A DNA stretch of 48,908 bases from Synechococcus sp. UW140 (GTDB lineage Bacteria; Cyanobacteriota; Cyanobacteriia; PCC-6307; Cyanobiaceae), in contig CAMCMT010000018.1 of assembly GCA_945875915.1 (NCBI GenBank), positions 1 to 48,908 on the forward strand, read 5' to 3'. The notes beneath the pieces were generated by a model that was not told where the DNA came from, searched no databases, and saw nothing but the letters and a program-made list of their open reading frames with translations. Position numbers and translations under genes: made by a program. Positions 1-48,908 of this stretch are shown here, piece after piece. Each line of letters starts with the position of its first letter. The stretch's first letter is position 1.

Positions 1-147
1 CAGAACAGCACCGAATCGAGTACAACGTCTACAGACCGCATTCGGCTCTCCAGGGGCGTACGCCCCTGGAGGTCATCCAGCAATGGAAGGCGGCTTGATC
101 AACCCACTAGCTCTCATAAGGACTGGAGCAGCAAAGGGGGTCACGTC
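1..147 (+). mobile_element. Right end of an IS3-family insertion sequence
   Basis: The window opens inside an insertion sequence. The transposase tail ends at 98 and is followed by about 50 non-coding bases that finish with GGGGGTCACGTCA at about 135-147, a plausible terminal inverted repeat (reading TGACGTGACCCCC inward from the end). Directly after this end, on the opposite strand, PIN-domain coding sequence begins, which suggests the element inserted into a vapC gene. The left end lies outside the window, so the boundary and target duplication are inferred. Confidence 0.6.
3..98 (+). CDS. IS3-family transposase (OrfB, integrase core), C-terminal fragment
   Basis: Only the last 31 residues are in the window. 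They contain the segment YNVYRPHSALQGRTPLE, which is the signature end of the DDE integrase core of IS3-family OrfB transposases (tyrosine/asparagine, then RPHS.L...TP.E). The final catalytic Glu of the DDE triad lies just upstream, outside the window. The stop codon TGA is at 96-98. The protein would cut and join the IS ends. Whether the full gene is intact cannot be told from here. Confidence 0.8.
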   Translation, partial: EQHRIEYNVYRPHSALQGRTPLEVIQQWKAA

Positions 148-328
148 ACCGTCTTCGTAGAGAGTGTCGAACTGGCGGTGCATTAGCTGAGCCCAGCGGC
201 GGAAGGCAGGGCCATCCATGCTGAGGATGTTGAAGGTGTTGCTCACCTGATCGAGCCAGCGTTCGATCGCATCGGCTTTGGCAGAGATCTGATAGCGGGC
301 GAGTTCGATCCCGGCCTGGATTTCGCTG
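148..328 (-). pseudogene. vapC-like PIN-domain toxin, internal fragment
   Basis: Reading the minus strand from about 328 down gives SSEIQAGIELARYQISAK, then AIERWLDQVSNTF, WAQLMHRQF and LYEDG. This matches the middle of VapC toxins, Mg-dependent PIN-domain RNases, where the sequence normally continues from LYED into MIAATA and the last catalytic Asp. Here it stops at LYEDG, exactly at the inferred IS end. The N-terminus with the first catalytic Asp is missing and replaced by the tail of an unrelated gene (320-355, other strand). No partner antitoxin is visible. The fragment is therefore broken at both ends and cannot make an active toxin. Confidence 0.65.
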
Positions 329-355
329 CTGAAGGAGTACGGGGGAATGGCATGA
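320..355 (+). pseudogene. C-terminal scrap of the family-A membrane protein (third copy)
   Basis: These bases read ISLLKEYGGMA and a stop, nearly identical to the last residues (ISLLEEYGGMA) of the complete gene at 2310-2750; similarity continues weakly past the stop. Only about 36 coding bases survive. The fragment joins, at about 320-330, to vapC sequence read from the opposite strand, so it marks a recombination joint. It shows that at least three copies of this gene once stood in the island. Confidence 0.6.
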
Positions 356-450
356 ACTCCCCACTCCTGCCGCGGCGATCAGGCCGGTGGCCTCGTGAGT
401 GCAGCTCGTGATGCCTCGTCTCTGACGCAGATCTCCGAGTGCGTGCCATA

Positions 451-469
451 GCTATCAAAGATTGATAGC
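451..469. repeat. Perfect 8-bp inverted repeat, possible operator
   Basis: GCTATCAA, a 3-base spacer AGA and TTGATAGC form a perfect short palindrome. It sits between broken genes (vapC fragment and ydcF remnant) and has no T-run, so it is not an obvious terminator. It could be the leftover operator of a lost toxin-antitoxin operon, since such operons usually carry palindromes of this size; that is inference. The rest of 356-490 holds nothing I can assign. Confidence 0.35.
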
Positions 470-489
470 ATCGTCTTGGTTCTCCCCGA

Positions 490-990
490 GCGGTGATGCC
501 TTCCAGTTACGTCGTTGGTTCCCATTTCGAGCCGCCCCGCAGATCTGATCGTGGTGCTTGATGGCGGTTCGGCGCGTCTGGAGTAGGCCGAGCGCTTCCG
601 GCAGCAAGTGCTGCAAGACCATCCCCGGCCGGGCCGGTCGCTGGAGTTAGCTCACCTGCTGTTTCGCTGCTCCAGGGCTTCGACACCGCCACCCAGATCA
701 CCGCCCTCGCCCACTGGTTGCGCCACCAGCCCCCACCCCGCAGTGCCCGGGTGTGGATTGCCACCGATCCCGATCACACCGCCCGCGCCGTAGTCCTCGC
801 CCGCATCGCCCTCGGCAGCCAGGGCATTCGCGTTGGCCCGGCTGATTGGCCTACGCCCAGCTCCGCTGAACGCCGCAGGCTTCTCCGGGATGCCCTGAGC
901 CTCACCCTTTGGCAGGCCACCGGGTCCACCGTCGCCCGGCTTGTTCCTGATGCGCTGGCCCGCAAACGGGCGGATTGTGGGGTTTTGGCG
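490..990 (+). pseudogene. ydcF-like (DUF218) gene, broken by a stop and a frameshift
   Basis: Two frames together spell a DUF218/YdcF-type protein, a family linked to cell-envelope or polysaccharide functions. The first frame gives DLIVVLDGGSARLE, then an in-frame TAG at 584-586, then AERFRQQVLQDHPRPGRSLE and AHLLF. Near 650-672 the homology moves to another frame: QGFDTATQITALAHWLRH, VWIATDPDHTARAVVLARI and LLRDALSLTLWQATG. The VWIATDPDH.ARA block corresponds to the family's conserved ValThrSer-x-x-His-x-x-Arg-Ala segment. A stop plus a frameshift make this a pseudogene. A second copy of its last third lies at 2031-2212. Sequence from about 990 to 1180 holds nothing I can assign. Confidence 0.65.
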
Positions 991-1180
991 TGGCAGCCTC
1001 GTGAAAGCCGCTTGAACGTTTGTCCGGCTGCAGGTCGTGAGGGCTCTGTGGGTTTGGGAGTTTCCAGCTGGAGATGGCACCAGGCCCTGCCCGGGCGCAG
1101 AACGCTGGCGGCTATCAGCGCTGAACGCCCAGCGAATCCGAGATGTGATTGGCTCAGTTTCCAGCCCCACGTCAGGTCGA

Positions 1181-1207
1181 TACGGAAAAAACCTGGTTTT
1201 CTCCGTA
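1181..1207. promoter_or_regulatory. Near-perfect 13-bp inverted repeat, candidate autoregulatory operator
   Basis: TACGGAAAAAACC, one central T and GGTTTTCTCCGTA form an inverted repeat with a single mismatch. It lies 31 bases upstream of the ATG of the ribbon-helix-helix gene. RHH proteins encoded in two-gene operons usually bind palindromes at their own promoter, so this is a reasonable operator. It could also fold as a hairpin, but it is not followed by a T-run. Confidence 0.5.
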
Positions 1208-1238
1208 TGATTGGACGCATAGATGCCGGATTAGTTCC

Positions 1239-1442
1239 ATGAGTTCCTCTCGCCTAGAAGTGCGCCTTCCTGATCGCCTCAGTGAGCGACTTGAATTGCT
1301 GGCCTTATCCGAAGGCCTCACAAAAACCGACGTGTTCCGCCGAGCTCTCGCGCTCTACCTGCTAGTCAAGGAGCGGGAAGAGGGGGGATCCACCCTCCAA
1401 TTCGTCAAGGACGACCAACGGGAAACCCTTGTCAGCATCTGA
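1239..1442 (+). CDS. Ribbon-helix-helix (CopG-type) DNA-binding protein, likely antitoxin or repressor
   Basis: This 67-residue protein has a typical RHH layout: a beta strand RLEVRLPDRLSERL (about 5-18), then LALSEGLTKTDVFRRALALY (about 21-40) forming the two helices, with a short C-terminal tail. RHH proteins dimerise and insert the strand pair into the major groove. The ATG at 1239 is chosen because the RHH strand starts directly after it and the upstream in-frame extension has no family resemblance. The stop TGA at 1440-1442 abuts the ATG of the next gene with no gap, so the two are translationally coupled. A palindrome at 1181-1207 is a plausible operator. It is probably an antitoxin or small autorepressor, given its partner. 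Confidence 0.7.
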   Translation: MSSSRLEVRLPDRLSERLELLALSEGLTKTDVFRRALALYLLVKEREEGGSTLQFVKDDQRETLVSI

Positions 1443-1715
1443 ATGAGCGATCCCAATGCTGATTTCAAATCGCTCCTGGATCTCACCGGTGGTGTTGAGG
1501 TCAGAAGCTCAGAACACCCCGATGACCGCAGGCAGAGGCACAGGCTGGAAGGGAACGCTGTCGCTTTGATTGGGGTTATTTCTGCCTTCTCTGCAGCCAT
1601 CCTGCTCCTGAGCTTCTTTCGCCCTATCCCAGAAAAGCGAGCTGACTGGGCTGCTGGCGTACTGCAGCTGGTCCTAGGTGGTGCCGTGGGGTTTGCCCTG
1701 AAGCGTTCGTCTTGA
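1443..1715 (+). CDS. Small two-helix membrane protein coupled to an RHH protein
   Basis: I do not recognise the family. The 90-residue product has a charged N-terminal part (1-37, with a DDRRQRHR cluster) and two hydrophobic segments at about 39-59 (ALIGVISAFSAAILLLSFF) and 69-86 (WAAGVLQLVLGGAVGFAL), ending in KRSS. The short loop between them holds EKRAD. It would sit in a membrane as a hairpin. Its ATG follows the RHH stop codon immediately, so translation is likely coupled. The arrangement, a small DNA-binding protein first and a small membrane protein second in a toxin-antitoxin-rich island, suggests a membrane-acting toxin, but no sequence match supports this. Confidence 0.55.
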   Translation: MSDPNADFKSLLDLTGGVEVRSSEHPDDRRQRHRLEGNAVALIGVISAFSAAILLLSFFRPIPEKRADWAAGVLQLVLGGAVGFALKRSS

Positions 1716-1803
1716 TGCTGCCTCACGCACCCGTTCCGCAACCAACCGTTGATTTCCACCATTTGCCCGTCCGTACAGCCTGAACAGAAAAACGGGGGAA
1801 GCC

Positions 1804-1915
1804 CACTCGTCCTGCGGCGCCCACCAATGCGGCTCTGCACTGCCAGAGGGGTCACAAGATTCAAGCCATAGCGTCCCGCCAGCCAGGCGCCGCCGATCAG
1901 GTTGAGGGTTTCCAT
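1804..1915 (-). pseudogene. Truncated N-terminus of a Fic-like or related winged-helix protein
   Basis: From an ATG at 1915 the minus strand reads METLNLIGGAWLAGRYGL, then VTPLAVQSRIGGRRRT, after which the resemblance stops. This pattern (GAWLA.RYG..., L.V.SRIG..R) is reminiscent of the N-termini of certain Fic-family proteins; that identification is from memory and uncertain. About 37 residues remain of what would be a protein of several hundred. The three repeated motifs at 1955-2018 lie just upstream of its start and may be its operator. Confidence 0.35.
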
Positions 1916-1954
1916 CCAGGATCAGGCACCCATCGGGCACCCAACTGCCCTAAC

Positions 1955-2018
1955 CACGCAAAAACAAACTTTACTGCGCAAAAACGTGCAGATCACCAGT
2001 CCAATGCGCAAAAGCATG
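1955..2018 (-). repeat. Three spaced CGCAAAA motifs, candidate operator cluster
   Basis: CGCAAAAAC occurs at 1957-1965 and again at 1977-1985 (20 bases apart), and CGCAAAAGC at 2007-2015 (30 bases further). The second and third are preceded by TG, giving TGCGCAAAA. Spacing in multiples of about ten puts the motifs on the same helix face. The cluster ends about 40 bases upstream of the truncated minus-strand gene at 1915, as expected of an operator array. Confidence 0.45.
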
Positions 2019-2030
2019 TGAGACTCCACC

Positions 2031-2212
2031 GCATCGCCCTTAGCGGCCAGGGTTCGCGTTGCCCCGGCTGATTTGCCGACCCCCAGCTCGGGTTAACGCC
2101 GCAGGCTTCTCCGGGATGCCCTGCGCCTCACCCTTTGGCGGGCCACCGGCAGCACTGGCGCTTGGCTCGCCCCCCAGGGTGTTTCCCGCAAACGGGCAGA
2201 TTCTGGGGTGTA
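2031..2212 (+). pseudogene. Second copy of the ydcF-like gene tail (direct repeat of 803-984)
   Basis: This stretch is a diverged direct repeat of 803-984. Shared blocks include AACGCCGCAGGCTTCTCC and GGGATGCCCTG, followed by CCGCAAACGGGC, in the same order and at the same spacing to within two bases. It therefore encodes a damaged end of the same DUF218/YdcF-like protein and has no start or catalytic part. Unlike the first copy, it is followed directly by a complete family-A/B gene at 2310. Confidence 0.7.
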
Positions 2213-2309
2213 GGGGGTGCTGGCAACGCGGCCAGGGTTTTCCGTAATTTCACAGATGCTTCTTTGGTTCGCCTGTACCAGTCTGTAGTCAGGGTTTGGG
2301 CTGGCTACG

Positions 2310-2750
2310 GTGTTGATTGGATTTGACCGTCAAGGCTGGATTACGGTTTTCGCCGCCCTGCTCCTTGCCTTGATCACGCTGTTCACCAATTACAACCATG
2401 TCGACCTCCTGGGAGCCGCTTCCGTCGATCTACCGCAGCAAGCAGGAATTCCTTGCATCGCTGCCGCCGTGGCGGCGGCTGTTGCAGAAGCTCAATTGGC
2501 ATCCAACGATCGATACAAGCGTGCAGCAATACGAGCTCGAGCAGAGGATGCTGCAAATGAGCAAAGAAGACGAGCAGATGAAGAAAGAGGACGAGCGGCT
2601 ACGGAAGCTCGACGAGCGTTTCGACGAGCTCAGCAGCAAGCTCAGTGCAATCTTGTCCAGCTCCGGCACCAGCTAGACCCCTCCGAACGCAATGCCAGGC
2701 GAGTCCGAGACGTGATCTCTCTGCTGGAGGAGTACGGGGGAATGGCTTGA
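2310..2750 (+). CDS. Family-A conserved membrane protein, copy 1 (outer frame of a nested gene pair)
   Basis: The 146-residue product begins with a hydrophobic segment (GWITVFAALLLALITLF, about 8-24), then a second moderately hydrophobic Ala-rich segment (about 45-63), a strongly basic/acidic Arg-Ala-Glu region (about 65-112) and a conserved tail ending ISLLEEYGGMA. It is homologous to 5866-6321 and to the scrap at 320-355. Start is GTG 2310 or TTG 2313; the paralogue starts with ATG at the equivalent place. A second open frame (2398-2676, +1 relative) runs through its middle. Arg codons in that middle part are mostly CGA and AGA, unlike the CGC/CGG used elsewhere, as if codon choice were set by the other frame. 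Function unknown. Confidence 0.7.
   Translation: MLIGFDRQGWITVFAALLLALITLFTNYNHVDLLGAASVDLPQQAGIPCIAAAVAAAVAEAQLASNDRYKRAAIRARAEDAANEQRRRADEERGRAATEARRAFRRAQQQAQCNLVQLRHQLDPSERNARRVRDVISLLEEYGGMA
2398..2676 (+). CDS. Family-B coiled-coil ORF nested in copy 1 (+1 frame)
   Basis: This 92-residue frame lies entirely inside the family-A gene. It starts at an ATG conserved in the second copy and reads MSTSWEPLPS, FLASLPPWRRLLQKLNWHP and then a charged heptad-like coiled coil (about 46-86) with KEDERLRKLDERFDEL. Copy 2 has the same elements: MSTS, YLASLP.WRR.L..LNW.P and KEDERLQKLDARLDEL. Its codons are mostly G/C-ending, as in ordinary genes here, while the A frame over the same bases uses rare A/T-ending codons. 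No clear ribosome binding site precedes the ATG. It could be a true overlapping gene, a product of frameshifting from A, or a by-product of A's repetitive Arg/Ala/Glu codons. Confidence 0.45.
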   Translation: MSTSWEPLPSIYRSKQEFLASLPPWRRLLQKLNWHPTIDTSVQQYELEQRMLQMSKEDEQMKKEDERLRKLDERFDELSSKLSAILSSSGTS

Positions 2751-2820
2751 GGCCCCTAGACCTGCCTCGGCGCTCAGGTCAGCCCCCCTTTGGTGCTGCA
2801 CGAAAGTCGAGATAGGCTGA

Positions 2821-3123
2821 ATGCTGTCGCCCTCACTCTCCATGGCTTCCGCGCTCCATCCGCCCGCCATCAAGCTCGTTGGCAGCAATGGCCAGATCTC
2901 GCTGGGCAAGCAGTATGCCGGCCGCCATGTTCTGGTGGAAGAGTCCGAGCCGGGTGTCTGGATCGTTCGCACCGCCACAGTGATTCCAGACAATGAGCGC
3001 TGGTTGCACGAACCCGCTGCCGCGGCAGCCCTGCAGGCTGCGATGGCCTGGTCCGCCGCTCACCCACCAGCGGATGCCCATCTGAATGAAACCCTGACGC
3101 GCCTTGGCTGTGATCAAGCCTGA
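2821..3123 (+). CDS. Antitoxin of a RelE-type toxin-antitoxin pair
   Basis: The 100-residue protein carries a SpoVT/AbrB-like strand pattern near its start (IKLVGSNGQISLGKQYAGRH, about 17-36), then WIVRTATVIPDNERWLHEP and an acidic/helical C-terminus. This arrangement resembles cyanobacterial antitoxins found upstream of RelE-like 'cytotoxic translational repressor' genes, which is exactly its position. A purine-rich GAGATAGG stands just upstream of the ATG at 2821; ATG 2842 is an alternative start. Its end overlaps the start of the toxin gene. It should neutralise the toxin and probably repress the operon. Confidence 0.65.
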   Translation: MLSPSLSMASALHPPAIKLVGSNGQISLGKQYAGRHVLVEESEPGVWIVRTATVIPDNERWLHEPAAAAALQAAMAWSAAHPPADAHLNETLTRLGCDQA

Positions 3124-3430
3124 AGGCAAAATCAGGCTGGATCTGAACAACCCGGTGTTCCAGGAGCAGTTGCTCACGCTGCAGAAGGCTGAGCGCCATG
3201 CGGCCCTTGACACCCTCAACAAGATCCGCCAGCTCACCTGGAACCAGTTCTATCGCGACCCGGGGATCAAGTGGGAAAAAATCACCAGCATCAAGCCACC
3301 GGCTGGAATCGATGCCGTCTATTCTCTGCGGATCAGCCGTTCACGCAGGGCAACAGCGCATCGAGAGGGTGAGTACATGCGGCTCCTCACCATTGCCCAG
3401 GATCACGACGCGACTGACGGGAGGAAATGA
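3104..3430 (+). CDS. RelE-like toxin (cytotoxic translational repressor family)
   Basis: The 108-residue protein has the layout of RelE/ParE-superfamily ribosome-dependent mRNA endonucleases: IRLDLNNPVFQEQLLTLQK (about 10-28), a helical LNKIRQLTWNQFYRDPGIKW segment, then the core strands YSLRISRSRRATAHREGEYM and RLLTIAQDHD. The last block, with several Arg and a His, is where catalytic residues of the family lie. The start is TTG 3104 or GTG 3110; both overlap the antitoxin stop at 3121-3123, so the genes are translationally coupled. It forms the best-supported type II toxin-antitoxin operon of the island. Confidence 0.75.
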   Translation: MAVIKPEGKIRLDLNNPVFQEQLLTLQKAERHAALDTLNKIRQLTWNQFYRDPGIKWEKITSIKPPAGIDAVYSLRISRSRRATAHREGEYMRLLTIAQDHDATDGRK

Positions 3431-3508
3431 TTCTTTAGTTTCATGCGGCCCTATAATAATAAGTTGGCAGCCAGCCCTAGAATTCCCACCTCGACATCTG
3501 AACAGGGT

Positions 3509-4216
3509 TTAGGCGGGGATTTGGCGCTTCAATCCAATCAGCTTTTGCCAGAGGACGGCCTTTGGCTCTTTAATCTTCAGGGCTTGCCTGCACCGCTCTA
3601 GCCAGCCATCGCGACCCAGCAGGCGCTCTAGAGACTCAATCAGATCCTTCTGAACGGACTCCCCGTAGGCCCCTTCCGCTTTAGATAGGGCGTTGAGTAG
3701 CTGGTTTTGCTTCAACGGCAGGTGGGCAAGATCCAGCAGATCTCGGCTGAAGACTCCGTCATCGTTCCAACGATCTGAATTGGCAAGTAATTTGCTGCAG
3801 GCCATGTCAGCCAGGGTTAGACAGGAAACAGTGCAGACGCTATCTTCAGGGCCAGGCGGATCAAGGCGAACCCTGCCCTCGAGAACAATCTCGAACTTAA
3901 GGGTTTCCCCTTCCACGTTTAATCTTGTTCTGATGCCGTACTGATCCATCAAGGGTTCACGCTCTTCCATGATTGTGCACCCATGATTAAGAAAAATCGG
4001 TTTCAGACTGCTTGCCTGTCGTATCATCTGCCGCAGCTCTCGATAGCCCTCCAGATTAGATACTAGAAAGTCGATGTCAACGGATTCTCGAAATTCTCCG
4101 TAGCGCAGGGCGATCGCGGTGCCACCACCAAACAGGCATCCCCGTTCGCCCAGCACCCTAGGGTCGAGTTGCAGAAGAACCTTGGCAATCCGCCGGTGAT
4201 GCTCCCGTCTAAACAT
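3509..4216 (-). CDS. AbiEii-type nucleotidyltransferase toxin
   Basis: The 235-residue protein contains GCLFGGGTAIALRYGEFRES followed by VDIDFL (about 26-51), the GG-x-A...D-x-D nucleotidyltransferase motif of the AbiEii/MenT toxin family, which transfers nucleotides onto targets such as tRNA. A later SCLTLADMACSKLLANSDRW block fits the conserved Lys-containing helix of the family. Its ATG overlaps the stop of the upstream XRE gene by 8 bases (ATGTTTAG), so the two form an operon. With an XRE antitoxin this is a recognised toxin-antitoxin arrangement; phage defence is a known role for related AbiE systems, but is inference here. Confidence 0.8.
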   Translation of the reverse strand: MFRREHHRRIAKVLLQLDPRVLGERGCLFGGGTAIALRYGEFRESVDIDFLVSNLEGYRELRQMIRQASSLKPIFLNHGCTIMEEREPLMDQYGIRTRLNVEGETLKFEIVLEGRVRLDPPGPEDSVCTVSCLTLADMACSKLLANSDRWNDDGVFSRDLLDLAHLPLKQNQLLNALSKAEGAYGESVQKDLIESLERLLGRDGWLERCRQALKIKEPKAVLWQKLIGLKRQIPA

Positions 4217-4715
4217 GGATCCCCATGAAGGCTTGCCTAAGGTCTTTGATTAATTGTTGCTCGTGGGGCCCAATCAGGTCTTGATTCAAATGCCGGTGAT
4301 GGCGTTCGTAGATCCCAGCGGCCTCCTGGGGGGTGAGCACAGTATTGCCATGTACATGCCAAGCCAGCTGCCGTAATGCGGGATAGGCGGCTAAATCGAT
4401 GAATGCGGGAAGCAAGCACGCCGGGATGCTTGCTTCGCTGCTGCCCAGGGGCTTCTCCTTAGCTTCGGACCTGCCTTTTGCCTGAAGTTCAGCTAGGGGG
4501 AGATCTAGGGCGTTGAGCACATTCAGCAAGGCCCCCACGGTCACCGATGCCGTGCCCTTTTCGATCCTGTGCAAGGTCACCCGTGAAATGCCTGCCGCCC
4601 CTGCTGTCGCCACGGCCGTGAGCCCCAACTCTCTACGTCGCTCCTTAATCCTGCAGCCGATCACCTGCAGGAGTTCTTGGCCGCCGATTTGGAGCCTGGG
4701 CGCGGCCGCTGGCAT
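4209..4715 (-). CDS. XRE-family antitoxin partnered with AbiEii-type toxin
   Basis: The 168-residue protein has an N-terminal helix-turn-helix of the XRE/Cro type (about 14-72: IGCRIKERRRELGLTAVATA, then AGISRVTLHRIEKGTASVTV and LLNVLNALDLPLAEL). The C-terminal part (about 90-168) is helical with no recognised motif and may bind the toxin. It is the first gene of a two-gene minus-strand operon and ends inside the start of the nucleotidyltransferase gene. The HTH makes operon autoregulation likely. Upstream, 4716-4871 holds the divergent promoter space to the MNT gene and no gene I can support. Confidence 0.8.
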   Translation of the reverse strand: MPAAAPRLQIGGQELLQVIGCRIKERRRELGLTAVATAGAAGISRVTLHRIEKGTASVTVGALLNVLNALDLPLAELQAKGRSEAKEKPLGSSEASIPACLLPAFIDLAAYPALRQLAWHVHGNTVLTPQEAAGIYERHHRHLNQDLIGPHEQQLIKDLRQAFMGIHV

Positions 4716-4871
4716 TGGGCCCTGAGTTTCATTTCAACCATTCTAGCTTCGATGTCCCTAATGAGAAACAGTTCTTGCGGCTCGGCCCTGGGGCTGGCTT
4801 CTGGCTCGGGCGTCCTCCTGTGCCAGGCCTCCTGCCCTGGGGGCACCCTCCCCCGTCGCTAGCCTCCTGCC

Positions 4872-5249
4872 ATGGCGGCTGCTCCCTCCCCCACCCCTTT
4901 TGAGCTCCTGCGCCAGCAGCGCCATGGCGCCTGGCTAGCCGATCTCACCACTCGCTTAGAGCAGTTGGTAGCCAGCTCAGATAGCGCAGATAGGGGCCCC
5001 TTGGAGATTCTGCTCTTTGGCTCCCGGGCCCGAGGCGACTGGGATGGCCTCTCCGATACGGATCTGCTCGTGGTTGCAATAGAGAAACAGCAGGCATCCC
5101 TCTGGGTTGATCGTCTGCTGGACGCCGGCCTGGCCCAGGACGTGGTGGCCTTCGACCAACCCAGCTGGCAAGCCCTTGCCGCCTCCCCTTCCCCCTACTG
5201 GCGATCAGTGAAATCCCAGGCGATTCCGCTTCTGCACCGGGGCCCATGA
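4872..5249 (+). CDS. MNT-domain nucleotidyltransferase (antitoxin of MNT-HEPN pair)
   Basis: The 125-residue protein carries the minimal nucleotidyltransferase motif ILLFGSRARGDWDGLSDTDL (about 45-64), that is G-S-x-A-x-G followed by D-x-D, and a later acidic residue in DVVAFDQ. MntA-type proteins of MNT-HEPN pairs modify their HEPN partner by adding AMP, blocking its RNase activity. The stop overlaps the HEPN ATG by four bases (ATGA at 5246-5249). Start ATG 4872 is preceded by only weak purine content. All visible catalytic residues are present. Confidence 0.85.
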   Translation: MAAAPSPTPFELLRQQRHGAWLADLTTRLEQLVASSDSADRGPLEILLFGSRARGDWDGLSDTDLLVVAIEKQQASLWVDRLLDAGLAQDVVAFDQPSWQALAASPSPYWRSVKSQAIPLLHRGP

Positions 5250-5647
5250 ACGCCCGCCCCCAAGCTTGGCTTGCCCAAGCTCGTAGCGACTTAGATCTGG
5301 CTCAGCTCGCCTGCCGCAATGGGTTCCTTGCCCAGGCTTGTTATTTCGCCTCCCAGGCCGCAGAAAAGGCGCTCAAAAGCGCCCTGCTTGAACTTGGACT
5401 AGAGGCCCCCCCCCACACCCCTGTGCTCGGAGATTTGCTTCAGCGCCTGCAGGTAGCCGGCCTCGACACCGCTGCCTTCCAGACCCTGCCCCTGAAGGCC
5501 CTCAGCCGCATGGCCATCACGTCGCGCTATCCGATCGATGCCACTCCGCCGGCCGAATTATTTGACCGCGCTGAAACTGAGCAAGCCATTGCTGTGGCAG
5601 CTGCCGTGATCGCTGCCATTGAGGCGCTGGATCGGCAACCAGGCTAG
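5246..5647 (+). CDS. HEPN-domain protein (toxin of MNT-HEPN pair)
   Basis: The 133-residue helical protein shows the HEPN core: WLAQARSDLDLAQLACRNGF (about 9-28), then YFASQAAEKALKSALLELGL (33-52), the usual Q-A-x-EKxxK helix, and a later SRYPIDATPP (93-102). HEPN toxins are RNases with an R-x4-6-H motif. Here the corresponding Arg94 is followed by Tyr-Pro without a His within six residues, so catalytic status is uncertain. It overlaps the MNT gene by four bases and is the second gene of the operon. Confidence 0.8.
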   Translation: MNARPQAWLAQARSDLDLAQLACRNGFLAQACYFASQAAEKALKSALLELGLEAPPHTPVLGDLLQRLQVAGLDTAAFQTLPLKALSRMAITSRYPIDATPPAELFDRAETEQAIAVAAAVIAAIEALDRQPG

Positions 5648-5865
5648 GAATCCCATCTAGAAGACTTTTGTAGCGCGGGGTGGCTGATCCCTACTTGCGG
5701 GGGCGGTGTCCTTTGAAGACCCGAACGCCCATGGCCATCTGGCGGGCCTCCCCGCTGCGGCCCCCGCTGCCTTGCGCTGCTCCCACGCTCAGTAATTTCG
5801 CCGATGCAGGCCTGGATCGTTGCTGCCTAAGTTGCGCCCTGCGTCGCCAGAACACAGTTACGGTG

Positions 5866-6321
5866 ATGGGGTTAGATCAGCAGGGGTGGATCACCATCGT
5901 CGCCGGCCTGTTGCTGGCGCTGATTACTCTCTTTACGTCCTACAGCCATGTCGACATCCCCGGTTTCGGCGCCATCGGCCTCAATCAGCAAGTCGGATTA
6001 CCTTGCATCCTTGCCTCGCTGGCGGCGTTGGTTGTCGATGCTCAACTGGCGACCCGTCGTCGAATACGAGATCAGAGAGATCGAGTTCAAGCACAGGAGG
6101 ATCGCGCACGAGCAGCGGATGAAGCAGCTGATGAACGAGAAAGAGCAGCTGCAGAAAGAGGACGAGCGGCTGCAGAAGCTCGACGCGCGGCTCGACGAGC
6201 TCGACGCCAAGATGGCTGCACTCTGGCCCAGCTCGACTTCCAACTCAATCCAGGACCGTCCACCCGCCAGCGACTCGCAGACATGATCGCCCTGATCCGC
6301 GAATACGGCGAACCGGCCTAA
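5866..6321 (+). CDS. Family-A conserved membrane protein, copy 2 (outer frame of a nested gene pair)
   Basis: The 151-residue product starts MGLDQQGWITIVAGLLLALI with a clear membrane segment (about 7-23), has a second hydrophobic Ala/Leu stretch (about 47-62), a long Arg/Ala/Glu-rich segment (about 66-122) and a tail ending in IREYGEPA. It is about half identical to copy 1, and homology extends upstream (GTAATTTC..GATGC at 5792 and 2244). ATG 5866 is preferred over the long upstream open extension because copy 1 aligns only from here. As in copy 1, the middle overlaps a +1-frame ORF. The copies differ in length by seven codons in the overlap, a change that keeps both frames open. Confidence 0.7.
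   Translation: MGLDQQGWITIVAGLLLALITLFTSYSHVDIPGFGAIGLNQQVGLPCILASLAALVVDAQLATRRRIRDQRDRVQAQEDRARAADEAADERERAAAERGRAAAEARRAARRARRQDGCTLAQLDFQLNPGPSTRQRLADMIALIREYGEPA
5948..6286 (+). CDS. Family-B coiled-coil ORF nested in copy 2 (+1 frame)
   Basis: The 112-residue frame lies within family-A copy 2, again +1 relative to it. It has the conserved MSTS start, YLASLPRWRRWLSMLNWRP (about 19-37), and a long charged coiled coil (about 38-90) ending KEDERLQKLDARLDEL. Over the first 36 codons it is identical to the nested frame of copy 1 at 21 positions, compared with 19 for the enclosing frame (hand count). Codons here (GAG, CTG, AAG, CAG, ATC, GAC) match ordinary genes of the window. The stop falls about 35 bases before the stop of A. 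No ribosome binding site is evident, so translation is unproven. Confidence 0.45.
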   Translation: MSTSPVSAPSASISKSDYLASLPRWRRWLSMLNWRPVVEYEIREIEFKHRRIAHEQRMKQLMNEKEQLQKEDERLQKLDARLDELDAKMAALWPSSTSNSIQDRPPASDSQT

Positions 6322-6389
6322 TCGCTGATGCTTGCCCCCCTCACTTTCGAGCTTGGAGAAGATCGCCGCCCACGGACCATTTAGGCAGT

Positions 6390-8237
6390 TCAGCGCCTGG
6401 ATCCATAGGTGAGCGCCACCTCCCAAGTGCCCGCATCCAGGGGCACGGAGATCCAGCCCTCTCGATCGCGAGCCTGGTTGGGCCCTGAAAACGGCAGGGG
6501 ATTTTCCCAGCTGCTCGCCCCAACCCGTCTCTTCTGCACCGTCCAAGCCGGATAGGCCCACTGCATCACCCGCAGCCTCCCTGGCGTAGGCGCTTCCACG
6601 CGAATCAGCCGCTGGGTTGGCCCGTGTTCAACCAACTCAGCTGAGCCTGGTTGCTTTCCTTGGTCTTGTCCTTCCCCTAGGAAAGCCGCCCAGGTTTGCT
6701 GGGGCCAGGCCGGCACCCAGAAGGTTTGCATGCGACGCACCCATGAGCTTTCGGGAATTCCCGCCGGCGAGTAGTCGGGCACCCCGGTGAGGGCGATGCG
6801 GCCATCGCCCAGGGCCACAAACCGCTTCGACAATTCGCCGGTAGGGGGCAAGGCGTTGACTCCGCCCGGGCAGGGCACCAGCGGATCGCAGGCCAGTAGC
6901 CGGTTGAGCGAGCGTCGCTCCAGCTCCGATGGGTGGTGGCCCAGGATGTTCTCCCGGAAACGGCTGAGCGAATCCACCCACAGCACAGCTACCAGGGTGA
7001 TCGCTCCGAGCCAAGCCCCACGCCGCAGCAGCGAGCGTGGTTGATTGGGGCTTACGGGGAGGGCGCCAGGGGAGCTGAGCCAGAGCAGCGCCCCGAACCA
7101 GGTGGGCCCCAGCCAGCGCCAGGGGAACTGGATCCGCTGCAAGGGCACCAACAGTTGATAAATCGGCTCGCTGATTGGCAGCATCATCACGATCCCGCAG
7201 CAGGCCAGCAGCAAGCCCCAGCTAGCCAGGGGAGCGCCCTCTGGGTTGCCATGGGATCCGGAGCTGCTGTCCTCCGCGCTGCCGAGATTGCCTGCTCCAG
7301 CCCAACCCAGGCCCCGCCAGCCCCAACCGAGCCAGCGCACCAGCAGCAGCACCACGATGGTGGCGGCCTGGATCCAGAGCAGGTCCGCAATCATGATTTG
7401 CCCTGGATGGTGGGCAAATAGAAACTCGTTTCTGTAGAGGTAATTGGGGATCGGCGGCCGCACCCCCCCAACGGCTGCAAGCGCCGGCCACCAGAACGGT
7501 GCCGTGATCGTGATGGCAATCGCTGGCACCAGGCACCAACGGCGCAGGGCCTTCCAATCCGGCCGTGGTCTGATCAGCATCCCTAGCCCTAGCCCCCAGG
7601 CCAGCAGGCTCAACTGGGCGCTATTCCAATTGCTCAGCACAATTCCGGCCAAGGCCAGGCTGGCGATTGCCAGGCCCCAAAGCCGCCTGCGTTCCAGCCC
7701 CAACCAACCCAGGGCCAGCCACCAGAGCAGCAGCTGCCCCATCGCCTCGGGCCACGCCCCCCGGATGGTGACGTTCACGAACAGATAGGGGTTCAGCGCC
7801 GCCAGGGTCACCAGCAGCCATCGCCAACGCCCTGGCTGCAGCCACAGCCGGGCCAGGCAGGCAGCGCCCAGGTTGTTCAGCACCAGTAGCAGCAGCAGGG
7901 CCAGCTCCAGGGCCCGAGCCGCTGGAATCCCTAAGGCAATTGGGATCCCCGCCATCAGCCGAAATAGGGGTGGATAGAGCTGCAGGGCGGCGCTGCCGGC
8001 CCCGGCCCAGTTCAAGTCACTCCAGAGCGGCCATAGCCAACCGCCCCGAATCTGCTGGGCCCAGGCGGCCGCCCAGCCCAGGTGAATCAAGCCATCGGGG
8101 GTGTCGATCGGCACCCCCAGCAGGCCGATCGGCAGCCAGAGCAGCAGGGCCAGGCCCAGGGCAAAGCCAATCAGCCCTGCTCCAGATCGTCCAAGGGATC
8201 CCCAGCCTGATCGCCCCAATGCCAGCTGCAAGGTCAC
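6390..8237 (-). CDS. Multi-spanning membrane protein of the PTPS-related / GT-C-like family
   Basis: This 615-residue integral membrane protein has about ten hydrophobic helices in its first 400 residues and a soluble C-terminal part. Near the N-terminus it reads DTPDGLIHLGWAAAWAQQI and later LWSDLNWAGAGSAALQLYPP and LFRLM. That is the pattern of '6-pyruvoyl-tetrahydropterin synthase-related' membrane proteins, which resemble GT-C glycosyltransferases (an acidic residue in the first outer loop, then G.G....YPPL). A sugar-transfer role using lipid-linked donors is inferred. It stands divergently to the glycosyltransferase at 8264 with 26 bases between the start codons, so the two probably share a compact control region. 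Confidence 0.7.
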   Translation of the reverse strand: MTLQLALGRSGWGSLGRSGAGLIGFALGLALLLWLPIGLLGVPIDTPDGLIHLGWAAAWAQQIRGGWLWPLWSDLNWAGAGSAALQLYPPLFRLMAGIPIALGIPAARALELALLLLLVLNNLGAACLARLWLQPGRWRWLLVTLAALNPYLFVNVTIRGAWPEAMGQLLLWWLALGWLGLERRRLWGLAIASLALAGIVLSNWNSAQLSLLAWGLGLGMLIRPRPDWKALRRWCLVPAIAITITAPFWWPALAAVGGVRPPIPNYLYRNEFLFAHHPGQIMIADLLWIQAATIVVLLLVRWLGWGWRGLGWAGAGNLGSAEDSSSGSHGNPEGAPLASWGLLLACCGIVMMLPISEPIYQLLVPLQRIQFPWRWLGPTWFGALLWLSSPGALPVSPNQPRSLLRRGAWLGAITLVAVLWVDSLSRFRENILGHHPSELERRSLNRLLACDPLVPCPGGVNALPPTGELSKRFVALGDGRIALTGVPDYSPAGIPESSWVRRMQTFWVPAWPQQTWAAFLGEGQDQGKQPGSAELVEHGPTQRLIRVEAPTPGRLRVMQWAYPAWTVQKRRVGASSWENPLPFSGPNQARDREGWISVPLDAGTWEVALTYGSRR

Positions 8238-8263
8238 TGAACCGCTCCTGCCATTCTGATGGC

Positions 8264-10714
8264 ATGCGGATGGCCCTTTTCCTCGACAATCGCTGCTTCC
8301 TTGCCTTGGGAGCCCTGCCCCGGCCCAGCCTGGGCAATCCCGGCATCGGTGGCACCGAGTATGAGTTCCTGGCCCTGGCCGAACTGCTGCTGGCCGCCGG
8401 TCTTGATCTCCGGCTGCTGCTCACCGTTTCCCAGTCGATTGCCGGGGTGCCTGCCGAGGCCATCACCGTGGTGCCGTCCTTGGGGGATGGGCTCCAGGCG
8501 GCGGTGCAAGCCGGGGCAAACCTGCTGATCTTCCGTCCAGGCTTTGCATCCGAGGCCGATTGGCCCGCCCTCGAGAGCTCCCCCATTCCCCTGGTGGCCT
8601 GGCTGAGCAACCTCGGTTGCCATGAGCAGGGCCGCTATGAAGCCCTCAAGGCCCTGCGCCATTGGGTCCTGCTCAGTGGGCCCCAGCTCGATTACTTCCG
8701 CCATAGCCGGCTGGCCCACCAGGCGGTGGTGATTCCCTATGTGGTGGCCGTGCCCCCGGGGCGGGGGGGCCCCCGCTCTCAGCAGCAGGCCGCCCAGGCT
8801 TCTGATCTGGCCTACGTGGGTGCAATCACGCCGTTTAAGGGCTTTGATCGGCTTGCCAGCCAGTGGGAGTGGATTGCGGACCGCTGTCCCCAGGCTCGCC
8901 TGCGTGTCTTTGGCGGCGCCAACCTTTATGGAGGCGGTGATGCCGCTGCCCAAGCAAGCGCCGGCCATTCGCCCCAGCCCCTCACCCCCTACGAACAGCA
9001 TTGCCGCCAGATCCTGAGGCGCGGCCGCCATAGCGATCGGGTGCTGTTTGAAGGCAGCCAGGGCTTGGAGCGCTACGACGCCCTAGCCCAGGTGGCCGTG
9101 GGGGTGGTCAACCCCAGCGGCGTCGATGAAACCTTTTGCCTCAGCGCGGCCGAATTCAATGCCTGCGGCATTCCGGTGGTCACGGCCCGCCGCCATGCCC
9201 TGATCAGCACCGTGCCTGAAGGGATTGCAGGCCTATTGGCAGACAATGACCAGGAGTTGGCCCGCTATTGCGTCGAGCTGCTCACCGATCCCCAGCGGGC
9301 TTGGCAGCTGGGCGCCCAGGGGGAGGCCCATGTCCAGCGCCGCTATGGACCCGAGGCGGTGCTGGCGTCTTGGCAGCAGTTGTTTGAAGAGGTGGTGCAA
9401 GACCGGCCTGCCGTAGCGCTGGCGCCCCAGAGCCCCTGGTGGCATGAAAACCGCTGGTTGCGCCAGCTTTGGGGTGCCGGTCTCGCCTTGCCCGGTTGGC
9501 CGTCCTGGCCCGTGTTCAAGCAGGCGGTGAAAGCCCTGCTCCAGGGAGGTTCGGGGGCAATCCAGCCCCGGGCCGTCGGCCTGCTCACGGGCTTAATCGC
9601 CCTGCTGGTCTGGGCCTTGCTGGTGTTCGGCAAGTACGGCGGCAACCCCACCGGCCTGGCCCGCATCGGCGACCAGCTGCCCCTTTCCCCCATGCTCCAG
9701 GGCGCCGATCTGGTGATCCTGGCCGGCAAGCGCGGCAACGATGGCCAGCAATTCCTCAGCCTGGCCCTCGATCCCCTCCAGCAGCTGCCTGGCACCAGCG
9801 CCGCCCTCGACAACCCGATCTACCGGGGCAAACGCCTGCTCTATCCCCTGCTGGCCTGGCTGGTGGGCTTGGGCCAGCCGGCCCTGATCCCCTGGAGCCT
9901 GGGCCTGATCAATGTCGCCCTAATCGGCTGTTGTGGCGCCCTGGTGGCCAGCTGGGCCCAGCTCGAGCAGCGCTCCCCCCAGTGGGGCCTGGCCGTGTTG
10001 GCCCTGCCGAGCTACTGGATCACCCTCAGCCTCGACACCGCCGACCTGCTGGCCACCACCCTGTTGCTGATCTCGGCGGTGGCCTATCGCAGCAAGCGCC
10101 CTGGCCTCTTGGTATCCAGCCTGTCGGTGGCCCTGCTCAGCCGAGAAACGGGCTTGCTGGCCTGGGCCTCTTCTGGCCTTACCAGCCTGAGGGAGCGGCG
10201 TTGGACCTGGCTCCTCCCCCTGGCCCTGGTGCCCCTGCCCCTGCTGGCCTGGACCGCCAGCCTCAAGGCCCGCTTCCCGGCCACGGCCGATGGCCTGCTG
10301 GTGGGCCTCCACTTCACCTGGCCCGGCCTGGGCATCGCCACCAAGGCCCTCCAGTTGCTGGGCCTTCTCCCCCTGGTTGGCGGGCCCATGGGTGGCGCTG
10401 AACGCCTGTTCGACAGCCTCTGTTTCGGTCTCTGGTTGCTGAGCTTGGGCCTATTGCTGGTCGTTGCCCTCCGGCCTGGCCTCAACCGTTGGCTGCGCTT
10501 CACGGCAGCGCTGTATCTGCTGCCGGCCCTGTGCACTAGCACCCAAATTTTGGCCCGGTTCCCGGATTACACGCGGGTGTGGATTGATCTAGCCAGTTTG
10601 GCGTTGCTTGCTTGCTTAACCATCCGTCGACATAATCTAGTCACTGGATTTGTGGGGCTCTCGGCCAGTCTTTCATTGGTCTATTTGGCCACCTATTCTT
10701 TATTTATTGCCTGA
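8264..10714 (+). CDS. Glycosyltransferase (GT4-like) fused to a polytopic membrane domain
   Basis: The 816-residue protein joins two parts. Residues 1 to about 400 look like a GT-B glycosyltransferase of the GT4 type: a GIGGTEYEFLALAELLLAAG donor-side start, FKGFDRLASQWEWI, and VNPSGVDETFCLSAAEFNAC, the C-terminal E-x7-E-like nucleotide-sugar motif. From about 435 to the end there are about ten membrane helices, with NDGQQFLSLALDP and YRGKRLLYPLLAWLVGLGQ, a pattern like the AZOBR_p60025 family of surface-glycopolymer membrane proteins. ATG 8264 is chosen because the Rossmann-like start follows it; the open frame extends upstream to 7940 over the neighbouring gene. Probable role: assembling a surface polysaccharide at the membrane. 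Confidence 0.75.
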   Translation: MRMALFLDNRCFLALGALPRPSLGNPGIGGTEYEFLALAELLLAAGLDLRLLLTVSQSIAGVPAEAITVVPSLGDGLQAAVQAGANLLIFRPGFASEADWPALESSPIPLVAWLSNLGCHEQGRYEALKALRHWVLLSGPQLDYFRHSRLAHQAVVIPYVVAVPPGRGGPRSQQQAAQASDLAYVGAITPFKGFDRLASQWEWIADRCPQARLRVFGGANLYGGGDAAAQASAGHSPQPLTPYEQHCRQILRRGRHSDRVLFEGSQGLERYDALAQVAVGVVNPSGVDETFCLSAAEFNACGIPVVTARRHALISTVPEGIAGLLADNDQELARYCVELLTDPQRAWQLGAQGEAHVQRRYGPEAVLASWQQLFEEVVQDRPAVALAPQSPWWHENRWLRQLWGAGLALPGWPSWPVFKQAVKALLQGGSGAIQPRAVGLLTGLIALLVWALLVFGKYGGNPTGLARIGDQLPLSPMLQGADLVILAGKRGNDGQQFLSLALDPLQQLPGTSAALDNPIYRGKRLLYPLLAWLVGLGQPALIPWSLGLINVALIGCCGALVASWAQLEQRSPQWGLAVLALPSYWITLSLDTADLLATTLLLISAVAYRSKRPGLLVSSLSVALLSRETGLLAWASSGLTSLRERRWTWLLPLALVPLPLLAWTASLKARFPATADGLLVGLHFTWPGLGIATKALQLLGLLPLVGGPMGGAERLFDSLCFGLWLLSLGLLLVVALRPGLNRWLRFTAALYLLPALCTSTQILARFPDYTRVWIDLASLALLACLTIRRHNLVTGFVGLSASLSLVYLATYSLFIA

Positions 10715-10805
10715 AAGAGTCGTTGTTTAGATTTAAAGCCTTTTCTGGGTTGGCTGTGCTATGGTGCATGTCAATGGTATGGTTTTAAGCGATTAAGTAG
10801 ATCCC

Positions 10806-11729
10806 ATGATTTTGCCGCAAGAGCTGAAACGCAATTTAGCGCACAAGCGAGATGATCTTGTCGCTGGAATTGATAAAAAGCGCTTTTCGCATGTTTTTGC
10901 AAATATTTTAGCTGCCCCTGTTGCCAGTCAGCTGCTGAATGAGCTGATCGCGCTTGGTAAGCCCTTGGCTGTTGGGAGAATGGGCAGAACGGAGGCGAGA
11001 ATAGTCGGGGAATGGAGATATCGCAATTCCAGGTATTCTCGAAAGAGTTTAAGGCAGTCCCATGAATATTCTGGCATCTTTCCGGTTGACGCGGCAACGT
11101 TGTCTGGCTTTTCCCAAATCTATTGGAACGGAATCTCAGGTCTTGATGTATTGGCTTTTTGGCCAACTGAATTTCAGGCAAAAATAGTTAATGATCTCAA
11201 GGTGTGCCCTGCGTTGATCGATAGGCTGGATCTTGAGCCGTTCCTTTCTGATAATCCTTGGTCTTCGCAGCTTAAAGGCAAGCGGGTCTTAGTTGTTCAC
11301 CCCTTTAAGGAATCTATCCTTAGCCAGTATCACTCCTCTCGGCAGAAGTTATTTGTGGATCCGAATGTACTTCCTGTTTTTGATTTGGAGGTGATCCGAG
11401 CACCCCAGTGTCTTGCTGGCCAAACAGAAGGTTTTGAGTCTTGGTGTGATGCTTTTTCTTGGTTAAAGGATCAAGTCGGCAGTAAAAATTTTGACATAGC
11501 TATTATTGGTTGTGGAGCATTCGGCTTGCCACTCGCGACTTTTTGCAAAGAGATAGGCCGTATAGGTGTTCATATGGCAGGGGCCACACAGCTGTTGTTT
11601 GGAATCAATGGAAAACGTTGGCTTGATGCTTCCGAATACCAATCACTATTTAATCAGCATTGGGTGCGGCCAAGCGGTGCCGAGCTATTTCCTGGTGTGA
11701 GCCTTGTAGACGATGCCTGCTATTGGTAG
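10806..11729 (+). CDS. Probable GT-D-like glycosyltransferase or related hypothetical protein
   Basis: The 307-residue protein is soluble. It has KPLAVGRMGRTEARIVGEWR (about 52-71), resembling the R-x-G-x-x-E segment of GT-D-fold proteins, and later KGKRVLVVHPFKESILSQY and FDIAIIGCGAFGLPLATFCK, typical strands of a nucleotide-sugar-binding fold. The family assignment is tentative. Its base composition is clearly more AT-rich than its neighbours (many ATT, TTT, AAA, GAT codons), as are its flanks, which suggests recent transfer. It lies between the GT4 fusion gene and a convergent DUF5672 gene, so a surface-glycan role is likely. Confidence 0.55.
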   Translation: MILPQELKRNLAHKRDDLVAGIDKKRFSHVFANILAAPVASQLLNELIALGKPLAVGRMGRTEARIVGEWRYRNSRYSRKSLRQSHEYSGIFPVDAATLSGFSQIYWNGISGLDVLAFWPTEFQAKIVNDLKVCPALIDRLDLEPFLSDNPWSSQLKGKRVLVVHPFKESILSQYHSSRQKLFVDPNVLPVFDLEVIRAPQCLAGQTEGFESWCDAFSWLKDQVGSKNFDIAIIGCGAFGLPLATFCKEIGRIGVHMAGATQLLFGINGKRWLDASEYQSLFNQHWVRPSGAELFPGVSLVDDACYW

Positions 11730-11757
11730 CGGTTCAAAATTTTATAGCGCATTGAGT

Positions 11758-12612
11758 TTAAGCTTCCAATACGTCTAACCAGAAGGCTCGATCATAGCGG
11801 GCCCAGGCATGGCAGCCAAAAGGTAATTGGCCTGTCTGTTGGTAGTGCTCACGCGGATTGAGTTCCCAGGCAAAATTTATCGCGATTTCAGGGGGGGCAA
11901 CGCTGAAGGCGGGGTTGAGTCTGGGGGCAATGAAACTCCAGAACAGATCTTCGTACATTTGGGGTGTTTGGGACGTGCCGTTCGAGCGTTCTAATAGCTG
12001 GCGAAGCGCCCGTAACTCCGCCCGTAGCCATTCCCCCGGCAGGCTTTGGTGTTCATAGCGGCGAATCGCGCGATAGAGCCACCTTGGCCGAGCTAAGACC
12101 TCTAGGCTGGTTTGGACGTGCCGCAAGGACAGGCCCCCGTTGCCACCGCCAAGCCATTGCAGGGGGTGCTTGGGATTGTCGATCCCCAGATACCAAGGTG
12201 AGCCCACATAGGCATAGCCAAGGGCAGCCCAGTCGCTTAAATGATCAGTAAAAATAAGCGTGTCCAACTGGGCGATCAGAATGTGCGAGTAGGACACGAA
12301 GTGGCGATAGAAGAAGCGCGATAGCAGCATCTTATTGTAGCTTGCGATCGAGGCAAAGTTGTTGGCTTCAAGCTCAATAGACGTAATTGAGATCGTAGGG
12401 TTCTTCCTGATAATTCCTTCAATCAGCGACCTGTTCGATGGCGGGTGAATCAGGATCCAGGGGCTTTGATCTAGTGTTTTGAAGTTGTGGGCTAGGGCCA
12501 GCGCTTCATCTAGATCCAGGCTTGGCTTGTAGATCGGCGTCACCACGGCGGCCTGGTGCCTATGTCTAATTTCAAGTTGAGAGGGAATCTTTGCTGTCGC
12601 CATTGATAGCAT
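11758..12612 (-). CDS. DUF5672 family protein, probable glycosyltransferase
   Basis: The 284-residue protein matches the DUF5672 pattern: HQAAVVTPIYKPSLDLDEAL near the N-terminus, LIAQLDTLIF (about 113-122) followed by W..LGYAYVGSPWY, and GGGNGGLSLRHV (about 154-165). The LDT-like acidic motif and the GNGGLSLR motif resemble GT-A glycosyltransferase features, so sugar transfer is inferred. ATG 12612 or ATG 12603 could be the start. It converges with 10806-11729, leaving 28 bases between stops. Context is a polysaccharide cluster. Confidence 0.65.
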   Translation of the reverse strand: MLSMATAKIPSQLEIRHRHQAAVVTPIYKPSLDLDEALALAHNFKTLDQSPWILIHPPSNRSLIEGIIRKNPTISITSIELEANNFASIASYNKMLLSRFFYRHFVSYSHILIAQLDTLIFTDHLSDWAALGYAYVGSPWYLGIDNPKHPLQWLGGGNGGLSLRHVQTSLEVLARPRWLYRAIRRYEHQSLPGEWLRAELRALRQLLERSNGTSQTPQMYEDLFWSFIAPRLNPAFSVAPPEIAINFAWELNPREHYQQTGQLPFGCHAWARYDRAFWLDVLEA

Positions 12613-13011
12613 GCCCTTTGCCTAAGTTTAGGTTGCTGTCGTTGCCCGTGTCAAGCTTGGTTTTGAGGATTTGGACTTCAAAAATCCAAGTTCTTTTGGC
12701 CTGAATCGCTAACTTGTTGCCCTAGCCAGGGAGTTCGAGCATTTGCTGGGCGGTCTCAAGAGGATCTTCTGTCAGGGCTTTTAAAGCTTGCTGAATTCTC
12801 CAAGACCATGCGCTCTGCCTAGGGGGGAGATCGCTCTGAGGCGTCGCAGATCTGCGGCAAAGTGAGCCTTGTGGTGACCGGGCTGATTTCGTAGTTGGTA
12901 GCGTTGAACCAATAGCAAAATCCGAAGCGAATGCCTGGACTTGATAGTGATTGTGGGAGACTATTTTCGATCCCTTCGCTCCCTGGCTAGCCCAGCTCCA
13001 CGGCCATCCCT
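12613..13011. other. Intergenic stretch without a confident gene
   Basis: About 400 bases separate the DUF5672 gene from the epimerase. On the minus strand a short open frame ends at 12819 (it reads IRFGFCYWFNATNYEISPV, then TTRLTLPQICDASERSPP), and another frame continues to about 12723 with WRIQQALKALTEDPLETAQQ; neither matches a family I know. It may be a decayed gene or a repeat. The left part (12640-12720) is more AT-rich. The epimerase promoter should lie near the right edge. Confidence 0.4.
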
Positions 13012-14052
13012 GTGCCTAACCCTGCAGGCGCCTGCACCCTCCTCACCGGCGCCGCCGGCTTTATCGGCGCCGCCGTTGCTGAAGCGCTGCTCAACCGCGG
13101 CGAGCGGGTGGTGGGGCTCGACAACCTCAACGCTTACTACGACCCCGCCCTCAAGCAAGCCCGCCTAGCCCGCCTGCAGGCGCTGCCGGGGGCTCAGGCG
13201 GGGGGCTTTGCGTTCCATCAGCTGGATCTAGAGAACACAGAAGCGATCGCCGCTTTGTTTGCCCAGGTGCGCCCCGACCGGGTGGTGCATCTCGCCGCCC
13301 AGGCGGGGGTGCGCTACTCGATCGAGAACCCGGCGGCCTATTTACAGAGCAATTTGGTTGGTTTCGGCGCCATCCTCGAGGGCTGCCGCCACCAGGGAGT
13401 TGGCCACCTGGTCTATGCCTCCAGCAGTTCGGTCTATGGCGGCAACCGCCAGCTGCCCTTCGCCGAGCACCATGCGGTGAACCATCCGGTGAGCCTCTAT
13501 GCGGCCACCAAGAAGGCCAATGAGCTGATGGCCCACACCTACAGCCATCTCTACGGTCTCCCGGCCACGGGGCTCCGCTTTTTCACCGTCTATGGCCCCT
13601 GGGGCCGGCCGGATATGGCGCCGATGTTGTTCGCAGACGCCATCCTGGCGGGGCGGCCGATTCGGGTCTTCAACCAGGGCCAGATGCAGCGGGATTTCAC
13701 CTACATCGCTGATGTGGTGGAGGGGGTTTTGCGCTGCCTCGATCGGCCCGCCACGGCCAATCCCGATTTCGATTCCATGGAGCCCGACCCCGCCACGGCG
13801 GCGGCGCCCCACCGGCTCTTCAACCTGGGCAATGCCCAGCCCGTGGCCCTGTTGCGCTTCATCGAGCTGCTCGAGCACTCCCTCGGGCGCCAGGCCATCA
13901 AGGAGTTTCTGCCGATGCAGCCCGGTGATGTGGTGGCCACCGCCGCCGACACCAGCCGCCTACGGGACTGGGTCGGCTTTGCCCCCTCCACCCCCCTGGA
14001 GGTGGGCGTGGAGCGATTTGCCCGCTGGTATTTGGACTACAGCCGGGCCTGA
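13012..14052 (+). CDS. NAD-dependent UDP-glucuronate 4-epimerase-like enzyme
   Basis: The 346-residue protein is an extended short-chain dehydrogenase: NAD-binding LLTGAAGFIGAAVAEALL (about 10-27), DNLNAYYDP, the serine cluster YASSSSVYGG (135-144), catalytic Tyr163 and Lys167 in SLYAATKKAN, and FFTVYGPWGRPDMA. DNLN.YYDP and FTVYGPWGRPDMA are typical of UDP-glucuronate 4-epimerases, which make UDP-galacturonate for polysaccharides. The start is GTG at 13012, directly before the nucleotide-binding strand. It closes the polysaccharide block begun at 6390. Confidence 0.85.
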   Translation: MPNPAGACTLLTGAAGFIGAAVAEALLNRGERVVGLDNLNAYYDPALKQARLARLQALPGAQAGGFAFHQLDLENTEAIAALFAQVRPDRVVHLAAQAGVRYSIENPAAYLQSNLVGFGAILEGCRHQGVGHLVYASSSSVYGGNRQLPFAEHHAVNHPVSLYAATKKANELMAHTYSHLYGLPATGLRFFTVYGPWGRPDMAPMLFADAILAGRPIRVFNQGQMQRDFTYIADVVEGVLRCLDRPATANPDFDSMEPDPATAAAPHRLFNLGNAQPVALLRFIELLEHSLGRQAIKEFLPMQPGDVVATAADTSRLRDWVGFAPSTPLEVGVERFARWYLDYSRA

Positions 14053-14112
14053 GGGGCCGCGCCCTCTCCTGTGGGGGCCCTACTGGATGCTTGAGCTTTG
14101 CGGTTTGAAGCC

Positions 14113-14586
14113 TTAATCGAAATAGCGTTTGCCGGCCTCAGTCACCCGGCGATGGCGGCGGGCTTCGCGGCGGGTGAATTCGCTCACCGTGGGGTTGGCC
14201 ACGCTGGGATCGACGTGGGCGACCTGCTCCCACAGGTCCCGCGGCGCCCAGCGCACCGTGTGCTCCGTCTTGTCCACCTTGGTGACGTGGCACCAGCGGC
14301 TGCTGCCGCAGCTGGGGCAAAACAGCTCTTCGAGCCATTCGTTACTGAGCACTAGCACCGGGTAGGCATTGAGCACCAGCTTGGCCCGTTTTTCGGACAT
14401 GCCCCGCTGCTTGAGCTGTTCAACGGTGAGCAGGTGCAGAAAGTATTTGCGGCCGTTGCCCTCGATCTGCTTCTCAGGGTGGGCAGGGCAAAAAAGCTCC
14501 CGCCGCTTCGGGCGTTGCCGGCGGCGGGAGCTTTTGGTTGGCTGTTGATCGCAATCAACAGTTTGAATCGGTTGCTCGCTGGTCAC
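14113..14586 (-). CDS. Conserved cyanobacterial hypothetical protein with zinc-ribbon-like cysteines
   Basis: The 157-residue protein has a very basic N-terminus (KSSRRRQRPKRRELFCPAHP, about 18-37) and a later ELFCPSCGSSRWCHV (about 87-101) with C-x2-C and a further Cys, suggesting a zinc ribbon. Between them is YFLHLLTVEQLKQRGMSEKR. The C-terminus is Arg-rich. I recognise it only as a conserved cyanobacterial protein of unknown function; nucleic-acid binding is a guess from charge and cysteines. It is downstream of psbJ on the same strand, 79 bases away. Confidence 0.65.
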   Translation of the reverse strand: MTSEQPIQTVDCDQQPTKSSRRRQRPKRRELFCPAHPEKQIEGNGRKYFLHLLTVEQLKQRGMSEKRAKLVLNAYPVLVLSNEWLEELFCPSCGSSRWCHVTKVDKTEHTVRWAPRDLWEQVAHVDPSVANPTVSEFTRREARRHRRVTEAGKRYFD

Positions 14587-14665
14587 TGGCTTAGGGCTCT
14601 GTCCTGAACGCTGGATCTAGTGAGTTAATCGGGATCGTTTGCAATTCAGAACAGGGAGCCTGCGA

Positions 14666-14866
14666 TCAGGCCGAACCGACGCCCACGTAGGAGCCATAAA
14701 AGAACAGGCCGACCACAAAGATCACGGCCATGCCACCGGCAGTCGCCACCAGCCAGAGGGGCAGCACCCCTTCGGTCCAGCGGGACTTCCAGGCGACGGC
14801 GGGCCGGCCATCGGGAAGGCGATCAGGGATCCGGCCGTCAGGCAGGCTCGATTTCTTGCCGCTCAT
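14666..14866 (-). CDS. psbJ: Photosystem II protein J
   Basis: The 66-residue protein has an extended hydrophilic N-terminus ([20 protein letters not shown]) and one membrane helix (about 35-57: [20 protein letters not shown]), ending [12 protein letters not shown], the conserved PsbJ terminus. PsbJ is a small thylakoid subunit near cytochrome b559 that affects plastoquinone exchange and assembly. It is the last gene of rubA-ycf48-psbE-psbF-psbL-psbJ on the minus strand, 15 bases after psbL. Confidence 0.95.
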
Positions 14867-14881
14867 CGTGAATCCTCCCGA

Positions 14882-15001
14882 TCAGTTGAAGAAGTAGCTG
14901 GAAAACAAAATGCCGATGGTGAACACAAACAGCAGGCCTAAATAAAGGCTGGTGCGGTTTAGTTCAACCGGCAGGTTGTTGGGGTTGGGGGTGCGTTGCA
15001 T
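14882..15001 (-). CDS. psbL: Photosystem II protein L
   Basis: This 39-residue protein is too short for many gene callers. It reads [20 protein letters not shown] followed by [19 protein letters not shown], the near-invariant PsbL sequence with a single membrane helix. PsbL sits at the PSII monomer interface and supports QA function. ATG at 15001 gives the canonical length; the longer upstream open frame is the shadow of psbF. It lies 11 bases after psbF. Confidence 0.96.
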
Positions 15002-15012
15002 GACCTTGGGCC

Positions 15013-15150
15013 TTAGCGGCGGGAGAACTGCATGGCGGCCAGGGCACCCAGGAAAAACACCGTGGGAATGCCTAGGGCATGGAGCGACAACCACCGGACC
15101 GTGAAGATCGGGTAGTTGCGCGGCGTGGTGGAGGCGGGGGATTGGGTCAT
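15013..15150 (-). CDS. psbF: Cytochrome b559 beta subunit
   Basis: The 45-residue protein reads [20 protein letters not shown] followed by [20 protein letters not shown] and QFSRR. His24 is the axial haem ligand that, with the His of PsbE, binds the haem of cytochrome b559 in the PSII core. One membrane helix (about 18-40). It is 3 bases after psbE and is co-transcribed with it. Confidence 0.96.
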
Positions 15151-15153
15151 GGC

Positions 15154-15402
15154 TTATTTCAGGCGCAAATCAAGCGTGCTCTTGCCTTCAAAGCGCTGAC
15201 TCACGACTGGAGCCTTGCTCTCCTGGGCCTGGAAATAGGCGTCAGGGCGAGGGGTCCCAAAGGCGTCGTAAGCAAGCCCAGTGGAGACAAACAGGAACCC
15301 GGCCAGGAAGATCGACGGCAGGGTCACGGCATGGATCACCCAGTAGCGGATGCTCGTGATGATTTCGAAGAACGGACGTTCCCCTGTGGAGCCGGCAGCC
15401 AT
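15154..15402 (-). CDS. psbE: Cytochrome b559 alpha subunit
   Basis: The 82-residue protein has the conserved [20 protein letters not shown], with His24 as haem ligand, then a membrane helix ([20 protein letters not shown]) and the lumenal [12 protein letters not shown]. It is a structural subunit of the PSII reaction centre. The about 105 bases upstream (15403-15507) separate it from ycf48 and may carry an additional promoter for psbEFLJ. Confidence 0.96.
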
Positions 15403-15507
15403 AGCAGCAAGCGTTCAACTGATTGATCTTAAGGGCCCGGTGGCTGCCGCCGGGTCTGGGCCGGCGGCTTGGTTACACAGGGACGCAGTTGGCCCGCTCG
15501 CCAGGCC

Positions 15508-16521
15508 TTAGCCGACCCAGCGCAGCAGGTGGCCCCGCTCGCCCAGCACAAAACCCTTGCCGTCCGGCAGGAAGGCGATGCGGTTGAAGTTGGTGCCCTG
15601 GGTCTCGCCCACCGGATCCTTCTGCCAGCTCTTGCCGGCGTCCGTGCTCACCAGCAGGGTGCCGCTGCCGCCGGCGGTCCAGATGGCGCCGCTGGGATCC
15701 CAGGCCATGTCCAAGTAGCCGAAGCCGTTGGTGATCGGGATCACCGGCTTGCTCCAGTCATCCAGGTTGCTGGCATCGCTGTTGAAGCGCATCTGGGCTC
15801 CCCGGGTCACCATCCAGTAGGTGCCATCGGGCTGGAAGCCCATGGCCTGCACCCGCTGGCTGCTGATCCGTTGGTGGGGCTGCCAGATCGCCTGGCCCGG
15901 CTGCCAGGTGGCAAAGAAGTTGCCCAGGCCCGACACGCTCACGTACTGGCCGTCAGCGTTGCGGCGCAGGTCGCGCACGGCGCCGGCCGCATCGCTCACG
16001 GTGGCCTGCCAGCTGGTGCCGCCATCCTCGGTTTGATAGATGGCGCCCACGTTGGTGGCTAGCTCGGCTGTGCCGCTGCCCAGGGCCGTGATCAGGTACG
16101 GCTCGCCGGGCAGCTTGGTGTCGAGGAACAGGCGGGTCCAGCTCTGGCCGGCGTCGGTGCTGTGCAGCAGCAGGCCCGGCTGGCCGGCGATCCAGCCCTC
16201 AGAACCGCGAAAATCAATGCTGATCAGGCGGAAGTTTTCTTCAGGAGGCAGGTCCAGGGCCCGTTCCTGCCAGCTGGCGCCGCCATCGCTGGTTTCCAGG
16301 ATCAGGCGGTTGCTGCCCACCAAAAAGCCGTGGGAGTCGGTATCGAAGGCCAAATCAAGCGGGTTGGCCCGGTTCTCCAGGGCCACCGGCTGCCAGGGGC
16401 TGGCGCTTGCGACCGGCAGGCCTAAGGAAACGCAACCGCTGGTCCCCAGGGCCAGGCCCAAGGTCAGCACCAGGGAAAGGACCAGGGAGGCGAGACGAGT
16501 CGCGGGCATCGGCGCAGGCAT
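15508..16521 (-). CDS. ycf48: Photosystem II assembly factor Ycf48 (HCF136 homologue)
   Basis: The 337-residue lipoprotein starts with a signal peptide ending LALGTSGC (Cys30 for lipid attachment) and then forms a repeat (beta-propeller) with sorting-nexin-like motifs such as ILETSDGGASWQERALD, LLHSTDAGQSWTRLFL, IYQTEDGGTSWQATV and LLVSTDAGKSWQKDPVG. Ycf48 binds precursor D1 and assists PSII assembly and repair on the lumenal side. ATG 16521 shares one base with the rubA stop (TGATG), so translation is coupled. Confidence 0.95.
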   Translation of the reverse strand: MPAPMPATRLASLVLSLVLTLGLALGTSGCVSLGLPVASASPWQPVALENRANPLDLAFDTDSHGFLVGSNRLILETSDGGASWQERALDLPPEENFRLISIDFRGSEGWIAGQPGLLLHSTDAGQSWTRLFLDTKLPGEPYLITALGSGTAELATNVGAIYQTEDGGTSWQATVSDAAGAVRDLRRNADGQYVSVSGLGNFFATWQPGQAIWQPHQRISSQRVQAMGFQPDGTYWMVTRGAQMRFNSDASNLDDWSKPVIPITNGFGYLDMAWDPSGAIWTAGGSGTLLVSTDAGKSWQKDPVGETQGTNFNRIAFLPDGKGFVLGERGHLLRWVG

Positions 16522-16928
16522 CAACGCAGGGAATAGAGGGACAGGAAAAAGGCGAAAGCCAGGGCGAAGCCGCCGAAGATCAGCACGTTCTTCTGGCCGG
16601 GCGTCAGCTGGTTCACGCCTAGGCCGAAGCGGAGGTTCTCCTCAAAGCCGCTGGGTTTGTTGCGGGGGCCGATGTCCTTGAAGGCGGCCACCTTGCTGCG
16701 GCACACCGGGCAGCGGAAGCTGAGCGGATCGAGCTCGAGAAATGGCGTGCCGGCCGCAATCGCCAGCTTTTTCACCCCCTCGGCAGGGTCGTAAACGAAA
16801 CCGCAGCTGCGGCACTCGAAGCGGTGCTCGGAGAAGTCTGGGGCCAGCTCCAGCTCGGCCACCGGCTCCGGTTCCTGCTGGTCCAGGCCGGGGGGACTGG
16901 CCTCTTGATCCGTGATCTCGTCGCTCAC
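16521..16928 (-). CDS. rubA: Membrane-anchored rubredoxin RubA
   Basis: The 135-residue protein has an acidic N-terminus, a rubredoxin domain with the four iron-binding cysteines Cys39, Cys42, Cys73 and Cys76 (FECRSCGFVYDPAEG and FRCPVCRSKVAAF), and a C-terminal membrane helix (about 113-131: KNVLIFGGFALAFAFFLSLY). RubA is required for early PSII (and in some organisms PSI) assembly. It is the first gene of the psb block. The 161 bases between it and ndhC must hold two divergent promoters. Confidence 0.95.
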   Translation of the reverse strand: MSDEITDQEASPPGLDQQEPEPVAELELAPDFSEHRFECRSCGFVYDPAEGVKKLAIAAGTPFLELDPLSFRCPVCRSKVAAFKDIGPRNKPSGFEENLRFGLGVNQLTPGQKNVLIFGGFALAFAFFLSLYSLR

Positions 16929-17089
16929 CGACCCCTCTGCGCGTGATCAAACTCTAGTCAAGCCAGGGCTGAGGCCGTTTCGCAGGCCTGCAGGCCGGTC
17001 GGTGTCCGGCTGCCCATCGGCGCCCGGGGCGGGGGCCCAGGCCTCGCTTGCGGGTGTCAGACTGACCTCCAGGTTGGACTGGGCTGCTT

Positions 17090-17452
17090 TTGTTCGTTCT
17101 TGACGGCTACGACGCCTTTTTGGGCTTCCTGCTGATCGCGGCGGCCGTGCCCGTGCTGGCGCTGGTTACCAACAAGCTGGTGGCCCCCAAGTCCCGCACC
17201 GGCGAACGGGACCTCACCTACGAATCGGGCATGGAGCCGATTGGTGGCGCCTGGATCCAGTTCAACATTCGCTACTACATGTTTGCCCTGGTCTTCGTCA
17301 TCTTCGACGTGGAGACCGTGTTCCTCTACCCCTGGGCCGTGGCCTTCCATCGCCTGGGCCTGCTCGCCTTCATCGAAGCCCTGGTGTTCATCACCATCCT
17401 GGTGGTGGCCCTGGCCTACGCCTGGCGCAAGGGCGCCCTCGAGTGGAGCTGA
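17090..17452 (+). CDS. ndhC: NAD(P)H-quinone oxidoreductase (NDH-1) subunit 3
   Basis: The 120-residue membrane protein has three helices and the conserved [20 protein letters not shown] and [19 protein letters not shown], the hallmark of NdhC/NuoA. It belongs to the membrane arm of thylakoid NDH-1 in respiration, cyclic electron flow and CO2 uptake. The conserved N-terminus [17 protein letters not shown] directly follows TTG 17090, so a TTG start is accepted; no ATG or GTG fits. It is first of ndhC-ndhK-ndhJ, with 12 bases to ndhK. Confidence 0.95.
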
Positions 17453-17464
17453 ACCCCTAGATCC

Positions 17465-18286
17465 ATGACCCTCACCCCCACCAGCCCCGCCGGTTCCCCC
17501 AGCTCCTTGAGCACGGCCGAACCCGCCTCGATTGCCGCCCTGCGCGACCTGCGGGCCTCCACCTGCAACCCCGTCGGCGCCCCCACGGTCACGGCCGAGC
17601 TGTCCGAGAACATCATTCTCACCAGCCTCGACGACCTGCACAACTGGGCCCGGCTCAGCAGCCTCTGGCCCCTGCTCTACGGCACGGCCTGCTGCTTCAT
17701 CGAGTTCGCCGCCCTGCTGGGCTCCCGTTTCGACTTCGACCGCTTCGGCCTGGTGCCCCGCTCCAGCCCGCGCCAGGCCGACCTGCTGATCGTGGCCGGC
17801 ACCGTGACCATGAAGATGGCCCCGGCCATGGTGCGGCTCTATGAGCAGATGCCCGAGCCCAAGTACGTGATCGCCATGGGCGCCTGCACGATCACCGGCG
17901 GCATGTTCTCCGCCGACTCGACCACGGCCGTGCGTGGCGTTGACAAGTTGATCCCGGTGGACCTCTACATGCCCGGCTGCCCGCCCCGGCCCGAGGCGAT
18001 TTTTGATGCGGTGATCAAGCTGCGCAAAAAGGTCGGCAACGAATCCCTGGCCGAACGGGGCAACCTGCTCCCCACCCACCGCTACTGCACGGTGCCCCAC
18101 CAGCTCAAGGCGGTGCAGCCGGTGGTGACGGGGGCCTACCTGCGCGCCGAAACCCAGCGGGCGGCCCTGGCTGCGGCGGCTGGCCAGCCCCTAGACCTCA
18201 GCCAGCCAGCGTCCGAGCCCGTCCCCCTGCCGGCCCAAACCCTGCCCCTGCAAGCCGCCCCCCGCCAAGGTCAAGCCGATGCCTGA
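17465..18286 (+). CDS. ndhK: NDH-1 subunit K (N2 iron-sulfur subunit)
   Basis: The 273-residue peripheral subunit coordinates the terminal 4Fe-4S cluster with Cys76 and Cys77 ([10 protein letters not shown]), Cys141 ([11 protein letters not shown]) and Cys172 ([11 protein letters not shown]), all present. It has a low-complexity N-terminus and a Pro/Gln/Ala-rich C-terminal tail (about 230-273) beyond the NuoB core. It passes electrons to plastoquinone at the junction of the NDH-1 arms. Its end overlaps the ndhJ start by 8 bases. Confidence 0.96.
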
Positions 18287-18914
18287 GCCCACCAACCCTG
18301 AAGCGGGCGCTCTCGCCGCCACCACTGCCCCCGGGTCCACCGCCGCTGGGACTACCGCAGAGGCCATCACCGTGGCCGAGCCTGGGCCGGTGAGCCGTTG
18401 GCTTAGTTCCCAGGGGTTTGGGCACCAAGGTCTCGAGCCCGACCACCTCGGCATCGAGACCCTGGGTGTGGAGCCCCTGTTTCTGCCAGTGATCGTTGCT
18501 GCCCTTAAGGCCAGTGGCTTTGATTACCTGCAATGTCAGGGCGGCTACGACGAGGGGCCCGGCGGCCGCCTGGTGAGCTTCTACGAGCTGGTGAAACTGG
18601 CCGTTCTGGCCGACCAGATCGCCCTAGCCAGTGATCCCGCCGGCACCTGCAACGCCCTGCCCGCCACGGCCCGGCCCGAGCAGGTGCGGCTCAAGGTGTT
18701 CCTCGAGCGCGATGGCGACCTCACGATCCCCAGCCTCTATGGGCTCTTCCGTGGCGCCGACTGGCAGGAGCGCGAAACCTTCGATATGTACGGCATCCAC
18801 TACGCCGGCCATCCCCATCCCAAGCGCCTGTTGATGCCCGAGGACTGGAAGGGCTACCCCCTGCGCAAGGACTACGTGCAGCCCGATTTCTACGAGCTCC
18901 AGGACGCCTACTAG
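18279..18914 (+). CDS. ndhJ: NDH-1 subunit J (30-kDa subunit)
   Basis: The 211-residue protein contains the NuoC/30-kDa signature [20 protein letters not shown] followed by [16 protein letters not shown] near the C-terminus (about 170-200). It is a peripheral-arm subunit of NDH-1. The first about 40 residues are Ala/Thr-rich and variable. Its ATG lies in the end of ndhK, so the two are coupled. It converges with the YvcK gene: the two stop codons overlap by 4 bases. Confidence 0.95.
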
Positions 18915-20332
18915 GACTTTTGGCGTTTGTCGCGGCATTGGCGGCGATAGAAGCGCATCACGGCCAGGGCGACGCTGCGGGGGTCGTGGCGCAGGGTGGC
19001 GCTGGGCCGGGCCCCCTGCAGGGGCGCCAGCATCACGTCGTAGCCATCGGCCTTGAGTTGGCGGGTGCCGCAGAGCACCGGTTCAGCTCCGCGCAGGCGG
19101 TAGTTCTCGACCAGGGGGCCATGGGCCAGCACTTCCTGGGCCAGCACGGCCGTGAACAGGCGTTCGCCCACCCCCAGGCTGGCCAGCTGGGCCTCAATCG
19201 CCCGCAGGTGGCCCTGCACATCGAGGCCGTCGGTTTCGCCAGGCTGGGTCATCAGGTTGCAGATGTAGAGCCGGGGCGCCTTGCTGCGCCGGATCGCCTC
19301 CACCAGCTCGGGCACCAGCAGGTTCGGTAGTAGCGACGTGTAGAGGCTGCCCGGACCCAGCAGGATCAAATCGGCGTGGGCAATGGCTTCCAGGGCCCGG
19401 GGCAGGGCCGGCGGCCGCTCCGGGATGCAGCCGAGGCGCACAATCGGGCTCTTGGCCTGGCCAATGCGGGATTCGCCTTCGATCCGCTCGCCGTTTTCCA
19501 GTTCGGCCCAGAGGCGCACATCGGCGTTGGTGGCCGGCACCACCTGGCCCTGCACCGCCAACACCCGGCTACTGGCCGTGATCGCCGATTCCAGGCTGCC
19601 GGTGATTGCCGAGAGGGCCGAGAGGAAGAGGTTGCCGAAGCTGTGGCCCTCCAGGCCGCTGCCGGCCTTGAAGCGGTATTGGAACAGGCGGGTGAGCAGC
19701 GGTTCTTCGGTGGAGAGGGCCGCCAGGCAGTTGCGGATGTCGCCGGGGGGTTGCACGCCCAGCTCGCGCCGCAGCACGCCACTGCTGCCGCCGTCATCGG
19801 CGACGGTGACGATGGCCGTGAGGTTGCTGCTGTAGCGCTTCAGGCCCGAGAGCAGGGTCGAGAGGCCGGTGCCGCCACCGATGGCGACGATGTTGGGGCC
19901 TCGGTTGAGCTTGCCTTGGGCCAGCAGGGCATCGACGAGCACCGTGTCCTTTTCAGGCGCCAGGGCCTGCTGGATCGAGCTGAAGCTGCGGCTCTGGCCC
20001 AGCCAGATCAGGCCGCCGCCCACCACCAGCACCACCGGGCCGGTGATGCCGCGGGGCATCACCGTGGTGATGTTTTTGAGCAGCCAGTTGATCGATTCCA
20101 GGCTCCAGTAGATCGGCTTGAGATCGAGCCACACGGCGCCGCCGAGTAGGGCCAGCAGCAGGCCCAGGCCCGAGGTCACCACCCAGCGCTTCACCACCAG
20201 CCCGGGCTGCAGCCAGCGCACCGCCCGCCTCGAGCGGCTCATCAGATCCCGTTGGCGCAGGTCGCCGCGGCCGATCCAGCCGGGCCGGCTGCTACGCCGC
20301 CGGGGCGGCCGACTGGAGGCGGGCAGGCCCAT
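18911..20332 (-). CDS. YvcK/CofD-like protein (gluconeogenesis factor family)
   Basis: The 473-residue protein has an N-terminal extension with two membrane helices (about 50-68 and 97-112) and then the YvcK/CofD fold: [20 protein letters not shown] (about 147-166), [30 protein letters not shown] and [16 protein letters not shown]. In Bacillus, YvcK binds UDP-sugars and controls carbon use and cell-wall synthesis; the role in cyanobacteria is unclear. The membrane anchor is typical of cyanobacterial versions. It stands divergent to the MCE-type ABC gene with 29 bases between start codons. Confidence 0.85.
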
Positions 20333-20361
20333 CTAGGTAGGTAAGTGTTCAAACTGTACGG

Positions 20362-21219
20362 ATGACGGGTCAGGATGGCCCCATGGATCAGAACCGCGCT
20401 GCTGAGGCTGCTGGCGCCGGCGCAGCTCTTGGAGCCGTTGCCGCTCCACCTGTGGCCGAGCTGGTGGGGCTCTCGATGGCCTGGGGGGAGCGGCTGGTGC
20501 TCGACCAGGTGGATCTCACCCTCCACCCCGGCGAGCGCCTGGCGGTGGTGGGCCCGTCTGGGGCGGGCAAATCGACGATCCTGCGCATCCTGGCCGGCCT
20601 GCAGTTGCCCACCAGCGGCAAGCTGCGCATCCATGGCGTGCCCCAGACCTATTTGCGCTTGGACCAGCGCCAGCCCCCGGATGTGCGGCTGGTGTTCCAG
20701 AACCCGGCCCTACTGGCCTCGCTCACGGTCTGCGAAAACGTTGGCTTTTTGCTCTATCGCCACGGCCAGCTGCGGGATCGGGAGGTGCGCGAACGGGTGA
20801 GCCGTTGCTTAGAGGCCGTGGGCCTTTACGGCGTCGAAGATCTGCTGCCCGGCGAACTCAGTGGCGGCATGCAGAAACGGGTCAGTTTTGCCCGCGCCCT
20901 GATCGAAGATCCCAGCCAGCCGCCCGGCCAGGTGCCGCTGCTGCTCTTCGATGAACCCACGGCCGGCCTTGATCCGGTGGCCTGCACCCGCATCGAGGAC
21001 CTGATCGTGCGCACCGGCGATGTGGTCGGTGGCTCCAGCGTGGTGGTGAGCCATGTGATGAGCACGATCCTGCGCTCGGCCCAGCGGGTGGCCCTCCTCT
21101 ACGACGGCCGCTTGCAGTGGCTGGGCAGCGTCTCCCATTTCGAGCACACCGATAATCCTTATGTGACCCAGTTCCGGAGCGGTAACCTGAGCGGCCCCAT
21201 GCAGCCGGCGGAGCTCTGA
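20362..21219 (+). CDS. ABC transporter ATP-binding protein of an MCE (MlaF-like) lipid transport system
   Basis: The 285-residue ATPase shows Walker A GPSGAGKS (64-71), a Q-loop in LVFQNPALLASLTV, the signature LSGGMQKRVSFARAL and Walker B LLLFDEPTAGLDP. The early stop-like LSGGMQKRV and NVGFLL pattern is typical of MlaF-type proteins, which energise lipid movement with MCE partners. The MCE gene follows after 4 bases; the permease is not in the window. ATG 20362 or ATG 20383 may be the start. In plants the corresponding system (TGD) imports lipids into plastids. Confidence 0.85.
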   Translation: MTGQDGPMDQNRAAEAAGAGAALGAVAAPPVAELVGLSMAWGERLVLDQVDLTLHPGERLAVVGPSGAGKSTILRILAGLQLPTSGKLRIHGVPQTYLRLDQRQPPDVRLVFQNPALLASLTVCENVGFLLYRHGQLRDREVRERVSRCLEAVGLYGVEDLLPGELSGGMQKRVSFARALIEDPSQPPGQVPLLLFDEPTAGLDPVACTRIEDLIVRTGDVVGGSSVVVSHVMSTILRSAQRVALLYDGRLQWLGSVSHFEHTDNPYVTQFRSGNLSGPMQPAEL

Positions 21220-21223
21220 AGTC

Positions 21224-22180
21224 ATGCGCCGCAGTGTGCGAGAGGCGATTGTTGGCTTCACCCTGTTGGCGGCTGTCAGCGGCAGCGCCGGCCTGTGGTT
21301 CTGGCTCAAGGGCATCTCCCTGGCCAGCCGCCAGTGGACGATCCAGGTGCGCTTCGCCGACGCCGCCGGCCTGGCCGACCGCTCGTCGGTGACCTACCGG
21401 GGCGTGCTCGTGGGCCGGGTCAGCTCGATCCGGGCCACGGCCTCGGCCGTGATCGCCGAGCTGGAGATCACCAACCCCGATTTGGTCTTGTCCCGGCCGG
21501 TGGTGGCCCAGGTGCAATCGGCCTCCCTGCTGGGCGGCGATTCCCAGGTGGCCCTGCTCAGTGCCGGAGCGGCCCCGGCCGCCAGCGAACCAGGTCCCCT
21601 GGCCCAGGCCTGCGCCCCCAGCCGCATTGTCTGCAACGGCGGCAGCGTTGAGGGCCAGACCGCCCCAACCATGGCCAGCGTCACATCAACCCTCCAGGGC
21701 CTGCTTGACCAGGCCAACAACCAAAAGCTGATCCCCAAGGTGGTGTCCACCACCGAAAGCTTTGAGCTCACCGCCAAGGAGGCCAATCGCTTCATGGCTA
21801 GCAGCAAGGTGCTGGTGAGCGATCTCACCGCTGCCGTGCGCAAGGCCGACCCCACCCTCACCAACCTCAACAAGGCCACGGCCGACGCCGCCAAGGCCAC
21901 GGCCCACCTCACCAGCATCGTGGCCGCCCTCGATAACCCCAAAACGATTGGTGATCTCAAGGCCACGGCCACCAACGCCAAAACGCTCACGGCCCGTTGG
22001 GATGCGGTCGGTGGTGATGTCAACAAGCTGTCGTCCGATCCCACCTTCATGGATGGGGTGCGCAGCGTGACGATTGGCCTGGGCAAGTTCTTCGATGAGC
22101 TCTATCCCGTCCAAACGGCTGCAGCCAAGCAGAAAGCCGCCAAGGAGCAGGGCCCCCAGGCCAAACCGGCCCGCCCTTGA
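21224..22180 (+). CDS. MCE/MlaD-family lipid-binding protein
   Basis: The 318-residue protein has an N-terminal membrane helix (about 9-27) and one MCE domain (about 40-115: WTIQVRFADAAGLADRSSV, YRGVLVGRVSSI, VAQVQSASLLGGDSQVAL), followed by a long helical region (about 150-310). MCE proteins form hexameric rings that conduct lipids between membranes; here between inner envelope and outer or thylakoid membranes. It is translated just after the ATPase gene and is homologous to plant TGD2. Confidence 0.85.
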   Translation: MRRSVREAIVGFTLLAAVSGSAGLWFWLKGISLASRQWTIQVRFADAAGLADRSSVTYRGVLVGRVSSIRATASAVIAELEITNPDLVLSRPVVAQVQSASLLGGDSQVALLSAGAAPAASEPGPLAQACAPSRIVCNGGSVEGQTAPTMASVTSTLQGLLDQANNQKLIPKVVSTTESFELTAKEANRFMASSKVLVSDLTAAVRKADPTLTNLNKATADAAKATAHLTSIVAALDNPKTIGDLKATATNAKTLTARWDAVGGDVNKLSSDPTFMDGVRSVTIGLGKFFDELYPVQTAAAKQKAAKEQGPQAKPARP

Positions 22181-22197
22181 CGCCCTAGAGCACGCCC

Positions 22198-24360
22198 CTA
22201 GAGCTCCGACACGGCCTGCATCGCAATCGCCGCGATCGCCTGGTCGCTGGCCTTGGGCAGCTGCACGTAGCGGCCGCCGGCGGCCTCGGCTAAGTCCTTG
22301 CCCATGCCGCTGCCGATGAATTTGCGCTCGGTGTCGATCACCAGCAACTTGATGCCCAGGGCCCGGTAGCGCGAGGCCACCTGCTTCACCTCCTCCTTGA
22401 GGTCCACGGGCTCTTCGCCCTCGAGCACGGGCTGGCCCAGGGAGCGCGACAGGGGCACATTGCCGCGCCCATCGGTGATCGCCACCACCACCACCTGGCT
22501 GAGATCGCCCGTGGCCAGGGCATTGGCCCCCACCCGGGCCGCCTGGCTGAGGCCGTGGGCCAGGGGCGAGCCGCCGCCACAGGGCATGGTTTCGAGCCGC
22601 CGCCGCGCCGCCGTGATCGAGCGGGTGGGCGGCAGCAACACCTCGGCCTGCTCGCCGCGGAAGGGGATCAGGGCGACTTCGTCGCGGTTTTCGTAGGCCT
22701 CGGTGAGCAGGCGGATCACGGCGCCCTTGGCGCTTTGCATGCGGTTGAGGGCCATCGAGCCGCTGGCATCCACCAGGAAGATCACCAGGGCGCCGGCCTT
22801 GCGTTGCAGCTGCTTGGCCCGCAGGTCGCCCTCTTCCACGATCACCAGGCGATCGGGCTGGCGTAGGCGCCGGGCCTTTTGATAGGGCGCCGCCGCCCGC
22901 AGGGTGGCATCCACGGCGATGCGCTTCACCGGCCCCCGGGGCAGCATCGGCTTGACGTAGCGGCCGCGGGAATCGCTGAACACCACCGCCCGGCTGCCGC
23001 TGCCGCCGCCCTTGCTCTTGGCGGCCGAGAACAGCAGCAGGTCGGGGTCGATCGCCGTGGCCTCGGGATCGAGCAGAAATTCCTCCGGGATCGAGGGCGG
23101 CGGGGCGTCCTCGGGGTTGTCGTCTTCGGGTTCCTCCTCCTCGGAGTCGTCCTCGGGCTCGTCCCCATTCTGGTCGGGTTCGTCCGGTTGGTCGGGCTCC
23201 TCGGGGGCCTGGTCGCCCTGGGGGGGTGGCGGCGGCGGTTCCAGGGGCTGGTCGGGATCGGGGGGCGGCAGTTGGCGGGCCCGGGGCGCGATCACCAGGC
23301 GCACGGCCACTTGCAGGTCGTCGGCTTCGACCCGGTCGCGGCCACTGAGGGCCGCATGGGCGCGGGCGACCCGCACCGCGTAGAGCTCGGAGCGGTGCCC
23401 CTCCACGCCGCCGCGCAGGGCCTCCTTCACCAAATAGCCGATCTGCTCGCGGCTGATCTGCACATCCGGCAGCCACTGGCGCGCCAGCAGCAGCTGGGTG
23501 GCCAGGCCATCGGTTTCCTCCTGCCATTGGAGCCGGAAGGCGCCACTCGATTCGCCGTGGGCCAGGGCCGAGCGGGTGATCTCCACCCGTTGGCCCAGCT
23601 CCAGCACCTGGTTGGCCGAAAGGGCCATGGCAAAGCGATCGAGCAGGTGGTCGCGCACGGCCCCCTCCTCGGGGTTGTAGGTGGCGATCAGCAGGCAGCG
23701 GCAGGGGTGGGAGAGGCTCAGCCCCTCGCGCTCGATGCGGTTGTCGCCGGAGCCCACCGCCGCCAGCAGCAGGTTGGTGATGCCGTCATCGAGCAGGTTG
23801 AGCTCATCGACGTAAAGCACGCCCCGGTGGGCTTCGGCCAGCAGGCCCGGCTGGAAGATCGCCTGGCCGCTGGCCAGCGAGGCCGTGACATCGACCGAGC
23901 CCACCAGCCGGTCTTCGGTGATGCCCAGCGGTACCTGGATGAAGGGGGCTGGGATCACCTTGGTGGGCAGCAGGGCGCTGGCATCGGCGCCACTGGGGTC
24001 GCCGCCCAGGTCCCTGATGCGGCGGCGGGTGGCGGCGTCCCAGTCGCTGGGGCGCTGGGGATCGATGTTGAGGGCGGTGGGGTGCTGGGGGCCGCTGGCG
24101 CCAGCCGCCCCCGGCTCGCCCAGGTCGATCACATCAATGGGGGGGAGCAGGGCATGCAGACCGCGGGCCAGCACCGATTTCCCCGTGCCGCGGCCGCCGG
24201 CGATCACCACGCCGCCCAGGCCGGGATCCACGGCCGCCAGCAGCAGGGCTAATTTCAAGGTGCCGTGGCCGGTGATGGCGGCCAGCGGAAAGGCCCGGGC
24301 CGCGGCAGCCGCGGCACTGGACGCCGCCCTCGCGGCGGCGGGGGTTCCGCTTGCAACCAT
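22198..24360 (-). CDS. chlD: Magnesium chelatase subunit D
   Basis: The 720-residue protein has an AAA+ domain (Walker A GRGTGKS at 56-62), a Pro/acidic linker (about 375-430, many PPPP, DEP and EEE runs) and a C-terminal von Willebrand A domain with the metal-site motif FLVDASGSM and AITDGRGN. With ChlI and ChlH it inserts Mg into protoporphyrin IX, the first step specific to chlorophyll. ATG 24360 lies in CCATGG, so its start codon overlaps by two bases the start codon of folK on the other strand. The MCE gene converges on it, 17 bases away. Confidence 0.95.
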
Positions 24361-25231
24361 GGAGAAGCCCGGGCCCAGACACGTGATCGCCAGTCTCGCT
24401 GATCAGCCCGGGGGTGAGGGACTGGTGGCCCCCGCCAGCCCGGTGAGTGGCGCCGCCCTGCCCTGGGCCACCAGCCTGGCGATCGCCCTGGGCGCCAACC
24501 TGGGCGATCCCTTCGCCACCCTGGGGGCCGTGCGTCCCTTGCTGCAGGCGCTCCTGGAGGGGCTACTAGAGGAGCGGGGCCAGGCTGGCGGCCCCTTGGG
24601 CTCCCCGCCTTCCGGTTCCGGGGGCTCCGGCTGCGGGGGCTTGGCACGGCCCGCAGCGGCCCCCTTGGCCTTGGACCGCCCAACCCCTCACCCGCTATCC
24701 TCTGCCGGCCCCAAGCCCGGCCCAGGGCCCAGCCCCGAGCCCGGCTCCCAGCCGAGTGCGATCCGCCTGCGCTGGTCGCCCCTGTTTCGCACCGAACCGG
24801 TGGGGGGCCCCCCCGGCCAGCCCGCCTATCTCAATGGGGTGCTGCTGGTGGAGGGGGTGGGCGCCCTGGAGCCCCGGCCCCTGGAGTTGCTGCAGGGTCT
24901 GCAGGCGTTGGAAGAGCAGTTTGGCCGCCAGCGCCTGGAGGCTTGGGGGCCCCGCACCCTGGACCTTGACCTGCTCTGGTGGGGTGATCAGGTCGTGCAG
25001 GCGCCGGCGCTGGAGTTGCCCCATCCGCGCCTGCAGCAGCGCAGTTTTGTGCTGGCGCCCCTGGCGGCGATCGATCCCCTGCTGGTGCCGCCGGGCCCTG
25101 GGGCTGCTGGTGCTTGTAGCCCGGGCCCAAGCCCAAGCCAGGACTGCGGCAGCCTGCTGGCGGCCCTGCTGCCCCGCTTGCGCGAGGCGGCGCCCCAGCG
25201 GCTCCCGGGCCGCACCGGCTGGCCGGAGTAA
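24359..25231 (+). CDS. folK: 2-amino-4-hydroxy-6-hydroxymethyldihydropteridine pyrophosphokinase
   Basis: The enzyme transfers pyrophosphate to the pterin in folate synthesis. Core motifs are [17 protein letters not shown] (about 41-57), [20 protein letters not shown] and the HPPK signature [14 protein letters not shown], followed by [15 protein letters not shown]. At 290 residues it is longer than the usual 160-180 because of an N-terminal extension and a Gly/Pro-rich insertion (about 80-130). The ATG at 24359 overlaps the chlD start on the other strand; a downstream GTG near 24423 or another start near the core is possible. A Nudix gene follows after 29 bases. Confidence 0.85.
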
Positions 25232-25260
25232 GCCAAGCTGGCGGCAGTTTTGGCCTGCCC

Positions 25261-25821
25261 ATGGCGCCCCTGCCGCCCCCCGAGCCCGCGCGCCTGCTGG
25301 AAACCACGGCCGCCCTCGCTGCCCGCAAGATCCGCTTCGAGCTCAACCGGGTCGTGTTGCCGATCGGCCTGGAGGCCACCTTTGGCCTGATCCGCCATCC
25401 CGGCGCCTCCCTGGCCGTGCCCGTGCTCGACGATGGCCGGGTGGTGCTGCTGCGCCAGTACCGCTTCGCCGTGGCCAGCCGCATCCTCGAGTTTCCAGCC
25501 GGCACCCTCGATGAGGGTGAGGATCCGCTCAGCACGATGAAACGGGAACTGCAGGAAGAAGCCGGCTACAGCGCCAGCCGCTGGGATCCCCTGGGGGTGA
25601 TGCTGCCCTGTCCCGGCTACTCCGATGAGGTGATCCACCTCTTTTTGGCCCGGGACCTGAGCCTGCTGGCCGACCAGCCCGCCGGCGACGACGACGAGGA
25701 CCTGGAGGTGCTGCTGATGACCCCCGCCGACCTCGATGCCGCCCTGGCCAGTGGCGATGAGGCCCTCGATGGCAAGAGCGTGACCGCCTGGTTCCGGGCC
25801 CGCCAACTGCTGGGGTTCTAA
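25261..25821 (+). CDS. Nudix hydrolase, ADP-ribose pyrophosphatase-like
   Basis: The 186-residue protein has a complete Nudix box from Gly81 to Tyr103 (G-x5-E-x7-REL-x-EE-x-G-Y), preceded by VVLLRQYRFAVASRILEFPA, which is typical of ADP-ribose pyrophosphatases. It should hydrolyse nucleoside diphosphates linked to another moiety, such as ADP-ribose, using Mg. All catalytic Glu residues are present. The photolyase gene starts 4 bases after its stop, so the two are probably co-expressed with folK. Confidence 0.88.
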   Translation: MAPLPPPEPARLLETTAALAARKIRFELNRVVLPIGLEATFGLIRHPGASLAVPVLDDGRVVLLRQYRFAVASRILEFPAGTLDEGEDPLSTMKRELQEEAGYSASRWDPLGVMLPCPGYSDEVIHLFLARDLSLLADQPAGDDDEDLEVLLMTPADLDAALASGDEALDGKSVTAWFRARQLLGF

Positions 25822-25825
25822 GCCG

Positions 25826-27325
25826 ATGGCCCCCGACCGCTGGCTCTTCTGGCATCGCCGCGACCTGCGCCTAGGCGACAACCTCGGTCTAGCTGCCGCC
25901 GCCGCCGCCACCCCGGCCCTCACCGGCGTCTACCTGTTCGACCCGGAGTGGTTAGAAGCGGCGGACCTGGCGCCGGCCCGGCTCTGGTTTCTGTGCGAAA
26001 GCCTGCGGGAGCTGCAGCAGCGCTGGCGCCAGGCGGGCAGTGAGCTGCTGCTGGTGCGGGGCAGGCCGATCGATGTGCTGCCGCGCCTGGCCGAGGCCTG
26101 CGGCGCCGCGGTGGTGACCTGGAACCGGGACGTGGAGCCGGCGGCCCGCCAGCGGGATCGCCAGGTGGCTTCCGCCCTGCAGGCCAGCGGCCGGCGGGTG
26201 CTGGTGGATTGGGACCAGCTGCTGGTGCCGCCCGAGGAGATCCGCACTGGTTCGGGCGAGCCCTACCGGGTTTATGGGCCGTTTTTGCGCAACTGGCGCG
26301 GCCAGGTCACGGTCCGAGATGCCGCTGGCCTGCTCACCCCCGCGGTGGCGCCCCAGGACCTGGTGGGGTTAGACCACGCCGCCCTGGGGCCAGAGGCCCA
26401 GGCCCTGTGGCAGCACCTGCCCCTCCTAGCGGCGGTGCCCACGGCCGGCGAGCTCGGCCATCCCTTTGACGGCGCCGACCTCTGCCCCTGCCGCCCTGGG
26501 GAACGGGCGGCAGGGATACAGCTGGAGGCCTTCGCCGATGGCGGCGCCTCCGGTTCGGGCCATGGCGCTGCCCTGTTTGCCTACGAACCGGGCCGCAACA
26601 TCCCCAGTGAGGCCGGCACCTCGGCCCTCAGTGCCGCCCTCAGCCTCGGCTGCCTCAGCCCGCGCCAGGCCTGGCTGGCCTCCGAAGCGGCCCGGCTCAC
26701 GGCCCGCAGCGATGAGGCCCTGGCTTCGATCACGGTTTGGCAGCAGGAGCTGGCTTGGCGCGAGTTTTACCAGCACGCCCTCTTCCATTTCCCCGAGTTG
26801 GCCGACGGCCCCTACCGGCCCCAGTGGCGCCAGTTCCCCTGGGATAACAACCGCCCCTGGTTTGAGGCCTGGCGCTTGGGCCTCACCGGCATGCCGTTCG
26901 TGGATGCGGCCATGCGCCAGCTCAATGCCAGCGGCTGGATGCACAACCGCTGCCGCATGGTGGTGGCCTCGTTTTTGGTCAAGGACCTGATCTGCGATTG
27001 GCGCTGGGGCGAAACCGCCTTCATGCAGCGGCTAGTGGATGGCGACCTGGCGGCCAACAACGGCGGCTGGCAATGGAGCGCCAGCAGTGGCATGGATCCC
27101 AAGCCGCTGCGCATCTTCAATCCCGCCACCCAGGCCGGCCGCTTTGATGGCGAGGCTAACTACATTCGCACCTGGCTGCCGGAACTGGCCCATGTGGCCA
27201 CGGCTGATCTGATTAGGGGCGAGATCGCTCCCTTAGAGCGGGGCGATTATCCGGCCCCCTTAGTGGACCATCGCCTGCAGCAGGCCCGCTTCAAGGCCCT
27301 CTACGCCGGCCTGCCAAAGCCTTAG
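25826..27325 (+). CDS. phr: Class I DNA photolyase / cryptochrome-family protein
   Basis: The 499-residue flavoprotein begins with the antenna domain (WLFWHRRDLRLGDNLGL) and ends with the FAD-binding domain (FVDAAMRQLNASGWMHNRCR, then VVASFLVKDLICDWRWG, LAANNGGWQWSASSGMDPKP and RIFNPATQAGRFD). Several Trp of the electron-transfer chain are in place. It should repair cyclobutane pyrimidine dimers with blue light. The NNGGWQWSAS.G.D segment is characteristic of CPD photolyases of this class. Confidence 0.92.
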   Translation: MAPDRWLFWHRRDLRLGDNLGLAAAAAATPALTGVYLFDPEWLEAADLAPARLWFLCESLRELQQRWRQAGSELLLVRGRPIDVLPRLAEACGAAVVTWNRDVEPAARQRDRQVASALQASGRRVLVDWDQLLVPPEEIRTGSGEPYRVYGPFLRNWRGQVTVRDAAGLLTPAVAPQDLVGLDHAALGPEAQALWQHLPLLAAVPTAGELGHPFDGADLCPCRPGERAAGIQLEAFADGGASGSGHGAALFAYEPGRNIPSEAGTSALSAALSLGCLSPRQAWLASEAARLTARSDEALASITVWQQELAWREFYQHALFHFPELADGPYRPQWRQFPWDNNRPWFEAWRLGLTGMPFVDAAMRQLNASGWMHNRCRMVVASFLVKDLICDWRWGETAFMQRLVDGDLAANNGGWQWSASSGMDPKPLRIFNPATQAGRFDGEANYIRTWLPELAHVATADLIRGEIAPLERGDYPAPLVDHRLQQARFKALYAGLPKP

Positions 27326-27338
27326 GGGTGCCTGCTGA

Positions 27339-28556
27339 TCAGGCGGCGACGCTGGCGCAGGCCTGGCTCTGCACCTTGCCGGCCAGGGCGCTGAGCACCT
27401 CAATCACCCGTTGCTGTTGCTCGCAGGCCAGTTCCGGGAAGATCGGCAGGCTGAGTACCTCGGCGCAGATCTGCTCGGTGCGGGGCAGGGAGCCCGGTGC
27501 GTAGCCCAGCTCGGCGTAGGCCGGCTGGCGGTGGATCGGAATCGGGTAATAAATGATTGTGGTGACACCGGCGGCCTGGAGCTCCTGCTTGAGCCAGTCA
27601 CGGCAGCTGGCCTCGGGCAGGCCGTAGTTGGCACTATCGGCGGCGGGGGTGCAGCTGCCTGCGCAGGCACTGGCGCCAGGGCAGCGGGGCACCCGCACAA
27701 CGAACTGGTTCCAGCTGTGGCCAGCGGGGCCCGCCTCGGGCAGGTGGATCTCCAGCCGGCTGCCTAGGGCCTGGTGGTAGGCCTGGGCCAGGCCGCGGCG
27801 GCGCTCCACCCAGCTCGGCAGGTGGGGCAGCTTCACCCGCAGCACGGCGGCCTGGATCGCATCGAGGCGGCTGTTGTAACCCAGCGACGTGTGCAGGTAG
27901 CGGCGCGGCATGCCGTGCACCGCCAGCTCACGGATGCGAGCGGCTAGCTCCGGGTCGTTGCAGGTGACGGAGCCGCCATCGCCGGCGCCACCGAGGTTTT
28001 TAGTGGGGAAGAAGCTGAAGCAACCGACATCGCCCCAGCTGCCCACCGGGCGGCCGGCCCAGCTGGCGCCTGTGGCCTGGGCGCAGTCCTCCACCACCTT
28101 GAGGCCATGGGCCGCGGCGATCGCGCAAACCCGCTCCATGTCCACCGGGCGGCCGAACAGGTGCACCGGCAGCAGGGCCTTGGTGGCGGGCGTGATCGCC
28201 GCCTCGAGCTGGTCGAGATCGATTAGGTAGGAGCTCTCCTCCACGTCCACGAACACCGGCGTGGCGCCCACGGCGCTGATCGCTTCGGCCGTGGCAAAGA
28301 AGCTGAAGGAGCAGGTGATCACCTCATCACCCGGGCCGATGCCGAGGCCGCGCAGGGCCAGGATCAGGGCGTCGGTGCCGCTGTTGCAGCCGATCGCGAA
28401 GGCCGTGCCCACACTGGTGGCAAACTCGCTTTCAAAGGCAGCGATCACGCCGCCACCGATGTATTGGCCGCTGCGCAAGACCTGGAGCACGGCCTGCTCC
28501 AACTCCTCCCCGAGGTGTTGGAGCTGCTCGGTGAGGCTGAAAGGGGGCACCTGCAT
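27339..28556 (-). CDS. DegT/DnrJ/EryC1/StrS-family aminotransferase
   Basis: The 405-residue PLP enzyme has CNSGTDALILALRGLGIGPG, EVITCSFSFFATAEAI, VVEDCAQATGASW and the PLP-lysine motif SFFPTKNLGGAGDGG, followed by YLHTSLGYNSRLDAIQAAVL. The family transfers amino groups onto keto-sugars for surface glycans. A Cys/Ser-rich insertion (about 300-325) interrupts the C-terminal domain. ATG 28556 is taken since the conserved start PPFSLTEQ follows; the frame is open to 28601. No sugar-pathway neighbour is adjacent. Confidence 0.85.
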   Translation of the reverse strand: MQVPPFSLTEQLQHLGEELEQAVLQVLRSGQYIGGGVIAAFESEFATSVGTAFAIGCNSGTDALILALRGLGIGPGDEVITCSFSFFATAEAISAVGATPVFVDVEESSYLIDLDQLEAAITPATKALLPVHLFGRPVDMERVCAIAAAHGLKVVEDCAQATGASWAGRPVGSWGDVGCFSFFPTKNLGGAGDGGSVTCNDPELAARIRELAVHGMPRRYLHTSLGYNSRLDAIQAAVLRVKLPHLPSWVERRRGLAQAYHQALGSRLEIHLPEAGPAGHSWNQFVVRVPRCPGASACAGSCTPAADSANYGLPEASCRDWLKQELQAAGVTTIIYYPIPIHRQPAYAELGYAPGSLPRTEQICAEVLSLPIFPELACEQQQRVIEVLSALAGKVQSQACASVAA

Positions 28557-28655
28557 GAGGACAACCTTAAGCCCCCCATCCCGCCAATCCCCCTGGGCCA
28601 CTCCGATGGGCGCGCCATCGTGACGTCATCGCTGCCCCCGATCGGACTGCTGAGG

Positions 28656-29261
28656 ATGGACCACCGCTCCGGCGCCCCTAGCCATTCCCCCGGGCCAGGC
28701 CCCCGTCCGCTTGTGGGGAATGTCGCCGTTCGCCTCAGCGCCTTGGGCTTAGCCGCCCTGATCGGGGGGCTCACGGCTTGTGTGCCGGCCCAGCAGCGGC
28801 CCAGCTGGCGGATCTATCCGCTGCAGCGCAGCCAGCCCCACGACGGCTTGGCGGTGGTCAACCAGCCCGATGGCTATGGCCTGCACCTCTGGCTCGAGAC
28901 CGACACCAGTGAAAACGGCGTCTGCCGGCCCCGCTGGGTGGTTGATGGGGCCCGCCTGTTCAATGGCAATGGCAGCGCCCCCTTCAGCTCCGGCTTGGCC
29001 ACCCGCCAGGAATTTTTTAACGCCGTGGCCCGCCGCGATGTGGTCCGCGCCCTGCGCCAGGAGCTAGGGGCCCTCTGCCAGGCCCGCGCCCCCCGCAGCC
29101 GCTGGCAGTGGCTGGAGCCGCCCCTGCAAGCTGCTGCCGTCAAGCGCGGCTCCCTGCCGGCGCGCGACTCGGCCCTGCTGCAAACCTTTGAGGATCCTGA
29201 GGCCCGCGCGGCGGCGGCCCGGAAGTTGGAGTCCCAAGGGGCGGCGTTAGCGCCCCAGTGA
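28656..29261 (+). CDS. Hypothetical lipoprotein
   Basis: The 201-residue protein has a signal peptide with a hydrophobic core (VRLSALGLAALIGGLTAC), where LTAC is a lipobox, so the mature protein would be lipid-anchored. The rest contains WRIYPLQRSQPHDGLAVVNQ and VCRPRWVVDGARLFNGNG, and a basic helical C-terminus; no domain is recognised. ATG 28656 is favoured, GTG 28620 is possible. It diverges from the aminotransferase with about 100 bases between and precedes fabI on the same strand by 47 bases. Confidence 0.65.
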   Translation: MDHRSGAPSHSPGPGPRPLVGNVAVRLSALGLAALIGGLTACVPAQQRPSWRIYPLQRSQPHDGLAVVNQPDGYGLHLWLETDTSENGVCRPRWVVDGARLFNGNGSAPFSSGLATRQEFFNAVARRDVVRALRQELGALCQARAPRSRWQWLEPPLQAAAVKRGSLPARDSALLQTFEDPEARAAAARKLESQGAALAPQ

Positions 29262-29308
29262 GGGGTGGCAAGGGCTGGGGGAGAATGCCCGCCAACTGAT
29301 CCCATCCC

Positions 29309-30091
29309 ATGCTCCTCGATCTGCGCGGCAAGAAGGCCCTGGTCACGGGCATCGCCAACAACCGCTCGATCGCCTGGGGCATCGCCCAGCAGCTGGCCGC
29401 CGCCGGCGCCGAGCTGGGCATCACCTACCTGCCCGATGAGAAGGGTCGTTTTGAGGGCAAGGTGCGCGAGCTGACGGCGCCCCTCAACCCCACCCTGTTT
29501 GAGCCCCTCAACGTGCAGGATCCCGCCCAGATCGAGGCGGTGTTTGAGCAGGTGAAGCAGCAGTGGGGCTCGATCGATGTGCTGGTGCACTGCCTGGCCT
29601 TTGCCGGCAAGGAGGAGCTGATCGGCGATTACTCCGCCATTAGCCCCGAGGGTTTCGGCCGGGCCCTGGAGGTGAGTGCCTATTCCCTGGCGCCCCTCTG
29701 CCGCTTCGCCAAGCCCCTGTTCAATCCCGGCGCCAGCGTGATCACGCTCAGTTATCTGGGCGCCGAGCGGGCGATCCCCAATTACAACGTCATGGGCGTG
29801 GCCAAGGCGGCCCTGGAAGCTTCCGTGCGCTATCTCTCGGCCGAACTGGGCCCCGAGAAGCAGGTGCGCGTCAATGCCATCAGCGCCGGCCCGATCCGCA
29901 CCCTGGCCAGCTCCGCCATCGGCGGCATCCTCGACATGATCCACAACGTCGAAGAGAAGGCCCCCCTGCGCCGCACCGTCACCCAGGACGAAGTCGGAGC
30001 CACGGCCGCCTTCCTGGCCAGCCCCCTGGCCTCCGGCATCACCGGCCAGGTGATCTATGTGGATGCGGGCTATTGCATCACGGGGATGTGA
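29309..30091 (+). CDS. fabI: Enoyl-[acyl-carrier-protein] reductase (NADH)
   Basis: The 260-residue enzyme performs the last reductive step of each fatty-acid elongation round. It has the FabI nucleotide site TGIANNRSIAWGIAQQL (about 13-29), Tyr149, and the catalytic Tyr159-x6-Lys166 (YNVMGVAK), with RTLASSAIGG and GQVIYVDAGYCITGM at the end. Length and motifs match the family fully. It is followed by hisB on the same strand. Confidence 0.95.
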   Translation: MLLDLRGKKALVTGIANNRSIAWGIAQQLAAAGAELGITYLPDEKGRFEGKVRELTAPLNPTLFEPLNVQDPAQIEAVFEQVKQQWGSIDVLVHCLAFAGKEELIGDYSAISPEGFGRALEVSAYSLAPLCRFAKPLFNPGASVITLSYLGAERAIPNYNVMGVAKAALEASVRYLSAELGPEKQVRVNAISAGPIRTLASSAIGGILDMIHNVEEKAPLRRTVTQDEVGATAAFLASPLASGITGQVIYVDAGYCITGM

Positions 30092-30175
30092 TTACCAGGC
30101 CCTGGGCGTCCCTAGGGCGTGCCGGCGCCGGGGCCTTTCGTCATGATCGGCTCAAGACACAGCGGTTCAAGGCCC

Positions 30176-30805
30176 ATGGGCATCGGCGAAGACAGGATCG
30201 GTGAGCGGATCGGTGAGGTCCATCGCGTCACGGGCGAAACCGATGTGCGCGTGCGGCTCAACCTCGATGGCAGCGGCCGCTGCCAGGTGGCCACCGGCGT
30301 GGCCTTTCTGGACCACATGCTTCATCAGCTCTCCAGCCACGGCCTGGTCGACCTGGAGATCAGCGCCGCCGGTGACACCCACATCGACGACCACCACAGC
30401 AACGAGGACGTGGGGATCGCCGTGGGCCAGGCCCTGGCCCAGGCCCTGGGCGATCGGCGCGGCATCCACCGCTTCGGCCACTTTGTGGCGCCCCTCGATG
30501 AGGCCCTGGTGCAGGTGGCCCTCGATTGCTCCGGCCGGCCCCACCTCAGCTACAGCCTGGTGATCCCGGCCCAGAAGATCGGCAGCTACGACACCGAGTT
30601 GGTCAAGGAGTTCTTTGGGGCGGTGGTGAACAACTCCGGCCTCACCCTGCACATCCGCCAGCTCGCTGGCGTCAACTCCCACCACATCGTGGAGGCCTGC
30701 TTCAAGGCCTTTGCCCGGGCCCTGCGCCTGGCCGTGGAGCGCGATCCCCGCCGCGCCGGGGCGGTGCCGAGCAGCAAGGGCGTGTTGGAGCGGGCGGGGA
30801 GCTGA
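30176..30805 (+). CDS. hisB: Imidazoleglycerol-phosphate dehydratase
   Basis: The 209-residue enzyme of histidine synthesis removes water from imidazoleglycerol phosphate with two Mn ions. Metal-binding segments are [30 protein letters not shown] and [17 protein letters not shown], all intact, with the [18 protein letters not shown] start. ATG 30176 gives a normal length; GTG 30119 and ATG 30143 are in frame upstream. The 133 bases to the next gene hold no feature I can name. Confidence 0.93.
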
Positions 30806-30938
30806 GCTCACCTGCTTCCGAACGCTTGCGTTTCAGGGGTGATGGAGCCCAACGGCCGGGGCGGAAGTCGATCCCAGGGCCGGGGCAACCGCTTCACACT
30901 CCGTTACGGGATGATGGGGCAACGCCGAGTGCCTTGCC

Positions 30939-32510
30939 ATGACCGCTGCCCCGAGTCGAGCCTCCAGTCCCGAGGGCAGCACCGCCGCTGACGCCAGGTC
31001 GGCCCCCGCTGGGGCGGCCTACGACCGGGCCGATTGGTCCAGTGCTTTCCGCAATGTGGGCGTGGAGCTCACCGCCGTGCCGTTGGTCGCCGCCCGGGGC
31101 ACGATCCCCAGCGAGCTGGCCGGCACCCTCTATCGCAATGGCCCGGGCCGGCTCGAGCGGGGCGGCCACTGGGTGCACCACCCCTTTGATGGCGACGGCA
31201 TGATTGCCGCCCTGCGCTTTGATTCCGGCGCGCTCCAGCTCAGCAACCGTTTCGTGCGCACGGAGGGTTGGCTGGCGGAAGAGCAGGCCGACAAGGTGTT
31301 GTATCGCGGCGTGTTTGGCACCCAGAAGCCCGGCGGCCCGATCGCCAACGCCTTTGACCTGCGTCTCAAGAACATCGCCAACACCCAGGTGGTGCGGCTG
31401 GGCGACCAGCTCCTGGCCCTCTGGGAGGCCAGCTCCCCCCACGCCCTCGATCCCGACACCCTCGAAACCAAGGGCATCACCCTGCTCGATGGCGTGCTCA
31501 AGCCCGATGAGGCCTTCAGCGCCCACCCGCGCCTCGATCCCGGCCACCACGGTGAGCCCCGCCTGGTGACCTTCGGCGTCAAGGCCGGCCCCACCAGCAC
31601 GGTGCGGCTGATGGAGTTCGCCACCACAGGCGACCAGGCCGGCCAGCTCCTGGCCGACGACTCCTACAGCTTCAAGGGCTTCGCCTTCCTGCACGATTTC
31701 GCCATCACCCCCAACTGGGCGGTGTTTCTCCAAAACGCCGTGGCCTTCAACCCCCTCGGCTTCGTGCTCGGCCAGAAGGGGGCGGCCCAGTGCCTTAGTT
31801 CCAAGCCCGGCCAGCAGGGTCAGTTCTGGCTGGTGCCCCGCGCCAGTGGCGCCTTTGCCGGCCAGAAACCCCGCCTGATCAAGGCGCCGGAAGGCTTTGT
31901 CTTCCACCACCTCAACGCCTTTGAAGACGCCAGCGGCGAGGTGGTGGTGGATTCGATCTTCTATGCCGATTTCCCCTCGATCGGCCCAGACGTCGACTTC
32001 CGCACAATCGATTTCGACAGCCTCCCGGAAGGCCAGCTCAAGCGCTGCCGCATCGATCTCAACACCGCCAGCGTCAGCTTGGAGCTGCTGGAGCCGCGCT
32101 GCTGCGAGTTCGCCATGGTTAACCCGGCCCACCAGGGCCTGGCGGCCCGCTATGGCTGGATGGCGGTGGCCGAGCGCGAGCACGGCAACGATCCCCTGCA
32201 GGCGATTGAAAAGGTCGACCTGCTCAGTGGCGAACGGCGGGTTTGGAGCGCCTCGCCCCGGGGCTTCGTCAATGAGCCGGTGATGGCGCCCTACCCCCAG
32301 GCCGCCGGGGCCGCTGGCGCCACGGTTGCTGGCGACCCAGCCGCTGGCCAACCGGAAGATCGGGGCTGGGTGCTGGTGCTGGTCTGGAACGGGGCCCGCT
32401 GCGCCAGCGACCTGGTGATCCTCGATGCCGCCACCATGGCGGAGCAGGCCTTGGTGGAGCTGCCCCTGGCCCTTCCCTACGGCCTGCACGGCAGCTGGAG
32501 CCCGGCCTGA
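30939..32510 (+). CDS. Carotenoid cleavage oxygenase (RPE65 / apocarotenoid oxygenase family)
   Basis: The 523-residue enzyme is a seven-bladed propeller dioxygenase with four iron-binding histidines: His196 (SAHPRLDP), His252 (FLHDFAITPNW), His323/324 (FHHLNAFED) and His517 (YGLHGSW). NGPGRLERGGHWVHHPFDGD and GMIAALRF mark the N-terminal blade. It is closest in pattern to cyanobacterial apocarotenoid-15,15'-oxygenases that form retinal-like products; the exact substrate cannot be read from sequence. The first 25 residues are low-complexity. Confidence 0.92.
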   Translation: MTAAPSRASSPEGSTAADARSAPAGAAYDRADWSSAFRNVGVELTAVPLVAARGTIPSELAGTLYRNGPGRLERGGHWVHHPFDGDGMIAALRFDSGALQLSNRFVRTEGWLAEEQADKVLYRGVFGTQKPGGPIANAFDLRLKNIANTQVVRLGDQLLALWEASSPHALDPDTLETKGITLLDGVLKPDEAFSAHPRLDPGHHGEPRLVTFGVKAGPTSTVRLMEFATTGDQAGQLLADDSYSFKGFAFLHDFAITPNWAVFLQNAVAFNPLGFVLGQKGAAQCLSSKPGQQGQFWLVPRASGAFAGQKPRLIKAPEGFVFHHLNAFEDASGEVVVDSIFYADFPSIGPDVDFRTIDFDSLPEGQLKRCRIDLNTASVSLELLEPRCCEFAMVNPAHQGLAARYGWMAVAEREHGNDPLQAIEKVDLLSGERRVWSASPRGFVNEPVMAPYPQAAGAAGATVAGDPAAGQPEDRGWVLVLVWNGARCASDLVILDAATMAEQALVELPLALPYGLHGSWSPA

Positions 32511-32622
32511 TCAAGCTGGGGTTGGGGGCCCTGTTGGGCCCCGCCCGCCCTTTGGCAGCAGCCCAGTTGGTAGCAGCCAAGTTGATCGGGCCCTTGCCAG
32601 CCCTAACCCTTGCAGCCCTGCC

Positions 32623-33033
32623 ATGGCCTGGTTCATCAAGACCGAAACCTTTCGGCTGCCGCGCCCGCAGCTCCAGGCCCATCTCCAGGCCCACCACGCC
32701 TGGGTGGCGGAGCTGCGCCAGCAGGGCGTGGTGATCAGTAGCGGCTACCTGGTCGACCAGGCGGGCCGGCCGGGTGGGGGCGGCTTGCTGCTGCTGGCGG
32801 CGGCGGATTACGCCGCCGCCGAAGCCCTGGTGCGCCAAGACCCCCTGATCGCTAACGGCTGCGTCGACTGGCAGCTCCAAGGTTGGATCCCGGCGGTTGG
32901 TGATCTGGCTGTCGGTGATCTAGCCGTGGACGATCTGGCCTCAGCCGCGGATGTGGCGGCTGAGGGTGGCGGCGGAGAAACTGTGACCTTCGGTGATGGC
33001 AATCGCCACCACGGCATCGGGGCCGGCGGCTGA
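32623..33033 (+). CDS. YCII-family protein
   Basis: The 136-residue protein has an YCII fold over residues 1-90: RPQLQAHLQAHHAWVAELRQ, GVVISSGYLVDQAG, LLLLAAADYAAAEALVRQDP and NGCVDWQLQGW. The conserved His and Asp of the family are present in LQAHHAWV and RQDP. YCII proteins are small dimeric enzymes or binding proteins of mostly unknown role. The C-terminus carries a short degenerate repeat (VGDLAVGDLAVDDLA) and overlaps 93 bases of an opposite-strand gene (32941-33105), so the tail may be an extension caused by loss of an earlier stop. Confidence 0.75.
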   Translation: MAWFIKTETFRLPRPQLQAHLQAHHAWVAELRQQGVVISSGYLVDQAGRPGGGGLLLLAAADYAAAEALVRQDPLIANGCVDWQLQGWIPAVGDLAVGDLAVDDLASAADVAAEGGGGETVTFGDGNRHHGIGAGG

Positions 33034-33105
33034 ATCAACCCGGGCCTTGAGGGCGGGATCCGCATCCACCTTGAGGAAAAAGGCGGAGAGTTGGGCTTTG
33101 GACAT
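32941..33105 (-). CDS. Nif11-domain small protein
   Basis: The 54-residue product begins MSKAQLSAFFLKVDADPALK and continues ARVDSAAGPDAVVAIAITEG, HSFSAATLSRHIRG. This is the Nif11 pattern: helix with L..F...V..D..L...V, then A-x-x-G-H-x-F. Nif11 domains serve as leader peptides of RiPP precursors (nitrile-hydratase-like leader family) or as orphan small proteins in cyanobacteria. There is no double-Gly cleavage site or core peptide after it, and no modifying enzyme nearby, so an orphan regulator-like protein is more likely. It is convergent with, and overlaps, the YCII gene. Confidence 0.7.
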   Translation of the reverse strand: MSKAQLSAFFLKVDADPALKARVDSAAGPDAVVAIAITEGHSFSAATLSRHIRG

Positions 33106-33209
33106 CCGGAACCAAGGGTGGGGACACCCTTAGTGCTACTGCCATTGGCCAAGCGGCGCCGCGCTAAGCCGGGCGGGAACCCGCTGGAGGCGGCAGCTTT
33201 CAAGCCGGC

Positions 33210-33884
33210 TCAAGTGCCCAGCAGCTGACCCAGCCTCGGAGCCAGTTGGGCGAAGGCCCGGCCCCGGTGGCCGATATGGCCCTTGAGCGCCTTGTCCATC
33301 TCTGCAAAGGTTTGCCCCGTTTCCGGCACGAAAAACACCGGGTCGTAGCCGAAGCCGCCGCTACCGCGGGCGGCCTCCAGGATCGTGCCGGGGCAGTGGC
33401 CTTCCACCTCCAGCACCACCTCCCCCGCAGGGTTGGCCAGGGCCAGGGCCGCCGTGAACCGGGCGCTGCGGTCCGGGGCCAGGCCAGCCCGCCGGCGCTC
33501 CTGGTTGGCGTCGTCCAGGGCTGCCAGCAGCCGGGCGATGCGGGCCGGATCGCTAGCGGCGTAGCGGGCCGATTGCACCCCCGGGCCGCCGCCCAGGGCC
33601 GTGACGGCCAGGCCGGAATCGTCGGCCAGGGCCCACTGGCCGGTGGCCTGGGCCACGGCGATCGCCTTGAGCCGGGCGTTGGCGGCAAAGGTGTCGCCGG
33701 TTTCCTCCACCTCCAGGCCCTCGGGCTGGGGCTGGATCCCCAACTGGAACGCCGCCAGCAAGTTGGCGAATTCGCGGATCTTGCCGGCGTTGCCGCTGGC
33801 GATCACCAGGGTTGTCAGGCCGGCCGGCGCGGGGGTGGCCTTGGCCGACTCGCTCCCAGGGGCGTCCATTGCACTGGCGTCCAT
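33210..33884 (-). CDS. rdgB: XTP/dITP diphosphatase (Ham1/RdgB)
   Basis: The 224-residue enzyme removes non-canonical purine triphosphates. Motifs: LVIASGNAGKIREFANLLA (about 26-44), EETGDTFAANARLKA, ALADDSGLAVTALGG, GVQSARYAA, GGFGYDPVFFVPETGQTFAE and the C-terminal HRGRAF. It starts 2 bases after the stop of the upstream phosphohexomutase gene, so both are one operon on the minus strand. The first 25 residues are low-complexity; the start could be a few codons later. Confidence 0.93.
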   Translation of the reverse strand: MDASAMDAPGSESAKATPAPAGLTTLVIASGNAGKIREFANLLAAFQLGIQPQPEGLEVEETGDTFAANARLKAIAVAQATGQWALADDSGLAVTALGGGPGVQSARYAASDPARIARLLAALDDANQERRRAGLAPDRSARFTAALALANPAGEVVLEVEGHCPGTILEAARGSGGFGYDPVFFVPETGQTFAEMDKALKGHIGHRGRAFAQLAPRLGQLLGT

Positions 33885-33886
33885 GC

Positions 33887-35389
33887 TCAGATCGCCTCGG
33901 CCAGCTGGCGCGCCCAGGCCAGCACGTCGGCCACCCGCTCCGGATCGGGGGCTTCGCAGTAGAGGCGCAGTAGGGGTTCGGTGCCCGAGAAGCGCAGCAT
34001 CAACCAGTGGTTGGGGCCCAGGCGCAGCTTGACGCCATCGGTGCGAATCACCGCCCGCACCGCCACCCCCGCCACCTGCTCGGGCGGCCCGTCCGCCAGC
34101 AGTTGCTCCAGCCGCTGGCGGCTGGCCATGTCCTTGAGGCGCAGGTCGAGGCGGTCGTAGTGGCTGGCGCCGCCACAGCGCTGTTGCAGGGCATCGATGC
34201 GCTCTCCTAGGGGTAGGCCGCCCTCCACCAGGGCCTCGAGCAGCAGCAGGGCGGCAAACAGGGCATCGCGCTCGGGTAGGTGCATGCCGAAGCCCACCCC
34301 CCCCGATTCCTCGCCCCCCACCAGCACCTCGCTTGTAAGCATTTCGGCGGCGATGTACTTGAAGCCCACCGGCATCTCGATCACGCTGCGGCCCAGGTCT
34401 TCGGCCACCAGCTGCATCAGGTCCGAGCCGCTCACGGTTTTGATCACCGTGCCCGGCAGCTGGCGGGCACGGGCCAGGTGGTCGATGAACAGGGGCATCA
34501 GCAGCTGGGTGCTGCAGAAGCGGCCCCGCTCATCCACCGCCGCGATGCGGTCGCCATCGCCATCGAACACGATCCCCACCGCCGGCAGGCCGGCGGCCGT
34601 GGAGGCCTTCACCTCGGCGATCAGTTGCTCCAGGTAAGGCGCCAGGGGCTCCGGCGGGTTGCCACCAAAGAGGGGATCGCGGTTGGAGCGGATTTCGCGC
34701 AGCACCCCGGCGGCGCTGGCCCCGGCCAGCAGGGCGCCCAGCCCGCCGGCGGCGGAGCCATGCATGGGATCCACGATCACCCGCAGGCCCAGGCGTTCCA
34801 GCCCCTGGGAGAGGGCGGCGGTGTCGATCCGGCTGGCCAGGCCGGCCAGGTAGGTGCCCATGGCATCGAAGCGGGGCGTGGTGCCATCGATCGGCACGCT
34901 GATGCCCCCCGCCGCCAGGCGGGTTTCCACCCGGCTGGTGAAGTCGCCCTCCACCGAGCCGCCGAAGGGACCCTTGATCTTCAGGCCCAGCCATTCGGGC
35001 GGGTTGTGGCTGGCGGTGATCACCAGGGCCCCGAGGGCGCCCCGCTCCACCACCGCCCAGCTGCAGGCCGGGGTGGGCACGGGCGTGGCGCTGAGTAGGG
35101 GGTCCAGGTCGGCGCCGCGCACGGCGGCGGCAATCGCTTCGGCCAGCTCCGGCGCCAGAAAGCGGCGGTCGTAGCCGATCACCACCTCGCGGCTGGTCAG
35201 GCCCGCCGGGGCGGAATAGGCCAGCTCCCGGGCGGCGGCGGCCGCCACCGTTAGCAGGCGCTCCATGGTGATGTCGACCCCAAGGATGCCGCGCCAGCCA
35301 TCGGTGCCGAACTGGATCGGACTGGCTTCTAAGGGAAGCGGCGCGGACGCCATTGGAGCTGCAGCAGGTGGGTTGGTGCTAGCAGCCAA
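33887..35389 (-). CDS. Phosphoglucomutase/phosphomannomutase-family phosphohexomutase
   Basis: The 500-residue enzyme moves phosphate between C1 and C6 of hexose phosphates. It has IQFGTDGWRGILGVDI near the N-terminus, the phosphoserine loop LVITASHNPPEW, the metal loop FDGDGDRIAA, GGEESGGVGF and the phosphate-binding RFSGTEPLLRLYCE. All four active-site loops are intact. Sequence alone does not separate glucose, mannose and glucosamine substrates. ATG 35353 is an alternative start that removes a short low-complexity N-terminus. Confidence 0.9.
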   Translation of the reverse strand: MAASTNPPAAAPMASAPLPLEASPIQFGTDGWRGILGVDITMERLLTVAAAAARELAYSAPAGLTSREVVIGYDRRFLAPELAEAIAAAVRGADLDPLLSATPVPTPACSWAVVERGALGALVITASHNPPEWLGLKIKGPFGGSVEGDFTSRVETRLAAGGISVPIDGTTPRFDAMGTYLAGLASRIDTAALSQGLERLGLRVIVDPMHGSAAGGLGALLAGASAAGVLREIRSNRDPLFGGNPPEPLAPYLEQLIAEVKASTAAGLPAVGIVFDGDGDRIAAVDERGRFCSTQLLMPLFIDHLARARQLPGTVIKTVSGSDLMQLVAEDLGRSVIEMPVGFKYIAAEMLTSEVLVGGEESGGVGFGMHLPERDALFAALLLLEALVEGGLPLGERIDALQQRCGGASHYDRLDLRLKDMASRQRLEQLLADGPPEQVAGVAVRAVIRTDGVKLRLGPNHWLMLRFSGTEPLLRLYCEAPDPERVADVLAWARQLAEAI

Positions 35390-35531
35390 ATGGGGGCTAG
35401 CGGGGCTTCAGGGTGCCGGCCCGGCGGCAGGCCACCGGCGGGGTTCGGGCCCGGCCTAGCCCCTAGCCGCAGCAGGACGCCGCCCTAGCGTCCAACCAGG
35501 TCCTTGGCGGCCCTGCCCCTTCCCCCTTCCT

Positions 35532-37022
35532 TTGGCCGTTTCCCCCTTGGCCCCTTCCCCGCTCACCGACCGGCTCCTGGGTAGCTGGCTGCGGTGCAAA
35601 CGGCGGGCCTGGCTCGATCGCCATGGCGATCCCAGTGAGCGGATCTGGAGCGCCCATCGCAGCCTCCAGCTCGATGGTCAGCGCCGCAGTTTTTCCAGCC
35701 TGAGCCCCGAGCGGCCCCGCCATGGCCTGGCCGCTTGCGAGGCCGGTGCCGCCGCGGTGGTGGGGGTCAGGCTCTTTGGTGTCGGGCCCGCCGGCCTGGC
35801 GGTGGAGGCCCATCCCGCCCTGTTGGTGCGGGGCGCCGGCCAAAGCCGTTGGGGCGCCTTTGCCTACCAACCCGTGCTGGCCCGCCAGGGCTACCGCCTC
35901 AGCCGCGAACCGCGCCTCAGCCTCACCCTCTGGGGCCGCCTGCTGGGGGAGGCCCAGCAGGCGCCGGTCAGCCATGGGCTGGTGCTGGCGGGGGTGGGGG
36001 CCGGCCAGCAGCGGGAGTCCCTGGCCCTGGGCAGCAGCCTCCAGCACCAGCTCGATGAAAGCTTGCAGCGCCTGGCCGGCGACCTGGAACGCTCCAGCCC
36101 GCCGCCCCTGGTCAACGACCGCAAAAAATGCGTGCTCTGCAGTTGGCGCAGCCTCTGCGACCGCGAAGCCGCCGCCGAAGGGCACCTCAGCGAGGTGAGT
36201 GGCATCGGCGGCAAGCGGCGCGAGTTGCTGCAGCAGCTGGGCCTGCAGCGCCTCGGCGACCTGGCGGCGGCCGATCCCCAGCAGTTGGCCGATGCCCTGG
36301 CCGTGCATGGCGAACAGCTGCGCGAGGTGGCCTCTGAGCTGATCACCCAGGCCCAGGTGCAGCAGGGCGGCCAGCCCCTGCGCCGCGATCGCCGCCCCGC
36401 CCTGCCGGAGCTGGCCCAGGCCCCGGGGGTGCTGATCTACGACATCGAGTCCGATCCCGATGCCCGCGACGATTTCCTGCACGGCTTCCTGCGCCTCGGC
36501 CGCGATGGCGCCGGCGGCTGGCTCGATCCCAACGAGGCCCCCTACCACCCCCTACTGGCCCTGCAGGAACAGGGCGAGGCCCGGCTGTGGCAGCGGTTGA
36601 GCCAGCTGCTGGCGAAGTGGCCCGATTGGCCGGTGCTCCACTACGGCGAAACCGAATCCCTGGCCCTGTTGCGGCTGGCCCAGCGCCAGGGGGCGTCCGA
36701 GCTGGAGCTGGAGGCCCTGCGCCGCCGTCTGATCGACCTGCACCAACGCATCCGCCGCTGCTGGTGGCTGCCGGTGTCCAGCTACGGCCTCAAGGCGGTG
36801 GCCAGCTGGCGGGGCTTCCGCTGGAGCCAAAAGGGGGTGGATGGGGCCCGGGCCCTGCTCTGGTGGCGCCAGTGGCGCCTGGGCTTTGGCGGCGCCCATG
36901 GCCGCGGCAGCCGCCACAGCCTGCGCCGGATCTTTGCCTACAACCGCGACGACTGCCTGGCCACCTGGGCCGCGGCCCGCTGGCTTCTCGATGAAGACCA
37001 GGGGCCTGACCTGGCTCCCTAG
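35532..37022 (+). CDS. TM0106-family RecB-like putative nuclease
   Basis: The 496-residue protein opens with LLGSWLRCKRRAWLDRHG, continues with a four-Cys-type iron-sulfur pattern NDRKKCVLCSWRSLCDREA, a helix-hairpin-helix-like GIGGKRRELLQQLGLQRLGD and a C-terminal RNase-H/DEDD-like exonuclease domain (VLIYDIESDPD, later YNRDDCLATW). This is the layout of TM0106 RecB-like nucleases with a predicted ribonuclease-H-like half. A DNA processing role is inferred. TTG 35532 is the only reasonable start. It converges with the ygfZ-like gene, overlapping by 4 bases. Confidence 0.8.
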   Translation: MAVSPLAPSPLTDRLLGSWLRCKRRAWLDRHGDPSERIWSAHRSLQLDGQRRSFSSLSPERPRHGLAACEAGAAAVVGVRLFGVGPAGLAVEAHPALLVRGAGQSRWGAFAYQPVLARQGYRLSREPRLSLTLWGRLLGEAQQAPVSHGLVLAGVGAGQQRESLALGSSLQHQLDESLQRLAGDLERSSPPPLVNDRKKCVLCSWRSLCDREAAAEGHLSEVSGIGGKRRELLQQLGLQRLGDLAAADPQQLADALAVHGEQLREVASELITQAQVQQGGQPLRRDRRPALPELAQAPGVLIYDIESDPDARDDFLHGFLRLGRDGAGGWLDPNEAPYHPLLALQEQGEARLWQRLSQLLAKWPDWPVLHYGETESLALLRLAQRQGASELELEALRRRLIDLHQRIRRCWWLPVSSYGLKAVASWRGFRWSQKGVDGARALLWWRQWRLGFGGAHGRGSRHSLRRIFAYNRDDCLATWAAARWLLDEDQGPDLAP

Positions 37023-38041
37023 GCCCCCTTCCCCGCCCCCACTGGCGGCGCTTCGAAGGCCGCCGGTGTGCTGATCTCCAGGGCTCGCCCACCGGCCAGC
37101 AGACCGGTTGCGGCCAGGGCGGAGCGGCGCACCAGGGCTAGGCCCAGCACCACCGCCCCCGCCGGATCCGGGGCGGGAAGCTGCAGCACGGAGGCGATCA
37201 CCCCGGCCCGTTCGCCGGCGGCGCTCACCAGTGCCGTGCCAGGGCTCAGGGGATCGCCATCTGGGGGGCTTCCAGGTGGAGTCCCAGCCCCGTCGGCCCG
37301 CCAGATCCAGCGCCGCAGCTGCTGTTTGACGCCGTCGTAGGTGGCGAGCTTGGCCAGGGTTTCCTGGCCCACGTAGCAGCCCTTGCTGAGGCTCACCCAG
37401 CTGGCCAGGCCCAGCTCGAAGGGATTGCAGCCGTCGTTGAGTTCGCCCGGGGAGGCGGGGAAGCCCTGGCCCAGGCGCCAGTGCTCCCAACCAGCCGGGT
37501 CCAGGGGGCTCAGGTCATCGAGCCAGGCCGGCCGAGCGTCGCCGGAGCGCAGCAACACAGCCGGGCTGCCGGCGGTTCCGCCCAGGCTCACCTCGGGCTG
37601 GAGCAGCAGTCCAGCGCCTCCCGGCACCGGCTGCCACTGGCCCGATGCGCCGCTGACAACCCCTTCTGGCAGGGGCCCCGCCAAGCGCACCAGGCTGGCG
37701 GGTTGGGGGGCGTCCAGACGCACCCGATCGGCTGGAAACAGCACCCGGTCGAGGGCCTGGTGGATGGCGGTGCCCTCGCCCTCCAGCACCACCAGATCCA
37801 GGCCCGTGCCATCCACCAGGGCCAGGGCCAGGCCCCGCAGGCGGGCCGTGGGCGTGATCAGGCAGGTGGCCAGGCAGGCCCCTGGCGCGGCCAGCTCAAT
37901 CGCCTGGCTGCTCTGGCCATGCAAGAAGCGCTTGCTATCGGCACCCTCCAGTCGGATCAGGCTCACCGGGCTGGTCCAGCAGGCCGGGCTAGCTGGGCCA
38001 CCCCAGGGATCGGGATTGGGGAGTGCTTGAGGGCTGCTCAT
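37019..38041 (-). CDS. ygfZ: Folate-binding YgfZ/GcvT-like protein
   Basis: The 340-residue protein has [20 protein letters not shown] near the N-terminus and the YgfZ signature [16 protein letters not shown] (about 235-250), whose Cys is conserved. YgfZ proteins bind tetrahydrofolate and help assemble or repair iron-sulfur proteins. Its ATG overlaps the pyrE stop by four bases (ATGA), so it is translated after pyrE. The Pro/Gly-rich insertions (about 260-285) are unusual but outside the signature. Confidence 0.85.
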
Positions 38042-38628
38042 GGCTGCTGGCGGGCTGCGCTGGTGGCGGCCACCTCCTCCAGCAGGAACAGGCTGACCAG
38101 CTCCAGGCCGGCGGCGGCCATGGCGGCCCCACCCCCTTCCTGGCGGTCCACGATCGTCACCACCCGGTTCACCGTGTAGCCGGCCTGGCGCAGCTGGGTC
38201 ACGGCTTTAAGCGAGGAGCCGCCGGTCGTCACCACGTCTTCCAACACGGTGATGGCGGTGCCGGGTTCGGGCAGGGGCCCCTCCAGCCAGGCGCCGGTGC
38301 CGTGGCCCTTGGCCTCCTTGCGCACGATCAGGGCATCCAGCGGCCGGCCGGCCAGGGCCGCCGCCTGGGCCACGCCACTCACCAGCGGATCGGCCCCCAG
38401 GGTGAGTCCCGCCACCGCCACCGCCTGGGGCTCCACCAGGTCCAGCATCCGGGCCGCCAGCAGGGCCAGCCCTTCGCCGCTAAGGCTCACTGGTTTGCAG
38501 TTCACGTAGTGGTTGCTGCTGCGGCCCGAGGCCAGGGTGAAGTGGCCATGGCGATAGGCCCTTTCGGCCAGCAGATCGAGCAGGCGCTGGCGTTGTTCAG
38601 GGGCGGTGCTGGGAAGGGGGGGCGCCAT
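38038..38628 (-). CDS. pyrE: Orotate phosphoribosyltransferase
   Basis: The 196-residue enzyme joins orotate and PRPP in pyrimidine synthesis. It has [20 protein letters not shown] (about 25-44) and the PRPP-binding motif [17 protein letters not shown] (about 127-143), with the catalytic-loop Lys in [10 protein letters not shown]. It is the upstream gene of a pyrE-ygfZ pair. The 69 bases to the divergent next gene include an AT-richer patch that could hold the promoter. Confidence 0.93.
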
Positions 38629-38697
38629 GGTTGCCTTTGGTGGCTGGCCTTTTGAAGAGTGTTTGATTAGTTTGCTTCTTAATCCTGCGTCGAACTA

Positions 38698-39345
38698 ATG
38701 GCCCGCCCTGTAGGCCCTAGCGCGGTGGTTCCTCCCCAACCGGCCGCCACCCTGTCCAGGGACCGTGGCCAGGGACCCAGCCCAGGCCAATCCCCTACTC
38801 ATGGCCAGGATTGCTCCCGCACCCTGACCCTGCTTGCGGCACTGTTCGGGTCTGCCCTTGCCCTGGCCCCATCGGCTCCGGCCCAAGCCGGCCCGGTGGT
38901 TTGCGTCAGTTCCCTGGAAGCCCCCCTCCCGCTGAAGGGGGCAGCAGCTGCGGCATCGTCCCCCCTCTCGCCGGTGGTGGTGACCCGTTGCGGTCCCGTC
39001 GTGACGACGCCCCAGCTGGTGGAGCGCCGCGCTTACACCTGGACGGCGCCCTTCGCCCAGGGGGTGGACCTGGTGCACCAATTCACTGATGTGCTCGGCA
39101 TTGCCGTGGCTGGGCGCGATGGAAACACAGTGATGGGACTCGGCTTCCCCGACCAGACGCTGATCTGGGATGCCACGGCGATCGAAACGACGAATCGGGT
39201 CTTGCTGGAAGCCCAGTCGAATCCGATGCCCCTACGCACCGCCGATGTTTTCAACGGCTACTGCTCTGGCCTGGCCCAGGGGGGCTGTGGACTGCCCGTT
39301 GCCGTCGAATCTGGCGCTCCGGCCCCCGTGCGGGGCCCCTGGTAG
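38698..39345 (+). CDS. Conserved cyanobacterial secreted hypothetical protein
   Basis: The 215-residue protein has a hydrophobic segment (about 43-62: LTLLAALFGSALALAPSAPA) followed by QAGP, a likely signal peptide and cleavage site. The mature part contains VERRAYTWTAPFAQGVDLVH, QFTDVLGIAVAGRDGN and VMGLGFPDQTLIWDATAIE, which I recognise as a family conserved in cyanobacteria but without known function. Two Cys near the end (GYCSGLAQGGCGL) could form a disulfide. The first 40 residues may be an over-long start. Confidence 0.65.
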   Translation: MARPVGPSAVVPPQPAATLSRDRGQGPSPGQSPTHGQDCSRTLTLLAALFGSALALAPSAPAQAGPVVCVSSLEAPLPLKGAAAAASSPLSPVVVTRCGPVVTTPQLVERRAYTWTAPFAQGVDLVHQFTDVLGIAVAGRDGNTVMGLGFPDQTLIWDATAIETTNRVLLEAQSNPMPLRTADVFNGYCSGLAQGGCGLPVAVESGAPAPVRGPW

Positions 39346-39386
39346 GCCAGCATGACCGGGGCGCTTCAGCTGGCACGCCCCATGTC

Positions 39387-39459
39387 GGGGGTCTAGCAAT
39401 CTGGTGAATGCAGCGCACTCATAATTCGCCTTAGCCGGGTTCGATCCCCGGGACCCCCA
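39387..39459 (+). tRNA. tRNA with CAT anticodon (Met, or Ile with modified C34)
   Basis: The 73 bases fold as a cloverleaf: acceptor GGGGGTC / GACCCCC with discriminator A, short D arm, anticodon loop CTCATAA (anticodon CAT) and T arm CCGGG-TTCGATC-CCCGG. The anticodon stem GCGCA/TTCGC has one mismatch. The 3' CCA is not encoded. It could be elongator Met or the Ile tRNA whose C34 is changed to lysidine; the initiator is unlikely as three G-C pairs before the anticodon are absent. It ends 15 bases before the next coding region. Confidence 0.85.
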
Positions 39460-39474
39460 TCCAGAGCCCGATCC

Positions 39475-40743
39475 ATGCTGTACCTGGCCCTGGCAGCACT
39501 GCTTGCCCTGCTGGCCTTCTTTGCCGCCGGGGAATTTGCCCTGATCCACCTGCGCCCCAGCCGGGTGCAGCTCCTCGCCGCCGATGGCCACCGCGGCGCC
39601 CGCTCCGTTGCCCGCTTGCAACACCGGCTGCGCCGGGCCCTAGTCGCAACCCAGCTGGGGGCAGCCCTGGCCCTGGTGGCCCTGGGCTGGGCCGGCCGCG
39701 GCGTGGCGGTGCGTTGGGATCCCACCGCCCAGCGGCCCTGGATCGATCTGGGGGTGTTTCTGCTGCTGGTGGTGCTGGCCACCCTGCTGGGCGGCCTGGT
39801 GCCCAAGGCCTGGGTGCTGCACCGGCCGGAAGCCTCGGCCCTGCGGCTGGCGCCCCTGCTCGAGGCGGTCAATGCCACCCTCGCGCCCCTTCTCATGCTG
39901 CTCGAGCGCCTCGGCGATGGCCTGCTGCGGCTGCTGGGGTTGCCGCGCAACTGGGATGAGCTCGTGCCAGCCCTCTCGGCCGGCGAGCTGGAAACCCTGA
40001 TCGAGTCCAACAGCGTCACCGGCTTAATGCCCGATGAGCGCAGCATCCTTGAGGGCCTGTTCGCCCTGCGCGATACCCAGGTGCGCGAGGTGATGGTGCC
40101 CCGCAACGGCATGGTCACCCTGCCTTTGGGGGTGCGCTTCGCCGAAATGATGGAGGCGGTGCACGCCACCCACCACGCCCGCTTCCCGGTGATTGGCCAG
40201 TCCCTCGATGACGTGCGCGGCATGCTCGACCTGCGGCGCCTGGCCGAACCGATCGCCCGGGGCCTGCTCCAGAGCGACACGCCCCTAGCCCCTTACATCA
40301 GCCCGGTGGCCCGGGTTCAGGAAACCGCCTCGCTCGCTGACCTGTTGCCGGTGATTCGCAGTGGCCAACCGCTTTTGGTGGTGGTCGACGAACACGGCGG
40401 TACGGAAGGTCTGGTCACCGTGGCCGATCTCACCAACGAAATCGTCGGCGATGGCGCCGATGCCGAGAGTGCCGATGACGACCTGCAGCAGCTGCGCGAT
40501 GACAGCTGGCTGGTGGCGGGCGATCTGGAGATCGCCGAACTCAACCGCCAACTCCTCTTCAACCTGCCGGAGGCCGATGGTCACCACACCCTGGCCGGCT
40601 TTTTGCTCGAGCGGCTGCAGCACATCCCAGCCCCCGGCGAGAGTTTGCGCTGGCAAGGCCACCAGTTCGTGATCGTGGCCATGGATGGTCCGCGCATCGA
40701 ACGGGTCCAGATCACCGCCCGCGGCCGCGAGCCGGCAAGCTGA
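39475..40743 (+). CDS. HlyC/CorC-family CNNM/CBS membrane protein
   Basis: The 422-residue protein has an N-terminal CNNM (DUF21) membrane domain of about three helices (1-130, AALLALLAFFAAGEFALIHL), then a CBS pair (about 200-325: LRDTQVREVMVPRNGMVTLP, ARFPVIGQSLDDVRGML, PLLVVVDEHGGTEGLVTVAD) and a CorC_HlyC domain (about 345-415). Such proteins are linked to Mg or Co transport. VMVPR and VVDEHGG.EGLVT are the family signatures. The gene follows the tRNA closely. Confidence 0.88.
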   Translation: MLYLALAALLALLAFFAAGEFALIHLRPSRVQLLAADGHRGARSVARLQHRLRRALVATQLGAALALVALGWAGRGVAVRWDPTAQRPWIDLGVFLLLVVLATLLGGLVPKAWVLHRPEASALRLAPLLEAVNATLAPLLMLLERLGDGLLRLLGLPRNWDELVPALSAGELETLIESNSVTGLMPDERSILEGLFALRDTQVREVMVPRNGMVTLPLGVRFAEMMEAVHATHHARFPVIGQSLDDVRGMLDLRRLAEPIARGLLQSDTPLAPYISPVARVQETASLADLLPVIRSGQPLLVVVDEHGGTEGLVTVADLTNEIVGDGADAESADDDLQQLRDDSWLVAGDLEIAELNRQLLFNLPEADGHHTLAGFLLERLQHIPAPGESLRWQGHQFVIVAMDGPRIERVQITARGREPAS

Positions 40744-40827
40744 TCGTCGATAATCGTGGCGCTGGCTCCAGGGAGCACCTCCGTTGTTCCCCCGTCTGCC
40801 GTGATCCTCAACCCCGACCCCAGCGCC

Positions 40828-41820
40828 ATGAAGCCCGTCCGCGTTGGCGTCATTGGTATCGGCAACATGGGTTGGCACCACGCCCGAGTGCTCAGCCTGC
40901 TGCGCGATGCCGAGCTGGTTGGTGTCGCCGACCCCGATGCCGAACGCGGCCAGCTGGCAGTCGAGCAGTTTGATTGCCGCTGGTTTCCGTCCTACACCGA
41001 CCTGTTGCAGGAGGTGGAGGCGGTCTGCATCGCCGTGCCGACCCTGCTGCACCACCGCGTCGGCATGGCCTGCCTGCAGGCGGGCCTACATGTGCTGATT
41101 GAGAAGCCGATCGCCGCCAGCCAGGAGGAGGCCGCCGACCTGATCCGGGCGGCAGAAGGCTCGGCCCGGCTGCTTCAGGTGGGCCATATCGAGCGCTTCA
41201 ACCCCGCCTTCCGCGAACTCACCAAGGTGGTGGCCAATGAGCAGGTGGTTGTGCTCGAAGCAAGGCGCCACAGCCCCAATGGCGACCGGGCCAATGATGT
41301 GTCGGTGGTGCTGGATCTGATGATCCATGACATCGATCTGGTGTTGGAACTGGCGGCGTCGCCGGTGGTGCAGCTGGCGGCCGCCGGTGGCCGCAGTGGC
41401 GATGGCCCGATCGACTATGTCAACGCCACCCTCGGCTTTGCCAATGGGGTGGTGGCCAGCCTCACGGCCAGCAAGATGGCCCATCGCAAGATCCGCAGCC
41501 TCAGCGCCCACTGCCGCGACAGCCTGGTCGAAACCGATTTCCTCAACCGCAGCCTCCATATCCACCGCCGCACCCACCAGTCGGTGTCCGCCGACCACGG
41601 TGAATTGCTTTACCGCAACGATGGCTTCATCGAAGAGGTGAGCACCACCTCGATTGAGCCCCTCTACGCCGAACTCGAGCACTTTCTCCAATGCGTCCGC
41701 GGCCGGGAAATTCCCGCCGTCGATGGCCTGCAGGCCTCTAGAGCCCTCCAGCTCGCCGACCTAATTGAGCAGTGTGTCGAGCAACCCAACATCTGCATGA
41801 CCCTCAGCGCTCCGATTTGA
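40828..41820 (+). CDS. Gfo/Idh/MocA-family NAD(P)-dependent oxidoreductase
   Basis: The 330-residue protein begins with the Rossmann motif RVGVIGIGNMGWHHARVLS (about 5-23), has the family EKPIAASQEEA (about 95-105) and LQVGHIERFNPAFREL, and DVSVVLDLMIHDIDLVLELA. These fit sugar or inositol-type dehydrogenases, notably those acting on UDP-sugars (GHIERFNPA, MIHDID). ATG 40828 is favoured; an in-frame GTG at 40756 would add 24 unconserved residues. It converges on the following gene with a 60-base overlap. Confidence 0.85.
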   Translation: MKPVRVGVIGIGNMGWHHARVLSLLRDAELVGVADPDAERGQLAVEQFDCRWFPSYTDLLQEVEAVCIAVPTLLHHRVGMACLQAGLHVLIEKPIAASQEEAADLIRAAEGSARLLQVGHIERFNPAFRELTKVVANEQVVVLEARRHSPNGDRANDVSVVLDLMIHDIDLVLELAASPVVQLAAAGGRSGDGPIDYVNATLGFANGVVASLTASKMAHRKIRSLSAHCRDSLVETDFLNRSLHIHRRTHQSVSADHGELLYRNDGFIEEVSTTSIEPLYAELEHFLQCVRGREIPAVDGLQASRALQLADLIEQCVEQPNICMTLSAPI

Positions 41821-44800
41821 GTCCGGGCTGCCGCCGGCCTCGAGCCCATCTGCAGCTTCGGCGTCATCAGGCCCATCGACCTCGTCGGCCATGGTGAACC
41901 CGCCTTCGGCCAAGTCCTTGAGGGCAAGTAGTTGCCAGCGCCGGCATTGGCCCGGTGAGGAGATATAAAAGCGATCCCAGGCCTCGGCCTTGTGCTGGTT
42001 ATAGACGGCGCTGGGAGTTTCGGGGTGTTCCTGTTGCCAGCCCACCCGCACCGCATGGCCGATCACCACATCGAGGGCCAGGTAGTCGTTGAAGCGCACC
42101 TCCGGGTTGGTGCCCACAAAGGCCACCAGGGTCAGCAGGGTTTCGGTGCAGAGCTGGCGGTATTCCGAGGCGTCGATCTTGCTGAGCAGGTGTTCCACCA
42201 GGCTGGCGAAGTTGCGTTCGCCCGGAGTCTTCTCGCTGAGCAGGGGGCCACTTTCGAGCCGGTTGCGGCGATCGAGCTTGTCGCCGATGACCAGGCCGCG
42301 GCAGTGGTGAAGGAGGTCCCAGATGCCGGGGTAGAAATCGCGGTGCACCTGCTGCAGGGCCCCGAGCCGCTGGCGGTGTTGCAGCCAGCCGCTACCGCGG
42401 GGGAGCTCTTCGAGGGGGTCGGGCACGTCCCAGTGCACCCGGCCGCTGACATGGAGCTGTTCCTTGCGTTGCAGGGTGGCCTTGGCCTGCTCCACGTCGG
42501 TGAGCACGGCCCGTAGGCGGCGCCGGATCGCGTGGGGGGGCAGGCTGCAAAGGGATTCGAAGGCTTCATCGGCGGCCAGGTCCCGTTCCGCCGCCAGTTC
42601 GCCAGTCAGTAGCAACAGCAATTGGCCCAGCTGCAGGGTGAGGCTGCCGCTGAGTAGGGCCGGCTCCAGCCGGGCCAGGCCATCGAGGGCGAGCAGCAGT
42701 TCCTGTTGCAGCACCCATTCGCGGCCGTCCACGCCGCTGAAGCGCTCGATCATGGCGGCGATCGCCTGGCTGCCCTGGGGCTGGCTGATCAGGGACTCGT
42801 GGGTGTAATTGCGGCCCACGATCACCTGCTTCTGGCGCACCAGCAGGTCGGTGAGGGCATCCTCTAGCTGGGGATGGACCAGGCCGATTGTGCCGGCGCA
42901 ACGGCGCACCACGGTCCAATCTCCCTGGGCGAGGCCGCGGCGGTAGATCTCCTCCACCAGCACCTGCAACGAGACGCTGTCGCCTACGGCCGGTCCCTGG
43001 AGCAGGGTCTGGGGTCCTAGGCGCCGGACCAACTGCTCCAGCACCTCCGCCTGTTCGCTTAGGGAAGTGCTTCGCCAGAGCCGTTCGGCCAGATCGGGGA
43101 TCGGGATCTCCTCGAGTTCTTGCTCCTCCAGCGCGGTGAGGGGCTGCTTGCTGGTGCTGGCCTGCAGCAACGGTCGCCCGAGGGGACGGACGCTGCTGTT
43201 CGCTTGGGCCTGGGCGGGTAGGTCCACCCAGCCGGCTAGGTCCTGGAGCTCGGCCAGGTTGCCCAGTTGCACCGGCACCCCCTCCAGCTGGCCGCTTTGC
43301 AGCTGGCGGCCCAGGCGCAGGAGGGCCTCGGGTGTGCGTTGGAAGGGCCCCTCGGCCACCGGGATCAGCAGCAGGGGCGGCTGGCTGTGGTGCCAGTGGC
43401 GCTGCAGGAGGCGCAGCTCGGCTCCCACCGCATCAACCAGCTGTTCCGGATCGTCGGAGAGGTAGAAGGTGCTCTCCTCTAGCACGGCCGCCAGGAAGGC
43501 CAGCCGTTCGTCGCCACAGCGATAGAGGCGGGCGGTGGCCATCGCTTCCATCCGCACGTCGGGATGGCCGCTGAGGCCCAGCTTCGGGTTCGCCCCCACC
43601 GCCGCCATCCGTTCGCTGAGCTCCTGGGAGCTGGCGACCCGCAGGCTGTTGGGGTGGTCGGCGCAAGGCCCAGGCGGTGTCACGGGCAACCCCGCCTGGA
43701 CCAGGGCCTCGGCAATGGCGGCGTTAGCTGGCACCAGGGCCACCAGCACCCGATCGGCCCCTAGGGGGCTGGCCAGGCGCCGGCCGCAGGGATCGAGGTC
43801 TTCTGCCAGCAGTAGACCCTGAAGCAGCAGATCCCCCAGCCAGGAGAGGCTCTGGGTCCAGAGCAGGGGCACATTCGGGTTGGCGATCCGCACCTGGCTG
43901 CCAGGCTGGCGTCGTTCGGCACTGATGGCCGCCTCCGGCACCAGGTAGAGCTCGGGGAGTTGGGGCACCCCCTCCACATCAACGGCCAGGCGGTCGAGCT
44001 GGTCGCGCCAGCTCCAGGCCTCCTGCCAGCGCCCTTCGCAGCAGGCCGTCACCAGCTCATAGGCGATAAATAGGGGCCATTCGCATTCGATGCTCTCGAA
44101 CTGGGCCAGCTCTTCGCGTTGGTAGTGGAGCCGGGTGTGGTCCTCGATCACGGTCTGGTGACCATCGCGGCGGAAGCGCTTGTAGCCATAGGCGCCGCCC
44201 AGCTCCTGGCGGATCTTCTGGCGGGTGCGCTGCACCAAGACCGGATTCTCTACCGCCCAAGCCGGGTAGCCGATCACCGCCAGGCAGGCGCTGTCCACCT
44301 CCTTGCTGGCCGATTCCCGCGGCAACAGGCTGCGCAGGGCCCGGCGTAGGCGCACGATCGCATCGAGGGGAATGAGGAGTTGGCAGCGGCCGTCGCCATG
44401 GGGGCCGTAGAGGTCGAGGCCATCGAGGGCTTCAAGGGCCGCTTTCACCAGGCCGATCGAGCTGGCATTGCGCTCCGGTAGGCCGTGGTTGCCCTTGTCG
44501 CCCCGCTCCCAGATGCCGTAGTCCGCCACCCGGTAGGCGCGGCTCACGTAGTACACGAGGTTCTGGAGGAAGTCGCGCTCGTGGCTGGTCTGCACCACCA
44601 CCAGCCCCGAGCGGGTCAGCTGGGCCAGCTGCAGTAGGAACAGGGCCGTGGCATCCAGCTGCAGGTGGCCCCAGCCGTCATCGGCCACCACCGGCTCACC
44701 GCTGCTGGTGTCGAACTTGGCGTGGATCGCATCGAGGGGCGCCAGGCTGGCTTTGAAGCGCTCCACCTTGGCGGCCTGGCGCAGCATCGCCGTCAGCAGG

Positions 44801-45186
44801 CCGCGCATCAGCTGCAACACCCGTTGGTCGAGCTCGAAGGCCCGGGTGTCGTGGCCGCCCAGGCGCCGGTAGGCCAGGGCCAGCCCCCATACGCACTGGA
44901 TCGAATAGACGCAGTCCCGCACCCAAGCATCGCCGTAGTTGCCATGCACCGTGTGGGCGGTGCTGGCCGGTAGCAGGCCGCTGATCGGGTGCTGGCGGGC
45001 CAGCACCACGGCCTCGATCTGGGCATCGAGCGCCTGCAGGCTTCGCCTGGCCTCGGCCGGATCCAGCTGCAGGGGAGCCTGGCGGGCGCCGGCGTTGGTC
45101 TGGGTGCTGCACTCCAGCTCGGACTGGGCCGGCGTTCCGGATGCGGGCGAGGAGACCATTCCGGCGGTGGCCAGGGCAAGGGCCAT
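41761..45186 (-). CDS. GH15 / phosphorylase-kinase alpha-beta-like protein
   Basis: The 1141-residue protein has a glucoamylase-like (alpha/alpha toroid) N-terminal half: TVHGNYGDAWVRDCVYSIQC (about 78-97), DDGWGHLQLDATALFLLQLA, GNHGLPERNASSIGLVKAAL and ECEWPLFIAYELVTACC. The C-terminal half is helical and corresponds to the regulatory part of phosphorylase kinase alpha/beta subunits. Cyanobacterial members are annotated as glycoside hydrolase family 15 or PHKA/B-like; enzymatic activity is not established, and a role in glycogen metabolism is inference. Its first 50 residues are low-complexity. It is divergent to a WecG-type gene. Confidence 0.85.
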   Translation of the reverse strand: MALALATAGMVSSPASGTPAQSELECSTQTNAGARQAPLQLDPAEARRSLQALDAQIEAVVLARQHPISGLLPASTAHTVHGNYGDAWVRDCVYSIQCVWGLALAYRRLGGHDTRAFELDQRVLQLMRGLLTAMLRQAAKVERFKASLAPLDAIHAKFDTSSGEPVVADDGWGHLQLDATALFLLQLAQLTRSGLVVVQTSHERDFLQNLVYYVSRAYRVADYGIWERGDKGNHGLPERNASSIGLVKAALEALDGLDLYGPHGDGRCQLLIPLDAIVRLRRALRSLLPRESASKEVDSACLAVIGYPAWAVENPVLVQRTRQKIRQELGGAYGYKRFRRDGHQTVIEDHTRLHYQREELAQFESIECEWPLFIAYELVTACCEGRWQEAWSWRDQLDRLAVDVEGVPQLPELYLVPEAAISAERRQPGSQVRIANPNVPLLWTQSLSWLGDLLLQGLLLAEDLDPCGRRLASPLGADRVLVALVPANAAIAEALVQAGLPVTPPGPCADHPNSLRVASSQELSERMAAVGANPKLGLSGHPDVRMEAMATARLYRCGDERLAFLAAVLEESTFYLSDDPEQLVDAVGAELRLLQRHWHHSQPPLLLIPVAEGPFQRTPEALLRLGRQLQSGQLEGVPVQLGNLAELQDLAGWVDLPAQAQANSSVRPLGRPLLQASTSKQPLTALEEQELEEIPIPDLAERLWRSTSLSEQAEVLEQLVRRLGPQTLLQGPAVGDSVSLQVLVEEIYRRGLAQGDWTVVRRCAGTIGLVHPQLEDALTDLLVRQKQVIVGRNYTHESLISQPQGSQAIAAMIERFSGVDGREWVLQQELLLALDGLARLEPALLSGSLTLQLGQLLLLLTGELAAERDLAADEAFESLCSLPPHAIRRRLRAVLTDVEQAKATLQRKEQLHVSGRVHWDVPDPLEELPRGSGWLQHRQRLGALQQVHRDFYPGIWDLLHHCRGLVIGDKLDRRNRLESGPLLSEKTPGERNFASLVEHLLSKIDASEYRQLCTETLLTLVAFVGTNPEVRFNDYLALDVVIGHAVRVGWQQEHPETPSAVYNQHKAEAWDRFYISSPGQCRRWQLLALKDLAEGGFTMADEVDGPDDAEAADGLEAGGSPDSNRSAEGHADVGLLDTLLN

Positions 45187-45223
45187 AGATTCTCACCCGC
45201 CGACCGTCCAGCCCTTGGCACCA

Positions 45224-45979
45224 ATGGCGACTGCCCATCCAAGCCAGCCGGCCGCCTCTGGCCATGACGACAGCCTCGGCCAGATGACCGTGCTTGGGGT
45301 GCCCGTGGCGGTCTGCGCCGACGTGTTTGCCGCGGCTCTAGCCCTGCACCAGGGCGGCGGCGGCCAGATTGTCACCCTCAATGCCGAGATGACGATGGCC
45401 GCCCGGGCCGACCGGGCCCTGGGAGAGGCGATCGCCGCCGCCCAGTTGGTGATCCCCGATGGTGCCGGCGTGGTCTGGGCCCTGGCCCGTCAGGGCCGGC
45501 GCGTGCGCCGCAGCCCCGGCATTGAACTGGCCTGGCGCCTGCTGGAGCACGCCGCCCAGATGCAGTGGCGTGTGGCGCTGGTGGGCGCCAGCCCCGAGGT
45601 GATGGCGGCCCTGCGCTCCCGCCTGGCCCAGGACCTGCCCAGCCTGCCGCTGGTGATGGCGGTGCACGGCTACCAGGAGCCTGGGGCCTGGCCGGCCCTG
45701 GAGCAGCAGCTGCTGGCCTTGCAACCGGACCTGGTGCTTGTGGCCCTGGGGGTGCCGCGCCAGGAAACCTGGACCCAGCGGCTCCACCAGGGCCGGCCGG
45801 GCCTGTGGATGGGGGTGGGCGGCAGTTTCGATGTCTGGGCCGGCGTCAAGACCCGGGCCCCGGGCTGGATGGGCCGCTGCCAGATCGAATGGCTCTTTCG
45901 CCTGATTCAGGAACCCAGCCGTTGGCGCCGCATGCTCTCCCTGCCCGCCTTCGCCTGGCAGGTGCTGCGCCAGGGCTAG
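45224..45979 (+). CDS. WecG/TagA/CpsF-family glycosyltransferase
   Basis: The 251-residue enzyme has the GT26 pattern: IVTLNAEMTMAARADRALGE (about 47-66), VIPDGAGVVWALARQG (about 75-90), WRVALVGASPEV and LVLVALGVPRQETWTQ, then MGVGGSFDVWAG. The family adds N-acetyl-mannosaminuronate or similar sugars to lipid-linked intermediates. ATG 45224 is preferred; ATG 45284 (MTVLGVPV) is an alternative right before the core. It has 37 bases to the divergent GH15-like gene. Confidence 0.88.
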   Translation: MATAHPSQPAASGHDDSLGQMTVLGVPVAVCADVFAAALALHQGGGGQIVTLNAEMTMAARADRALGEAIAAAQLVIPDGAGVVWALARQGRRVRRSPGIELAWRLLEHAAQMQWRVALVGASPEVMAALRSRLAQDLPSLPLVMAVHGYQEPGAWPALEQQLLALQPDLVLVALGVPRQETWTQRLHQGRPGLWMGVGGSFDVWAGVKTRAPGWMGRCQIEWLFRLIQEPSRWRRMLSLPAFAWQVLRQG

Positions 45980-45988
45980 TCCACCTAC

Positions 45989-46053
45989 AACAAAACCGAC
46001 CAGAAAGTCAAGGCTTCTGGCCGTTTTGTCAACCTTCTGGCCGGTTTGTCAAC
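45989..46053. repeat. Cluster of two direct and one inverted copy of a 20-base motif
   Basis: CTTCTGGCCGTTTTGTCAAC at 46014-46033 is followed at once by CTTCTGGCCGGTTTGTCAAC at 46034-46053, differing in a single base. Left of them, ACAAAACCGACCAGAAAG (45989-46006) is an imperfect inverted copy. Arms could pair into a hairpin. The cluster lies in the space between the converging wecG-like and psbK genes, with no gene of its own. It may be a terminator, an operator left by a lost gene, or a dispersed repeat. Confidence 0.5.
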
Positions 46054-46066
46054 GATGATAGGGCAT

Positions 46067-46087
46067 GCCCTGAAGGGGCTTCAGGGC
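46067..46087. terminator. Candidate bidirectional terminator hairpin
   Basis: GCCCTGAAG, a GGG loop and CTTCAGGGC form a perfect 9-bp stem between the converging wecG-like gene (ends 45979) and psbK (ends 46130). There is no long T-run on either side (only CTTTT on the minus strand after the stem), so termination efficiency is unclear. Its position between convergent genes supports the call. Confidence 0.45.
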
Positions 46088-46129
46088 CCAAAAGCTAGGG
46101 CCGCCACAGTCCCGGCCTGGGCAGTCAGC

Positions 46130-46291
46130 TCAGCGGAAGCCCACCGAGGCCTGCCACACGAAGGCCAGCAGCAGGAAGAAGAAGGGAATGATCGGCAGGA
46201 TGTCCACCAACGGCGCGAAGGCCTGGTAGGCCTCTGGCAGCTGGGCCAGGGTGTGAACAGCGGAAGCGGCCAGCAGCGCGGAGAGGGCCAT
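46130..46291 (-). CDS. psbK: Photosystem II protein K
   Basis: The product ends [20 protein letters not shown] followed by [19 protein letters not shown], the conserved mature PsbK with one membrane helix; the first about 15 residues are the cleaved precursor part. PsbK is a peripheral PSII core subunit. ATG 46291 gives 53 residues; ATG 46303 would add four (MHPG). It lies right after tgt on the same strand, a neighbourhood also seen in other cyanobacteria, and is probably co-transcribed with it. Confidence 0.95.
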
Positions 46292-46323
46292 TCCTGGGTG
46301 CATAGGCGATCGGTCAGCGGACC

Positions 46324-47508
46324 CTACCACGTGTCGGCGGCCGGAGAGTTGGCTTCCCAGGGAGCGAAATCCTCTGCAAAAGAACCCTCGGCAATCGCCC
46401 GGCCCATGGCGGTCGTGAAGCGGATCAGGTGGGTGAGGTTGTGCAGGCTTAACAAGGTGCGGCCCAGCAGTTCTTCCGTGCGGATCAGGTGGTGCAGGTA
46501 GGCGCGGCTGTGGTGCCGGCAGGCCGGGCAGCCGCAGCTGGGATCGAGGGGCGTGTGGTCGTGGCGGAAGCGGGCGTTGCGCAGGTTCCAGCGCTCCCCC
46601 TCCACCAGGGCCGTGCCGTGGCGCCCCAGCCGGGTCGGCAGCACGCAGTCGAACAGGTCAAAGCCCTCAGCTACGGCGATCGCCATTTCGCGCAGGCTGC
46701 CGACCCCCATCAGGTAGTGGGGTTTGTCCTCCGGCAGCAGGGGGCCCACCTGGCGCACGATTCGGTGCATCTCCTCCACCGGTTCGCCCACGCTCACGCC
46801 CCCCACGGCGATGCCTGGGAGGTTCATCGAGGCCACCACCCGGGCCGATTCGGCCCGCAGCTGGGGGAAGCAGCCCCCCTGGACGATGCCGAATAGGGCC
46901 TGGTCGGGGCGGTTGTGGCGGCCGATGCAGCGCTCCAGCCAGCCGTGGGTTCGGCGGCAGGCGGCGGCCACATCGGCCTCGCTGGCCGGGTAGGGGGGGC
47001 ACTGGTCGAAGGCCATGGCCACATCGGCCCCTAGGGCCATCTGGATCTCCATGGCCCGCTCGGGGGTGAGCTCGATCCGGGCCCCATCCCGGGGCGAGCG
47101 GAACACCACGCCCTGGTCGTCGATCTTGTTGATTGCGCCCAGGCTGAACACCTGGAACCCACCGGAATCGGTCAGCAGCGGCCCGCTCCAGCCCATAAAG
47201 CGATGCAGGCCGCCGGCCTCCGCCACCACGGCCTCGCCGGGCTGGAGATGGAGGTGGTAGGTGTTGGCCAGCACCATCTGGGCGCCCGTGCCTGCCAGTT
47301 GGGCGGCGCTCACGCCCTTCACCGTGGCCAGGGTGCCCACGGGCATGAATCGGGGCGTCGTCACGACCCCATGGGGCGTGTGGAAGCAGCCGCAGCGGGC
47401 CCGGTTGCGGTTGCTACGGGCGGAAATCTCAAAGTGGAAGGGCGCCGCCGCTGGCTGGGCGGTCTCGCCCCCGGAGAGCGGGGTCTGGGTCGGGCCGCTG
47501 GAGCTCAA
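46324..47508 (-). CDS. tgt: Queuine tRNA-ribosyltransferase
   Basis: The enzyme exchanges G34 of certain tRNAs for preQ1. Motifs: [20 protein letters not shown] near the start, [20 protein letters not shown] with the catalytic-site Asp, [21 protein letters not shown], the [15 protein letters not shown] block and the zinc site [17 protein letters not shown]. No ATG or GTG precedes the conserved start FHFEISARS closely; TTG 47508 is the likeliest start, giving 394 residues, but this is uncertain (the frame is open to 47796). It precedes psbK, 32 bases before psbK's start codon. Confidence 0.9.
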
Positions 47509-47592
47509 GGGAGCGCGTTGGATCAACAAGACCTGGAACTTAAGAAGGCGTCGCGCCAGGATCGCTCTGCCTGCGCCGGAGGGTTTGCGTTG

Positions 47593-48387
47593 ATGGCTCC
47601 ACCCCAAGCGCCCTTGCGGTTGGCAACAACACCTGGCTGGCTCGCCGACCTGGCCGGGGCCTGGATCTTTTACAGCGTTCTGCCGTTGCCGCCCTGGCCC
47701 CGACCCCGCTTTGAACGCATTGCCCGCTTCGCCCCCTGGATCGGCGCCCTGCTGGGCGCGATTGAAGCCCTGGCCTGGCGACTGGGCCAGGGCCATCTGC
47801 CCTTGCTAGCCCAGGTGGCCCTGGTGCTGGCCCTGGCGATCTGGCTCAGCGGCGGCCTCCATCTCGATGGCGCCATGGACACGGCCGATGGCCTGGCCGC
47901 CGGCGACCGCTGCCTCGAGGCGATGCGGGACAGCCGGGTCGGGGCCAGTGGCGTCCAGGCGCTGGTGCTGCTGTTGTTGCTGCGGGCTGCGGCCCTCGTC
48001 ACGCTCGCGGCTGCGGCCCCCTGGGCCCTGGTTTGGGCCTCGGTGTGGGGGCGGATCGCCCCCCTGGTGGCCATGGGCGCCTTCCCCTACCTGCGCGATA
48101 GCCCCGGCCAAGGCGGTAGCGCCGGATTCCACCGCCGCCACTGGGCCGGTTTTGGCCAGGAGCTGCTGCCGGCGTTGCTGCTCCTCGGCCTGCTTGGCCC
48201 CTGGAGCGCGGCAGCGGGCTTGCCTTGGCAGGGCTGGCTGGGGCTGGTGCCGGCCGTGCTGGTGCCATGGGGCCTGGGGCGGCGCCTGGGGGGCCACAGC
48301 GGCGATACCTACGGGGCCTGCGTCGAATGGACCGGCAGCTGGACCCTTCTGTTAATGGCGTTGGCTCTGGCCATGCCCGGCCCCTAA
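47593..48387 (+). CDS. cobS: Adenosylcobinamide-GDP ribazoletransferase
   Basis: The 264-residue membrane protein joins adenosylcobinamide-GDP and alpha-ribazole in the last step of cobalamin synthesis. It has [20 protein letters not shown] (about 26-45), [20 protein letters not shown] with the metal-binding HLDG..D..DG pattern (about 90-109), [10 protein letters not shown], and several hydrophobic helices. These are the CobS signatures. It ends four bases inside the opposing kinase gene. Confidence 0.93.
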
Positions 48388-48908
48388 ATAGGGGCGACGG
48401 CGTCGCCGGGGCTGGTCGCTGCAGGCGGCGGCGCCGGCAAGGTGAGGCGAAAGGCGTTGCCCTGGTCCGGCAGGGCCGGGTCAACGGCCTGGGGTGGCAC
48501 CACCAGCTCCAGGTCGCCGCCGAGCCGCCGGGCCAGGTCCCGGGCCAGGGCCAGCCCAAGGCCGCTGCCAGGGATGGCGCCCTGGTCCCGGCCCCGCACA
48601 CCGCGCCTAAAGATCCGCTGCCGCTCCCCAACCGGAATCGACGCACCCCCATCCCAGACGGTGAGGCACACGGCGGTGGGCTCACCCCCAGCACCATCTC
48701 CAGCACCTCCATTGGCATCGCTGGCGAAGGCGACGCAGTGCAGGCCAATGCTGGCTTCAATCGGGCTGTAGCGAAAGGCGTTTTCCAGCAGGTTGGCCAA
48801 GATTTCGGCCACGGCTCCGCCGGCGCCCCGCCAGTTCGGCAGCTGCTGGGGGCCCTGCCAGAGCCGCCCCTGGAGGCTGGCGGTGGCGGCGGCCCGCTCC
48901 AGCAGGGG
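48384..48908 (-). CDS. Sensor histidine kinase, C-terminal ATPase part (runs off the window)
   Basis: The 174 residues in the window contain an HATPase_c domain: N-box EILANLLENAFRYSPIEASI, G1 box TVWDGGASIP, and G2 box GSGLGLALARDLARRLGGDL. The upstream part (phospho-accepting His and any sensor region) lies beyond 48908. A Pro/Ala-rich C-terminus (PAPPPAATS) follows the domain. The DNA just before the N-box (WQGPQQLPNWRGAGG) is in frame to the window edge. It converges on cobS. Confidence 0.85.
   Translation of the reverse strand, partial: PLLERAAATASLQGRLWQGPQQLPNWRGAGGAVAEILANLLENAFRYSPIEASIGLHCVAFASDANGGAGDGAGGEPTAVCLTVWDGGASIPVGERQRIFRRGVRGRDQGAIPGSGLGLALARDLARRLGGDLELVVPPQAVDPALPDQGNAFRLTLPAPPPAATSPGDAVAPI

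Follow-up and report, generated by a model that had tools for sequence, protein, structure and literature searches.

Two conserved, overlapping reading frames in cyanobacteria: a putative nested gene pair for a membrane protein and a coiled-coil partner

Does one stretch of DNA encode two proteins at this locus and, if so, how is the inner protein made and what may the two do together? The question arose from a window, i.e., the whole stretch of 48,908 nucleotides analysed here, which comes from Synechococcus sp. UW140 (contig CAMCMT010000018.1). The sequence-only reading of this window had described, in two copies, an open reading frame (ORF) nested in the +1 frame of a longer one. It had suggested dual coding, with either a membrane protein and a soluble partner or a frameshift product that joins the two. 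The outer protein and its frame are called A, the nested +1-frame protein and its frame N.

The frame pairs of the window and their relatives

Both frame pairs were located at the positions given by the sequence-only reading, and both nested +1 ORFs begin with ATG. The features of the window are as follows.

319-383, plus strand: third-copy fragment, 3' end of A only, 82% identity over 65 bp to 2714-2778
about 1239-1442: RelB-like ribbon-helix-helix ORF
2304-2311, plus strand: GCTACGGT, -10-like motif (TANNNT) that overlaps the start of A in copy 1
2310-2750, plus strand: frame A, copy 1, 146 amino acids, GTG start; two-helix membrane hairpin, long Arg/Ala/Glu helix and C-terminal helix in this order (from family search, AF2 model and hydropathy)
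2398-2676, plus strand: nested frame N, copy 1, +1 frame, ATG start, 92 amino acids; SLPPWRR..LNW motif and coiled coil
within N: segment SKQEFLASLPPWR, distinct from the N coil
2821-3430: uncharacterised ORF pair
3509-4715, minus strand: AbiEii with a helix-turn-helix (HTH) partner
4872-5647: MNT nucleotidyltransferase and HEPN
5859-5864, plus strand: TACGGT, same TANNNT motif core, just 5' of the A start of copy 2
5866-6321, plus strand: frame A, copy 2, ATG start
5948-6286, plus strand: nested frame N, copy 2, +1 frame, ATG start, 112 amino acids

The two window copies were recounted. Within the 26 codons before the nested ATG, 27 differences were found, distributed 5/4/18 over A positions 1/2/3, which reproduces the earlier hand count of 18 at third positions. 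For the next 36 codons the recount gave 12/9/13 where 12/10/13 had been stated; one figure was thus off by one, and the spread otherwise agreed. Identity over these 36 codons again came to 21/36 for N and to 19/36 for A, and the seven-codon length difference between the copies proved to be real. In copy 1, the tail of N is shortened by about 12 residues by a TAG at 2674-2676, which falls on an A leucine codon, CTA; hence, a change silent in A could have created this stop. A 109-bp stretch is repeated 5' of copy 1 (875-983 and 2101-2209, 80% identity); together with the A 3'-end fragment at 319-383 it suggests local duplication and decay. The region around the copies (1-6321) is rich in toxin-antitoxin-like genes.

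Homologues were collected, and the pair turned out to be far broader than the two copies first noticed. Within the GTDB family of the window, 400 genomes were sampled. Searches with A detected it in 78 of them, spread over 14 of 59 genera and with at most 13 matches in one genome; N searched alone was found in 68 of the 400, again in 14 genera. Relatives are present, for example, in the cultured strains Synechococcus sp. CS-1331 and Synechococcus lacustris str. Tous. An A profile matched 33 of 386 genomes across the phylum, including families f2, f6, f10, f12, f13, f14, and f19. An independent N profile recovered 28 of these 33 and gave three additional weak matches (G406, G409, and G633), which were set aside as probably chance coiled coils. 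The separate phylum searches with A and N thus converged on the same genomes, and neither the same-family nor the phylum searches revealed a lineage with N alone or A alone. No relatives were found in plasmids, phage records, or viral contigs. Multi-copy loci are arranged head to tail, all N lying on one strand at 40 of the 41 loci with more than one N; a constant third gene was not found by neighbour clustering. Judged from these matches, the putative A/N pair family spans at least eight cyanobacterial families, often with many tandem copies.

Conservation of the nested frame and selection on both frames

The main set consisted of 100 clean full-length copies from the same GTDB family; copies are linked through common descent and duplication, and with those within a genome related they do not represent 100 independent trials. 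The nested ORF was open in all 100, at the same start site, with ATG in 98 and GTG in two. Upon synonymous recoding of A with local codon usage, N stayed open in 19% of trials on average, and in 36% when the gene's own codons were shuffled. For 43 copies from other families with a GC content of 0.44-0.56, N survived recoding of A in only 2.6% of trials; these outgroup copies, 43/43 of which are open, had been chosen for a complete N. Only two full-length A segments lacked a complete N, both from the window's own family and both internally deleted. Among other long ORFs at these loci, a +1 ATG ORF of at least 90 codons in a 145-codon stretch occurred in 2.3%. Both frames are open in homologues beyond the expectation for a single coding frame (100/100 and 43/43 compared with 0.19 and 0.026).

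The copies fall into two main subtypes, MSTS (start CAT|GTC) and MTTSPS (start TAT|GAC). A position matrix built from one subtype and applied to the other in the block around SLPPWRR..LNW scored N at 3.3-3.7 bits per residue above recodings that preserve A, and every copy tested outscored all 100 such recodings. The gain was just 0.14-0.47 bits per residue in an upstream A-only control. The reverse conditional test, conservation of A given N, was clearly positive. Frame +2 was dropped as a control of the conditional test, because it is almost wholly fixed by A and N and hence not independent.

Codon usage of A is strongly distorted in the overlap. GCC accounts for a fraction of 0.03 of the alanine codons in the coil overlap as compared to 0.57 in A-only codons and 0.49 in long ORFs; CGA and AGA together make up 0.77 of the arginine codons in the coil overlap and 0.11 in A-only codons. 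An A-frame GCC gives proline in N, and GCT or GCA give Leu, Gln, or His. Codon usage was derived from the long ORFs taken together, and for some of these the frame may be the wrong one.

Differences per site were determined for 50 independent pairs. At A positions 1/2/3 they amounted to 0.137/0.082/0.251 before the overlap, 0.177/0.120/0.166 inside, and 0.222/0.187/0.343 after it. Four-fold sites differed at 0.112 inside the overlap and at 0.223 and 0.348 outside. The sequence-only reading had named a suppressed synonymous rate in A over the overlap as a check on dual coding; the rate was indeed depressed, to 0.39 of that outside.

dN/dS in the nested frame had been named as a further check. 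For this purpose we wrote our own overlap-aware count, modelled on OLGenie (PMC7531306), and applied it to 53 non-overlapping pairs from 164 copies, a choice that corrects only partly for kinship among copies. It yielded dNN 0.058, dNS 0.089, dSN 0.086, and dSS 0.343. The two estimators of dN/dS gave 0.67 (95% interval 0.57-0.77) and 0.26 (0.19-0.37) for A and 0.65 (0.55-0.75) and 0.25 (0.18-0.37) for N. Doubly synonymous sites were few (173), which renders the second ratio of each pair less secure; all four ratios and their 95% intervals were below 1. The A-only flanks showed a dN/dS of 0.27 (0.21-0.34) and a third-position excess on both sides. Both frames are under purifying selection of about equal strength.

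Loss of the two frames is uneven. Both frames are intact in 177 copies, with 179 full A segments in total. About ten copies carry an A broken by one in-frame stop and a whole N; three copies have an interrupted N with A open over that span, and in these the ends of A are decayed as well. The mutational opportunity for stops is 1.23-fold higher in A than in N. Dual coding was to be considered refuted by homologues with A intact and N repeatedly broken, or with A broken and N retained. The about ten A-broken copies are of the latter kind and go some way toward such a refutation; beyond that it fails, since they are a minority against the 177 with both frames intact. What they suggest is more frequent loss of A than of N; they do not suggest that A is no gene.

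Four independent tests, namely conservation of each frame given the other, distortion of codon usage, overlap-aware dN/dS, and persistence in distant families, support dual coding. We consider it almost certain, from sequence comparison and without experimental demonstration of translation, that A and N form a same-strand nested pair in which both frames are coding.

Translation of the nested frame

The start of N is retained while the codons beneath it vary. In the MSTS subtype it is formed by CAT|GTC in 49 of 55 copies, although only 27% of His in long ORFs is encoded by CAT. TAT|G, GAT|G, and AAT|G still provide it in copies with Tyr, Asp, or Asn, respectively, at this position of A, and all outgroup copies (43/43) use TAT|G. 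Between subtypes the nested start position moves by one or two codons. A start codon that is kept while the underlying A codons change points to selection on the start itself, which a frameshift would not need.

No obvious Shine-Dalgarno sequence or ribosome-binding site precedes the nested ATG, and RNA folding near the nested start is ordinary. In 93 of 100 copies a nested-frame stop codon precedes the start by 7 or 9 codons; nothing was drawn from this, since by chance alone 74% would have one within 13 codons. The inferred route, which we regard as probable, is that N would be made by internal initiation at its ATG.

The motif [GC]CTANNNT was found 60-170 nt upstream of the N start in 79 of 164 copies, as compared to an expected 0.056 per 110 nt. 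Roughly half of the copies thus have it on the A start or directly upstream, a frequency that far exceeds the background. Should the motif act as a promoter, transcripts would start close to or within the start codon of A. The A start is less clear than the N start, because the -10-like TANNNT motif overlaps it.

Three other readings of what is translated have to be weighed. A programmed frameshift, in which ribosomes from the A start shift by +1 near the beginning of the overlap and fuse transmembrane (TM) helix 1 to the N coil, is conceivable inasmuch as A begins upstream in every copy and the frames could be joined. Such a shift needs no ATG, yet, within one or two codons, 98 of 100 copies have one and the other two a GTG; the start persists as CAT|G, TAT|G, GAT|G, or AAT|G, throughout the outgroup as TAT|G. 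A conserved slippery site was not noticed either, although no formal search was made. The frameshift product put forward by the sequence-only reading is thus disfavoured and appears improbable. Still less credible is that only N is real and that its codons merely happen to leave frame A open. A stop-poor coil makes long open frames cheap, and about ten copies keep N with A interrupted; against this, A outlasts N at both ends, where it is under one-frame selection (dN/dS 0.27) with a third-position excess in both flanks, and it is conserved given N. The converse, in which only A is real and N is open by accident within a GC-rich gene for a coiled coil, can practically be dismissed. Stops in the +1 frame are rare in the part of A that is rich in Arg, Ala, and Glu, whatever the selection, and GC-rich genomes contain many long chance ORFs. 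Yet N is conserved beyond A, the codons are distorted, the start is kept, and synonymous change drops to 0.39 of the outside rate; moreover, N persists at a GC content of 0.44-0.56, where recoding seldom leaves it open.

Predicted structures, possible function, and related systems

The AF2 model of A (mean pLDDT 83) comprises a helix at residues 4-24, a continuous helix at 40-119, which is made up of the second hydrophobic segment and a stalk, and a helix at 123-140. Hydropathy indicates two membrane segments in most copies. The stalk is Arg-rich directly after segment 2, which by the positive-inside rule suggests a cytoplasmic location. For N (mean pLDDT 80), AF2 predicted two short helices (15-21 and 24-33), on which the conserved Trp/Arg motif lies, and then a long one at 36-89. 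No membrane segment or hydrophobic signal was detected in N (maximal 19-residue hydropathy 0.76). The earlier suggestion of a membrane protein with a soluble partner fits these predictions; the AF2 models show single helices only.

Searches of Pfam, NCBIfam, PHROG, PADLOC, and PDB sequences revealed no fitting family, generic coiled-coil matches only. Fold searches gave nothing below E 0.001, and no solved structure among them resembles A.

The N coil has a clear heptad, with 69% hydrophobic residues at one phase; at that phase Ala is enriched in A. The same nucleotides encode LNW in N and AQLAS, the end of hydrophobic segment 2, in A. Coil length differences are multiples of seven codons in 18 of 31 non-zero cases, and two outgroup loci contain 21-bp tandem repeats in the overlap, such as AGAGCAACGAAGAGCTGAGGA, which read LRKSNEE in N and an EEQRRAE-type heptad in A. 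The mean net charge is +4.4 for the A coil and -1.3 for the N coil. As the nucleotides are shared, neither coil can change its length without the other.

Further length variation was observed in the overlap. In one outgroup array (L194, 740-1117) tandem repeats of 54 bp and 21 bp have lengthened it, and the nested ORF reaches 195 amino acids. Short insertions of differing sequence occur in several copies (L093, L153, L119, L127, and L128) at one shared position immediately preceding LNW, and in three of these copies the insertion introduces a stop into the N frame.

We propose the following mechanism. A ribosome at the A start would produce a membrane protein with a two-TM hairpin, a long, probably cytoplasmic helix rich in Arg, Ala, and Glu, and a C-terminal helix. 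A second ribosome would start internally, about 29 codons in, at the conserved +1 ATG and produce N, a small soluble protein whose Trp/Arg amphipathic helix (SLPPWRR..L..LNW) probably lies on the membrane surface and is followed by a leucine-heptad coiled coil. With LNW and AQLAS encoded by shared DNA, both coils would begin at the same point and always be of equal length. A and N may then bind as a membrane-anchored, length-matched hetero-coiled coil; binding was inferred and not modelled. A nested coding pair with membrane protein A and surface protein N as partners is the best explanation as a whole, to which we assign a probability of about 0.6. The parts differ in firmness. For the A-N partnership as such, with binding and topology inferred, we see about even odds. 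Only tentatively do we suggest an ancient family in which one DNA stretch supplies both strands of a hetero-coiled coil and 21-bp heptad steps alter both partners equally.

Membrane-anchored partner proteins are the most likely identity of A and N, their function being inferred. The main competing function is a toxin-antidote module with A as membrane toxin and N as coiled-coil antidote, nesting ensuring that A is never present without N. The losses are in line with it, tending to mark N as the partner that has to be retained: among the 179 segments full-length A with a broken N is absent, apart from the two internally deleted fragments, and A is broken with N whole in about ten copies at a stop opportunity differing only 1.23-fold. 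Such a module would also be in keeping with the scattered occurrence of the pair (78/400 genomes), with its high copy number and the fragments in decay, and with recurrent neighbours including PIN, PemK/MazF, and Phd/YefM, to which the window adds its MNT-HEPN and AbiEii genes. However, the asymmetry is numerically small, and the three copies with N interrupted have A open there, albeit with decayed ends. In Pfam, NCBIfam, and PADLOC, no toxin or antitoxin family is homologous to A or N, and the neighbouring genes, for which there is no background rate, may merely mark genomic islands. We regard a toxin-antidote role as unlikely, although it cannot be neglected, and retain membrane-anchored partners as the preferred reading.

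By architecture, the closest known system is Rz/Rz1 of phage lambda, in which the products are partners and Rz1 is nested wholly in the +1 frame of a gene for a membrane-anchored coiled-coil protein (PMC6139136). A/N has this arrangement too, its second gene lying in the +1 frame of one for a membrane-anchored protein. A lipobox Cys marks Rz1 as a lipoprotein, whereas only 6 of 100 N sequences have a Cys within the first 20 residues. The two hydrophobic segments of A count as a further difference, and Rz/Rz1 occurs in phages, whereas for A/N phage records and viral contigs contain no relatives and PHROG no convincing family. For embedded o-spanins the start typically falls 0.4-0.5 of the way along the host gene (PMC6139136). 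That of N comes earlier, at about 0.2 of A. Assignment of A/N to the two-component spanins was rejected, as a lipobox is missing from N and none of the phage records and viral contigs searched carries the pair. In hok/mok type I toxin systems, same-strand frames overlap around a small membrane protein, and mok is regarded as a coupling leader, not as a conserved partner protein. A/N differs in that both frames are conserved over about 100 codons.

A further nested bacterial gene that has been named is comS, within srfA of Bacillus (PMC12350097). Like N, it is a same-sense, out-of-frame nested gene. To our knowledge, comS and other reported bacterial nested genes are single loci of narrow lineages; in contrast, A/N is multi-copy, occurs in several cyanobacterial families, and shows length changes common to both frames. 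No earlier report of the A/N pair was found in the open-access literature. Outside viruses, long genes that lie wholly within another on the same strand are considered rare, and an ORF inside a larger gene is commonly dropped by annotation tools (PMC12350097).

A/N is a chromosomal, multi-copy, class-wide nested pair with equal purifying selection on both frames, and a protein family missed by standard libraries. It offers a natural test bed for two proteins that share one sequence and for initiation without an obvious ribosome-binding site, and it also bears on whether nesting serves to keep two partners together. If the proposed mechanism is true, membrane-anchored A and surface-bound N would stay length-matched through duplication and decay.
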